Shown here piece by piece: positions 1-64,000 of a stretch of 64,000 nt of DNA. The stretch is from Aldrovandia affinis (Eukaryota > Chordata > Actinopteri > Notacanthiformes > Halosauridae): contig JAINUG010000039.1 of the NCBI GenBank assembly GCA_029706075.1, forward strand, positions 3,600,001 to 3,664,000, read 5' to 3'. The notes below the pieces were generated by a model. The model had not been told where the DNA came from. It made no database searches and was given only the letters and a program-made list of their open reading frames with translations. The position numbers were made by a program, and so were the translations under genes. The number at the start of each line of letters is the position of its first letter. Position 1 is the first letter of the stretch.

Positions 1-2920
1 TACCAGAGCAGACCGGCCAGGGCTGAAGGCCCATTCTGATCCAGTTTAGTTCAGTCACACCTCTCGCAAGTTTAGGTGGGGCCGGTATAACGCAAGCTTG
101 AAGCCAGAGGTTCTACGCTACCGGGCCTTTGAAACGGATATAGTGGAAAAGAATGGGTGCAGTTTTGTCAAGGTTATTGGCAAGGAAGGGTAAAGGATAT
201 AGTATTCCTCTGTAGTTCTGTTCGCCACTGTCTGACAGATGGGTGGGACGAGCCACAGTGGGGACACAGAAAAATTAAGATTGATTTATTTTAAATACGT
301 ACATTTAAAAAAAATGACAAACTGCAGCCAGTTGAGTCTTATTTGTTTTTTCAAACGCCAAGCATATGTGAAAAAAAAAACCTGAAGTCATATTTTTTTG
401 CATATCATTAAACTTAATTAAAGCCCCGTAATTATTTAAGATGTTACTTACCTGCTTAGTTTGCTGTGCCCTCTAGTGGTCATATTCAGCTACTGTCAGT
501 GTGCGAAAGAACATATTTAGGCTACAAATTTCACCTTGAAATTAGCTTCACTAATTTCTTACTTCTGTCAATTATACTACATATAACATTTACAAAATGT
601 AAATATTTAATTAATAAGGACTCATAATCTCTGAATAAGATATATAATATATAAGTAGATGAATAATGTTCAATAATATCCATTTTTGGACACAGAAAGA
701 GGGTAATGTTCACTACAGAGATTACCAAGCATGATTATATATGATAACATTGTATACATGCTGTATGCATATTGTGTTCACCATGTTCTTATTTTTCAGG
801 CATTAGCAGACTGAACAAGTATAAAAAAAAAAACATTTATTTATTTGTTTTTTTCAAACAATGTACAGTGTTTACAGGGTACAAGATAAAATACACAAAC
901 ATTTAAAAAAAGCTAAAAGTAAAATAAAATCCCCCATGTTTATCCAAAGCAGCCTTGGGATAAAGCCAATAGGTTTCCTAGTTCCGCTCAAACCTCCCGG
1001 TTTCTTTCAGCACGGAGAAATCTCTTGTTCCCTGAACTTCCACATAACCCGGATCCTTTAATTAATAGTGGCTTAGGCCTGATTTTCCCTGGCACACCGG
1101 GGAGTTTCCTGAAGCCTCCCCACCCCCCCCCCCCGTGTCTCACCACATTAGGCTGAAGCCCCAGCCGGCAGCCACTCACCTCACCTGGCATTGTAACCAG
1201 GACGGTCATTAAAAGTCGGCTTTCCTCGAGTTATAAAATCGGTGGTGTAATGGGCTTCGCCCTGATCTGTGGAGGTAGCCACTGGCCCTTTCTGTGAGCC
1301 GACAGAGGGACCAGACATTAAGATTCATTTCATTGTCCCTTCTGAGCACAGTCGTGGACTGAGACGCTGTGAAATCCTCATGGCCGTTTACCGATTGCTT
1401 ACAGGAAGCAATGGAGCGAACAGCCGAAACCTACACCGCACACCACTGGAGTGACACATGGAGTAACGTCATTCAGAGTAATGATGCAGGTGCAGCTGAA
1501 ACACATGCATTTTGGTTTTTACCTTGCACACAGCCTGCTGTTAGACCCACACTGTAACACAATACGTTATTAATGAAATATGACCCAAATCCTAACAAGT
1601 GCCAGATGCGCCTCTCGAATGTATGGCAGTGTTCTGGATATATCATTGTGAAGGTATTTAAATAGTTCAGCTTTTAAAACAGCATTTGCATTAATAAAAG
1701 ACTTTATTTAATGCAGGGTTTCACAAGGATATTGTGTGGACAAAATAGATTTTCAGTTCATTGGACGAACTTGTCTTCGAGGAGTGTCCGAATCCACCTT
1801 CTTCAAAGGTCAACCATGGGTGCATTTAATCAGGGATTTATGTGTAAAGGCAAATTGGCAACCAGGCCAAAGGTGCGCTGCATTCTCCTCTCAAAGTACG
1901 CCTCGAAATTCAGCCCTGACGGGAATGTCAAATAAAAATGCAAACGCGGGTTGTCAGAGAGAATAAATAAATCGCCGCAATAAAGGCAGGAAGGATCAGA
2001 TGGCCCGGAGGAAGAGGCGTGCATTTGTTTTCACGCCTCTGGCCAATGAATTTAGCAAATGACCAGGTGGTGGTTGCCGATCTCGGCTCAACCGTCCAGA
2101 GGCCCACAACTTCACAGCGTCTTATGAATTTGAGCTTAAGGCCCGTTGGCCTGCTTCACTGAGGCGCTGCGAGGGGGGGGGGGGATTTAAAGAGCCCTCT
2201 GACCCCTACCGCTTCTGGGGGCCTCGCAAAGAAACAACATTTCTTCCTCTTCTCGTGTTCCACAAATTAACAAGAAACAAACATTTGGCTGTTTGTGTTG
2301 AGGCATAACCAGGCGGCGCTGGCCTGGGGTGGAGGCTTCAGGGCGAGATCGTGGAGCGTCCTGGCTGGCGAAAGATTGCTGCACAACAAAAGGCGTACAG
2401 CGTACAGTGTACACATTCCATGCACATGCGGCTTCCTTTGGAAGTCGATGGAAAATAAACAATGCCTTGGAAATGGGGGGGAAATGAAATGAGAAAACTT
2501 GTATTCTTGTGACCAGGACGTCTGGCACGTCCGTTTGAACAAGTGAGGCATGACGTGGGTTGAGTTTACCTGTGCAAACGGTCTTCTGAGATGGGGCTGT
2601 TTAAGGGTTTGTCTTCTCTGGCAGGCAGAATCAGTGGACATGATTGCAACACAGTTAAGAAAGGGGCCTTAATTGAGCACAGACAGAACTAATGCAATAA
2701 TTCTGATATTCAGAGGTGCAGGAAGTCAGAAAAAAGATTTGTGTTGCAGTGTGTATCCAGCACAGGTCAAGGTGAAAAAAATCAGCACAGACAACAACAT
2801 GGATTGTGGTGGCATTGCTCGAGTGACATCACATCACACTGATTATACGGATGAACACACGCACAGAGGATATTTAAAAGAGCAAATTCAACCTTGAGCA
2901 CTCAGCTTCACTGTCTGTTT
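1..2920. other. Gene-free sequence, left edge
   Basis: No exon, tRNA or intact transposon is recognised. Open frames are short and start at random. Short homopolymers occur (C-run near 1125, G-run near 2172). The part around 1980-2160 is less AT-rich and could be conserved, but nothing in it names a function. Confidence 0.5.
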
Positions 2921-2924
2921 GTCA

Positions 2925-3040
2925 TGTACTGCCTTCATATGTCCTGTCTGTACTGTCCTGTTTTACTATGCCTGCCTCAGGAATTGCCCCGCAGGGATAA
3001 ATAATGTTTTTTTAATTGAATTGAATTGAATTGAATTCAG
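2925..3040 (+). repeat. LINE 3' tail with (GAATT)n
   Basis: The text from CTGTCTGTTTGTCATGTACT to GGAATTGCCCCGCAGGGATA, followed by ATAAT and then TTGAA repeats, is the familiar 3' end of a teleost non-LTR retrotransposon that terminates in short GAATT repeats. Only the tail is present; the family was not resolved. Confidence 0.55.
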
Positions 3041-3140
3041 TTACATCGCAAGCTGGTGGGGTGCTTAGGGAAGAGGGGTTGCAGGTTTGGTTCTCAGGTG
3101 AGGCAATGACATTGTACCTTTAAGCAATTGGAAACAGGTA
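3041..3140 (+). repeat. Possible tRNA-derived SINE remnant
   Basis: The segment GGGTTGCAGGTTTGGTTCTC followed by GAGGCAATG and TTGTACCTTTAAGCAA resembles the body of the SINE copies at 22269 and 29706. The head and tail are missing. Confidence 0.35.
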
Positions 3141-5310
3141 AAGGTCCATGGTCGAGAGTTCCATGACTCTACCGAACAGCAAAGTGATGAATATTTATAA
3201 ATTAATTTTACTCAAAAATTGTGAGAAATCCAAGATGGTGGACAGACCATGTGACCGATTAGTAGTATATTGGCTGTTGGCCCCTGCAGGTGTGCAGCAC
3301 GTACACTCTTTGATCCAGTAGCGATAAAGTTGACTTCTCTTGTTGCTGATGAATTGACAAACTCGTAAAGTCCCATTTCAATCCCACTTTCCTAAAGAAA
3401 TTGCAACAAGCATGCAGCTGCCTGAATTCTGTGAATCAGAGCATAAAAGTGGATTGAAGTTCAACATAAAGAGGGCAGATGTTTTCGGTGTACCTACCGT
3501 CAATGTGTCATGCATTCCAAATCAGTGATTTTTAAATCCTGCAACGCATTGCTACAATCTGGCTGAAGAGTTGCGAGTTGCAACCACGACCCAGAACAAC
3601 CTGTATCGCCTTACTGGTGCGCTTCTGTCATTTTCTATCATGGGTTGCCCTAAGCTACTTGTTAATATGACTCTTACATTATTCTTTTACATTTTAATCA
3701 TGTGTCACCATTTTTGTGTTTTAGATAAACTATCAACCCCCAACAAGGGCCTGGGGTTGGAAATGAGCTCTGGTTATGAACAATGTACAATGAACCGAGT
3801 ACTGCTTGGGCATTGCATCAATGTTTAATTGTACTACTTGTCCTTAATAACAAACAAGAAAAGAAAACAACCCTGTATTGTCTTTTTCCTAGACACAGGT
3901 TCATGCTCAGACTGAAAGAGAGACTATCAGGTTTTTTTTTGCCAAAGCGGACTTGGTATGGTGATATTACCCATGCAGCAGTTCACTCAGTGTAATACTG
4001 GCTATGGCTGGATCCTGTATTTCCTAATTATCACCTTATGAATGCCAGCTGGGCCCATTCCAAACCATCAGGGGGCATCTCCATTTGCATTGCTCTGAGA
4101 CAGAGTCATGCTCAAGTAGCTCCATGATAAGGGTCAGCACACGTCAATGGGATTTATCAAGATTTTTTTTGGCGATTTCAGTTCATAACAGGTCAACTCA
4201 TGCCTCGTCCTCACCATCAGTTCCAAAATGACAGAGCTTCATCTTGGACTCGCCTGACGTGAAATCAAGACTGAAGACAATTCCGATTCCGAAATTAGTA
4301 TCCCTAGATGAATGATGGAACTAACTGGGACATTGGTTGAGCAGTGCTTTTTGCTTCTCTTTAAAAAAAATAATTTCAGAATTGAATAGAGGAATGTTGC
4401 ACAAGTAATGAATTATGCAGAATACTTAAATAAACTATTACGTGTTAAGGCTCGGCCACTTTGATGGGGGACTGAATTCCACCCTTAATCAGACTCAAGA
4501 GAGGATGTGGAGCACGAAAGAGCTTGCTGTTCAATCTCCACAGCGAACGCTGGAAGACAGTCTCAGATCATTTCTCTTTTGTTTGTAGTGCAGCTATTCG
4601 ATCAAAATAATATCCCGAAATCGGTGCATGCATTTAAAGGCTGGTATTTGCTTCTTCTGTTTTGACTGTTTTGACTTTGAAGTTCTACTGGCCCCAGCTA
4701 TTTGTCCCCCCCTCCCATCAGCTGCCAGGTGTACACCATGCTACGGATTTGCTCCATCTCCCTCGGTACTGGATATTGCAGCGTTTAGCTGTGAATTAAT
4801 TTTCATGTTTTGATCTGCCCTGCTGTGGGGAGGTTGTTCTGGCGCATAATGAAAATCCTGCGCATTGATTGGCCCTGCAATCTTTTGGCCCCGCAGTACG
4901 TATCACTTTTGCGCACAAGACAAAAAGAAAGAACGAAAAAGTCAATACTGAACCCCCATCTGAGACAAGAGACCTCAAGGGCAATGTAACAACAGTAAAA
5001 AAGCAAACAAATAAAAAACTTAAACCAAAGCATATCACTTCCCCCCACCCATTAAAAACATAGAAAAGTAGATTTGTTTCTAACTCATATGCTAGATTTG
5101 AAAGTTGAGAAGAGAACCCTGTCTGAGTGAAAAATCAGTGGCTTGTTTGTTTTCATGTCCTGGTCTTTCATCTCCTTCCAGAAGGTCGGGGTTCGGCAAA
5201 ACCACCATCGGCAAAAAAAGGAGCATTGGGACTTTCCCCCGGCCTGTCCCGCACCAGCAGCATTTAATGTGCTGTGTCTAATGCGCCTATTTAGTGTTTG
5301 AAGTGCAACA
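3141..5310. other. Gene-free sequence
   Basis: AT-rich, unique-looking DNA with scattered homopolymers. No splice-supported coding block and no recognisable repeat were found. Confidence 0.45.
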
Positions 5311-5526
5311 TTGTGTGTGTGTGTGTGTGTGTGCGTGCTTATGCATGTGTGAGTGTGTTACTGACAGGCAGGACCAGACTGGCAGCAGACCAGGTGTTTG
5401 TGTGTGTGTGTGCATGTGTGCGTGTGTGTATATGTGTCTGTGTGCACATGTGCGTGTGTATGCATGTGTGTGCACACGTATGTGTGTGTGCATGAGTGTG
5501 CATGTGTTTGCCTGTATGCGTGAGTG

Positions 5527-5569
<43 letters not shown>

Positions 5570-5608
5570 ACATGTGTTTGCCTGTGTGCGTGAGTGTGCA
5601 TGTGTTTG

Positions 5609-5685
<77 letters not shown>

Positions 5686-5690
5686 ATGTA
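5311..5690 (+). repeat. Large (TG)n-rich microsatellite tract
   Basis: TG repeats are interrupted by units such as TGCATGTGTTTGCC. Two long pure stretches lie near 5537-5570 and 5613-5681. Long open frames here on both strands (His/Thr or Cys/Val repeats) are artefacts of the repeat. Confidence 0.95.
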
Positions 5691-7935
5691 TGCGCTCTGC
5701 AGGTTTTTTTTCCACGAGAGCTTGGCTGTCACCTATCCTGACAGCTGTTGTGGCCCAGAAGGATGAACAAAGGGCCACAGGAAGTAGCGCATCACTGCCG
5801 ACAGGCTTAAAAGTGCGCCAATCTGTCCCTCCCTGGACTAATGCCTTCTGATTTACCGCCAGTCTCTCTCTCTCCGAGCCCGACGGGACCATATGAGGCG
5901 CGGGCCTTCAGATGCCATTTCTGAGCAGCAAGGCCAGGGAGGAGTCACAAGGAGAGACAGGAAATGATTTCAAATCGCTCGACAAATTGTGCCGCAAAGA
6001 CGTTATAACAAACCTGCTTCGAATGTAACATGTAATATTCACACAGAGGGTGTCAAAAATATTCTTGACATTCTTCCTTGGATGAAAAAAGGACCCCTGT
6101 TGCTGTTTTGGTTTGTTTCCTGTTTTTGTATGAGTTGCCTCATTTTTTTTGTTGTCATTGTTTTTTTGACCCGTGACATGGTCTTTGTCAGTTGGCTCGA
6201 TCAACGCCGTGCCAATTGGACAAACTGTGGCTTGTGTGGTCGTGCCAGCTCTGGACGTCAAAGAGCAAAGGCTCCTGACTCCAAAGTCTAAATATGGTGC
6301 TGTTCCCAGGTCATCACATTCAAATGACCTGGCAAAAGGCCTTGGATATCTCACAATCAATTCCCCTCATGCAGGGAGCGTAGAAATCCATTCGGATTAG
6401 GCAACTTTGCCCAGAAAGATGGGCAGAGCTTTCTAAAAAGGCTGGTCTTACCACCGGAGATGTCTGTTCATATGTTAGGCTAAACCTGTTAGCGGACGGT
6501 CTTCAGCAGAACTAATACCACTCAGAAAAATAAAATTGCCTTTTCAAGACTTACATCTTTGACATATATTTTATGTAGTACATTCCCGACAGAGAAAAAA
6601 AAGAAGTAAATTCACAAACAAAAAGAAAATAAAGGGAAATATATATTTTCAAGTGGAACCTTGACTTAAAAATGACTTTCATTCATAATAGTATATCCAT
6701 AATAAAATAATATACTTTGTGATCTTGGGAAAGGTAAATGAGTGTTTGGTGGAAAGTTAATAGATGTCAATTTATTTATGAGTTGAATTCAATTTAAAAT
6801 TCTATAAAATTCTGCAAATTCAATTCAATTATTATGTTATTCCTTCAAACCCCATTTTACCAGACATTTGTCTGGAATTAAACAGTGTAGGTAACAAAAC
6901 AGAAGATAACATTTGCATTTGCAACAATAATATGGCAATCATTTAACTCAATGCTTCGTTTTTACTGCCTATATAGGCTGATTGTGCATATGTGTGTGTG
7001 TTTGTGCATGTGTGTGTGTGTATGTGTGTGTGTTTTCAGAACCAAATCTGATTGAGTTTTCCGGTAACCAGATACTGTAAATATCCTGTTAGCGTTTTCT
7101 ACAATTACCATGACAGATTGAACAATACCCAAATATTAGACTTAAACAGAATATAAATGCATTATAATAAGACAACAGGTTTATTAAGGTCACACTATAG
7201 TTGAAGCGCAGCATAACAAGTTACATTTCCATAATGATTATCATAAGAATTGTGGCATTATGAACATAATTAATATGGCAAATACTGTCTATCGTGGAGC
7301 AAGTCCATTTCAAAAGAGAATATTATCGAAAAACACGAGCACAGTGACATACTGGTGTGTTAGCCTGGAATATTTTTTTTAAAAGAGCGTTAGATGGATG
7401 TTTTTAACAACTCTAAACAACTGTTAGCGAGGAGTCTGGTGCAATATTTATGGCTGGCACACGTCTCACAAGCAGGAATCCCGACGCCGTGGTTAGTGAA
7501 GGAGAAAAGGAGAGGAAGGAGCGTACGGGAGAGCGCAGGCACCTTTCCCCCCGCGCGCACTGTTTTTCTATCACACTGTTTTTCTATTTGTCCCGCGCTG
7601 TGTGGCACCCACGGTGTGTGTAATGAGCAAGGGCCATGACCAGCTGGAACGATTCAGACAGGAATAGAAATAGGGAGTAAGAGCGCTGATCCAGGATCAG
7701 CTTTCCCCTGTTCCGTGTCCTGTCCTTATGAAAAACGCCACAGAAGAGGACCGCTTTGAAACCGCGGGGCCGAGTTATGTGAACGTTATGATATGTTTCT
7801 GTAAACACGTTGGTGGATGTTTAGTGGTGACCTGGCAGCATTTTGATATCATTAATTTGGTACATAGACTGATTTTAGGAATTGTGTTTTACAGATGTAT
7901 AGAGAGTATGCACTTTGCATATGTGAGTAAGCTTT
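5691..7935. other. Gene-free sequence with short TG runs
   Basis: No gene is seen. There is a small TG tract near 6990-7035 and AT-rich sequence around 6540-6960. Confidence 0.45.
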
Positions 7936-7939
7936 TTTT

Positions 7940-9460
7940 AGCATAGCCCACGTTAGAGGCCATGACGTGGGCAGGTGATCCGCTCCCTCCTGATGCTGAG
8001 GTCTGAGGTTCGAACCCCGGCCTTTCCATTCTATTTATTTTGCATTTATGGGGTCTCGTGTTAAGTTTGTGAACAGGACAAGCGAGAGAGTGGAGGAAGT
8101 CGTAGCACAACCGAATGAACTTTGTCTCCCGGCGCTCAGGTCCAAGGTTTGAGCCCTGGACCCTGTTTCTCTTGTGTTTATGAGGTCTCGTCTTGAGTTA
8201 ACTACAGGACAAAGAATCACAAAGTGGAACCTCCACGATGGAATGAACCTTGTCTCCCAACATGAATGTCCAGGGGTTTAATCCTGAGCTCTTTCACTCT
8301 TTTTCTCTTGTGTTTATGAGGTCTCTCCTAACTTCCCTATTGGACATATCAAGGAGCGGAGGAGGCCATGGTATGGGTTAATGATCACCCCCCACCTAAC
8401 ACTGAGGTCTGGGGTTTGAGCCTTGACCAGCTGCTTTCTTCCACAAAGCGTTGCTTTTACTTCGCTATGAGACATCAGGAAGAGCGGAGAAGGCCGTGGC
8501 GTGGGGAATGATGGTCGACTTCCTATGCAGATATCCGGGGTTTGAGATCCTTTCAAAATCTTTTGATTATGAGGTCTCACTTAAGCTCACCACAGGACCA
8601 GGAAGACAGTGTAGTAGTCCAGCATTCAACCCCTTGCTTGTCAGTTCTCTGTTTCTTTTGCTTTCAGTCTTGCCTTTAACTTTAGCTGTAAGACTTTGAA
8701 AAGACTGGAGAACGCTGTGGCGCAGGAGAATGATTGCAGACCCATGGTGAATAGGCTCAGGTCTCAGTTCCCTCCTCTTCTATTCTGTTTCTCTTGCATT
8801 CACATGCCTTAACTTTGCTAAAATATATTGAGAAGAGTGGAGAAAGCCATGGTGGGGGAGAATGTTCACCGTTTCCCAATGCAGAGGTTTGGCTTTTGAG
8901 CCCTGACTATTCAATTCTGTTGTTCTTGTGTTCGTGAGGTCTCCCCTTAACTTCACTATAAGATGTATGGAAGAGTGGAGTGGAGAAGAGTTGTGCCCCA
9001 GGACACTGACTCCTGATGTAGGGGTCCAAAAGTTCAATCTCAGGCTCTTCCCTTGTGTTTCTCTTGCATTTATGGGGTCTCTTATTATGAAGTTCACTAC
9101 AGGACTAAAAACAGCTCAGGGGAAGCTGTGACACGATGGAATGAACCCAACGTGGAGATCGGGGGTTCGATCCCCGGCTCTTCAACTCTCTTCCTATTGC
9201 ATTTATAAGATCTCTTAATGTTGAAGGCCATGGCATGAACAAATCGCCACCCCGTCTCAGTACTGGGGCTCCAGCATCAGCTGGTTTCTCTCGCGTTCAC
9301 AAGGTCTCACCTTAGCTTTGCCTTAAGACATCGACAAGAGCCAAGAAGGCTGTGGTGCGAGAGGGTGAATGATAACTATGGACGCAGATGACTGGGCTTT
9401 GATTCCCGGCTTGTTGGTTCTCTTGGTTGGTTTTTCTTGAGTTCATATAAATTGGTATAT
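7940..9460 (+). repeat. Tandem array of about 12 diverged tRNA-like units (period about 126-139 bp)
   Basis: Head-to-tail degenerate copies share a plan: a GGTCTC-type start (clear at 8049, 8187 and 8319), a GGACA..GAAGAGTGGAGAA stretch, an A-box-like TGGCGYRG-GGAATGA, then 40-50 nt later a B-box-like GGTTYGANCC, then a pyrimidine stretch with TTTCTCTTGYGTTTATG. B-box-like sites lie near 8007, 8146, 8275, 8413, 8539, 8622 (poor), 8761 (poor), 8892, 9031, 9164, 9261 (poor) and 9395. The sites at 8007 (GGTTCGAACCC) and 9164 (GGTTCGATCCC) match the Pol III B box. All units point the same way and none carries the LINE-type tail of the SINEs elsewhere. Units differ enough that the array looks old. 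They are not functional tRNA genes, because no cloverleaf with paired acceptor ends is seen. Confidence 0.75.
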
Positions 9461-9939
9461 CTAGCTTTAAAATGGTATCTCCAATAAGAGACTCTTCCTC
9501 GATGCCTGGCTCCCATATTTCATCAGGAATTAGTGGGAGAGGAGCAGGCAACATGGCGGGTCAAAAACACAACTAACATCCAGCTGAGGCACATCTCAGC
9601 CTTCTCTATTCGTGTGCTCTATAAGGTCCGACAGAGCAGCAGCCCCACTCGCGCCCAGTTAATTTTTGCTATTAGCATCCTACTAGCAAAGCCATTATTG
9701 CTCAACTCTGGAACAATGCACTAATGATCTTGTGGTCAAAGCTGACGTCAGATAAGTTGTCCTTGTTAAAAGATGGGGTTTCTAAAACAAGGAGACAGTT
9801 TTCATTAAAATGAAACTATTTTTATTGAACACTCCTTAAAAAACACAGATGCGCTTTATATCAGTGAAATAGGGAGTATTTTATTTATTTATTTATTTTT
9901 CTTTGGGGGGGGTAGTTAAAGCTCCAGCCAAATCAGGTG

Positions 9940-10340
9940 ATGACTCATCCTTACAAGCCCGGGGTTTACTTATTATTAGAAAGGAGATTAAAGGAAGTTG
10001 GCACCCTAAAGTAATCTCCCATTCAGAGCCATTCGAAGAAGATTGTAAGGGTTTTATAAAGCTGTGAGCTTTGATTAAAGACTTTTAACCACATCCAATA
10101 GTAAAGGATGCCCGCCCCCATCCATTTAAGGCCTGCTCTGGACTCTTTTTACTCTCATAAGTCATTAATGGCCTTGTAACGATGGGCCGTAACAAATGGC
10201 TCCAACCCACTGGGCTGTTGTCTTTACAATAGAGGTAGACCTCGCCACATTTCAAATGACAAATGGTTAACTTAAAATACAGCGCTCGGGTCACCTCGGG
10301 ATCAAAGGAAGACATTAAGAGATGGTCAAATTTAACCTAA
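9940..10340. promoter_or_regulatory. Candidate conserved non-coding element
   Basis: The stretch is unique-looking, free of repeats and frames, and dense in homeodomain-like cores (CATTAATGG, GATTAAAG, GGTTAAC). It resembles teleost developmental enhancers in texture. This is a judgement by eye only; no cross-species comparison was available. Confidence 0.3.
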
Positions 10341-13300
10341 GGAATGTTACTTTTTTTTAAGTTTAAAAAAAATACATATATAATATAATAACTGTAGTAT
10401 CAAAACCTGGCTTGTGTTCCCCTCCCCACCCCGCAAAACACGACATTGCTTTATATTTTTTTAAAGAGGTTCAAGTTTTTTCCCCCTACTTATCAGAAAG
10501 GAGTTTGTAGTTAACATGTAGTACTCCAATATAGGCTGTTAAAACGTTGATGGGAAACTGGAAGCCCTGCAGCCTTGCCAGCTTGGTTACCATGGGAAAT
10601 ATAAGCACAAAGCTACCCAAATAAACAAACCATAGCAATTAAATGCGGTATCCACTGAAAGAGTTATATGTTATATGTTATATACTGATATTTTGGCGCA
10701 TACCCGAAGACAGAGATCCTCTGGGTTAACTTAAATGGAGACCATTGTCTCTCCCCCCCCCTCTGCCAGTATGGTAGTAATGTAATGTGTTTCTAATGAG
10801 AGGCAGTAGCAGGGTCACTGAAGGTGGGGAGAGAGAGATGTCAGACAGGCTACTTACAGTAAACGACAAGACACCTCTAACAAGCCTGCTCATTTTGCTT
10901 TGGCGTAAATGTGACCCTTAACATCAGATGATGACATCATATATAACATACTCCACGAGGTGAGAATTTAATTCTGTATGTATCGCATGGCATGCAATGT
11001 CCACTGAACAGGAAACCTGCCATACGCTGGCACTGGGAAAATAATGTGCCACGGTGACAGTTGCCTTAGCAACACCTCAATTAAGTGACTTAGAATAGGA
11101 ACCTGAGGGATAAAGTTTTTTTTGTTGAAGAAGAATTTTAATTTCGTATGCACGTTTCAGTGAATCCTCAGACTGGGTGTCCGGTTTTATTTTTTAACAG
11201 TAAGTACTTAGGTCAGAGCCTCGAATCCTTTGTGAAATGCCCTTAGATTGTACATTCAATCATGGAAACGAGACAGAATTACTGGTACCGCACCATTATC
11301 AAATCATTATCAAATCGTTTGACTTACCCATGCGTTCAATTAAAATGTGTTAATGATTGCCAGTGTGTCACTTTCTCCAATATAAACAGCTTTTTTTCAG
11401 AAACTAATCTGGATGATCACTGAACTGTTTGATTTTGTTTGTGAAGAAGAAAATGGTATAAGGACAAATATTGATTGAATCCAGGGGTAAGTAAAACACA
11501 CAAATACATACAAATAAAATAAAGTGAAATCAGTCATTACTTATATAAATATATATCTCAAAAGATAGAAAGAAAAAATGAATAAATAGACAAAATACAA
11601 TTTAAAATATGCACACAAAGCATGTGTTAGGTCATTTCTATTTCAAATCTCATTTATTCACTGCTATTGTTTTCATAAACATAGGCAAATGCCTGTCTTA
11701 CATGATGAAACCATCCTAGTATTGCTCTCACAGTATGTAACATCTTAGCAACCATCATCCACTGCCTGGAGAAAAGTGGCTTGCGCGTGACATTTCTGAT
11801 TATAAACTTCATATCTCAAGGATATAAATGTATTAATAATAGAGATGAGGGCAGAGAGGTTGTGTGGCAGGTGTATAACTGCCCAGAAATGCAGCTGATC
11901 ACACTTGCGTCACGAGCACTGTTACATGCTATACGGTCATGCTGTTCCACATTAGTCGAGAAGCCTATCCAAGTCTACAATGCAGTAAAACGACCAATCC
12001 CTCCTTAACCCTCGCAAAAATGTCATATAAAATCAGACTGCATGTCTTATAAAGCCACTTTCATTATACGTCACAATCATGTGGCCTTGTAAGACGGCAC
12101 TGCCATTTTATTTTGTGTCATGCTGCAAGGTGAAAAGTTGTTTATCGCAGGTGGAAACCGGTGATTAGCAATCAGAGGAAGTGAGCAATTGTTTTAATTC
12201 ACCCGAAATGAAGAAAGACGGAGGAGATATCCCCAGGCATCCTAGTTAATATCCACAAAAATACACCTACCATATGTGTACTGCCGTTTCTTGCAATGGG
12301 GTCTTAATAATCTCTCACAATGGCATGGAGCCCATATTCCAAAACAACACATAATTCCAACAACCCCGATTCAAACCCTTTGTGAATGTCCTCAATTCCA
12401 ATTCAATCATCAATCCAAAACTTCACCACATTCGAAAATATGTTTTGAAATCTGAATTTCAATTTTAAACTAACCTAAAACCTGCAAATGGCTTTAAAAA
12501 AAGGTAGTCTACATTCCAAGCTGTATTTTGTTCATCACGCAGAATAAACAGTTGTTCTGTCTCTTCATTGACTCTGTTCTCTTCTTTTTGTGCGTGGCAT
12601 CGCTGTCGTGCTTTCTAAACTTTCTGGATTTGACCACTGCTAACTAAATCATGCATTTGCTCTGTGTGTTCTTGTTAATACGGGCCCCTCGAGTATTGAT
12701 TATGAACCTCTCTCCGCTGGAGTGTGGCACACCGCTCCTTTGGGCCCTCCTCTGTGTTCTCTTTACCTCTGCCATCTGGGTCTCGTCATCGGTTCCCAAA
12801 GTTCCTCCTTTTACACACATTTACTTTGATGGCGTGATTATTTAGTTCTTTCTTTCTTTCATTCATTCACTCCCCTCTGACGGACTGCTTTTAGATATTT
12901 TTCTGAACACATTTGCATAGTTCTCTAATCTCAAATGTCCAAATTTGAGTTGCATTTTACTTTTGCTCCTTCATCTTCCTCTATTGACCTCTGTCTCAAA
13001 TTCTCAAATGCTTTTTTTTGTTTCTACAGTTAAAAAAAATATTAAATACACTGAAAGAGTGGACTGTATGTGCAAAATTTTTATTTTAATTAATAGACTA
13101 CAGTAAACTGTGTAAAATGAATCCTAAAGTTCCTGTTTGACATTGATATCGCTAGAGCATTGTGTCATAGTGATTTCAATAAAATGGTAATGGTTAGCCA
13201 ATATCTGTGAAACCCAAAATATTATATCTAATGTTTACCTCCTCTGTCCCAGTCGTATGGACACCCCCACCAGCACACAGTATTCTAAAATTCATAAAAC

Positions 13301-16300
13301 TACCCCATAAATATGCATGTTTGAAGGCACAGTTTGATGAGTGCAAGTGCTGGGTTTAAATTATGGAACGTGTACTGGCTCTAAAATTCTTAATTTGCTC
13401 AGTATTCCTGGGGCAACTTCACTAACTTCACTGCTCCAGTATGGTGCCACCTTTTAATCTTAGTCGTATTAACATAAATCCATGCAGACCATTGATTGCT
13501 ACTGTGATATGTTTTTGAAGTAATAACAAAATGGCAGTGGCATTTATAGGAGCTACATCTGGTGCTTAAAAACCACAGACCACTCAATACCCGCACCAGA
13601 GTTTACGAATAACATCACTGCTCAAATGTGGAAACCATGACACTGAGTGCTGTAAATGTGCGCGTAAAACCGCAATAGCCAGCGCCGTCTACCAACCTCG
13701 CCTTCGGGAATCCCTCGCCGTGGTCCGTACACCACGATGCGCTCGTTTCCAAATCAATTGAAAGCGATAAGAGGTCCCTCGTGGTTGAAAGCTCTCACGA
13801 GCACAAATAGATGTATAGCACAAATCCTATTTATATCAGCTACGTTCAGAGAATTCGACTTATATTATTTTGATTTCTGTTAATGCTTATATTCTGCTTA
13901 GCCTACATTTTTTTTTTACAAAACCATTAAAGAGCTCAATATATTGTGTTATGAACCTATCTGAGGCCATTATTTGTACTGATTTGCTTTGATTTTGTAA
14001 ATATTGAAATATTATGCACATTCAATCACAAGATTATAAAACAAGCTTAAATTATATACTTTTGACCTTTCAGTATTATGAATGCATTTCTGAGAGTGGA
14101 TTTGTTATTTATTTCTCTTTTATTATTTAGTTGTGATTATTCATAATCAGATGTAATAATTGATTGCTCTAAAGTATTGTGACTACACTTTGTGTTGTGT
14201 AAAAGCACATCCAAACAGCAAGATTAAATTAATTTTTTTAATTCTTGCCTTATGATGTTCCCGCATATATTCTGTACAGTCGTCGTGATATCCATTTGAC
14301 TGAATATAGTATCATTTTAAATTTACATTAATTTAATTAATTAACTGTAATTAAATTAATTTATGAGCATGGAAACAAGACCCTCGGTCTCTATAAATGT
14401 CTGCGTGCAAGACAGAGTATTCGAAAGTGTGACATAGACAGCAATGACCGAAGAACTCAAACAGAACTCAACAAACACTGACACCTTGGGGTAGAACAGG
14501 GAATAGCAACAATGTCTACGATTATCTCAATTTAAAATGATCTGTTACAATGCATCCTTCCCCCTTCATATAAGATGTGGTCAGGCAACAGACTCTGTGG
14601 TCTGTGAATATGGCTGATTATGTGACCTAAAAATACACATTTTTGAGTTTTGTCTTGTCCTGACCTCACGTATCATCCACAGTAGAGCTAGATTTAAATA
14701 ACTCCTGGCAAACCTGTGTAAAATTGTACCTGACCGATATTGATCTACGAAAGTCATGAAATAGATAGTAGTTAAAGCAAGCATCCGGCAAGAGATACTT
14801 TATGACTTTGTTTCGTTATTGTTTGATACTCTATGACTTCCTGCTAATCTTACCAGGAAGACTTTGCTTGTAGGCTACTTTTCTATTTTATTTAATGAGA
14901 AAAGCTGTGAATGCCTGGTGTTTTAGCTTTGGTTTAACTTATTGTCCACAGGATCGTGTATGCATATTATATAAATAGAGATCCTGTACAGTATTACACA
15001 ATATGTAAAGCTGCCATTTATAATAATTGAATTTGAGGTATGCATGTTTCATTCTCCTGTAGGTTTAACTTAACTAAAAATATTGTCAATTATCTCAACC
15101 TTTGAGTCTGATTCTGAACACAACATTGAATGAATGAACTGCGTGAATCGCGAATTGACCAGAGGCGGGTTTGAGAACAGAATTCTATTGTGGCACATGT
15201 TCCAGGGAAAGTATGTTTACACAGATGCAGTTGCATGTGCTATCTGAAGCGGCAGTCTTCGGCTAAGATGTCCTGCTGATCAAAGGTTTTAACGCTAGAG
15301 AAGAGGCAATTGTTGGGATCATGTGTTTCTCTGTGTGGGGGGCTCCGAACAGGCATTTCCATCTGTTTGCAGTATGTATCTTCTCAGTTACCTCCGGGAC
15401 AACAGAAATCCTCCCTGCCATCCCTCGGTTTCAGTTTATTCAGCTGGGCTTCGATCCTGTTACCAGTGTTTTGTTTTCCCCGGGCAACATGTGTTAAGTT
15501 AATGCTCTGTAACGCAAATTTCAAAGACAGGATCAGGCAGGTCAACAACAAGTAATAAGCTGATTTATTCATGCACTGCTCTGGTTGGAGAAACAAATAA
15601 ATAATCATTTCATGACGTGGCTTTTTCACCTAAATAATTGAACGGGGGTGTTTCTTATTGTACAAAAGCATGGATGATATTTTGTGTTTTGGAAATAACA
15701 TGTGACATAAGTTACTTGAGTAAAATAAAGGATCCGCGTCTCCAAAATTACAAATTCTCCGTGTCTACTAGGAAAACGGCTCGCTGAAAGGCTGCCCTTG
15801 CTTCGTCGCATTCTCCAGCTTGATTAGGGCCACACACCTGGAAATGAGGTGTCAACACAGCAGTGTTTACTCACAGCTGATTATTTTTCTAAGAGATCTC
15901 ACACCATGAGAAACCAGCTTGACTGAAGTACCGGCAGAGGGGGAAACGTCCATTTAAATTTCAATCTGAAAGTTCTAACAAAGTTAACCGTGCATACTGT
16001 ATGTGCACTGAATGTTGACTTCCTTAAAGACATCCATAGGTATGCATTATGCTTATCCTTTTTTTTGTTCATTTCAAGTCCCGCCATCTGGAAACAACTG
16101 CATAGCATAGTGTCCTTTCAATTAGCCATATGTTCAGCAAATCTCATATTATTGGCTCACTAACCTGTATAACAACCATGCCACTACTTTGACCAAGTTG
16201 CTAAAAACAAAATAGCTAATTTAGGACCATTGGGAAAAACTATGGATCTTAGACTGCATGCCAAGTAACACTCCTGCTACTAATATAATAAACCTAATGA

Positions 16301-18628
16301 ATATCATGCAAACCTCAGTCATTTTGCATAGACAAAACATGAGAAAAATCCATATTTCAATGTGCACATTTGGGAACAATGGGCAATTGGAAATCCATCC
16401 TTAATTTATTTGCAGCATTACTTTGACATAGATGGCTCTCAACGGCTGTCAGTGATGATTTATGTCATTTTACACAATTAGAAAATGAGAACACATTGTG
16501 TTACACTTCATATGCTGTGTCTTACACCACAAAATGTCGGCAGTCCTAAAAAAAGAGGAATCTGACTATTAACCAACCAGATTCAGACTGTAGTTGTGCC
16601 CTAAAGGCTACTTTCATCATGCGCAGTCTTCATACCGCCAGTCAAATGTTCCTTCTGGGTGCTTTTGCAACTCTGTCACTAGGGTGTTTGTGACATACTG
16701 CAGTCGGCTACAAGAACAAAGAAAGGCCCAAGGCCCTCTACAAAACCATCCAACTGGTTCCAGGAACAAATTGGCTCCAGTTAATCACATGCACACTGTA
16801 TGCACATGTATCTGCAATAGGCTACACTACAGTACAGCAACATGCTTTGCTTCCTGATATGACATGGATGCTGATTTTATTTTGTGCATGCATATATTTA
16901 AGCGCATTCCCACGTTCAATCTGCACCTGCGCAAGAAAGTTAAAATTAATTTGTACATGTAAAAACACGCCCTTACTAATGGCTGTGGGAATTCCAAAAT
17001 GTCTACTTTCACTCAATTTGTAACTTGGAAGCATCCTCCACACCCTGTTGAGGGGTGTCTTAATACCATAGGTGGCAGATTGGAGCCGAGGCAATAAGAC
17101 AGCCTTATTTGACCCTATGGATGAGTCTGTAGTACTAAGAAGAGGACTTTGAATGAACGCTTGGGTGCAGAGTTACCACAAATCTTTACATTGCTGCATA
17201 TGTGTAGACAAGAACGAAGCCCTAATCATGATGGACACAGTAACACAAAAAATGTGTAGTTGGATTTTTGTTTACGTAATCACTTGTGTGAGCTATTATT
17301 TATGGAATTACACTATTATTATATTGTAATATGTCAATAACACTTGTATTATTATACGTGTGAGGACCACTACATTGGTGTCAAGTCAAAATGTACCACT
17401 ATGGGGAAAGTGCAACTACTTTGAAAACCACTTATGCATGTATTGAATGTGATCATGCCCTTTAACCCACATATTTAGGGAGGCACAGACATGGTGCAAT
17501 ATGTATTTTGCTGTATTATTAATTGTATTATTGCAGACCTTTGAGGGGGGGAGGGGTACTGGAAAAAACAATAATTTTGTCATAAACATAAAGAAATGGG
17601 AAGCCAGCCAGCCAGCCAGGAACTGGTGTCTTTAATTGACTTGCATGTACACACTGCCCCCTGGCCCTGCAGTGGGAAACTCTGAATTCCACGCCAGCAT
17701 TATAACTGTCACCCTGTCCGCTTCACACTCACATACCAGCAGCAGAGAATGACATGACAGCTGCTTCACAGGGTACATTAGCGAGGCTATCATTACTGTG
17801 CCTGCGGACATTCATCTGCCTTGAGTTAAAACCAGCTGGCACTACGTCCCAACGATCCCAACAGCCGAATTACTGGAACCACGCAACCATCCTTTACTCA
17901 TTATTGACTTTTAAAGTGTTTGAAGTTCCTCGTTTGTTTAAAAAAAAAAACAAATTAGACACAGATGCATAAAACTAACAATGTACAGTACTGGATTCGT
18001 CGGGGGAAAAACCTGACCGCGGTTTGATGCAACTATTTAATGGTTTTTTGCTGGAAGGTCCAGGAAAAGTGCATTCAAGTTTATTTCTGCTATTAATTAT
18101 GTTCCCGTAACAAATCATCAGGCCTTACATTATATGTTTTTGACTCATTAATCGAGTGCATAATTGGCAACAAATGGCAATTATGTCAAGTAAAAAAAAA
18201 AATTCAGACGTTGGGAGAACTACAAACGTGCACTTAATATGAGTTAGTTGAAAAACTTTACTTTTTGATTTATAGGTTTAAAATCACATAAGATTTCAGA
18301 CCAAACACATTATTTGCGAAGACGTGTGGCGTTCGATTTGTACTTCGCAACAGTAGCTAATGCATCACACATTCAACTACACTAGTTAGCTACAGAAAAA
18401 TCGAGATAAATACGCAATGCATTAGCTAGATAACTTTTGTGCTAAACGATGTGTTTTGTAGACATTACATAGGGACCACAATTAGGCGGTTGGTACTGTA
18501 GCTAGCTAGTGAAATGTCTACACAGTTTCAGCTGCCTATGCTGAAAGACGGAAGACTGGACTACAATTTATTTTACTTCACATCTCGTTGAGTGAGCCGC
18601 TATATCTGAGTGACACCCACCCATGGAT
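10341..18628. other. Gene-free, AT-rich intergenic DNA
   Basis: No exons or clear transposons were recognised. It includes an AT-rich imperfect palindrome near 14310-14365, a (GCCA)n run near 17601-17620, and a cluster of TAGCTAG-type words at 18360-18510. Confidence 0.45.
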
Positions 18629-18629
18629 G

Positions 18630-18760
18630 TACAGTGGGTATACAAAGTATTCAGCCCCTTTGGCAATTTTTACATATTATTTTCTTACTTCATGGAATCA
18701 ATCAAAATGGATTTCACCGGTCAACACAAAATACTATAATGTCAAATAAAAATAACAGCT
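18630..18760 (+). mobile_element. Tc1/mariner-like terminal fragment
   Basis: The segment begins TACAGTGGGTATACAAAGTA and continues TTCAGCCCC, the pattern of teleost Tc1-like terminal inverted repeats. No transposase is visible. Confidence 0.45.
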
Positions 18761-18840
18761 TCATTAACTCTAAAGCTTCATTAATTATAAACCGACTTGG
18801 AAGTCACCACCTATCCAACCCTTGTATTTTATATATATAT

Positions 18841-18989
18841 ATGCCATTTTAGCAGATGCTTTTTATCCAAAGCGACTTACAGTAGTGAGTGCCCATATTT
18901 TTGAGTATATGTGGTCCCAGCGGGAATTGAACCCACAACCTAAGCATTGCCAATGCCACGCTCTACCTACTGAGTCACACAGAACCACA
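18841..18989 (-). repeat. tRNA-derived SINE, family A
   Basis: On the minus strand it has a tRNA-like head with GGTAGAG and a B-box (GGTTCAATTCC), a short body with AAAATATG, and the 3' tail TAAGTCGCTTTGGATAAAAA. The tail forms a stem-loop and is shared with L2-clade LINEs. AT repeats lie beyond the tail. Confidence 0.75.
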
Positions 18990-19739
18990 ATTTTCAACAA
19001 ACTGATTGCTGCGTCCAGTTCATTAGTTTCCAGGCATTTGATCTGATTTTCCAGCTCTTTATCTGCAGCGTGATTTGATGGTCCAAATTCAAGTAGTTAC
19101 ATTTTTATTTTTATTTGTTATCATAAACCGTTATTATATACCATAGGCGTAATGAGTGGGTGGAAAGGGGGAGGACATTCCCCCACAATATTCAAAACAG
19201 TTATATCTGCCCCCTCAATAATTTGTAGATATAAAACATTCCCTTTCATTATTCCCCGATATTTTAGATGTGGTTACGCCCTTGCTGTGTACTCACAATA
19301 TTCAAAGCACTTCCTTAAAGGTAGTTGCTCATGTGTGTAAAGGGTATTTGGCTGACTGACAGGTTCTGTAAGGAAGCCCAGTAGCCATTCGGATGCAATT
19401 CAGAGCTCTGTGAATCTTGACAGCAATGATGCACGCCAGCACTGCCTACGTGCACAATCCCATGGTTAAATCCCATCATGAAATGTCAGGCTCTTTGATA
19501 TGAGACCGTGGCATTTAGGCCAGACTTCCCAATTGCTTCGAAAGTTCCAAGAATATGGTAAGCCTCCATTCCAACTGTTAACCCACATATCGTCTAAACA
19601 TATTCTGTACATAAAGCTATTAATATTTTCTTAAAAATGTGTATTTTTTTACTATTTAAATATGCGAAATCCCATAAAGAAGGTCCCACATGCCAATGAG
19701 ACCGCAGCAAATGTGAATTAAAAACGCTTACATGGAGAG

Positions 19740-20389
19740 TGACCATTTGTACAACATTTATTACTGAAAATGTACATGGAAATATACTCAAGAGGCACAA
19801 AATATGTAGAGGCAAAAAACGGATAAAACCTAAAACAAAAATAAGTTAAATAAAATGGAAGCCAAGCTGATTAACAGTTCAGTTTGTAACAGTAAAAAAC
19901 AAACAAACAAACAAACAAAAAGAAAAAAACACATGCCTTTTGAAGTCCTCAGTCATTCCAGGACAACGCTGAATTCGTTTAGCAGACTTCAAATTCTCTC
20001 CCACCTGACCATTAGAAAACATTATTTACAATAATATTTATTTCACCGTAAAGGCTTTAACAATACAACTACCTAGTTTCGCAGGGTAATTTCACACCAT
20101 GTTAGTAAAATGTAATATTTACAAACACTTTTTGTGAAACGTATGTATAATGGTAGTGTTCAATGATACGCCATTTCATCCGTGATTCACTTCATTTTCA
20201 TAACAGTTCATGCCACTCGCTGCATATAAAAAGTGAACAGATGTAGCGTTTGAGAAAATGTGAAATGATAAGGTTGACTCATTCTAGGTTTTATTGGGTT
20301 TTTCTCGAACGCTTGGGCATTCCAGAAGAGAGTGCATTCCAGCGCCGGAGGAACCTCGCGCTGGGAGAGTTCAGTCCGCTGTGGCGGCA
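19740..20389 (-). other. tm9sf2: tm9sf2 3' UTR (extent inferred)
   Basis: AT-rich sequence follows the stop codon. On the minus strand AATAAA occurs at about 20037-20042 and again at 19757-19762; either could end the transcript. The extent is inferred from these signals only. A short run of (AAAC)n lies at about 19900-19920. Confidence 0.5.
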
Positions 20390-20457
20390 TCAGTCCACCT
20401 TCACCACGCTGTAAATCTTCGTTACGAACCAAAAACAGGCAAAGAATCCAATCGTCC
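20390..20457 (-). CDS. tm9sf2: tm9sf2 exon 17 (residues 637-658, stop)
   Basis: It encodes the last hydrophobic segment [15 protein letters not shown] and the tail SVVKVD, then TGA (20390-20392). The acceptor is CCCCTCAG. KVD fits the KxD/E Golgi-retention signature of nonaspanins. Confidence 0.96.
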
Positions 20458-23400
20458 CTGAGGGGAAAGATAAAGTCAATACTAAACCCCCGCTCGTCTA
20501 CAGCGGAGGATTAGTAAGTTATAGTGCAAAAACGTATTTAATAATAAAAAAACATTTTTATAATTTTTCCAGAAAAACTTGAAATATTTTTATAAATATA
20601 TATATATATTTCAATATAACTCTGACCCTCTTCACAAAAGATTTCCAGGTCGTCCACATGAATTCAGTTAAATATAGCAGAAGAGAAAAGATAACACTTT
20701 GAAGGTAGAGACTAAAAGTCAATGACAGATTCTAAATATATACCAAAAGGAATGCGTCATAAGACACCTCCTCCTATCAAAGGACATGTATTAATATTTG
20801 TTCTTTCTGTTAAATTACTAATATTTAAGAGACACATTTTCTCAAGTATAATAAACTGCTAACATAATTGCAAAAATGTAAATGGAGACGTGTCATCTCA
20901 TAACAAGGGCACAACGCCTGCACCTTGGAAAACATGAAGCCTGGAATTCTTAAATGTTTCTACTGAACCGACTTCTTGTATTGGCAAGAATCTGGCTCTT
21001 TGCATGTCTGCAGTGCATCACGAAAACCAGGAAAGAAAGCCTTCCCTGCCCAGCCAGTGTTCCCTTGCAATCTCTTGAGACACGGGCCAAATAATAATTA
21101 AAAATACTTCAACCCTTTAGATACCAGGAAATATTCCTGCAGATTACTGACAACACCGGTTTTCACCAAATATTCATAACGCGGTTCTCCTTTCATACGA
21201 TTGGGCGTTTTGGTTATATCTGCGTTTCGTAGAAAATTCTCAGGGATCCACAGGAGTGTTTTCAAATTTGAACCGCCGTCTAAAAGAGTCAAAGTGACTT
21301 TTCGAAGTCTGAATCTTGTAGCAACGCATGATATCATGACAAATTTATGCACGCTCTTCACACCGGTGAGGCCTCGTCAGCTCATTCGCTATGATACCTT
21401 GTTACGGACCCAGCTGCGAATCGGAGACTTATCGTGCGGCTCCCGGCCACCCCCCCCGCTGCGTCTGACCAATGAAGCGGAAGGACACCTGGGGATACCG
21501 GCGCACTGAGCATGTGCAGCTCGGACGGCAGCAGGGCACCAGAAAACAGCCCTCCTGTCAAAACCTTCCACATCACTCCGCTTTTTAACACGCCAGCAGG
21601 CATCTGAGCAGGATTTACTTCTGATGCACGGAATTCAGATTTGCCCTTCTTGTTTCTTTAACTTTTTTTCAGACAGGCATTGTATTGCTCGCCTTGGTGA
21701 CCTTTAGGTAAGATGGTATATAGAGACTATACATTAATATCTATTAGCCGAATGACTAGTTCAGTTTTTTATTATTTTTTTGTTTTAGTTTTTGGTTCAG
21801 CCCTTATTCAAACTCTCTGCGTGTGAATCAGGTTCGGAAACGCAACAGAAATATCTATTAGGTCGAGTTGTGTCAGATACGAATCGATGTGAACACATGA
21901 CTGACACCACAGTCTAAATTTGGACATTGGGCAGTGTTCACTCAAATGACACAGATGGCCACTGAACGTCTGTCCCTCTTAAAAGCAAGTCTCAGGGAAC
22001 ATTTCGGTGGAACAACAGTTTGAGTAAATTCCATAGAAGGGGGAATCATGTGACCTGCTGGTAAACGTGGCAACTTAAGGCCTGTTACACTCCAGAAGAT
22101 TACTACTACTGTTCTACCACTTTCCATCAATGGATTGAAGAAAAAAATTATTAGTATTACTTGTAAGAAGTTTGAAGTGAAGAGAAGGGAGTTTCTGCAA
22201 GGACCAGGGAGTTTCAGGATGAAGAACATTTAACATTTTTACATTTTAAGCATTTAACAGAAGAACATCCATTACATTACATTACATTACAGGCATTTAG
22301 CAGACTCTTATCCCAGAGTTTACATTTTTTTTACATTTCTTTACAATCCATTTATACAGCTGGATATTTACTGAAGCAATTCAGGTTAAGTACCTTGCTC
22401 AAGGGTACAACAGCAGTGCCACCTGGGGATTGAACCTGCAACCTCTGAGTTACAAGCCCAGCTCCCTAACCATTATACCACACTGCCGCCTTGAACATGA
22501 AATATGAACACCATATGCACAGGCTTTCATTTGAGCTATACAGTTAAAGTCCATGCTAAATATTTTCTAATGCTAACTTAAATCACATAAATGCAATACT
22601 ATTTCCAAGATCTATTTGAGGTCGTTAATACAACAAGTATACAACCTGCTGCACTGGGGATAATAGTCGCTCTAGATAAGAGCGTCTGCTAAATGCCTAA
22701 AATGTTAGTGTAAATGTAATGTAATCCTTTATGGATTATTATCACCGTCTCTTTTTGTTTTGAAATTGTACACGGTCATATTTTATTAAGGCTACAGGGT
22801 AAGGTGACTTTTATTGCTTCTTTTGGGAAGTTAAGAGTCAGATTTCTTGCTTGCACATAATTTGGGTTATTGACCTGAAATGTCCCTCAAAGCATTGTAT
22901 TTTAGACATGGTCCACGGAAAGGGCAAATTAGATAATTTCCTCTTCTTAAAATTGGAATGCGTAATATGAATCACCTGAAAATAGCAACACTTGTTCCAG
23001 CAGTGTTTTCCAGCTGCTGTTATGTGTCAAAATAAAATAAATACAAACACACGCGGGGAGGCAGCGACTTATCCCACATCAGGGCCAAACGTGAGAATTT
23101 TCTCAACTCAGCTTAAAACGCGAAAGTGCAATATTAATTCCCTTAAAATGACAAAAGAAAAAAAATCTTGGATTCTTGCAGTGTTCAAAGCTGTCGTCCA
23201 GCTGTGGCCGCGTGTGAGAATTACTTCGGCGAAATAAATACAATCGGGGGAACCTGGGATTGCCACAGTTAATTAAGGGCCCAAAGAGCAGAGCTGCTGA
23301 CAGAGAGCAGAGAGCAGACGGGCGGAGTCAGTGACCCAGCAACGACCAGCCGTCTGCGCGCTGTTCCCTCACTGCACATCGGCCAAACAACAGGAAATGG

Positions 23401-26400
23401 ATTTGGGGGGCTTTCTCCCCCGTTTCGCACTTTCTCACTTCATTTAACTGGATTAACGAGCAGGTCCGAGCGGGCTTTGCGTAACGTCCCGTGCGGCGCC
23501 CCGGGCCCGCGTACGTGGGACACTGCCCTAAAGTGAGGAAGGACCGCAGGAAGTTGAGGATAAAGACGAAACTCAACTCACCTGTGAAGAGGAAGAAGAT
23601 CAAAGCCATGATCATCGTGTAACCGAAGTAGAGGATGGTGCTGGCCAGTCCGGTGATCTGGAGCTTGGAGAAGAAGTAGTGCACGGCGTAGACCAGGAAG
23701 TACACAGCGGTGAAGCCGCTGGTCAGGAACGAGCGCCACTGCCAGTGGTAGTCCTGGTGGAGGAAACCCACAAGACACTTTCACACTCACGCATAACAGC
23801 AACGTTGGCCGTGCCGGTTTATATGCTTTACAAGTTTAGGGACGCTTAAACACCTCAGAAATTAAAATATATATATATCACTATAGATCTGTCTAGTTGT
23901 AATTTATTTATTTAATTTAATCTGAAATAATACACCTGGAGAGCATTTCATAAAGCAGGATTATAGAGTTTGCTGGCTAAATTTTGTAAATGTTCTGAAT
24001 AGGGTGAAATTCAGTTTTTCCAAAATATTAACAAAAGTTAGTCGGCTATGTGAAGTAACCCCCCCCACCGTTCCTGTCTTGACTGGACTGGATTATACAG
24101 GTAATAACTAATAAAATTACAGTAATGTCGCACATCTTCTCAGTATCTCTCTCCAGAGTTCTATTCACTGATCTCACGGTCAGTGGGACTGTCCCATTGG
24201 TCAGGCTCACCTCTGCGCACAGGTGGAAGTAGCACAGGAGGATGGTAGCCTCGGAACAGGTGATCACCAGGATGATGAACACCAGGAACAGAAATCCAAA
24301 CATGTAGTACATTTGATGAGACCTGGAGTGGTAGGGGGAAGGGGAACAAACAAAACCATTCATTATAAAATCATTAACTACCATTTTAATTAACGTGTAA
24401 TAATTGTAGAGCCTTTTTTGACAATGAGCCACTTAACTATACACTTTATAATGAATTCAAGTTCGTTCCACACTAGGGGACCCACTGCTACTTTTGGCAG
24501 TATTAATTTATCAGGTATTTAGGATATACAATTATATAAGAACCATGCGATTTTTATAAGCACATTCATAGAATAAGCAGCATGAGTATATTTATACTAC
24601 CTACTTGCCTCCTAATCACAGTATAACTATGGGCTACTTTGTTGCTTGGAGACCAGCAACAATTGTAGGCTAGCAGATTAACACACTTCTCATGTCTGAT
24701 CTGGGGTGACAAGCACATAGGGGGTGGGGTGATCTGTAGCCTTTCTTTGACCTTATCAGTACAATAGATCAGATGAGAAAAACAACGGCAACAAGATGGA
24801 TGTCATCGCAAATCCTAACACTATCTTCGGCTATCTGGGCACATTGCGCATTTGCACCGAATTAAAATGGAGAGACCAAGAATTTGGATGAAAATATTAG
24901 TCAAACAGGACAACACTACGAATGTGAGAAACCATCCACGGATCAATCGCAGGTCTTCTCAGCTGGTGAGTTGCTTGGTTGCACCAGAAATGTACCAACA
25001 AAAAATAGTCTTAAGGTGGAATAGACACTAAATGAATAGGTTTAGTATGAATGTAAAGAAGAACCTGATGGGTGCGATCTCTTGTCTGAATATGAGCAAC
25101 CAGCGCAAGAAAAAACCTTTTTTTTTGGGGACGATTTGATCACCGGCTGCGGTTATTCGCGTGACAAATGACTGCCAAAGACAATTTCATGACCGCCACA
25201 GCCCTAGACCAAAAGCTATTTAAATTAATTCTTAACACAAGCAAAGAGTGTCGGGGAGATTAGCCAGTGTGACTGCAGAATGAGTGGTCTTTAAACCAGA
25301 GCGTAATGTCAAGGTTCCCACTCAAGTCAGATTGACATTTTCCATGTATTTTCAATTATATTTTAAAAATAACTGGATTCAATGATTTTTGTGTGTGCAA
25401 TAGTCTTAGGGCATAGTAGTTTTAGGGATACTTTTGTGAAGTGGACAGACATTTTGAGGTACATTACTCAAACATTACCCAGACGCTGCATTGTGTCTCA
25501 AGTGACCAATACATTTTGCACATGGAATTAATGCACAAACCAGCAGTCAGCACCCTTAACCCTTAGGAGTCGCCGATCACGCCGGCGTGATCAAATCAGT
25601 AACTGGTTCAAGACGCCATAGCTTTAAAACGAAGTCACTTTGAGCATTGCCGTCAACTTCACTCGAAAGTGCTGGCTTGAAACCCCATGCTAGTTTTTTG
25701 AATGACGTTGAAAGACCAAGTAAAAATGGGAGATATTATCATTTTAATTTGACATAAAAATTATATTTACACGTGCGTAAAAGCGCATACAGTATGTGAG
25801 GCAGGCGTCGCATTTGTTTGAATATCTTTTTTGTCATATTATGAAATGGAAAAAATGCCTAGCTAGTTTTCGGAGTTGGAGTTGGAGTTTTTGTGGAGGA
25901 GAAATGAGGCGAGTTGAGCCTCGTGTGAGGCGAATGCTAAATGTACCACAAACCTTGCTTTTGTACGTCGAGGATGACGAACTTGAATAAATTATACAGG
26001 TATAATGTCTGACATCGAGGGTTAATAAATTCAAGTCAAGTTGAACATCAAGCAAGACTTGATAGTAAGTGACACCAACCTACTAATTTAACAAGCATTT
26101 CCTCACTGTATAAGTCCCCCCCATTTTGGGCTGTTTTCCCTGACTTTTCAGGGACAATGGGATATTTGATTACTGTCCATGACTTTCCAGGATGCAAAAA
26201 TATTCAAGGGGTGTGGGAACCCTGTAGAGCCAGACTCCACGCCCCGGTCAGCCACTGACCAGATGCTGTTGAGGATGAAGAAGAGCTGGATGAAGATGCA
26301 GCCGAAGGGCAGGATTCCACCCATGATGATCCCGGGGAGGGGCTTGGTGTAGAAAGACTGTTCCGGAATCTGCCGTGGGATCTGGTTGGTGCGGACCGGG

Positions 26401-29400
26401 TGCTCGATCCCCTTCGATTAAAACAATATCATCGCTTGTTTCAGATTCATTGTCAACTGTGATCTGATGATGATGCAAGTGTAAACATAAAGGCAGTGTT
26501 CAGGCAAGTCTGGTGGTAACACTTCCTAGATGGTGTTTTACCATTCGTTTATTAATTAATAACTCATTGATAATTTAATGATATGAGATGAACAGTATCA
26601 CAATAACATTATCACTGTGTATGTTGAATAAGGGAAATGAGTAAGTGAGTTTATCAATGAGCAAATAAAAACCTGTTAAAATGAACATGAGTTAATAACT
26701 AAATACAGACTTGATCCTATAGGGGATTTGGAACCTGTCTCCTTTATTGAATAACCACTCTATATTATCAATAATGAAAGGTGTTTATTGTTTATTGTTT
26801 ATTCAGGATCCCCATTAGCCAATGGCATCAGGCTAGTCTTCCTGGGGTTTTAGGCATGTACACCATTCAATCACATTTATCGGGCAATTTAGATTATTCA
26901 GCATGTCTTTGGACTGTGGTGAAATGTCCTGAAACCCATGTCTTGTCCACACAGTGTTCTTGAACCCGGGACAGAGGAAACTGTCTCCTGTATCATTGCT
27001 GCTGTGACGCCTACAAGTGTAGCTACTTCAGAAGAAGGGGATAGGCTGACAATGGCATCATAAACCAGACATCAAACTACCAACCAGGAAGCGTTGCCAG
27101 TGAGCAGTAGAGCAGCCACTTCCGACAGTTAATATCAGACGATTCGCTCGAGCCCTGTCCGAGAATATACTCACGGTTTTCTTGAAGCCGAAGTAGGCCC
27201 CTATGAAGGTGAGGGGTACGGAAATGCAGAACCACAGAGCCAAAATGGCCACCAGGGTTCCAAACGGCATGGCCCCCGATGACCCCTCCCCCCACAGGAT
27301 CAGATTCATCACGAAGAAATCCGCAAACACGATCCTGGAGGGAGGAGAGGCAGAGCCATCTCAGCAACAGCTACACAAAAAACACACTCCTGTGGTATCC
27401 TAAGCACCAATGCTAAAAGGCTGATATTAAACCCTAATGTTAAAAGGCTGAATGTTCATGAATACCTAATCAAGTGTTAAATTTTTTCCATAGTGATTAT
27501 ACATTTTTATATGGAGAGTGCTATACCCCTTCAGGCTAATCTTGGTTTGTAGCTGAACTCGTCTGTCAAAGTATTCGTTGGAAGGAGCAAAAAAAAAACT
27601 GATTGTCTCTTATTTATCTATTTAGGTTCTAGTTCGCTTTCAAAATTGGTACATTGATAGCTTGCATGATGTTTATTTCAAAGATTTCATTTAATTCTTA
27701 ATTTGACATAAATCTAATTCAATATTGGAAAAATGAAATTAATATACACTATTTGATATACTGATGCCATAAATGTGTTTAGTTAATATGTAGGCACAAA
27801 TGCCACAGGATGTCAATACTACTACTGTATTATTTGTCATAAAATATATCTGAAATTGTAGCCCAATAATTAAAAGTGACCACGCTTATGCTCCCCAAGT
27901 GTTGGTCAGAGAATAAAAGCACGTGTTATCACCCTGTTGACAGAAGCGTGCACTCACCCCGGGCACAAGAAAGCTGTCAGGAGAACGTTCGTTTTCCATT
28001 TTTCACCACCGAAGGCTGTTCAAAGGGAGGAAGATAACAAGGCGTGAGAGAAAGCACACCATCCCTGTGCAACAGAACCAGCTTAACACAGAAGGCTTTA
28101 ATGAGAAATGTTTCATTTCTGTCCATGTGCTGCCTTTCAGAGCAACCAACTCCCTACCACCTTGTGCTCCTTATCCTCCACACGCACGCACGCACACTCA
28201 CACTCACAAATTCATAAAAATAGAAAATTAGATGAGAGTAAGTTTGTGCCAACACAGCTAGTTATATTCAATTTGCCTTCACACCCTATTTTCTACTTGA
28301 TTAAATAATTTGTCAATTACAACCCGCACAAATGAACACTAAATGAGTAGTTTTACTCTGCTTTATCTCCAGAACTTGTTACTCAAGTCTGCTGAAAATG
28401 AATTCAAATGTTGATGTCGTAAAACCTAAGGCATCATCGCGGCATTTAATTGAATTATACTGTATTACTATTTAGGAAGCATAATGTACACATGAAATAA
28501 AACTCATTTGGTGTTTTGTCTATATGCCTACATTACAGGTGTTCTGTAACCACTGTCAGATTATTTTTATGGGGAAACAGGCAATGGGCTTTACCGCTGG
28601 CAAAAACCAATCGCCCTACTTTGACATTGCTCTTCTCCCCTTAGCAAGACAGCCTTGCTTCCAACTGATGCTAATTTAAAAACATCTTGCAGTCAAGGGG
28701 ATGACTAGGTCTCTTAATTTATTCCCAAATACCACTGCACAGTGTGCGATGTGCTGCACGCAGTGGGTATAACAATTATGAATAAATGACTAACTGAATG
28801 TTTTATAATAGCATATTCAGAATGAGAAAATATAACTTCAAATGATTCCGGTACTAAGCGAGGCCCTTCAAGCTTCTGAGGATCTCAGCAAACATGCCTT
28901 TTTAACATCCGGCCAGGGACTCCAGATGAAAACTAGCCTCTTGGCTAATTCTGGCTCATTTACAATGTATTGTTTTTAACATTCAGTGTCTATTAATGTG
29001 CATTGTCCCTGACAAATAAACTAATAAAATAAAAATAAAATAAAAAACGTGACCACAATCGCTAAACCAACAAGCGAGAACACACATAATTGAGACATTT
29101 AAAAAAGGCTTCAAGCTACCAGTGGACGCTAAGTGTTACGGACACCCAAGATGGTGAAAACACAAGGTGAAAACACAGGAGGGTGTGTGACTAATTGCTG
29201 AATTATCGATTGTCCGCGGGCGTGGCACTGGCGTTGGTTGGCGAGGGGGGGACTGAAATAGATATCGCGCCCGGGGGCCTGGGGAACGACGCTGAGGGGG
29301 GACCGGTTTCCGGCTCGGCCGCGGTACTGAGGGCCGGCGGGCGGGACGAGCCCCCCAGGCACCCACCTGTCAGGCCGCTGACGCTGATCTGCCCTAACGA

Positions 29401-32400
29401 GCGGAGCGGCGGCCCCTGTCACACACTCACACTTGTAGAATCTGGCGCCCACGTAGCCGGCCGGCGTCCCCAGCAAAACCCACAGCACCACGGCGCACGT
29501 CATCAGGGCCCCGCGGTTCGCCGGAGAGAGGAAGCCCAGGCAGGCGAAGACTGACGCGCAAACACATCAACACAGAGAGGTTAATCCTCAAAATGGACAC
29601 CGTCACTTTATTCTGGTTCATAAAATGGAATGTGTTTTCCATTGACAAAGTCTACAGGTACAAAGTGAACATGGTGCAGCTATCCTATGTAGGTCTGTAT
29701 GTCTGCGGGATTGTGGTATAATGGTTAGGGAACTGGGTTTGTAACGTTAAGGCTGCAGGTTCAATCCCCAGGTGGGGCACTGCTGTTGTACCCTTAGGCA
29801 AGGTACTTAACCTGAATTGCTTCAGTTAATATCCAGCTGTATAAATGGATTGTATGTAAAGAAATGTAAACTGTAAGTCGCTCTGGATAAGAGCGTCTGC
29901 TAAATGCCTCCAATGTAATGTAATGTAATATGTATGAACACGTATGTATATACAGCATGCATGCATAGCATGTACACATTTTTCAGTGTTTCTTTCCAAT
30001 TCAATGTACGAGGCTCACAAGACTGCACGTAAGCAAACACAGAGGGGCCTGTAGTCGTGTCTGCGGCACGGTTTGGGTTTGTGCGGCACTCACAGAGGGT
30101 GACCAAGGTCATGATGAAGATCTGAGCGCCCGACCCCAGGAAGACGGACAGCAGCATGCCCTTCCGCGGCGGCCTGAAGACGTCCCCGTGCACCAGCTTC
30201 CAGCCAAATTCCTCCTGAGCGTCCTCCTGGAAAGAGACCCACAGCGGCCACAAAGGGTTTAGCGACCGCCAATTACCCTCGACGCGCCTCGAGTGGCGCG
30301 CGCCGGCGGCTGGGAGTCGGGACTGATCACCGCGATAACGCCAGCTGTCAGTCTGTTCGCTGAGGGGGGGGAGAGGGCCTTTCCGCTAATGAGCGCAGGC
30401 CTGGAGAACTACATTCCCGATTTTTGAAAGGAATGCACAAAATGAAACCTAAGTGCGCGCGTGGCCTCGGATGACCCGAAGACCCGCGCTCTCTCTCGGG
30501 CGACGGGGGCGGGGGCCGGGGTGCCTCTTCACACGCAAGCGGACACGCTGACACAATAGAATGCAAGCTTTGTTTTCGCGTATAATGTCGATGTTTGGAA
30601 AAGACGGAGCCAGAACGGGACCCGCTACCCAAAACACGTCCATTGTTAAGGCCGCTTTTGTCAGGCCGTCGAGCAACAATAAGTCAAAAATGCAACCCTT
30701 TCGCTCGCGCTTATGCGAATATAAAACACGTTGATTAATGCCACTCTTCGTTATGTCGGCGACAGCATGCACGCTAGCAGCCTGTCTCAACTAGCGCTAA
30801 GATGTGCGTTGTTTTTCAAAAACCTCAAGGAGCAGAGGAAACTGGAACGTGCCCTTTTCACTGTAGTTTATCGTTATATAGTTTATATATCAAACAAACT
30901 ACTTTAAAGTCGATTTTAGATGGGTGCGTTTCTCATTACCACCGAGTCCATCTGGTTGTAGCGGGCGATGTCTTTGTGCAGCGTCCTCAGCATGATCATG
31001 GCCACCATGCCGGAGAGGAAGAGGACGATCACCAGGGAGTTCATGATGCTGCGGAGAGAGGGGAAACGGCACAGGAGGGTCAGGAACAATCTGAGCAGTG
31101 CGCTCTTACGGTCCAAAGACAGAAGCGCCAGAGCTGGGTCAGATGTGCGTTTGAAATACTTCAACTCTTTAGTTGCTGGGAAAACTTTGAACAGACTCCT
31201 GCAGATATCAAAGAATTTTCACCGTAGTACTGTATGTCACTAACCAAAACGTGCAATCGTACGAGAGAAGAATTTTGCTCTGAATGGATTGGTGGAAATA
31301 CCTGTGTCGGTAATCTGCAGGAGTATTAACTGGTGTCTAAAAGGATTGAAGTATTTTAAATAATGATTTAGGTACTTAGGTATTTAGATACTCAGGTTGC
31401 ATGACATTGCCAGTGTACACTGGTTGGTCGGTGAAGGGTTTCTTTCCTGTGTTTCCCGATGCCTGTTACTAACAAAAATGTACGATCATATGAAAGAAAC
31501 AGTTTTGTTCTGAATATTGATAAAAACTGACGAAAACAGTCTTTTCATCTAACAATATTACTGGTGTCTAAAGGGTTAAAGTATTTTAAATACAGTATTG
31601 GACCCGGGTGTGAGAAGCACGCACCTGAACCACTGGATGTTGGTGTGGGGCATGGACTCCAGAATGTAGTCCCAACGTGAGGCCCATCGAATGTTCTTGT
31701 CCTCCTAGACGACACAGGCAGAGACCTTCACACACCCAGGCCTCAAAAGGCTTCCTGCTTTAAAACGTTTTCTTTATTGCTGAACGGGGGTGCAGGCACG
31801 CTTTTCACAAAGGCATACAACACGCAAGGGGCTCGGTTGCCAGAGAGAAGCTCAGGAGCCAAGTTGCTCTGAAGAGGGCTAAAGGTATGGCCAAAAAACA
31901 CATCAGCACGGACATGGCTACAAGAATGACAAATATTTTGGTGGAGGACGTCGGTCTCGGCCACGTGGGAGTGGCATGGTTGTCTGTGTTTTACATGTTG
32001 TGGAGGCCTTTGAAGCAGGGAGACTTTCCAGGGGCAGGTTTGGCACTCTCACAGGGTGTGAGAGTGACTGTCGCCCAGAAGGTTGCTCCAAAGGCCATAA
32101 TTGGTTGAATTCTTATTTAATTATTTAATTGGTGTCAATCAGTAAATTCGGTTTTAGTGAAAGAGAGCTCGCACTTGGGCAGTGGAGAGTGTTTCTGGGC
32201 AACAGCCCGAGAACTCTCACTGGAAGAGTGGAGGGTGTCTCGGGGCTGGTTGCCAGAAAACTCTCACCGTGGGGAGTGGCGAGTGTCTCTGTATAAATGG
32301 GTAAGAGAACTCGAACTGCAAAGTTTGAGTGTCCCTGTATGCATGGGGAAAGAGAACTCGAACTGCAAAGTTTGAGTGTCTCAGTATGAATGGGTGGGAA

Positions 32401-35400
32401 GCACTTGAAAGGTCACTGGAGATGTGTGTGCCTGGGGAGGTTCCAGGGGAACTCCAGAGGAAGAGGCACGGTGTCCTGTAAGTTATAATTATTTTAGTTT
32501 GTTGTTTTTACCCGAAAGCTTCGCGGCGAGTAGAGTGAAGATTTTGTGTCTGTGTTTGTGTTTGTCTTTGTTATATGTTAACCTGCTACTCCCACTGTAT
32601 TTAGGGAAAAATAAATAAAATCCGGTCCGCAGACCGACAAACTCCACTCCGTGTCTCATGGCTGCTCTGTTTCCCATCCAGGGTCTGTCACGTGGCGTGT
32701 GACAATTTTCTAAAAACATTATTGACGTATTACTTGTTAAAGTGGAGTGCGACCAACTTCCCTTCGCTATAAGAAATGGTCCAAGATACATTTTATGTCC
32801 GTAGTTACACACACAGCATCGCGCAGTGAATCTGCACACATTGAGGTCGGCAAGGGGAAACAACGTCGTTGTGCAACGGCAACAGACAAGGGAGCGGCCG
32901 CGGTATGCGAAGCAAGCACATTTGTACAAGATTGCAAAAGAGCCAACGTGCATAATCTTCGCTGAATATCACAGAACTAAATCACAGAATTAAAACTGAT
33001 TCGTTTTTGTAAAATGGCCAACAGAGAGACTAAATGAACCGACTTACTATGAACTCCACAGAATAGGTGTAGGGAATTTTGAGCTCGCCAGAGAACTTGT
33101 TGCTCAGGTCCATTGGGGCTCCTGTGCAGTCCGGACTGTCAACCTTCGTATGCTTGAAGCTTTGCGAGGGAAGAAAAAGAAAAACTTGGATTCACGTATA
33201 AATATTAATTCAACACAATGGCCATCTTGGGGTGATGATGTATTTATATTCAGAATGTTCGCATACATTAACGAATGAATGCTTCAATGAATGCATAGAG
33301 GACCACAGTGGAAATAGGTCATTGACTTTTCAGTGTTGTTGTCCTCAATCGCTACATAACGTATGTTCTGTGGCTCCATTTCCATATGGGGGCTGTAGGT
33401 ATGTGTGTTCTTATGCCTAAAACCCTAAACATAAATAAATAGGCTTACAATCACACGAGGATGGCATATGTTCAGTTTATGAACGTACCTTTTGGGTTCA
33501 ATTTTAGCGGCAACCAATCTTGCTCCAGCGGCTTCATTCTCCACCACGTGGTAAAAGATCGTGATGTCAACGTGGTTGAAGATGTAGAAAGTGTCTTTGT
33601 CATTGAAATCAGACTGTTGAGGCCAAAAACGTTACAATTACTCAATTACCACCTCATGCATACCAGTGTAATTTAGATCCCAAATTAGACAAAGGATGTG
33701 GAGATTGTACGTCTTAAGTAGACTACATTTCACTGGAACAGGTCATTTAATTTAATCGCATTACCGATAAGGGATGCCTCACTTGTTCTGTTCTCCAGTA
33801 TAATTATTTCCACAAAATTACAATCACTTTACTTTACAGGGAACCGTTGATTGAATCCAACCCAAAAAGGCGAATCAAACATATGTAACTTTTCAACTGT
33901 AACTTTTTTTTAAATCAACATTCTGAGTGACATTCCTTAAGGCAATCAGTATTCTTTCCCCCCATTTAGCCATATTAATAATGATCCATCCGTAAGAGGC
34001 GTTTCGTGCAAAACTGACATTGACAACGCAGGCGTCTTTGGGTCGTCCTGCCTCGGTCACGTAACATCCGATGGGAAACCCAGGATTGCAGAACTTCTGC
34101 CCGTCCTCCACGTCGTAGCACCAGGTCACTGGCATGTTGTCCACAATCCTGCAGAGAGAGTCCGTTATTATCACCAAGGGAGTCGAACCCGCATTCTTCG
34201 CAAACACTTGGAAAGACTCTTGTGGTACAACAGAGATCTCATCCTGATTCTAGGACAGGGTGGGATATATGCCACTTAGCAGATGCTTTTATCCAAAGCG
34301 ACTTACCTTACAGTAGTGAATGCACACATTTTTCAGTATATGTGGTCCCAGTGGGAATTGAACCCACAACCTAAGTGTTGTCAGCGCCGTGCTCTACCTA
34401 CTGAGCCACACAGAACCGTAACTCTGTTCCTGGAGGATCAGTGTTTGTGCAGGTTTTTCTTTCCGCCAATTCGCTGATTAGCTGTACGCACTACTGCCGG
34501 TTCAGCGAAATACATCCGTTTCATGTAGAGATACAAGAGCCTTCAGCTGGCAAACGTGAGCTTATCAAGAGATTTAAGATGTAAGATAACATAAATGAGA
34601 ATTAAATCATTAAGAGCAGAAGTTGGCATGAAATCCAGAAACATACATGACCATCCTTGCCCAGCCCTGACCTAGGAGATGATGTCATCGACCGTAGCAG
34701 ACAGATGCACACGCCTCCTCCAGTATTGCTGATGTAACGTTCGAGGCCATTTCAAGGACCCCGAGAACATTTGTATTGAAAAACCTTGCTTTATGAAAGA
34801 GTGTTATATAAAACTCCTACAACGGGAAGTCAGGCACATTCCAGCAGTCGTGACAAGAGAAACAAGAGAAAGACTGTAAGAGTGCTTCTTCGCTTTTTTT
34901 TTTTCTTGAAAAAAACGATCAAAAAGTTTGCAGCAGAAAAGGGTGCTCTTTGGAACAAGGGTCTTTAAAGTGTTGAAGAAGAATGACCGGACACAAGGTT
35001 AAAAAAAGGCAAGGCGCTTCTTTTGAAAAAATAGAGCCTTTATTCTCAAAGCATTTCAGCACTTGCCTTCATCGGGGTGTGACCAGGCACGACACTTCAA
35101 CAAGCTGAAGACCCATTTCATCTCATCCTGAGCTCCTCTCTCAACGGGAGGGGGGGGGTTACATCACCCCCTGTTTACAGACTCGCACACACCCTGCTTT
35201 AGCAACGGGCGGTATGTGGCAGATGCCAAGGAAAACCCAGGCGGTGTGAAGGCAGTGACGGCTCAAAATGAATGTGCCGACATGTGTCTCGCAACCGGCG
35301 AACGGGCTGTCAACACTTAGACGTGGCCTTGCAGATCAGGGTAGAGGAAATAATATGCCTCCTTGGTAAGTCAGCGTAAACGGATCCCTATTGTAGAGAA

Positions 35401-38400
35401 TGTTATATTCATTACATTGTGTTACATTAATTTAACACACACTCCTATCCAGAGCAGCTTACAGTGGGAAAGAAAGTGTATCCACATCAATTACATGAAC
35501 CAGGCTACACACGAAACACTTTTAGACCAGACACACATGCGACATTGTCCAAGTACTAATGTAGGTGCAGTGTATATGTGTGCACACACACATTCTCTCT
35601 CACACACACACACACACACACAACATGGACACACACATAGATGCACCCTGACATATACAGACACTTGCGGAAAACATATATTGACACCCAGGCCCTCAGC
35701 CTGTCAGACACTACAGCCAGGACCCCAAGACATACACAATAAGCCAAATGTGGCAGGGCAGAAGGCCAGAGTGTGGCTCAACTGCATGAAGCCAGCTATC
35801 TGCGGTAACCCCGGGAGACCAACCCTCACCAACCCGTGAGACACAACTAAAAGGCCCAAATCTGTGCTAACTCGCAGCCAAGACCCAGATACCATCCTGA
35901 CAAGGTTTCAACCAACTGGACCACCCTCATGCTCGAACCTGCAGCAGCACAGGGAGGTGCCTCCAGTCTCACTCCCGCCCACATGGATTCCTATAAAGCG
36001 CTGTTGAAAATAGTTTACGACCACAATAAATGGCTACTCTTTAGGCTAGGACACAGGAATTGTTGGGAGTTTTATGATTCAGAGTAGTAGTATTTGAGTG
36101 ATGATCTGTGAAAACATACAGATGACACAACATCTATGCCTAGAACAGAGCTCACAGGACAGGTGAGGTGTGTGGGAAGGGATTGTCAAAGGCACTATGA
36201 ATCTAGGTGACCTATCATTATATCTAAAATAATGGATGTTTCTAACACTTTGGTAGTGATCTCCACTATCTATTCTAATTGTGACAGAACTCATTGGTGT
36301 GAGTATACCATGTCTCCATGAGGCCAGAGTCTTTTACAGAAAGGTCCACCACATTGCCACGCCCACAGCATGCAATGGGTCCTTCTGGAAGGGAATGCAA
36401 GCCCGTAAGCCCGCCCACCCGCCTGCCTGCCTGCCTGCCCTTACAATCACACCTTGCCCCAGCTTTCTTCAACTGTTGCACGCCCCCTAGTGGAAAATCT
36501 CAGAATCAGGGGTCTGACTGAAAGCCCACTTCAGAAACCCCAATTGCACAAACAAGAAACCTTGCTCTTAAAACATCATCACGTGAAAATGCATGTCCTT
36601 GCCCAGCACACTTTTATATCTTTAAATTCCTGACACAAAGTGGGTAGCAGTGTGGAAAGTATGGCAGAGCTGTGGAGTGGTGGTTAGCTCGATAGACTGC
36701 CAAAGAGGGTTGAGTCTCACACATTACATTACAGGCATTTGGCAGACGCTCTTATCCAGAGCGACGTACAACAAAGTGTTAACCGTAGTCAAGAACAGTT
36801 TAGCTGAAAGCCACCCTAGCGGGAAGTACAGTTCCAGGTGCTAGGACCCTGCAGGTAAATCTGTAGCCACAATTCAAAGGCAGCAATAAAACAGAGCGGA
36901 AAATAGACAAAATAATGCCTAAACCTAATCCAGTACATAAACAAGTAGACAAGAGTGCAATACTAAACAGCTACATCCCTAAGCTTACAAAGCCGGACTA
37001 CAGGGAGAGGTGCACCCTGAAGAGGTGAGTCTTCAGTCGTCGCTTGAAGGTGGCCAGGGTCTCAGCTGTTCTGACTTCCACGGGAAGGTCATTCCACCAT
37101 CGTGGAGCCAGAACCGACAGGAACAATGTTCACACCCCAGAACAATGTTCTTTACCTTAGTTGCCCCAGTGAAAAAATCTGCGTTTCGGTTTTTGTTAAG
37201 ACAAAAAAAAGACAAGAATAACAGGAGCTAGCTATGGAACCTAAATGCTATTTTTTTTACATTTGTACACAAAAGGTACTTGGACAGATGCAGACAACGT
37301 GCAAACATTGGAGAGGTGATTTCAAGACGGCAAGAGTTGGCTCAGCTTATTAGCAACGCTGCTGAGACGGCATCTTTCCTCCTTGACAGGTGAGCAAGGC
37401 TGGTGAGCGTTTGCTAGGATAGCCATCATCACTTGTAACAAGCTTACCTCCCAGACAGATACCGAGCAGCCATGCAGTGGCTGATGGGCACACTTGCCAC
37501 AGCCACTCAGGTGTACTTACAGTAGATTGCATGGGTCTGCAAATTAGTGAATGCCTAAATACCAGTAGAGGATATCTAGAATCAAATGCATTTACACATG
37601 AATTTCCTTTCTATAAAAAATACAATCACTTGATATTTGATATCTCGATATTTGGTATTTTGATACTGGATATGTAACTCGATATCATATCAGTTATGAA
37701 CAGTCAACAGGCAACGCGAGACTAAAAACCTACAGGCGCTTGTCACTCGTTCACTAACGCTTCCTCTCGTGCACTGACGTCAAATCGCTTAGTACCGTCA
37801 AAGCATTAGTTGGTCAGAAGTATTAATAGATTCATAGTGTGGCTCTCTGTGGCTCAGTTGGTAGAGCACGGCGTTGGCAACGCTTAGGTTGTGGGTTCAA
37901 TCCCCACCGGGGCCACATATACTGAAAAATGTATGCATTCACTACTTACTGTAAGTCGCTTTGGATAAAAGCGTCTGCTAAATGGCATATATTATTATAT
38001 TATAGTTATAGTCATATAGACCGAGTGTGCAAGTTAATGACGCCACACAAGTACTCACCAATGGTGCTGGTAGTTCAGCAGCATCCCTTTCTTCATGAAA
38101 TCCAGCTTGGCCTTATCGTCCGATTTGTTGGTATTATACGCTTTAGTGCAAACATGTCTGCACTCTTCTTTCTTTTTAAACTCAAACTGCAAAGGTACAG
38201 AACGAAACAGTTCACCTCTGAGCCCTACAACCATCTACGTAGCCACACAGGGTTATCATCTAGTTCGGGGGTGTTCAAACCCAGGCCTCGAGGTCCGCAG
38301 TGTCTGCAGGTATTTGCTCCAACCACGCACTACACCACCTGATTTCGAATAATTTGTTTACCTCCTTGGTCCAAGAAGCAAGCTAATTAGTGAAATCAGG

Positions 38401-41400
38401 TGGTGTATTGTGTGGTTGGAGAAAATATCTGCAGGCACTGCAGACCTCGAGGCCTGGATTTAAATACCCCTGATCTAGTTAATTCATCAGAACCAACTGA
38501 GCAGACATACTTGACTAATGCAGCCATGAATGAGAAGAAAATGATTCTGTACACTAATATTTATACATAACAATAATATTCATCCTAATCAATACTAACA
38601 TTCCAATTAATCATACAGTACAATGAACAGACAGGGGACTCTGTTATCCTACTTTAGTGCTAATACATACCTTGTATGGAGACGGTTCAATTCGCTCACC
38701 AAATAAAACTTGACCTAGATTTTCAAAGGGTCGTTTTTCTGATTCTATTGAGCAGAAAACAAACCTATGACAAAAAGACAGAAATGCGTTTATAGATGTT
38801 CCACATATGAGAATTGTTCCCAAAGTAGTCAAGCGCAATCAAAGATACCCATGCGTTCCCATTCAGAAACTCATGGTGCTCAAGTAACAGTGTAACTTCA
38901 TATCAAGCCAAACACAACCAAAAGCAATTTATATTAATACATCTGAAAGTCAATCAACATGCGTAATATCAAAAAAAATATATATTATATTATATAACAA
39001 AGATATAATTAATTATGTAAAGCAAATAGCTTTAATATGACACCAATAGTGTGTCCGCATCATACACAATAATTACATCATCCCAATAATTCAAAATTTT
39101 GGTCTCAGAAATTGTTTATTACATAAAACTGACCATTTTCCCTGGTGTCCTCAATATTAAAAATGTCAACAGCAACTTTTAAGATAATCAGGGTCGCACC
39201 AAAGCCAAGCTGATGTCACATGTAATGACTCAGGCATTACAGTCAGTCTCAGCCATGGAGTCTAACTCATAGGCAGAAACACAAACAGTCACTCTTTCAC
39301 AATGAAGAGGATGATGCCTCACAGGAGTGTGTGTGTGTCCCCTCGCTCCCTCGTTCCCCTTTTTATCAAAAAGAAAAAGGTCGCATTTCTAAGAATGACT
39401 TGCCAATTCGTGGTGGGTCGTCACTTTCATTGTCACAAAACCTTTCCTGTCATGACGCCGTCAGCCCACCCTATTCTAGGAGCTTGACATCGTTTTCCAG
39501 TTCGTTTTCAAGCTGGTGCTTTGGTGATGTTTTCTCTTTTTTTTTTTTAAAGAGCTTTTGTGATCCATTTAATTTGCCCGCAGATATGAAAACGAGGATC
39601 ATGGATTGAATGTTAAGTAAATATGTTCAAATAATACGCTCAACTGTTTGAGTCAGTGTGATGTTGGTTTATTGAAAATAAATAACAGACACGAATAAAA
39701 CAATAAAATGTCATACAAAACTAAAATTAAGAGAGCTTCGCGTCGCAGCTTTTTACAAGTCTCGGAGGAGGTATTTTATGTTTCATTCTATATGCACAAA
39801 GACATCTTGTTCAGCAGTATACATCATGAGCTTGAGCATGATTTATCCACTCAAAATATGTGTGCATATATAAGCACCTACTGAAGTTTTAATCTTACAA
39901 AATGACTGTTATAGTCATGATATACTTCTCCTTCTGGAGGATATGTAAGTCCCTAAAGTAGCAACCTACATGTACATGTTAAGCCCATGAAACAAGCCAC
40001 TGTTGCTTCTGGAACAATCCTGCCTCAGTGTGCTTCTAGTCTTGCTGTGTTACCAGCTCTGACCACAAAGTTTGGCCAGGAGCAAATAAAAATGGTGTCT
40101 CAGAGAGACTATACATATTCAGTGGAGAGCATGAGAGGGAGAAAGAGTGCAGGCTGTCGATTTCTGTTATCTTTTTATCTCCATCTTCTGTTATCTATTA
40201 TATTTATTTTAATTTGCCGACATGCATTTGCTGAGGGAAAATGATTCATTTTGCATATAATGTACAGAGGACCTGTCTACATTAACGCTACAGAAATATC
40301 ATTTTCTTGGGTTTGGATTACTTACGCCGTGTATTCATATGGTAGAACCGACTCCACTGAATCCAGTCTGTTCACATACAGCTCAATTTCAGACTTAACA
40401 GAAAACAAAAGAGAAATATATAAAAACAAAATCAATCATCATTGACCACCACATTGAGAGTATGTATTTGTTTTCCTTCAATTTAATCAGAAAACTGCAC
40501 ACAAGACCACAAAAAGATTAAGCAGAATTAGCTACCATTATGAATCCCCCTATCAGTACGACCTTTGGGGCCATTTCCCCTCATTAAAACCACAGAGATA
40601 AGAATCCACTTTCTCCCTTGTGCATTATTTTTACATTAATTTAACACGTAGAACGTAAACTAGACAAGTTATTCAGGAATAGGACAACTAACAATGATTA
40701 AACTTATTTAGATAAAGTTTAGTAAATATATTCCACAATATAATATACAAATACTGGGCAATTAATCAGGCAGATGACAAAGCCACCTATTATGCATTCA
40801 CTGGCTCGTCAAAAATACACAATAGCTAACGTAACTTGTGACGTCAGACGATAGCTTTCCAAGAGTCGTCCACTTAAATAAGCTAGATAGCTGGCAAGCT
40901 AAGGCATTCCGCATCATCCAATCAGTGCCGAAATCCCATGCCCTTTCATTGCTAGCTAACTTTAGCTACCAGCTAGCTGTTTTTGTTTGACAGCTCATAT
41001 TCATACCAGCTTGCGCGGAAGCATCCCCAAAGTGGGATGGAATAGTATAGCTAGATAGCCAACGTTACCTAGCTAATTAACTAACTGGGCGCTAGCTAAT
41101 TGCAACGCTAGTAACAAGCGACGAAAGTAGCTAGGGCAGCTAGCAAGATGGCTAGCTATAAAGTGGTCAATGTTAATGTCAGTGATGTCATCATATTTTA
41201 TAGGTAACTGATGTAACGTTCTACTAACGGTAGCTAGCTACGACTTCGCTATAGTACATTGCAAGATATCATATAGAGTGCGTTCATATTCCACCCAGGC
41301 CTTCGTCTTACTAGCGTAACGTTACATTAGCTAGCTAGCTGTACATCCAAATGAATATTTTCAAAGCTACGACTTGCAAACTGCTTAATTGCCCGACGCA

Positions 41401-41593
41401 TCGGGGTTCCGTGCATGTTTTCGGGGGTGACAAATACCCTGCAGTCCGGTGCTTCTTTCTCTTTTCCAGCTTGGCCTTTTTCACAGAAACTGACAGGAGC
41501 CAAACCAGGAAGATAGAAACTTGAGACGCTATTCAAGATTACACTAAGAAAAAAGACCCTCAAAACGGAAGGCACATTATAAATGATGCACAT
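20390..41593 (-). CDS. tm9sf2: tm9sf2, transmembrane 9 superfamily member 2 (17 coding exons)
   Basis: This is a complete gene for a nonaspanin, a nine-span membrane protein of endosomes and Golgi. In mammals the protein is linked to glycosphingolipid synthesis and heparan sulfate N-sulfation. I joined 17 exons by GT-AG borders. Their lengths (156, 68, 94, 128, 130, 125, 112, 80, 109, 133, 120, 58, 160, 152, 112, 172, 68) total 1,977 nt, giving 658 aa plus stop; human TM9SF2 has 663. The layout is a signal peptide (about residues 1-25), a large luminal domain to about residue 297, then hydrophobic spans from residue 299 to the C-terminus. The protein ends in KVD, matching the KxD/E Golgi-retention tail of the family. 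Near-identical blocks include [34 protein letters not shown] and FGWKLVHGD. The start is the first in-frame ATG; the codon at 41624-41626 is TTG. All frames stay open, so the gene looks functional. Confidence 0.97.
21096..21340. repeat. hAT-like MITE fragment (CAGACCTGGGTC family), tm9sf2 intron 16
   Basis: It shares AAATACTTCAACCCTTTAGA, CTGCAGATTACTG and AAAATTCTCAGGGATC with the intact copy at 59838-60085. The ends are eroded. Confidence 0.45.
22269..22489 (-). repeat. tRNA-derived SINE, family B
   Basis: Full-length copy in tm9sf2 intron 16. On the minus strand it runs from GCGGCAGTGTGGTATAATGG through a B-box GGTTCAATCCC and TTGTACCCTTGAGCAAGGTA to a LINE-type tail and four TAATG repeats. 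The tail has a small duplication of flanking bases. Confidence 0.8.
22660..22725 (+). repeat. SINE/LINE 3' tail remnant
   Basis: Only the stem-loop tail (GTCGCTCTAGATAAGAGCGT) and the following TGTAATG repeats remain, in the opposite direction to the SINE about 170 bp away. Confidence 0.6.
23582..23753 (-). CDS. tm9sf2: tm9sf2 exon 16 (residues 580-637)
   Basis: It encodes [20 protein letters not shown], then [15 protein letters not shown] and the hydrophobic [12 protein letters not shown]. The acceptor is CCACCAG and the donor ACAG|GTGAGT. Confidence 0.96.
24211..24322 (-). CDS. tm9sf2: tm9sf2 exon 15 (residues 542-579)
   Basis: It encodes [20 protein letters not shown], then [17 protein letters not shown] (span 7). 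The acceptor is CTCCAG and the donor GAG|GTGAGC, phase 0. Confidence 0.96.
25115..25207. repeat. Possible hAT terminal fragment in intron 14
   Basis: On the minus strand it begins CTAGGGCTGTGGCGGTCATG, a phrase found at the ends of a common teleost hAT element. The other end was not found with certainty. Confidence 0.35.
25556..26025. mobile_element. piggyBac-like non-autonomous element in tm9sf2 intron 14
   Basis: The element is flanked by TTAA at 25556-25559 and 26022-26025, and its ends begin CCCTTAGG and, inverted, CCCTCGAT. TTAA targets with CCY ends are the piggyBac signature. Inside the left end is a perfect 18-bp palindrome, GATCACGCCGGCGTGATC (25575-25592). At 462 bp it has no room for a transposase; a short frame ending VEDDELE may be a relic of one. 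Confidence 0.5.
26260..26411 (-). CDS. tm9sf2: tm9sf2 exon 14 (residues 492-542)
   Basis: It encodes [20 protein letters not shown], then span 6 ([20 protein letters not shown]). The acceptor is ATCGAAG after a T-rich stretch. The donor TG|GTCAGT splits a tryptophan codon. Confidence 0.94.
26775..26985 (-). repeat. LINE 3' tail in intron 13
   Basis: Read on the minus strand, GGCTAATGGGGATCCTGAAT followed by AAACAATAAACAATAAACA is a common teleost LINE end with short terminal repeats. The adjoining text with GTCTTTGGACTGTGG also belongs to dispersed teleost repeats. Confidence 0.5.
27175..27334 (-). CDS. tm9sf2: tm9sf2 exon 13 (residues 438-491)
   Basis: It encodes [20 protein letters not shown], then [18 protein letters not shown] and GAYFGFKKT, covering the end of span 4 and span 5. 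The acceptor is CCTCCAG and the donor ACC|GTGAGT, phase 0. Confidence 0.97.
27958..28015 (-). CDS. tm9sf2: tm9sf2 exon 12 (residues 419-438)
   Basis: At 58 bp this is the shortest exon. It encodes [19 protein letters not shown], matching the human protein with one change (S to A). The acceptor is GAACAG and the donor GG|GTGAGT splits a glycine codon. Confidence 0.94.
28900..29047 (+). repeat. LINE 3' tail in intron 11
   Basis: GGGACTCCAGATGAAAACTA, then CTCTTGGCTAATTCTGGC and TGCATTGTCCCTGACAAATA, then AATAAA-type repeats: the usual 3' UTR of a teleost non-LTR element. It is inserted antisense to tm9sf2. Confidence 0.6.
29431..29550 (-). CDS. tm9sf2: tm9sf2 exon 11 (residues 379-419)
   Basis: It encodes [19 protein letters not shown], then the third membrane span ([20 protein letters not shown]). 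The acceptor is GCGTCAG and the donor AAGT|GTGAGT. It lies in a locally CpG-rich block. Confidence 0.95.
29706..29930 (+). repeat. tRNA-derived SINE, family B
   Basis: Full-length copy in tm9sf2 intron 10, antisense to the gene. It has a tRNA-like head (GGTATAATGGTTAGGG), B-box GGTTCAATCCC, the body TTGTACCCTTAGGCAAGGTA, the tail GTCGCTCTGGATAAGAGCGT and terminal TAATG repeats. Confidence 0.85.
30094..30226 (-). CDS. tm9sf2: tm9sf2 exon 10 (residues 335-379)
   Basis: It encodes [20 protein letters not shown], the signature cytosolic loop of the family, then the second membrane span beginning at [13 protein letters not shown]. The acceptor is TTTCCAG and the donor CTCT|GTGAGT. Confidence 0.96.
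30940..31048 (-). CDS. tm9sf2: tm9sf2 exon 9 (residues 298-334): first membrane span
   Basis: It encodes [18 protein letters not shown], the first membrane span of the nonaspanin domain, then [16 protein letters not shown] on the cytosolic side. The acceptor is CCGCAG. I chose the donor GTG|GTAATG over the G|GTGGTA alternative because it keeps MDSV/EDAQ in register with human MDST/EDAQ. Confidence 0.94.
31129..31612. mobile_element. hAT-type MITE filling tm9sf2 intron 8
   Basis: The ends are CAGAGCTGGGTCAGATG and, inverted, CACACCCGGGTCCAATAC. The flanking 8-mers AGAAGCGC (31121-31128) and AGAAGCAC (31613-31620) differ by one base and are a clear target duplication. It is 484 bp and internally repetitive: CTGGTGTCTAAA with TATTTTAAAT occurs near 31333-31360 and 31561-31590. 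It belongs to the same family as 59838-60085. Confidence 0.7.
31625..31704 (-). CDS. tm9sf2: tm9sf2 exon 8 (residues 272-298)
   Basis: It encodes [20 protein letters not shown] followed by TNIQWF, the juxtamembrane segment before the first membrane span. The donor is AG|GTGCGT. Only 12 intron bases separate the exon from a hAT-type element that fills most of intron 8. Confidence 0.95.
32160..32405 (+). repeat. Short tandem repeat, about 46-52 bp unit, five diverged copies
   Basis: The best pair is 32281-32326 and 32327-32373, sharing AAGAGAACTCGAACTGCAAA and GTTTGAGTGTC. More diverged units lie upstream (GAGAACTCTCACTGG, AAAACTCTCACCGTGG). It sits in tm9sf2 intron 7. Confidence 0.6.
33048..33159 (-). 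CDS. tm9sf2: tm9sf2 exon 7 (residues 234-271)
   Basis: It encodes [20 protein letters not shown] and then the conserved YTYSVEF strand near the end of the luminal domain. The acceptor is GCAAAG and the donor ATA|GTAAGT, phase 0. Confidence 0.93.
33489..33613 (-). CDS. tm9sf2: tm9sf2 exon 6 (residues 193-234)
   Basis: It encodes [17 protein letters not shown], then [18 protein letters not shown] and AAKIEPK, collinear with the human luminal domain. The acceptor is CAACAG and the donor AAAAG|GTACGT. Confidence 0.94.
34019..34148 (-). CDS. tm9sf2: tm9sf2 exon 5 (residues 149-192)
   Basis: It encodes [19 protein letters not shown], then [20 protein letters not shown], with all luminal cysteines of the mammalian protein kept. 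The acceptor is CTCTGCAG and the donor AAT|GTCAGT, phase 0. Confidence 0.95.
34256..34669. mobile_element. hAT-type MITE carrying a nested SINE, intron 4
   Basis: The ends are CAGGGTGGG and, inverted, CAGGGCTGGGCAAGG. The flanks TTCTAGGA and ACCTAGGA agree in six of eight bases. The SINE at 34265-34418 splits the left end after about nine bases. Confidence 0.6.
34265..34418 (-). repeat. tRNA-derived SINE, family A (nested in a MITE)
   Basis: Same design as the copy at 18841: a head with GTAGGTAGAGCACGG, a B-box (GGTTCAATTCC), and the TAAGTCGCTTTGGATAAAAG tail. It is inserted in the hAT MITE at 34256-34669. Confidence 0.8.
35408..35470 (-). repeat. SINE/LINE tail remnant
   Basis: Diverged copy of the L2-type tail (on the minus strand GCTGCTCTGGATAGGAG) with TAATG-like repeats, in intron 4. 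A (CA)n tract follows at about 35583-35640. Confidence 0.45.
36721..37125 (-). mobile_element. L2-clade LINE 3' fragment
   Basis: On the minus strand an open stretch (about 37018-37119) encodes [20 protein letters not shown] followed by [17 protein letters not shown] and a stop, the well-known C-terminus of teleost L2-type ORF2. About 240 bp of 3' UTR follows, then the tail GTCGCTCTGGATAAGAGCGT and TAATG repeats. The tail matches that of SINE family B in this window. 5'-truncated, in tm9sf2 intron 4. Confidence 0.8.
37839..37993 (+). repeat. tRNA-derived SINE, family A
   Basis: Complete copy. The head GGCTCAGTTGGTAGAGCACG contains an A-box, followed by B-box GGTTCAATCCC (37894-37904), the body ACATATACTGAAAAATGTAT and the tail TAAGTCGCTTTGGATAAAAG. 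It lies about 65 bp downstream of tm9sf2 exon 4, antisense to the gene. Confidence 0.85.
38059..38186 (-). CDS. tm9sf2: tm9sf2 exon 4 (residues 107-149)
   Basis: It encodes the luminal cysteine pair ([10 protein letters not shown]), then [13 protein letters not shown]. The tryptophan codon is split TG|G at the donor GTGAGT. The acceptor is TTTGCAG. A hAT MITE lies about 80 bp upstream of this acceptor. Confidence 0.93.
38266..38472. mobile_element. Palindromic hAT-type MITE, intron 3
   Basis: A 207-bp foldback element. Long terminal inverted repeats (left CGGGGGTGTTCAAACCCAGG, right inverted CAGGGGTATTTAAATCCAGG) continue into CCTCGAGGTC and further. An exact 8-bp duplication ATCTAGTT flanks it at 38258-38265 and 38473-38480. 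Confidence 0.8.
38671..38764 (-). CDS. tm9sf2: tm9sf2 exon 3 (residues 75-106)
   Basis: It completes the split alanine codon and encodes [12 protein letters not shown], then [18 protein letters not shown], the strongest luminal block of the family. The human counterpart has FDFC, so an aspartate is replaced by valine at about residue 77. Donor AAG|GTATGT, phase 0. Confidence 0.95.
40326..40393 (-). CDS. tm9sf2: tm9sf2 exon 2 (residues 53-75)
   Basis: It encodes [16 protein letters not shown] followed by LPYEYTA, matching the human luminal segment almost residue for residue. The acceptor is TTAAG and the donor GC|GTAAGT, leaving two bases of an alanine codon. Confidence 0.93.
41438..41593 (-). 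CDS. tm9sf2: tm9sf2 exon 1 (residues 1-52): signal peptide and mature N-terminus
   Basis: The exon starts at an ATG with A at -3. It encodes a hydrophobic signal peptide (core [11 protein letters not shown]), a likely cleavage after VSS, and the family hallmark [12 protein letters not shown] at the mature N-terminus. It ends phase 0 at AGG|GTATTT. The lysine/glutamate-rich stretch after the hallmark is also the variable part in mammals. Confidence 0.92.
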
Positions 41594-41830
41594 TTTTTCT
41601 GTTAATTTAACTCGGTAACTTTTCAACGCGCAATATCGACATACGAAAACAAATTTGGTAACTAACTATACTGTCAGTTAAAATGCATGTATTAGTTAGC
41701 TTAGCTACGCTTTTGCAGGACATCTAGCACAACACAACCATAGTAGCCCACTGTCAGCCCCAGTGAGACACGTCATCGACCACATCGTTTGGTCCAGTGG
41801 CAGAGGATTGTGGGATATTGGCGGAAAGGG
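41594..41830 (-). promoter_or_regulatory. tm9sf2: tm9sf2 5' UTR and TATA-less promoter region
   Basis: No TATA box is seen. Read on the minus strand, the segment holds a CCAAT box (about 41815-41820), next to it a CCCACAATCC motif resembling ZNF143 sites (about 41805-41815), and TGACGTG, a CRE/UPRE-like site, at about 41769-41775. These are typical of housekeeping promoters. The transcription start is not defined by sequence alone. Confidence 0.4.
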
Positions 41831-41849
41831 TACCGCGTTAGAGAGGATT

Positions 41850-44800
41850 GGCTACTATTCTACTACTAACGTTAGATGTACGTTATAACCACATACCCAT
41901 ACACAATTAAACTGCACATTTGTATTAAATTTGTAGTGTCTACGATCTATGGCCCAATTTCAACATTTGTGGCACAGTTGCATTAGGCTATATGTTTTAG
42001 TATTCCACTAAAATTAGTGTAGGACCTTTGTATAAATACTTTATAATACTTTAAATGGGTGTTTTAGCCCTGTTTTTCAGTTATTTTCATAAAAGTTGGA
42101 GTTGAGTTGTTTTCCTCTGAGACCCACCCCGTTATAATGGCATATCAAATAGCATGTCATGATGTCAGGTCAAAGCTTGAATTGTAAACAAACATGATCA
42201 ATATCAACCTTGCAATACTAGGCTCACTTTGGGTGGATATGGAGAATAGCTGTTTTTAAACTTTATAATAACTTTATCTTCACATCCAAATGTAACATGA
42301 TGCATATCAGGAGGACCAAAATATTCCATACTGTAACTTAACTCAAAAATTATTTTGAAAATTGCAATCTCTTCTCTCTTATTATAGTATTTACCAATAC
42401 TGTATATGTACCCTGTGTCTTACAATGAAGAATCATGAACATAAGTTTGTTGAACATACTACATCTGTACACCTGAAGAATGTAGTCTAACTGTAGGTAA
42501 AAGTTAGACATTACGTTTATGGATTACTCATAGATTATGATTATTATCATGAGTGGGGTCAACACTAGGAAAGGTATATATATATATAAATAATATGCTA
42601 GTGATTCAATCATTCAGTTTGCAGACTCAAGATTAATTTCCTTCATCCACAGTTTAAAACTTCGGAATATTCCTTCCTTCCCCTGTGCCTTTATTGTCTA
42701 GGAGGCCCTGGTTAGCTGACAGAGGTTTTTGTACCATCCATGTTGCTACGGTATGCTAGCTATCTATTTGACCATACCTGCCATTACGGTTCACAATATT
42801 ATAGTGAATGAGAACACTTTTAGTGCTCCATAATTTAGAAATAAAAAGGCCAATGTTAAGTACATTGAGAGGAGCTACAATTTGCTGTCAATCACTGGCT
42901 TGTTTGAACCAATTAAAAAGTTGTACTTGTTGCCACAAAATAATGATTTATTGGTTAAAATCAGTTTGTTTTTTGGTAACATATGGAAGTTCTACCCATT
43001 TTTGGTGTCATGATGCCTCATTCACCCATCACAAGCATTCAGTAAATACTGTGCTAATATGTTTTATCATGGTGCCCCAAAAACGTCAGCCAAACTGGTA
43101 ATCTGTGGCTCTGGTTTAAACCTCATACAGGTTTTTACCAGAGCCACCAGAAAGTAGTAGTCCTAGCCAATCAGTATAAGAGATCAGCTAAGAGATGCTC
43201 TGCCACACCACACACTGAAACCAGGTCTTATATCAGTTTACTTCCCAGTTATATCTAAGACTTACATTCATTTTTGTATTTTGTTTGTTAGTAATCCAGC
43301 TATATATTTTGATGCAGGTCATTTGTAAGAAGGAGAAAGCAAGAATCACAGATAAGGGCAGAGGCTCTTGACCAAATTTCCCCTTTTGTCTTTGAAATCA
43401 CTCACAGAGAGAGAAAATAACGTGTTGCCTTTCTAGGAGACATTCTGGAAATGTGTTTTTTTAATCTTATAAATGGCTTTAAATGTCACACATTTTTTTT
43501 AACCGACGCCCTGATCGTACTATTATCAGATCTTAAAATGACTTATTACTTGTTTTGTTTGCCTGTATGATTAATTCAAGAGACACTGGTTGAGATTATG
43601 ATATGATAAAAACATGTGTCTCTCTGCATATGAAACACACTTGATGACAAATTGAATATCAATACCCTTTTCCAGTAGATCCAGTAAAAGACTGTTCAGC
43701 AATGGGACTTATTTTTGGACTCTGGAAGCTACTTATTGTAATTGCATTTTGGGCACATAGATATATTTACAGTATTTGTATAGTATGCAGGAATTGTTAT
43801 CTTTATCTTATGTGTAGATGGTTTTTTACATTTTAATAAACAATAGTTATATAAAAATAAAATATTGGAAGATAAGAAAGCTTCCAGAACAGCAAAATAC
43901 AAAACCCTTAATATCTATAAGTTACAGAAAATAACTATTATCAGCGACAAAATATAGGGAAGGAAGCTAAAAAAACACATTCAAGTGATTAAAGAATGCT
44001 GTAGAATTATGGGCAAAAGGAAAATATCTTATAGAAAGAAGAATTATTTTCTCTCAAGAAATTTCAGCATCACAGTATGCCATCACAAGATTGTTGATAC
44101 TTTGGTGTTAAATTCCAACAGTCTTTTGGGGTGAGGTATGTCAAGTTCCTGTGTTTATGGTGATTCTAGTCTTAAAACTACATGCATAAAAGTGGGTCAG
44201 AGCTGCTGAAACAAAGGTAAAGTGCAGTTAAAGTTGCAGTATGTTGATAGTATTTTACACCCATTCACCATATGTTACAGAACCACTTACTATTTTAAGG
44301 GGCAATGTGGTTGTTGTACACCCACGTCCTGGTTGTTGCCTCATTTTTGCTTTGAAGAAAATATGCAGCTAAAAATAAAACAAAACAACACATGCACAAC
44401 CTATTTCAGACTAGTTCGGAATTAAAAATAATCCCCCATATCTGTACAGCACAATCTTTCATAAATAACATGTTGAGGAAACAGTGGAAATGTTTTGTTT
44501 TTTTAAAGAAATCTGATGATAATAAAATCCTTTGGTCATGGTATAATACGTATAGTTTCCAAAATGCAGCTAGTTGGAATTACCCCATTATATAATTCAT
44601 TTTTGATAAACGATATCAACAGCAGCAGCAAAACAGATAGACTTTTAAGCATTTAAGCAGGTTTGTGTTAGTGTACTTAATAAAACAACAGTTTGAACAA
44701 GTTGTGTTCAAACACTGAACAAGACTAAACAACAGCATTGGGGATTGGCACACTTCCACCACAGTCATCACGTTTGTCCTAAAACATAATTATTTATTTT

Positions 44801-45060
44801 GCATAAGAAATCTTTTCATAAAGTTTCCAAATCTAAATCTGACCTAAACTTTTTACTCATTCCTGTTCACAGTCAGACAAACACACATGTGAACATTCAT
44901 ATAAATTAAGTACCATTTACTGGAAGTAGAGATAAGGAATTGAATGTAAATAAGTGTATACTGTATGCTATAATAATCAAAAATACTCTTTATTCTGCAT
45001 TCTCAAATTTGCTTCTGTTTAAAACAGTAACTTTCATACAGCTGTTGTATGTGCAGCTAT
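41850..45060. other. Intergenic spacer between tm9sf2 and gpr183
   Basis: AT-rich and without coding blocks. It contains a hairpin-forming inverted repeat (43105-43147) and, at about 42870-43035, a diverged relative of the inverted-repeat element at 60242-60451. The last exons of ubac2, expected here from mammalian order, were not seen. Confidence 0.5.
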
Positions 45061-45074
45061 CCTGCTTGGTCCTC

Positions 45075-45099
45075 ATTGGTCTATAGTGTGGGTATAAAA
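45075..45099 (+). promoter_or_regulatory. gpr183: gpr183 core promoter: inverted CCAAT box and TATA box
   Basis: ATTGG (inverted CCAAT) at 45075-45079 is followed by TATAAAA at 45093-45099, placing a start near 45122-45130, just upstream of the predicted donor at 45213. Confidence 0.5.
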
Positions 45100-45123
45100 T
45101 GCAAGCAGTCTGACACATTTCAT

Positions 45124-45212
45124 GAAGACATCCTTCCTCAGTTCTGCATCAATCTCAGAGAGAACACACGGCAGGGAATGTCTGCTTGGCTGTAGATGAT
45201 TTTCAAGTTATT
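45124..45212 (+). other. gpr183: gpr183 non-coding first exon (predicted)
   Basis: A segment about 25-30 bp downstream of a TATA box ends at TTATT|GTAAGT, a good donor at 45213. Mammalian GPR183 has a separate 5' UTR exon, so this fits. Possible acceptors before the coding exon are at 45433-45434, 45526-45527 or 45569-45570; sequence alone does not decide. The ATG at 45122 opens a 25-codon upstream frame ending at 45199 if transcription starts before it. Confidence 0.5.
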
Positions 45213-45576
45213 GTAAGTATCTAAACATATATTTTCAAGATAATTAATTTGTGATTTGACTTTTTACTCTTTCAACTGTTTGGGACAGCTTTCTCCAAAC
45301 AAACAGTGACAATAACCACATCAATGTATGAAACTTATATACAATGCTTATATAATCCATATGGATTATAATTCAATTTCAAGAGTTGAACTTTTTTATG
45401 TTAAATATTTATTTATGTATTTTTACCAAGACAGTCACACATGAATATGATTATTTGAAGTGGTACTTAAAATCTATGATATATTAATACACGTTTCTGA
45501 ATTCCTCCATCATGTCTGCATAAACAGGGATATAGCCTATTACATTATTAGCCTGTGGATTCTTCAAGAGACCAGA

Positions 45577-46578
45577 ATGGATCAGAACACCACCACACCT
45601 AACAACAGCTGCAATGTGTACATCTACAAGGAGACAGCCCAGGTCCTCTTTCCCATATTCTACACCATCATCTTCCTGGTCAGCATCTTCGGCAACAGCC
45701 TGGTGCTGGTCACCTGCCTGAAACAGCAGAAACTCAACTCCACCTCCCTGTACCTGGTCAACCTGGCGTGGTCCGACACCCTATTCTCCCTGGCCCTTCC
45801 AGGCAGGATCGTCTACTACATCCGGGAATTCGACTGGCCCTTCGGGGACTTCCTATGCAGGCTGACCACCGTCATCTTCTACACCAACACCTACACCGGC
45901 ATCGCCTTCATGACCTGCATCAGCCTGGACCGCTACCTGGCCATGGTGCACCCGCACCGCCTGCTCCGGCTCAGGAAGGTGGAGGTGGTGCGGGCGATCT
46001 GCGGCCTGGTGTGGCTGCTGGTGTCCCTCCAGACGGCGCCGCTGCTCTTCAGGAGCATGCTCGGCCACAGCGGCAGCCAGCGCACGTGCATGGAGTACTT
46101 CAGGCTGGAGGGCTCGCCCTCCCTGCCTTACCTGCTCCTCCTGGCCTGCTCCGTCAGCTTCTGCGCCCCCCTGGCGATCATCCTGGGCTGCTACACCCAG
46201 ATCAACCTCAAGCTCTCCAGGGTGGCCAGGAAGAACCCGGTGGCCAGCCGCTCCGGGCGCCACCACAAGGCCAACAGCATCATCCTGCTGGTGCTGCTCA
46301 CGTTCGTGGTGTGCTTCAGCCCCTACCACGTCAACATCATGCAGTTCATGGTCCGCAAGATCCTCCGCGAGCCATCCTGCGAGGAGCTGAAGGCCTTCAA
46401 GATGTCGCTGCAGGTCACCGTCTCCATGATGAACCTCAACTGCTGCCTGGACCCCGTCATTTACTTCTTCGCCATCAAGACCTACAAGCAGAGGGTGATG
46501 AGCCTCTTCAGAGGCCGCCTGTCCTTGTCCGTCCCGTCCTCCAAGACCGCGATCGACAACAGCAGCAGCAACACTTAG
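45577..46578 (+). CDS. gpr183: gpr183, oxysterol-sensing G protein-coupled receptor (EBI2)
   Basis: This single-exon frame encodes a 333-aa class A receptor. In mammals GPR183 is a Gi-coupled plasma-membrane receptor for 7-alpha,25-dihydroxycholesterol that guides B, T and dendritic cells. Seven hydrophobic segments are visible. Hallmarks include Cys94 and Cys171 for the extracellular disulfide, DRY at 118-120, CFSPYH in TM6 and DPVIY in TM7. Residues reported for oxysterol binding in human EBI2 (R87, Y112, Y116, Y260) line up with R77, Y102, Y106 and Y250, and the flanking ALPGRI, FYTNTY and FSPYHV match well. N-glycosylation sequons occur at N4 and N9. I chose ATG 45577 (A at -3, G at +4); the frame stays open 39 codons upstream, but that part probably contains intron. 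In a teleost this could be the a or b copy. Third codon positions are very GC-rich compared with the surroundings. Confidence 0.93.
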   Translation: MDQNTTTPNNSCNVYIYKETAQVLFPIFYTIIFLVSIFGNSLVLVTCLKQQKLNSTSLYLVNLAWSDTLFSLALPGRIVYYIREFDWPFGDFLCRLTTVIFYTNTYTGIAFMTCISLDRYLAMVHPHRLLRLRKVEVVRAICGLVWLLVSLQTAPLLFRSMLGHSGSQRTCMEYFRLEGSPSLPYLLLLACSVSFCAPLAIILGCYTQINLKLSRVARKNPVASRSGRHHKANSIILLVLLTFVVCFSPYHVNIMQFMVRKILREPSCEELKAFKMSLQVTVSMMNLNCCLDPVIYFFAIKTYKQRVMSLFRGRLSLSVPSSKTAIDNSSSNT

Positions 46579-47060
46579 TCGGGCTGACTGATCTGCCCAC
46601 GTTGTGGTCATGTTAGAAAGGAAGTCTGATTTGAGATGGGCTCACACCTGAACGAGGTCATTCAAGTGATTCCTAAGCATTCACGGAGTCAATGTTGAAT
46701 AAGGCTTTTAAAAGGCTGCTTTTATCGGTAAATAGGTCAAATGACCATCCTGTTAGAGTGCAAACACAGCAGTCCTCGCAGTGTAAGTAATGCATTAACA
46801 ACCGTGTACAGTGGACATTTACACAAAAAAATGGAAAAAAAAGAAATATGTATTGTTGTGTTAGAACCCAAAGTGTGTCTCATTATTTTGTACAGTGTAA
46901 ATGTTGTTTTTGTGCATTTCCATCCATCTTTTTTGTATAGAGAATAAAATACATATGGATAATTTACTAGAATAGCACTTCATAAGCTAATCTTTAGAAA
47001 TGTGTATGTTAAAAATACATGTCAAAAAATCTAATAAAGACACATCTCTTGGTTTCAATA
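46579..47060 (+). terminator. gpr183: gpr183 3' UTR with two polyadenylation signals
   Basis: AATAAA occurs at 46943-46948 and again at 47033-47038. The second is followed by GT-rich sequence, so the transcript probably ends near 47055. Confidence 0.55.
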
Positions 47061-47935
47061 TTAAACTCTCTGGTGTGAAATGAAATAGAGGGTAGCTATT
47101 TGACAAAGAGGCGACTGGAAGCAATCACTCTTACTGTGTCATGCTTATGTGCATGATTTACCTAGCTAAACAGCTAAAACTATTTATTTTGAGGCTTGTA
47201 GCTGACAAGTTATGAGCTTTGCTATATTCTCTGCTAAATGTGGCACCATTCATTCAGGAATAAATGCAGACACAAAGAATCACACTTAGATTGCAAAGCA
47301 GACCCACTATCTAATTTCAGGTCATTAAGCTAATAGTTAATTTGTGTACCAATGTCATCCAAATTCCTAGCCTCTGTTTGGAATGGGAATGGGTTTAAAT
47401 TCAAAATACATATATACAGCATATATAAACAAACACCAAAGCCCATTTTCAAACAGACTCCAGTTTACAGTCATCAGTGATGTATTTTACTTCAGAATTC
47501 CCTGAGACATAGCAAACCGGTGAATCACCTTGTTTTGACTTGAATATTAATTTTACGTTTGCCAGTGTGGGGAAAACCAGAGTGTTATCTGAAACAATTA
47601 TTGGAGTCTGACATTTACAAAAAAGGTCAATTCTTTTCAATTCAACAAAACTTTGGGTTTGTTAGGTTTGTCAAAATAATACCAAAAAGTGTGCATTTTG
47701 TTATTACAAAAAAATTTGAGCAATTCATTAGTCTTTTATCAATTTATCTGCACAAATCGACACCAGCCAAAGCAGCAACCATATGCAGTTAGTTAAACAT
47801 GCCATTTAATGTCATCTGATTTTATGGTCATATCTATACGTTTTTTTAAATAAATATACCTCTGCATCTTAACACATTGAGTTCCCTGATGAAAATTCCT
47901 ATACCACATTCAGAAACATCAAAACTGGAGACTCA

Positions 47936-48235
47936 TGGCCCACAGAGACCGGGGTTCAATTCCCCATCCCGCCAGAGTCGGCTCTGGCCAGGAGTGCCAC
48001 CAGGGGCGGCGATTGGCTGTCCGCCCCAGGGAGGGAGGAGGGAAGCCGACAGGACGTTTGCTGTGCATAAGAGTGGCCCTGTAGTACCGGGTTACGGTCG
48101 ACAGCCTGGTGAGTGTCGCCTTCGTCACTACCGGTCACAGGACTACGGCAGCGAACTCACATTACTAGGGGGGATTGACATAAAATAGTGGGTCTAATTG
48201 GCTACTAAATTGGGAGAAAATGGGATAAAATCAGA
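47936..48235 (+). repeat. tRNA-derived SINE, family C
   Basis: It begins near a B-box-like GGGTTCAATTCCC and has a GC-rich body (GCCACCAGGGGCGGCGATTG). It ends GGCTACTAAATTGGGAGAAA followed by A-rich repeats. A related copy in the other direction lies at 58695-58990. Confidence 0.55.
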
Positions 48236-48239
48236 AACA

Positions 48240-49958
48240 AAATCTTTAAAAAAACAAAAAACTGGAGACTAGAACTGAAACTGGTTTGTCAGCCTTACCC
48301 TAATTTACATATGGAATGCACATTGTCAGTTTCCATTTGACATTTTAGATACATATAAGCAGTTGAGAATTGTTTTATCTTAGTTTTCTAAGAATCAAAC
48401 ATTTTCAGAAAACATATTTTTGATGTTTTGAAACACACGGCGTACTGAAAGAGTGACTAACTGGAGAAAGAATTTCAGAAGCAAGATTGTTGCCGACACA
48501 CGGCTCTGCAGCCACAAAAAAGGAGACAGAGCGGGACATGTGGGAGGATAATGCGGTGAGGCAGTGAGAGGAGGGGACTGCACAAGAATTCTCTCTCTCG
48601 CTCTTCACTGACTCTCCTTCCTGCCCTATTTCACTTTCAACCATTACCCATAAGTCTGCAAAAATTGCAGTAGATTTTTTTTTTTTTTTTTTTTTGAAGA
48701 GACAGGTGGCCTTTCACAATCTGGGTTTTTTGACTGCATTTCTACACGTAGGTCTTTGTCAAAGTTTACCAGAATGGTTACAAGAAAATGCAATCACTTA
48801 AATTGTTTCCCTCCACAAACAGTTTGGCAAGTTAAACCAAATGTTTATATGAAGAAAAGAATTAGCATTTGCCTTTCATTCAAATCTTTAATTCAGTCTT
48901 GCCAAGAACTGTGAGATTTTTACTGAAGACATTTTACATCCAAGTCCAAATGAATTATGAATTTTACATTCATGTCATCAAGGTAGAGTCCCTTGCCATG
49001 GCTACATTCTTGAAAGTTACATTTCCAAAATAACTATAAGAATTGGAGCCTGGAAATCAACATTTACCCTTATGTTTTGCCTTTTAAAACCAGCACAAAA
49101 GTCTATACAAACAGGCAGCCCTTTGTGGAGCATTTGACATACGCTCTTGTGAATTTGGCAGCATTGAATGCTTCGGCCTGCTGTGCCAATAACATCTGGT
49201 GAGATGGACAGCCTGTTCATCTGGATAGATTAAGATTTCAGGATGAAAGCTGTATTTACCTATACAACCTCAATGGGTCCTTTAGAGTGCATTGGCGGAT
49301 CAGGTCTTGACACCTGTCTCATCAAGGGTTATGACATTGCTGTACTTCCTGTAGTGGCTAAGCTGTTATTGACATTGCTGAGCTGTTAAAAAGTCCAACC
49401 ACAATAGTGTAGGTATGAGAGATATCGTGACCAGGATCTACCTTTGATATCACTGCACACCATATGATTCTGTAAGGCATGGTGTTCTCTCGATGCATAC
49501 AAAAATTAAAAAATGGCACACATACATTCGATTTTACTTACATTTCAGGTACATAAAAAATCATCAACGTTTGTGTTAAACGTCAAAGTTTGAGCAATAC
49601 CATTAACGTAAAACGTAAATGTTATGTAAACGTAAAAGTTTGAGCAATAACATTAACTTTTGTCATCTTAATTTGTCATCATTACACCATCTGAAGGGAC
49701 CTGTCTTATCTCAGCTCTGTTTGAAGATAACATCTCATGTGTTAGTGTGTGCATTTGCAAAACTAAGTTCTTTATCTTTGTTTGCACATAACTGTAGTAC
49801 GTGAGAAGTAATACATTTCTTGTTTGTTCATGTTAAGAACTGCATTGTGAATGTAAATGTAAAATGTAAATGTGAACATTGGTTGAGAGACTTCATGTAC
49901 AAAGGGGGAAAGATATTTGACATAGCTACAGGCACATACATTATTTTTGCATGCACTT

Positions 49959-49997
<39 letters not shown>

Positions 49998-50330
49998 TGA
50001 GTGCATATGTGTCCATGTGTGTGCTGTTTCTGCATGTATGTCAGTGTGTGTGTTTGTCTGCGTGGGTGGGGCATCTGGTTATGTAAGGTGGGTGTAGATG
50101 GCTTAGATTTCCGTCTAAGGAGAATGTTTCAATTTGAACAATTCTAAGCTCCAACAATGATTATTTACATAACTCTTAGAACGCATCATGGAACCACAGC
50201 CTTCACAAAGAATAATTTACTCCAAGCAGAATTTCCTCCTTGATTAAGATATATTGGCAGGGAGACTCTTTTTTCCCCCCCTTCCAAAAGAGTAGGAGTT
50301 CCAGTGTACAGAAACAGGCCATGTGTTTAG
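48240..50330. other. Gene-free sequence
   Basis: No exons are seen. It contains a poly-T run at about 48672-48694 and a (TG)n tract at about 49962-50000. Confidence 0.45.
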
Positions 50331-50333
50331 TAC

Positions 50334-50750
50334 AGGGGTGGGCAAGCCCGTTCATGGAGGGCCGGTGTGCAGGCATGTTTTTGTCTCCACCAATGAACAA
50401 ATTAGCTGTATACATTAAAGACAGTAAATGTTCCAAATGGGGACACAAGAATAGTCTTCAGCTGCCATTCATGAGCTTATCAAGAAATGTAGCTAAAATG
50501 TCAGATCTTGTAAATGATGGGCTAATTAAATAATAATAATATACGCCATTTAGCAGACGCTTTTATCCAAAGCGACTTACAGTAGTGAATGCATACATTT
50601 TCAGTATATGTGGCCCCAGTGGGGATTGAACCCACTACCTAAGCATTGCCAATGCTGTGCTCTACCAACTGAGCCACAGAGAACCACATTAAATCATTAA
50701 GAGCAGCAGTTGGTATTCAATTCAGAAACAAACACATCCCGCTTGCCCAT
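50334..50750. mobile_element. hAT-type MITE split by a SINE
   Basis: The left end is CAGGGGTGGGCAAGCCCG. Internal text (CAGCTGCCATTCATGAGCTT, then TTAAATCATTAAGAGCAGC) matches the MITE at 34256-34669. SINE family A interrupts it at 50533-50688. The right end is eroded. Confidence 0.55.
50533..50688 (-). repeat. tRNA-derived SINE, family A (nested)
   Basis: Complete copy on the minus strand: head GGCTCAGTTGGTAGAGCACA, a B-box-like GGTTCAATCCC, and tail TAAGTCGCTTTGGATAAAAG. It is inserted in the middle of a hAT MITE. Confidence 0.85.
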
Positions 50751-50759
50751 CAATATTCG

Positions 50760-53545
50760 CCGTAAAAGCGTAAAAGTGAAATGACAGTTCACGGGAGCAA
50801 ACCAAACCAAAAGGGCACTGAGAGGACACTTGCCCATCAGGAGGGCACAGGGGCGTGTGCAGCTTGCCAGCTCGGCGCGGATCCTCCGCATGCTGCCCCA
50901 CCTAGTCCTGCACGGCCTGGTGCAACACGTCCTGCAGCTTCTGCACCGCCTCCATGTCCTCTATGTGCATGGAGTGTGCGAGGTTCAAATGCACCGTTTA
51001 AACAGCACGCTTCCCCTCCAAACAGCGCAGGTACAAACCGCAACTTATGAAGTTTGATTTCAAGTGAAGTTTGTCCTTTCACTCCTGCGTCGGTATGGAC
51101 CTGGAGTCATGACAGCAGCTCTTTCACCCCTATCCGTGCATGTGCCTGGATGGCAGGAAGACAGGAATAGCAGGAATACGATCCTACCTTATTCCATGTT
51201 GCCAGCAGAGGGCAATATTCCTCTTTTTTTATCCTCACCCCTGGAGTACCTCACCTGCTCACATGATTTTACAGTGTTTTTTGTATTGTAATAGCCTGAC
51301 AATATAATATAGTAACATTAATAATAAAACATCCTCCCAACATGAATCAAAATTACAAAGCTCTAATCTGTTTGAGGACATTGCATTGCTTTCCGAAGGT
51401 AACTTCTTACTGATGACTGTAACATTACAGTACATAACAGTACAGTAGTAGTGCTCACTCAGGGATTTGATACTACAACCAACAGGCTATAAGCCCAGAT
51501 GAGTGTTTACCTTGAGTGGGTTCAGTGGGGAACTCTTTGGTGCCATTTTCAATACTGATTCGTAGTAGAGCAATGCTTTAAGTTATTCATGTGTTCATGC
51601 ACTTAAGAGGAAAAAAATTATACATTTGATTGAATATTCCTTACCTTTTCCAATGTTCGCTGGAAAACTTCCAACTGGAACATGGTTCCACATTTTGTAG
51701 TTTTAGTGGGTTGAAATCTCCTCACCTGCTAATATCACATTTATTTTAGATTACTACACTTAGTGGGTGTGGCTGCCTGGTGATGCAAAATGCATCACTC
51801 GGGAAGATTTCTTCAGGACAGGAAATGGACATCTGAAGGTTGGTATGTTGTAATTGGGACTTCTTTTGGGGACCATATTAATTGGTGGAGAGATGAATTT
51901 GCCATTAAGAGGCAGAGCCAGATCAGCTTCTCACCAAATTTCTATAATGTTTCTTTGTGCTCAGGAATAGTTCTTGTAATTGTCATTGCTTTTTGCATTC
52001 TGTGTTGTTTGCCAGAATAGCCTTGCAGCCTTGTGATGTAAATACAGTTTCCAACAGTCCTGTATTAGCTGGGACGTCTTGTATTTTAGCCAAAAACACA
52101 GGATGCTTGTTATTTGTTTACTCTGCACTGCAAATATAATTAATAGCTACTAACAGCTAACATCAGCACCAACTTGCCAGCGCATTGCCTATTTGGGCAA
52201 GGCAATGCACTGGCAAGTTTAAAAGCCCAGATCCAAATGTGAGAGAGGGATGGGAACACAAAAAAGAATAGGAAGTAACTGTGGACCATTGAGATTCACC
52301 ATGGACACTGTCCTGCTGGAATTAGATGGGGCATTTAAACTGGGCAGGATTCAAGGATTTATGTCAGAAAACTGACAAAGTGATGCATGCGGTCTATCTG
52401 GAAGTCGTGAAGAGAAATATTACCAGTGCCATGAAGGGGGAGACACCCATTGAACATTGTCTGGAATCAATCATACATGTGACATTTGATAGCATCTGTT
52501 GAGACAAATTGAAACCAAGAAGCCCCTTAGCATCAGATGGAACGTTTGCATTTTGAATTCTGAGGTGCTTCCGTTGACAGTTTGGAGTATATTAATCATT
52601 CAGTTCAAGTGTACTTTTTTCAAAAAACAACAGCCCTACAACACAACTATTCTTCACAACAGATTGCCAAACTGAACCCGTCATATAGCACAAGACAAAA
52701 GTTATAGGTTAAATGCTAAAGTTATAAAGTTCAAGTTATATATATACATATATACATACATATATATATATATATACATTCACAAAGATAACATATTGAA
52801 ATGTTGTATTTTGCACTAAACATGCAATTCCATAGTGTACACATGCAGTCAACTAGTATGCTTTGTACAAAAGCTTGGTTTAATACTTGATTCTGATTGG
52901 TTGAGAGGATATTGAGTTCCCTATAACCTGCATGGAGAAACATAGAAATGCACAGTTATGAAGTAGCTCCAGCCAAGTGGCCTCAACCCTGTTCCAAACG
53001 AATTCACAAGCCCATCCGACATTGTATTTCAATTGAACATTCATGCCATACCATGCCAAAACAATGGCAGACAAAGTAACAAGTTTAGAACAAAAACAAT
53101 GTTTGGTTTTGTACAGAACATATGGAGTCCACATATAGTTTTTTAGAATTGTATTATCAGTTTTGCGAACCTGGTGAGACATTTTGTCAATAAATGCAAC
53201 TAAGCAATTGAGAAACTGTAAATGAAATATTTTATGCATGTATAAACAAACATACAGTATACTTAGGTATTTCCTATTCCTATATCATGATCATATTAAT
53301 CAGATCAATATCATTATATTCATCATATCATTTGTAATGCTTGTTCTGCTGGCCGTTACTGACTTACGTAACTGACACATTGTTTTGAAGCAGAGACTTG
53401 TTTGTATGAAGGTCGTTTTTCCCAACTGTGAAATACAGCATGTGTGTACGGATATGGTGAGAGAGCAGCTCCACTCTTCCTGTCTGTGTGAAGAGGCGGC
53501 TCACCTCAGCGTTGTGCGTTACTGATTTATACTCTGATACAGAGT
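50760..53545. other. Gene-free sequence
   Basis: No gene is supported. It has a strong hairpin at 52171-52219 and a (TA)/(TACA) microsatellite at about 52737-52780. The 75-aa frame ending in a hydrophobic segment at 51790-52020 has no recognisable homology. Confidence 0.4.
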
Positions 53546-53550
53546 TTCTA

Positions 53551-53680
53551 AACACACACACACACACATCCACACACACATGCACACACACACATACTGT
53601 ACATGCACGCACACACCCAGGCATACACACATACACACACACACATCCACACAAACATGCACACACACATGCACACACAG

Positions 53681-53732
<52 letters not shown>

Positions 53733-53804
53733 ACACACACACCCAGGCATACACCCCACACACACACACACCCAGGCATACACCCACACACACACACACC
53801 CAGG

Positions 53805-53835
<31 letters not shown>

Positions 53836-53930
53836 AGGCACACACACATCCACACAAACACGCACACACACACACACACACACACAGACACACACACACA
53901 CACCCACACAAACACACACACACAACAAAA
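53551..53930 (+). repeat. Compound (CA)n array with CCCAGGCA-type minisatellite units
   Basis: CA repeats alternate with ACCCAGGCATACAC, ATCCACACAAACA and related units that recur several times, so the tract is partly a minisatellite. All His/Thr or Cys/Val frames here are repeat artefacts. Confidence 0.95.
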
Positions 53931-54439
53931 CATATAGATACAAGATGCAAGATACATACTTGTATTAACGTTACCATACCAAGCAAAACCATTACCAATG
54001 CATTGTTTGGGTAGCTCTTGTCGTAATGTAACTACAGAACCTCTGTGTCAATATTCATGTTTTTAGGGTGTTCTGTCCCATCATAAATTATGGTTCTTTA
54101 AAAGTAGATGTTCCACTGAATCGCTCAACGGCATCACAGTGTAGGCTCACACAAATGTTCTCCCCCTACGCCGTTTCAGGTAAGTCTATGACAATGGCAC
54201 CCTTTGAGGCCGAATGATAATGACAGAGCTAATTTCATAACAACAAGAGGCTCCATTGAGCCCTTCCAGACTCAGCATTTTGCCCACTCTCTGAAGAATA
54301 GAGTGTACAGCACTGTGGCAGGCCTAGTCTTGAAACCCCCAAAGGTGCCTCTGCTTATACTTTGTGTCCTGATAAGTTATCCCATGCATTACAGTGAAAG
54401 CGCTCTTGGAGGAATTCAGTAAGAGAAGCACTCGGAGGC

Positions 54440-54720
54440 TGTAAATTACGGCTGCGTCTTGTTCCCGCGGTCTCAGGGTAGTTGCTAAAAACGATTACGT
54501 AAACGAAGACAGCCGCAAACCATCACCTGAAATATTGCGCACCTCTATTATCGGGCAGCTTTGCGGCGTGCCTGGGTTCTGCACGGGTGTCAGGATCAGC
54601 AGGGAATATGATAAAGACGATCGCGATGATGCTGTGTACATACTGGCGAGAGAGCTGTTGAATGCGGTTTCCTGTGCTGTCCGCTCAGTATACCCTTTCG
54701 CCCAGTGCGTAAAATATTCG
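54440..54720. promoter_or_regulatory. Possible conserved non-coding block
   Basis: A unique, CpG-containing block stands out from the AT-rich surroundings. A plus-strand frame crosses it but resembles no protein I know. Regulatory use is a guess. Confidence 0.2.
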
Positions 54721-55395
54721 TGCTAACAATGCGCTGGTTACTGTAACGTTCATTGTTTTAAATTCTCATTTTAACGAATGCCACTGTATTGCAGAACAGG
54801 GCATCTGCACATACATTGTCTTTCATTTGGAATTTATCATATGTGTTTATGTATATAGGAGTGTGTTTTTATTACAAAAAGTCAAAACATATTGTCAATA
54901 GCTGAGCCGATAACATTTTATCAAGCGGAGACAAGCAATTTGTCACCGTCTCGTCTCCCAAGATTAAATTATGAACCGCCAGGAAAGTAGAAATCATATG
55001 TGTGTGATTTATTGTATGCAATCTGTTTTGCGAGGTGTTGTGTTCACTTCCTGTAAGATGAAGCTCTGATCAGAGTAAATCATTCTCAACCTGGTGTGGC
55101 CCAAACCCAACAAACATCAAAGACTGCCTCGTTACTGTGACACAACAGACGATGCAAACTGCTTTAATGTAACACAAGGATTGTGTGCGCACCATGTGTG
55201 CATGGATAACCTAGAAATAGAAGAAGTCCTGGTAGTCAAAAATTCTACGTGCTACTTAACTTGACTTCACAATTGCATTTAATATATTGTACATGGATGG
55301 ATTTGTGCAGGCATATAGATCTGAACAGATGCATGACATACCACATTTAATATTGGTATGAATTATATCATGAATGAGTTACAAATGCAGTGAGG

Positions 55396-55597
55396 CAGGG
55401 ATCTCCAGTCCTGGAGGTGTCGCAGTGTCTGCAGGCTTTTGTGGTTCCCTTTCAATCATCGGCCAATTTAGGCCTTCTACACGAGGTGTGTGAATTCATC
55501 AGACAATCAATTACTTAAATTAAGCACTCCTGTGCTGAAGCACACCAGAAACCAGCACACACTGCAGCTCTTCAGGATTTCAGTTTGAGACCCCCTG
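55396..55597. mobile_element. hAT-type MITE
   Basis: The left end CAGGGATCTCCAGTCCTGGA and inverted right end CAGGGGGTCTCAAACTGAAA are flanked by CAGTGAGG and CAGTAAGT (six of eight identical). Confidence 0.55.
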
Positions 55598-57304
55598 CAG
55601 TAAGTTGCATTCGCTTTCATTTGCCACTAGATGGCAGCATGAATTTCCACATATAACTTACTATTATCCTCCTCTGCTGGCGGGATGTTGCCCCTAGAAG
55701 CCTTGGACCCTCAATTAATTACACCTATTAATTAATACATTTACAGAAAAAAGACTTGAGCTGACAAAGCTGAGCCAGACTTGATGAAAACTCTCGTCTA
55801 GATACAGAGAGGAGAGACTGCATGTGCGCGAGGACAACACATTGGAAGGAAAAGCTGAGGAAAAATTGCGAGTTATTGCGTTTTTTACGTCTTTCATTAG
55901 GCCAATTTTAAAAGCTTGATAAGCAGCTGTTGCACTCTGAAAAAAGCGACGCATAAAAGCGAGTGTCACTCAAATTTGAATGAGGATACAGTTTTTTATG
56001 CCTTTTGTGCAGAACACAAATGAGCCACTGTGTGCAGTGACCATCTGTTTGTTATTTGATATGTGTGAATACATGCTGTAATGACTTTGTTTGTGAATCA
56101 CTCTGTGATCGGACACATAAGGGCCCTAGATGAGCAGTTTTCAATGCTAATTATATAATTGGACACAATAGTCGATGACAAATTGAGACACGCGAAGCTA
56201 GCCAGCTGTGAAGTGAATATGCAATCATTGTATAATCCTATAATTCTGCCTATTCAGCTTAATAGAGTTTGTCTCTCAGTGCACTTTCAAGTAATGATTA
56301 GCGATTACATAATCATATTTGCTCTGTAAACAGTAGTGCTTCATATTTTCCCTATAACCCTTCATTGATTTTTACTTTCATAATCAGGTTTTCTCGTGCA
56401 CGCGCCAAGAACAAAACACACCCTGAATAATATGCTTGTAAAATAAAGCTAACTCAATAAACGCGTTCATAAATTAATATTCCATTTTCAATAAAAATAT
56501 ACTAATTCCCTTTACATAGTGGTCTTCATTCACTCCACTTTTTGCATCAAAAGAAGCTAAAATGAACACAAAATATAAAACAACACCAGATGTACGACTG
56601 GATATAAAAAGATCTTCACAATCTAATGAGATTAGTTTAAAAGCAATCAAAGATCCTGACAATATACATCAATAAAAAAATGAAAATAAAAAAGGAACCT
56701 CATTATATTTTATGTTCGCCAACAAAGGACTGGAAAATGTAGAGAGAATGTTTTCGCTATAACCCCCCACACACCTTCTCTGCATCATTACTGTTGTCAT
56801 GTTGTTGCTATTAGAGGAGCATGGAAACTTAAAAGCGTTCTCCTCCTAATTACGTACTTTCCCAATCCGCTTTGTAGGTTACATTGTTTCCTGGGTTAGA
56901 GTTTGAAGCCACCAGCTGTCTTCATTTCAGAATAGTTTAATGTACATCCCCACAGGCGTATAGTGGGTACTTTGTTATGGTGCAAAAGTAAATATTTCCA
57001 AGTAACTATGGGAAAATGAGAAGCCTTATTTCACTACAGAAATTCTATACTGTAAGTCTGTTTACAGTTTAGGTAAGGCTTTTTACATAATATAGAGAAA
57101 ATGCAATGTTAGCTTACTATTAATATTAATTCATTTGATTCATTACTGATATTAATATCAAAATTGCAGCCCTTGTGGGACATGCAATATATCAGTAAAG
57201 GACAATAGAGAAACCATAATAACTGAACCCCTATTTACTCCCTTTCAGACAAATGCAATAGGTAAACTTTGACTTTTTCATTTTCTTTACAACAAGAAAC
57301 TATA

Positions 57305-57480
57305 GCAGGGTTCCCAACCCTGGTTCTGGAGGGCCACAGGGCATGGCTAGTTTTTGTTTTCACCTTAAAATAAACAACCAATTCAGACCCAAGAAACCAT
57401 GTTTTTTGAGTTAACTGTGTAATCAACTGCTTTAATTGATTAATTAAGTGCTGACAGTGACACAGCCCTCCAGAGGAAAG
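57305..57480. mobile_element. hAT-like MITE fragment
   Basis: It begins CAGGGTTCCCAACCCTGGTT, with CTGGAGGGCC and a reversed CCCTCCAG near the end. The right terminus is not clear. Confidence 0.4.
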
Positions 57481-58325
57481 AGCGAATACCACTGATATTC
57501 AGTGATAGCTTCACAATTGGAGGGAGGGTTCCAATCGGCAGGGTAAAACCCTATCTCATCTCACAACAGCAACTGCTCTGGCCACTCAGGCACCCACAAT
57601 CGCCTGCACCAGTTTTGCCAGTTGGCATTTGTACATTTCAACTAAACATTCACCTTTTTAACTTTCCATTTAACTGACTGGATTTGTTTTATGTTTTCTC
57701 TGACACAATGCAATGTAGCCTATATCTAATTTCAAAGCTGAATCACTGAAGAAAGTCACAAACTGAACAGAGCGGCATATGAAGCAAACATAACTAGATT
57801 TAACTGAAGGGAAACGATGGTGGTCACATGATCAGATTAGCAACAGGTGCTGACATTGGAAACAGGTTCTGAAGATAAAAAGATTAATATGCTCAGATGA
57901 AATGAGTGGTATTCCCTTTAGTTAACAGGAGAACATAAATGATCACATTGCGAATCATTTCCATCAATTACAATTTATCAAAAAAGTCCAATCAAATAAA
58001 TGATTAGACTAATTAAATAATTAAGAGCAGGAGTTGGCATAAAATCCCGAAATGGATTTGCCCATGTTGTGCACTCTTGTCTCCTCAAAATGGCCACATG
58101 TTCTCTTTATCTGTTAATCGTCCTTGTACTTTGAGTGGCACAGTTAGTAAACACCTAAAGGGGTGATCAGACAGGCCAACAAAGCTGTCAAAAGACTAAG
58201 TCACCAGTCTACAAAGCCAAGCCTCTCACCTAAAATGCGCATCTAAAACAGTGAGAAAAAGTTATTTTACCTTTAACCAGACATTATAGCAGTTGTATCC
58301 ATATTAGGGAAACACTAAATACTTA

Positions 58326-58549
58326 TTACATTACAGGCATTTGGCAGACTCTCTTATTGAGTGCAATTTACAGAACGATATACGCATTTATTTTACATAC
58401 AATCCATTTATACAGCTGGACATTTACTGAAGCAATTCAGGTTAAATACCCTGCTCAAGGGTACAACAGCAGTGCCCCACCTGGGAAGTGAACCTGCAAC
58501 CTTTCCATTACAAATCCAGTTCCCTCACCATTATCCTACACTGCTGCAT
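58326..58549 (-). repeat. tRNA-derived SINE, family B
   Basis: Nearly full length, with head AGTGTAGGATAATGGTGAGG, body TTGTACCCTTGAGCAGGGTA and a tail in which the stem-loop has diverged. Confidence 0.75.
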
Positions 58550-58694
58550 CCCATTTCCGTTGCGTGGCAATAGCCAAGCAAGAGGGGAACACAGCTTTGG
58601 TTTTCAATCTGACACTTCTGCTTTGAATCCTTGCTCGTAAGATGAAATAGTTCTCAGCTGGTAATAGTTTTTTTAAATGATTATTTATTTCAGA

Positions 58695-58990
58695 TTTCTT
58701 TCCTGTTTTTCTCCCAATTTGGTGGCCAAATGTACCCATTATTCCATTATCCCCGCCCCTGTATTATGAGCTCACCGCTGCAACTCCAGCAGTTGACAAA
58801 GGCGAACTGAACCTCCGAGACAGAACTCCGACACACACAGAGCCGCGTGCACACGGCAAACTAATGCCAGCTTCCCTCCCCCCTACCCCTTGTCACCGCC
58901 CCCGAACAGGACTCCCAGCCAGAGCCAAGCTGGCACAGTCTGGCCTCGAACCCCAGGCTGCAGTGGGCAACCTGCACGTAGAAGTGAAAA
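58695..58990 (-). repeat. tRNA-derived SINE, family C
   Basis: Minus-strand copy ending GGCCACCAAATTGGGAGAAA, with the tRNA-like head near 58930-58990 (GGGGTTCGAGGCCAG). It pairs with the plus-strand copy at 47936. Confidence 0.5.
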
Positions 58991-59224
58991 CTATTTTATC
59001 TCTGTTAAAGAGACCCTGAAAGACAATAAAATAAATCTATGAGACTGAATCGTTGGGAGTTTGCACAGTGTGTGATGAATAAAAGAATCTACGACAACGT
59101 CTCATCCATATATTATTCATCCAATCATAAATCCTGGGACTCATGGCCCATCTCTACATATACCTACTGCTAGCTCTTGAGTTGGAGACTGAATGGAAAT
59201 CAGCAGATCCATAAGCTTAGACCA

Positions 59225-59474
59225 GGGTTCCCCCAAAATTGGTCCCTGGGGGACCACCGGGTGTGCTGGTTTTCTCAGTACTAGTTTCTCACTTAATGGA
59301 TCACTTAACGCAGTTGATTACACAGTTAACTCACCTCATATGGTACTAGAGCTGTTGATTACACAGTTAGCTCACCGCACATGGTATCTTGGGTCTGAAC
59401 TGGATGTTGATTTTAAAGTGAAATAAAAAACCAACAGACATTGTGGCTCCCCAGGAACAGGATTGGGGTAGACA
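59225..59474. mobile_element. hAT-like MITE
   Basis: CAGGGTTCCCCCAAAATTGG and CCTGGGGGACCACC at the left are mirrored by GGCTCCCCAGGAACAGGATT at the right. An internal 28-bp phrase (GTTGATTACACAGTTA...) is duplicated. Confidence 0.45.
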
Positions 59475-59837
59475 GCCCCTCCAATTTTTTTTTTTTAATC
59501 ATGGGAATGATGACAGCAAAATCCAATTCAACTCCCAAAAGAAAAGGTAGCCAATAATACGACAAAGACAAAGCAGGCTTTGAGTTATACTGGAGGTTAT
59601 AAACAACTCCATGATACTTAATACATCTACTGATGAAGATAATATGCTCAGTGCGCTCTGGTGCATGCCACACGCTCAATTAAATTTGTGATTGAGCAAT
59701 CTACAAGAGAGGATGCAAAAAAAAAAACATGACATTAGACAGCTCAAAAATCGTTTGGACGTATAAGAAAACAAAAGACATAACAAGGTATTTATCAGAG
59801 AGGCGGAGAATGGCTGATATCGTAAAATATTTGTTAC

Positions 59838-60085
59838 CAGACCTGGATCAAATACTTTATTTGAAATAATTGAACCCTTTTAGACACCAGTACAACTGTG
59901 CAGATTACTGAAATTGAACATATATTTTAACCAGTATTCACAACAAAATTCTTTGATGATATAATTCCACATCTTGGTTAGTAACACGTTTTGTTGAAAA
60001 TTCTCAGAGATCTGCAGGAGTTTTTTCAATTCTTATGGTACGTAAGGAGTTTAAATACTTTAAATATGTATTAGACCCAAGTCTG
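59838..60085. mobile_element. hAT-type MITE (CAGACCTGGGTC family), intact ends
   Basis: The left end CAGACCTGGATCAAATACTT and inverted right end CAGACTTGGGTCTAATACAT are flanked by TTTGTTAC and TTTGTAAC (seven of eight identical). It is the reference copy for those at 31129 and 21096. Confidence 0.7.
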
Positions 60086-60241
60086 TTTGTAACACCTAGC
60101 ATATACCGAGTCTGTTATTCAGAAGGTCTAGACTCCAATAATAACTCTTAATGCCGCAATAAACAGGGATGGGACCCATTTACATCAGAAGCTATTTTGT
60201 CTGACTTCTGTAGAAACAGCAACCATTTTGATGTCATAGTG

Positions 60242-60451
60242 ATTGGTGAATGAGTTATCATGACAACAAAAATGGGTGGAGCTACCATATGCTACCAGTG
60301 ACTCACTGATTTGAACCAATTATTGTGATTTGTTGTGAAATGCAAAACCCTTTGATTGGTTTACCCAAGTCAGTGATTGAGAGCTCCACCCGTTGCAGCT
60401 AATTGCAGCTCCACCCGTTTTTGGTGTCATGATACCTCATTCTCCCATTAG
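60242..60451. mobile_element. MITE with inverted repeats of about 43 bp
   Basis: The left arm (60242-60284, containing ATGAGTTATCATGACAACAA) is mirrored by the right arm (60408-60451, containing ATGAGGTATCATGACACCAA on the minus strand). The superfamily was not assigned. Confidence 0.6.
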
Positions 60452-60459
60452 TAATTAAT

Positions 60460-63240
60460 GGCGTTCACCTTCCTGTAAGGATGGAACGGCTACACACTCG
60501 GGACAAGGAGGCTGTACCTGATGCCTGTACACACCCATCTTGTGCCACAAATCTGACAAATCGGATTATGGCATAGGTCGAGTAGGCCCTCCTAGGGCCC
60601 GAACTTCACTGGGGGCCTAGAATCATGGTTGAAATGTTTGTTTTACAAATTAAGAAAAAAATTAGAGTTTACATTGAAATGCACGCCAACACTCACAAAA
60701 TAAATATATGTGCATCAAACAGGAAACTAATGGCAAGTAAAGCAATGGTGGAGTTGCCTACACTCATTACTACATGCAAACTCCATCTCAAACTCCAGGA
60801 TGCAATGCTAGTTCCATAGAAGTCAACCCTATTGCCATTACCATTTTGAGTCACTTCTAACAGAAATCCAAGATATCCATCTAGTAGAAGTCCGTCTGGT
60901 TAATTATTTACGAATCAATGTTATTTACCATCATTCTGATGCATCAGTCCCGTCTGGACTATAGCCGTCTGGGTTTCATTGTGCGAATGCATTTAATAAA
61001 ATAGTTCTAGTGTAGTGGTTCCCAACCCTCTCCTTGTAAACCCCCAGCAGGTCCATGTATTTGTTCAAATTCGACCACCAGCGCACGCACTGTGGGCCAC
61101 AGCACATATAACCTGGCCCCGTCTACAAGGGTTGAAGAGGAAGCGCCTAAAGGACTTAAGCATCTTAAATCACATTGCCCTGGCCAACATTCCAGGAGTG
61201 CACCCATTTCACCCTCTTTGCCGCATGTCCACAGCGGTCAGCGAAAGTGAGAAGAAAAAAATGGAACTGAAAAAAAGTGAGACTGTAAAAAATAAATTCC
61301 AACTTAAACGAATTGGAGTAAAGAGGCCGAGACAAAAAGGCGGGAGTTATTTCTTTGGGAATCCTAATGGCCGTGAAGGGAGATTGCAGAGGGAAGTTGA
61401 TGAGCCACGGAAAGGTTAATACCACACGTGCCTTCTTTCCTGCACAGCATCTTCTCTCCTGTCCTCTCGACCGAAGCAACAAACAACGGGAAATCCCAGG
61501 ATCATATCCGTCACCATGGACACAGGGTCTTATTCTCCTTGGTTTGATTGGGAATGAGCGGGCTAATTTTGGATCAGGCACCGGGACCAAATAACCCGTG
61601 ACCTATTCGGCATAATTATGTTATAATGGAATGCAATGTTTACAATTAATAGGACAGTCGATATCGAACAGTTGTTATTGCAGAAATGAAACCCATTTTG
61701 AAGTAATTGTGGGGGATGTGTGATGGAAAATGAAATGTGCATTAAACATACGCAGGCATAAATTGATATTCCGTTTGGGGGAATATTTCGAAAAAAGGTG
61801 TTTACATGACCTGTTACTCTGGTTAATACACGAATATGCCAGGTGTCTTATTTGAGTTTCGCATAATCTGAATACTGGCTTAATTGGGTTATGGCAATAG
61901 GGGTAAGGTGTTTACATAGTCAGAATACTACTACATTCGGGTTGATATCAGATTATTGGTATGCGTGTAAATGTGGTCAGTGTTGTAAATCAGCTAATCA
62001 CCTTTGTTGTGGAAATGAAACATTAAGTTAGAAGTGATTTATTGCCTGTTTCAAGAAATGGTTGCTACGATCTTAGTTTCCATTCAATATTTCAATTTCC
62101 CTTCATTGTCTGGGTCTCCGTTTGCATTGGTAAGCCGGCCCATTAGATGTCTTGATAAAATGACAAAATAATGAATAAACATTGTTATAATGTAATTCGC
62201 CACCTTGTAGAACACATATTTCGCCATGATGTGAAACTTTCCCTTTTTTGGTTTTGCTAAATGTTTTAATGGTTTATCACATTGTAGCAGGACCTCTTGT
62301 GGCAAACATGCGAATGTTAAAAGGGAACCCAGATTTCTAGAATTTGATGTTTTCCCCTTACCTCAAAAAATGTTGTTTGATTTTTGCAATGATTTGGTTG
62401 GTGAATCAAAGAGAAAGTTCAATTGAATCTTCAGCAGGCTACATTGTTTGATGTAGACCAGCATAGTTACAGTAGCATAGCAGGCATCAAAGCATTGTGT
62501 GTTGGAAGACTTGTCAGTAAGTAGGTCAAGATAACGGTCATGGTGCTCGTGTGAATTTCCCGTCTTTTCGGCTGTTGCCAACCATTATCTCTCACTTAAA
62601 ACATAGTTTTTTAGGATTAATAACCTCAAAGGCTGGCCTTAATATATCACCCTATTCATTTTTTCCTCTTTGAAGAACACGCTTAGTTCCTTTTGTCATT
62701 TATTTACACAAGATTTAAATGAGTGACCGTGTTTCGTAAGAATGACACAAAAGGACATTTAATAACAGTAGCCTAGTTATTAAACACATTTCATAGCGCA
62801 CAGTATAAACAAGTAACAAAAATACACAATTTATCCTCCTGTGTTACTTCAGCACTTGTTATTGTGATTTTGTTGATTAAAATAATAAAAAAAGACATAA
62901 AAAAAGGTTAAAAAGTAGGCCTATACGTCCAAGGAAAAGTAACTTTTTTAAGTAGCCATTTTTAAGAACACTCAAGTTAATAAAGTAGTAGTAGTAATAA
63001 TAATAATAATAATACAGTAACAATAATACAGAAAGTATTACAGACGTGTGACAGAAATGACATGATCAGATATGAACTTTGCTCAGAGACACAGGGGAAA
63101 AGAGAAAACACACACGCACGCAAAACCTCTTCTTCAAGGGATTGCAGTGGCTTTATTCTCTGTGAATAAACTCCATGTTAAAAGGTGTACCTTGTACAAA
63201 TGAAACTCAATTTCATGGTACATTATCCCTCTCTGTTCTC
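60460..63240. other. Gene-free sequence
   Basis: A hAT-like end fragment (GTTCCCAACCCTCTCCTTGT) lies at about 61016-61100. The stretch 61150-61600 is less AT-rich and unique-looking. AT-rich, TAA-repeat-bearing sequence runs near 62990-63015. No exon of ubac2 or gpr18 was recognised. Confidence 0.4.
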
Positions 63241-63580
63241 CTTCCTGGATTTCATTTTCATTAATAAGAACACAGAGGAGCGCAAATTAATAATTACTCC
63301 ACAATGACTAAACGCAGACTACACTTATTTGGCCTTTCATGCCCCTCTGTGGGCCTGCCATGGCCATTCTTGTGTAATGTTAATTTAGATAATGTGCTCC
63401 TGCCCCATGTCAGATAATTCTGTTCTGCAATTTCGCTAATACATTACAGTCCTCCCTGATTAGTTGACATTGCCGCTATCTTCCGTTCAGGCCGGCCATA
63501 CCCTTTTCTTGGGAACTGGCTCAAGGCATATTTGGGTGAGTTACGGTTAAATGAATCTGACTGTTTACCATGTACGATGC
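63240..63580. promoter_or_regulatory. Candidate conserved non-coding element
   Basis: The unique sequence is dense in TAATTA/ATTA-type cores and balanced in composition. It has no repeats or coding potential and resembles vertebrate enhancers by texture only. Confidence 0.3.
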
Positions 63581-63928
63581 TGGCTGTGTCAATGACATAC
63601 GTTCTGCTCGGTTGTGGTCGGTGGCCCAACCTTTCGGTCAATCCATTGCTCCAAACGGGGAGGATGCTTGAAAGGTAATGGATTGGTTTCCTTCACCTGA
63701 GCACTTTCAGAGGCATCTGAAAGCACTCAGGTAGGGGGCACAAGGGCTACTAATATACTACACATGCGAGTGTGTGTTTGTGCATGCGTGTTTGTGCTTG
63801 TGTGTGTGTGTATTCGTCCATGCATTGTGCGTGTGCGAGTCTTTCTTAAACTTGATCAATTAGCAATTGAGAAAAGCAGCATAGCTTCCAGGTTGGTAAT
63901 ACTGTATAGTAATATAATATAATAATAT

Positions 63929-64000
63929 ATGCCTTTCAGCAGATGCTTTTATCCAAAGCGACTTACAGTAGTGAATGCATACATTTTTCAGTATATGTGG
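63929..64000 (-). repeat. tRNA-derived SINE, family A, cut by the window edge
   Basis: The tail (TAAGTCGCTTTGGATAAAAG on the minus strand) and part of the body are visible; the tRNA-like head lies beyond the window. Confidence 0.8.

Follow-up and report, generated by a model that had tools for sequence, protein, structure and literature searches.

The squamate sSats consist of tandem units with a tRNA-like promoter part, present in few to many units per locus and ending in a longer, fixed terminal unit (PMC10702118). Tandem repeats with a tRNA-like part are also described there for amphibians, namely PolIII/TAN in Cynops, Rana/polIII, OAX in Xenopus and Hy/polIII in Hydromantes (PMC10702118; partly PMC9659126). 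Their units measure about 200-360 nt or longer, Rana/polIII occupies up to 10% of the genome, and in vitro transcription has been reported for PolIII/TAN (PMC10702118). For a fish, Plectorhinchus mediterraneus, another report describes a putative tRNA-derived SINE inside the 5S rDNA spacer (PMC3464664).

Our study focused on a tandem array of tRNA-like units within a window of 64 kb (the whole stretch of DNA that was analysed, G000:C1900:3600001-3664000) from a fish genome of 1.22 Gb. With a probability of about 0.75, we consider this stretch to be an old, decaying array that belongs to a genome-wide tandem family, is built from a tRNA-derived unit and would be without function.

The array and its surroundings in the window

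An iterated profile HMM seeded from sister arrays recovered 12 diverged units, all on the plus strand (Table 1), with E values from 3.1e-29 (best) to 4.7e-7 (worst). About a dozen head-to-tail units running in one direction had been proposed in an earlier note for positions 7940-9460, and both the organisation and the coordinates were confirmed, the latter to within about 20 bp. The profile found no further unit elsewhere in the 64-kb window at E<=1e-3. A window-wide repeat search at E<=1 added six weak matches to the B-box region (best E 0.01), at least five of which sit in or beside the window's SINEs. The 12 units span 89-137 positions of the 140-column model and are 66-72% identical to the consensus, and neighbouring units are 0.62 alike.

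The expected period near 130-139 bp was also recovered when periodicity was measured without any model. At lags of 124-141, segments of 20 nt that matched at 15 or more positions numbered 135 in the 1521-bp stretch, far above the values from 300 dinucleotide shuffles (mean 0.14, maximum 7). The remaining lag signal fell in bands at about 220-270, 340-406, 460-507 and 600-635, which fits two to five units. Tandem Repeats Finder, run on the window, did not report the array, indicating that a profile is needed to detect it. The best gapped self-match in the array joined 8164-8326 with 9056-9215 (units 2-3 with units 9-10, E 2.7e-14), and lag 7 gave the highest likeness of lags 1-7 (0.66 vs 0.57-0.63); together, these suggested traces of an old multi-unit duplication.

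Table 1. Positions of the tandem units and of the adjoining repeat, numbered within the window
Feature	Position	Strand	Basis
Whole array, 12 tRNA-like tandem units	7957..9447	+	profile HMM, self-periodicity
Unit 1; B box GGTTCGAACCC intact at 8007, A box poor	7957..8096	+	profile HMM, box scoring
Unit 2; best A (8103) and B (8146) pair of the array, 43 nt apart	8097..8217	+	profile HMM, box scoring
Unit 3; closest unit is unit 10 (76%)	8239..8364	+	profile HMM, unit comparison
Unit 4	8363..8492	+	profile HMM
Unit 5	8491..8614	+	profile HMM
Unit 6; 5' part missed by profile, no usable B box	8614..8712	+	profile HMM, box scoring
Unit 7; good A box, poor B box	8714..8843	+	profile HMM, box scoring
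Unit 8; top profile score	8844..8980	+	profile HMM
Unit 9; 5' part missed by profile	9004..9117	+	profile HMM
Unit 10; B box GGTTCGATCCC intact at 9164, head gap relative to model	9123..9215	+	profile HMM, box scoring
Unit 11; 5' part missed by profile, no usable B box	9259..9348	+	profile HMM, box scoring
Unit 12; match stops at model position 94 (cut last unit)	9347..9447	+	profile HMM
Separate high-copy dispersed repeat (about 145 bp), abuts 5' end of array, not part of it	7795..7940		genome search

The dispersed repeat that abuts the 5' end had 703 candidate copies in the genome; among the 40 that were scored, most showed 78-87% identity. On the other side, the 800 bp 3' of the array gave no second genome match. 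Elsewhere in the window, an ORF at 23328-23780 on the minus strand matched EMP70 (Pfam); we take the gene to be TM9SF2-like, and the array is situated 3' of it. A second ORF, at 33893-34249, had been taken for the same gene, and Pfam gave no family for it. The ORF at 45571-46575 on the plus strand matched GPR183 (best PDB chain 7tuz, E 1.8e-97).

Sister arrays and the common array end

A search of the same genome for the unit, as the earlier note had proposed, returned sister arrays: at least 65 array matches, the window's own included, on at least 24 contigs, with the best 40 of 73 candidates scored and all genome counts standing as lower bounds. An exact 18-mer of the spacer matched the genome 47 times, compared with 0 for the reversed control. 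Forty-one loci were fetched, and after removal of redundancy, 28 loci and the window provided 362 units and 55 runs of at least three units. Loci L031, L033 and L016, being re-fetches or a duplication twin, were excluded from the unit tree and from the run and strand counts, and L001-L008 overlapped other loci or stayed uncounted. Of 371 units, candidate search patterns matched 83, 109, 138 and 0, and none of these patterns entered the counts. The consensus unit measures about 138 bp (about 135 bp in the window), of which a tRNA-like head and a spacer each take up about 70 bp.

Among runs of at least five units, the likeness of neighbouring units was 0.94 in L037, 0.83-0.89 in L025, L032, L034 and L035 (L025 itself 0.89), 0.78 in L023 and 0.61-0.74 in the others, many of which lay at 0.61-0.66, as does the window. 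This range, which showed no clear tie to array length, indicated arrays of mixed age, with that of the window among the most worn. Likeness also fell with distance, in L037 from 0.94 between direct neighbours (lag 1) to 0.76 at lag 6 and in L025 from 0.89 to 0.64 at lag 7, a trend to which the fixed variants at array ends and, in L025, the presence of two subtypes of unit also contribute. That neighbours are more alike than distant units in young arrays agrees with arrays growing through tandem duplication and unequal exchange, a mechanism that we infer for the family. In a tree of 255 distinct units, seven of the 12 window units had their nearest neighbour inside the window and five had it in other arrays, suggesting that the unit types are partly older than the array.

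Many of the sister arrays end alike at the 3' side, in a variant last unit followed by a more tRNA-like module and then a shared tail. This terminal module was present at 34 of the 55 runs of at least three units. It occurred at 23 of 43 runs where loci had been selected with the unit (a set that contains the window) and at 11 of 12 where they had been selected with the tail; the tail-selected loci were the best-scoring part of 199 candidates. The longer terminal unit at one end is thus common to many loci. Neither module nor tail was found beside unit 12, and the earlier description of the units as tail-less held for the window copy, though not for many of the sister arrays.

Such an end raised the possibility that a dispersed SINE, with the module as its head and with the tail, came first, and that part of it was amplified in tandem, leaving the extended terminal unit behind. 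The head-to-tail organisation of the array is itself a feature of SINE-derived satellites, and an extended last unit that is fixed and followed by a shared tail recalls the squamate sSats (PMC10702118). A hand-composed query of the terminal module found a 23-nt match in the A-box half of four window SINEs, at 96% in two of them and at 87% and 83% in the remaining pair; however, the form of the module used in the genome search matched the window SINEs only at E 0.1-0.36. A UnaL2 LINE end was located 179 bp past the tail of L025 on the same strand, yet among 25 tails in 16 loci (Rfam), this was the only one with UnaL2 within 300 bp, two further tails having it 747 and 970 bp away, so that UnaL2 was not considered part of the shared tail. 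Against a SINE origin, no free SINE copy was found: all 11 tail copies in nine distinct tail-chosen loci directly follow array units, and one lone tail fragment (L015) occurred among 40 tail matches. We regard a SINE-first history as possible, though rather doubtful; because no parent SINE was found, we class the family as a tRNA-like tandem repeat, which may also be a SINE-derived satellite.

Other features invited comparison with a mobile element. L037 (G000:C2533:3005800-3010400), together with L040 and L041, forms a palindrome whose arms measure about 2.4-2.9 kb and share 95-98% identity, and in which the central arrays point outward, and runs of at least two units on both strands occurred in eight of 29 loci (L037, L009, L010, L011, L012, L014, L025 and L028). 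Many young copies have about 650-800 bp in common from the terminal module onward, and some have more. In L021, a pair of direct repeats (1216-1510 and 5916-6184, 72% over 296 columns) flanks a young array. An ORF in L025 ends in what we read as a zinc-knuckle-like motif. These observations would be expected if the arrays were internal parts of a larger element, of foldback type or a non-autonomous LTR element, with the window copy as a remnant. However, the orientation of inverted array pairs varies, what older arrays have in common is limited to the module and part of the tail, and, as stated above, the 3' flank of the window array has no second match. The L025 ORF, a putative gag of an LTR element by its zinc-knuckle-like end, matched no Pfam family at E<=1. 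In 17 other tested loci, no non-minisatellite direct repeat of at least 120 bp flanked an array. A mobile-element source for the arrays therefore appeared unlikely.

Several features of the sister loci are recorded here in their own right. Matches to microRNA families in L037 were discarded, as we read them as a product of the near-perfect hairpin at the palindrome centre. On contig C1844, two young loci (L017 and L018) have a duplicated segment in common. A PRY-SPRY ORF lies at 2181-2786 on the plus strand of L017 (Pfam PRY E 2.9e-25, SPRY 3.2e-10) and a similar ORF was seen by eye in L018, which suggests an expanding immune-type gene cluster near these arrays. A 43-bp minisatellite stands beside arrays in L009 (3346-3560) and L011 (1829-2190), and a 46-bp minisatellite lies near arrays in L016, L020, L026 and L027.

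tRNA likeness, box conservation and function

The exact B-box motif GGTTYGANCC occurred four times in the array, at 8007, 8146, 8413 and 9164, compared with a shuffle mean of 0.03, and the exact A-box motif TGGCGYRG twice, at 8497 and 8718 only (shuffle mean 0.05). The B boxes at 8007 and 9164, previously singled out as near-perfect, both fit the full consensus. An A box 40-50 nt before a B box had been proposed for each unit, and this was borne out for part of the array. A and B pairs separated by 38-60 nt were compared with consensus box sequences, the 99% level of 400 mononucleotide shuffles being a score of 15, and for several window units the scored span was set by hand to reach slightly beyond the profile match. 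Two of the 12 units (8097-8217 and 9118-9225) exceeded the 99% level and three (7957-8096, 8363-8492 and 9347-9460) equalled it, whereas five fell below it and two had no usable B box. The heads of four window SINEs, used as positive controls, scored 18-19 of 19. The A-to-B spacing was 43 nt in most well-kept repeat units and 44 nt in both the terminal module of L037 and the window SINE heads.

What suggests a tRNA origin of the unit is these boxes and their spacing. No tRNA was detected in the array by Rfam, permissive thresholds included, or by ARAGORN, and Rfam found no UnaL2 LINE end at the window array, which, being tandem and without such an end, was rejected as a dispersed tRNA-derived SINE. 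The unit resembled the window's SINEs over no more than about 24-27 nt at the B box, and derivation from one of them is at most a tentative reading. Of the origins offered in the earlier note, an old satellite from a tRNA or SINE head was the best supported, by the A-to-B spacing of 43-44 nt.

The spacing and the one-direction tandem arrangement would also be compatible with a decayed tandem cluster of real tRNA genes. However, 4.6 kb of L037 with well-preserved units gave no Rfam tRNA at E<=10, and ARAGORN, run on 20 fetched loci, returned none except one SINE-type tRNA in L024. Pair counts showed the cloverleaf stems to be inconsistently paired; the T stem reached 0.67 in sister units and 0.81 when slid by one position, so its pairing provided no evidence for structure. 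With the cloverleaf recognised neither by tRNA models nor by stem pairing, tRNA genes were rejected as an identity for the units, and descent from a cluster of them seems quite improbable.

The window units matched the consensus at 54 of 89 A-box positions (0.61), 91 of 130 B-box positions (0.70) and 798 of 1129 remaining positions (0.71), indicating that the boxes were not preferentially kept. The consensus has CA at the B-box CG site, so that CG or TG in the window was scored as a mismatch and lowered the window's B-box value. TG or CA stood at this site in eight of the 12 window units and CG in two, which fits CpG decay. When 123 column windows were ranked by identity, the B box took rank 57 and the A box rank 89 in the window array; in other arrays, the B box came first or second and the A box 45th or 102nd. 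A spacer block at columns 94-107 of the unit model (GAGGTCTCnCCTTAA) was as conserved as the B box across arrays, also ranking first or second.

These rankings suggested that some family copies may be constrained at the B box, or alternatively that the common B-box form, being without CpG, may simply decay more slowly. The window copy shows no B-box constraint. By the same rankings, younger arrays, often inverted or palindromic, could conceivably be kept as dense B-box platforms for putative TFIIIC binding without good A boxes, which we judge highly unlikely. If this were true, TFIIIC binding would organise chromatin or help arrays multiply, and the array in the window would represent a platform that has been retired.

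A possible Pol III terminator, TTTT, was present beyond position 40 in seven of the window's 12 units and in 124 of the 359 units from sister arrays; terminators are therefore not lacking, short transcripts would be compatible with the units, and the case against function is made by the boxes. That the window array is itself functional, bound by TFIIIC or transcribed by Pol III as an insulator or short-RNA source, as the earlier note had offered, is the least probable reading of all: the two B boxes that fit the full consensus and the one unit with a good A and B pair speak for it, but the boxes have decayed as far as the remaining sequence and ten of 12 units lie at or below the 99% level, two of these without a usable B box. 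Nothing that we found indicates that the window copy still does anything, and it probably has no function.

Proposed history and comparison with known repeats

Judged from the sequences compared here, the old, decaying array that we favour could have arisen by the following steps. A tRNA-derived unit would have been duplicated in tandem, and the resulting arrays would have grown while being partly homogenised by unequal exchange. Blocks of these arrays may then have been copied to new places, at least partly via segmental and inverted duplication. The window copy would subsequently have lost homogenisation and drifted.

No tRNA-like tandem array of the same kind in a fish was found in the literature searched, which consisted of titles and the starts of abstracts and left most subscription papers, Repbase and Dfam outside its scope, so that this result is weak evidence of novelty; the fish family is probably an undescribed addition to the tRNA-like tandem repeats. 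The window copy on its own is of little importance. However, arrays of many ages coexist in one genome, which makes it possible to trace how a tRNA-like unit turns into a satellite.

Within the window, the tRNA-headed, UnaL2-ended SINEs (37843-37991 on the plus strand, 50540-50681 on the minus strand, and others) have an A-to-B spacing of tRNA type, as in the family, and differ from the array in being dispersed and in having a LINE-type tail and near-perfect boxes. The case of Plectorhinchus mediterraneus (PMC3464664) is similar in that a tRNA-like sequence lies inside a tandem unit in a fish host; in contrast to our array, what is repeated there is 5S rDNA, with a putative SINE insertion as its tRNA-like part. 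Compared by description, the fish family resembles the amphibian repeats in its tandem organisation, its proposed tRNA-related part and the lack of a confirmed parent SINE, whereas its unit of about 138 bp contrasts with the longer amphibian units. Like the squamate sSats (PMC10702118), the family consists of tandem tRNA-like promoter units at many loci, with a longer fixed terminal unit at one end. Unlike them, it has no identified parent SINE, its unit of about 138 bp carries A-like and B boxes, inverted array pairs are common, and the host is a fish. The family thereby adds a fish-type member to the short list of tRNA-like tandem repeats in amphibians and squamates.
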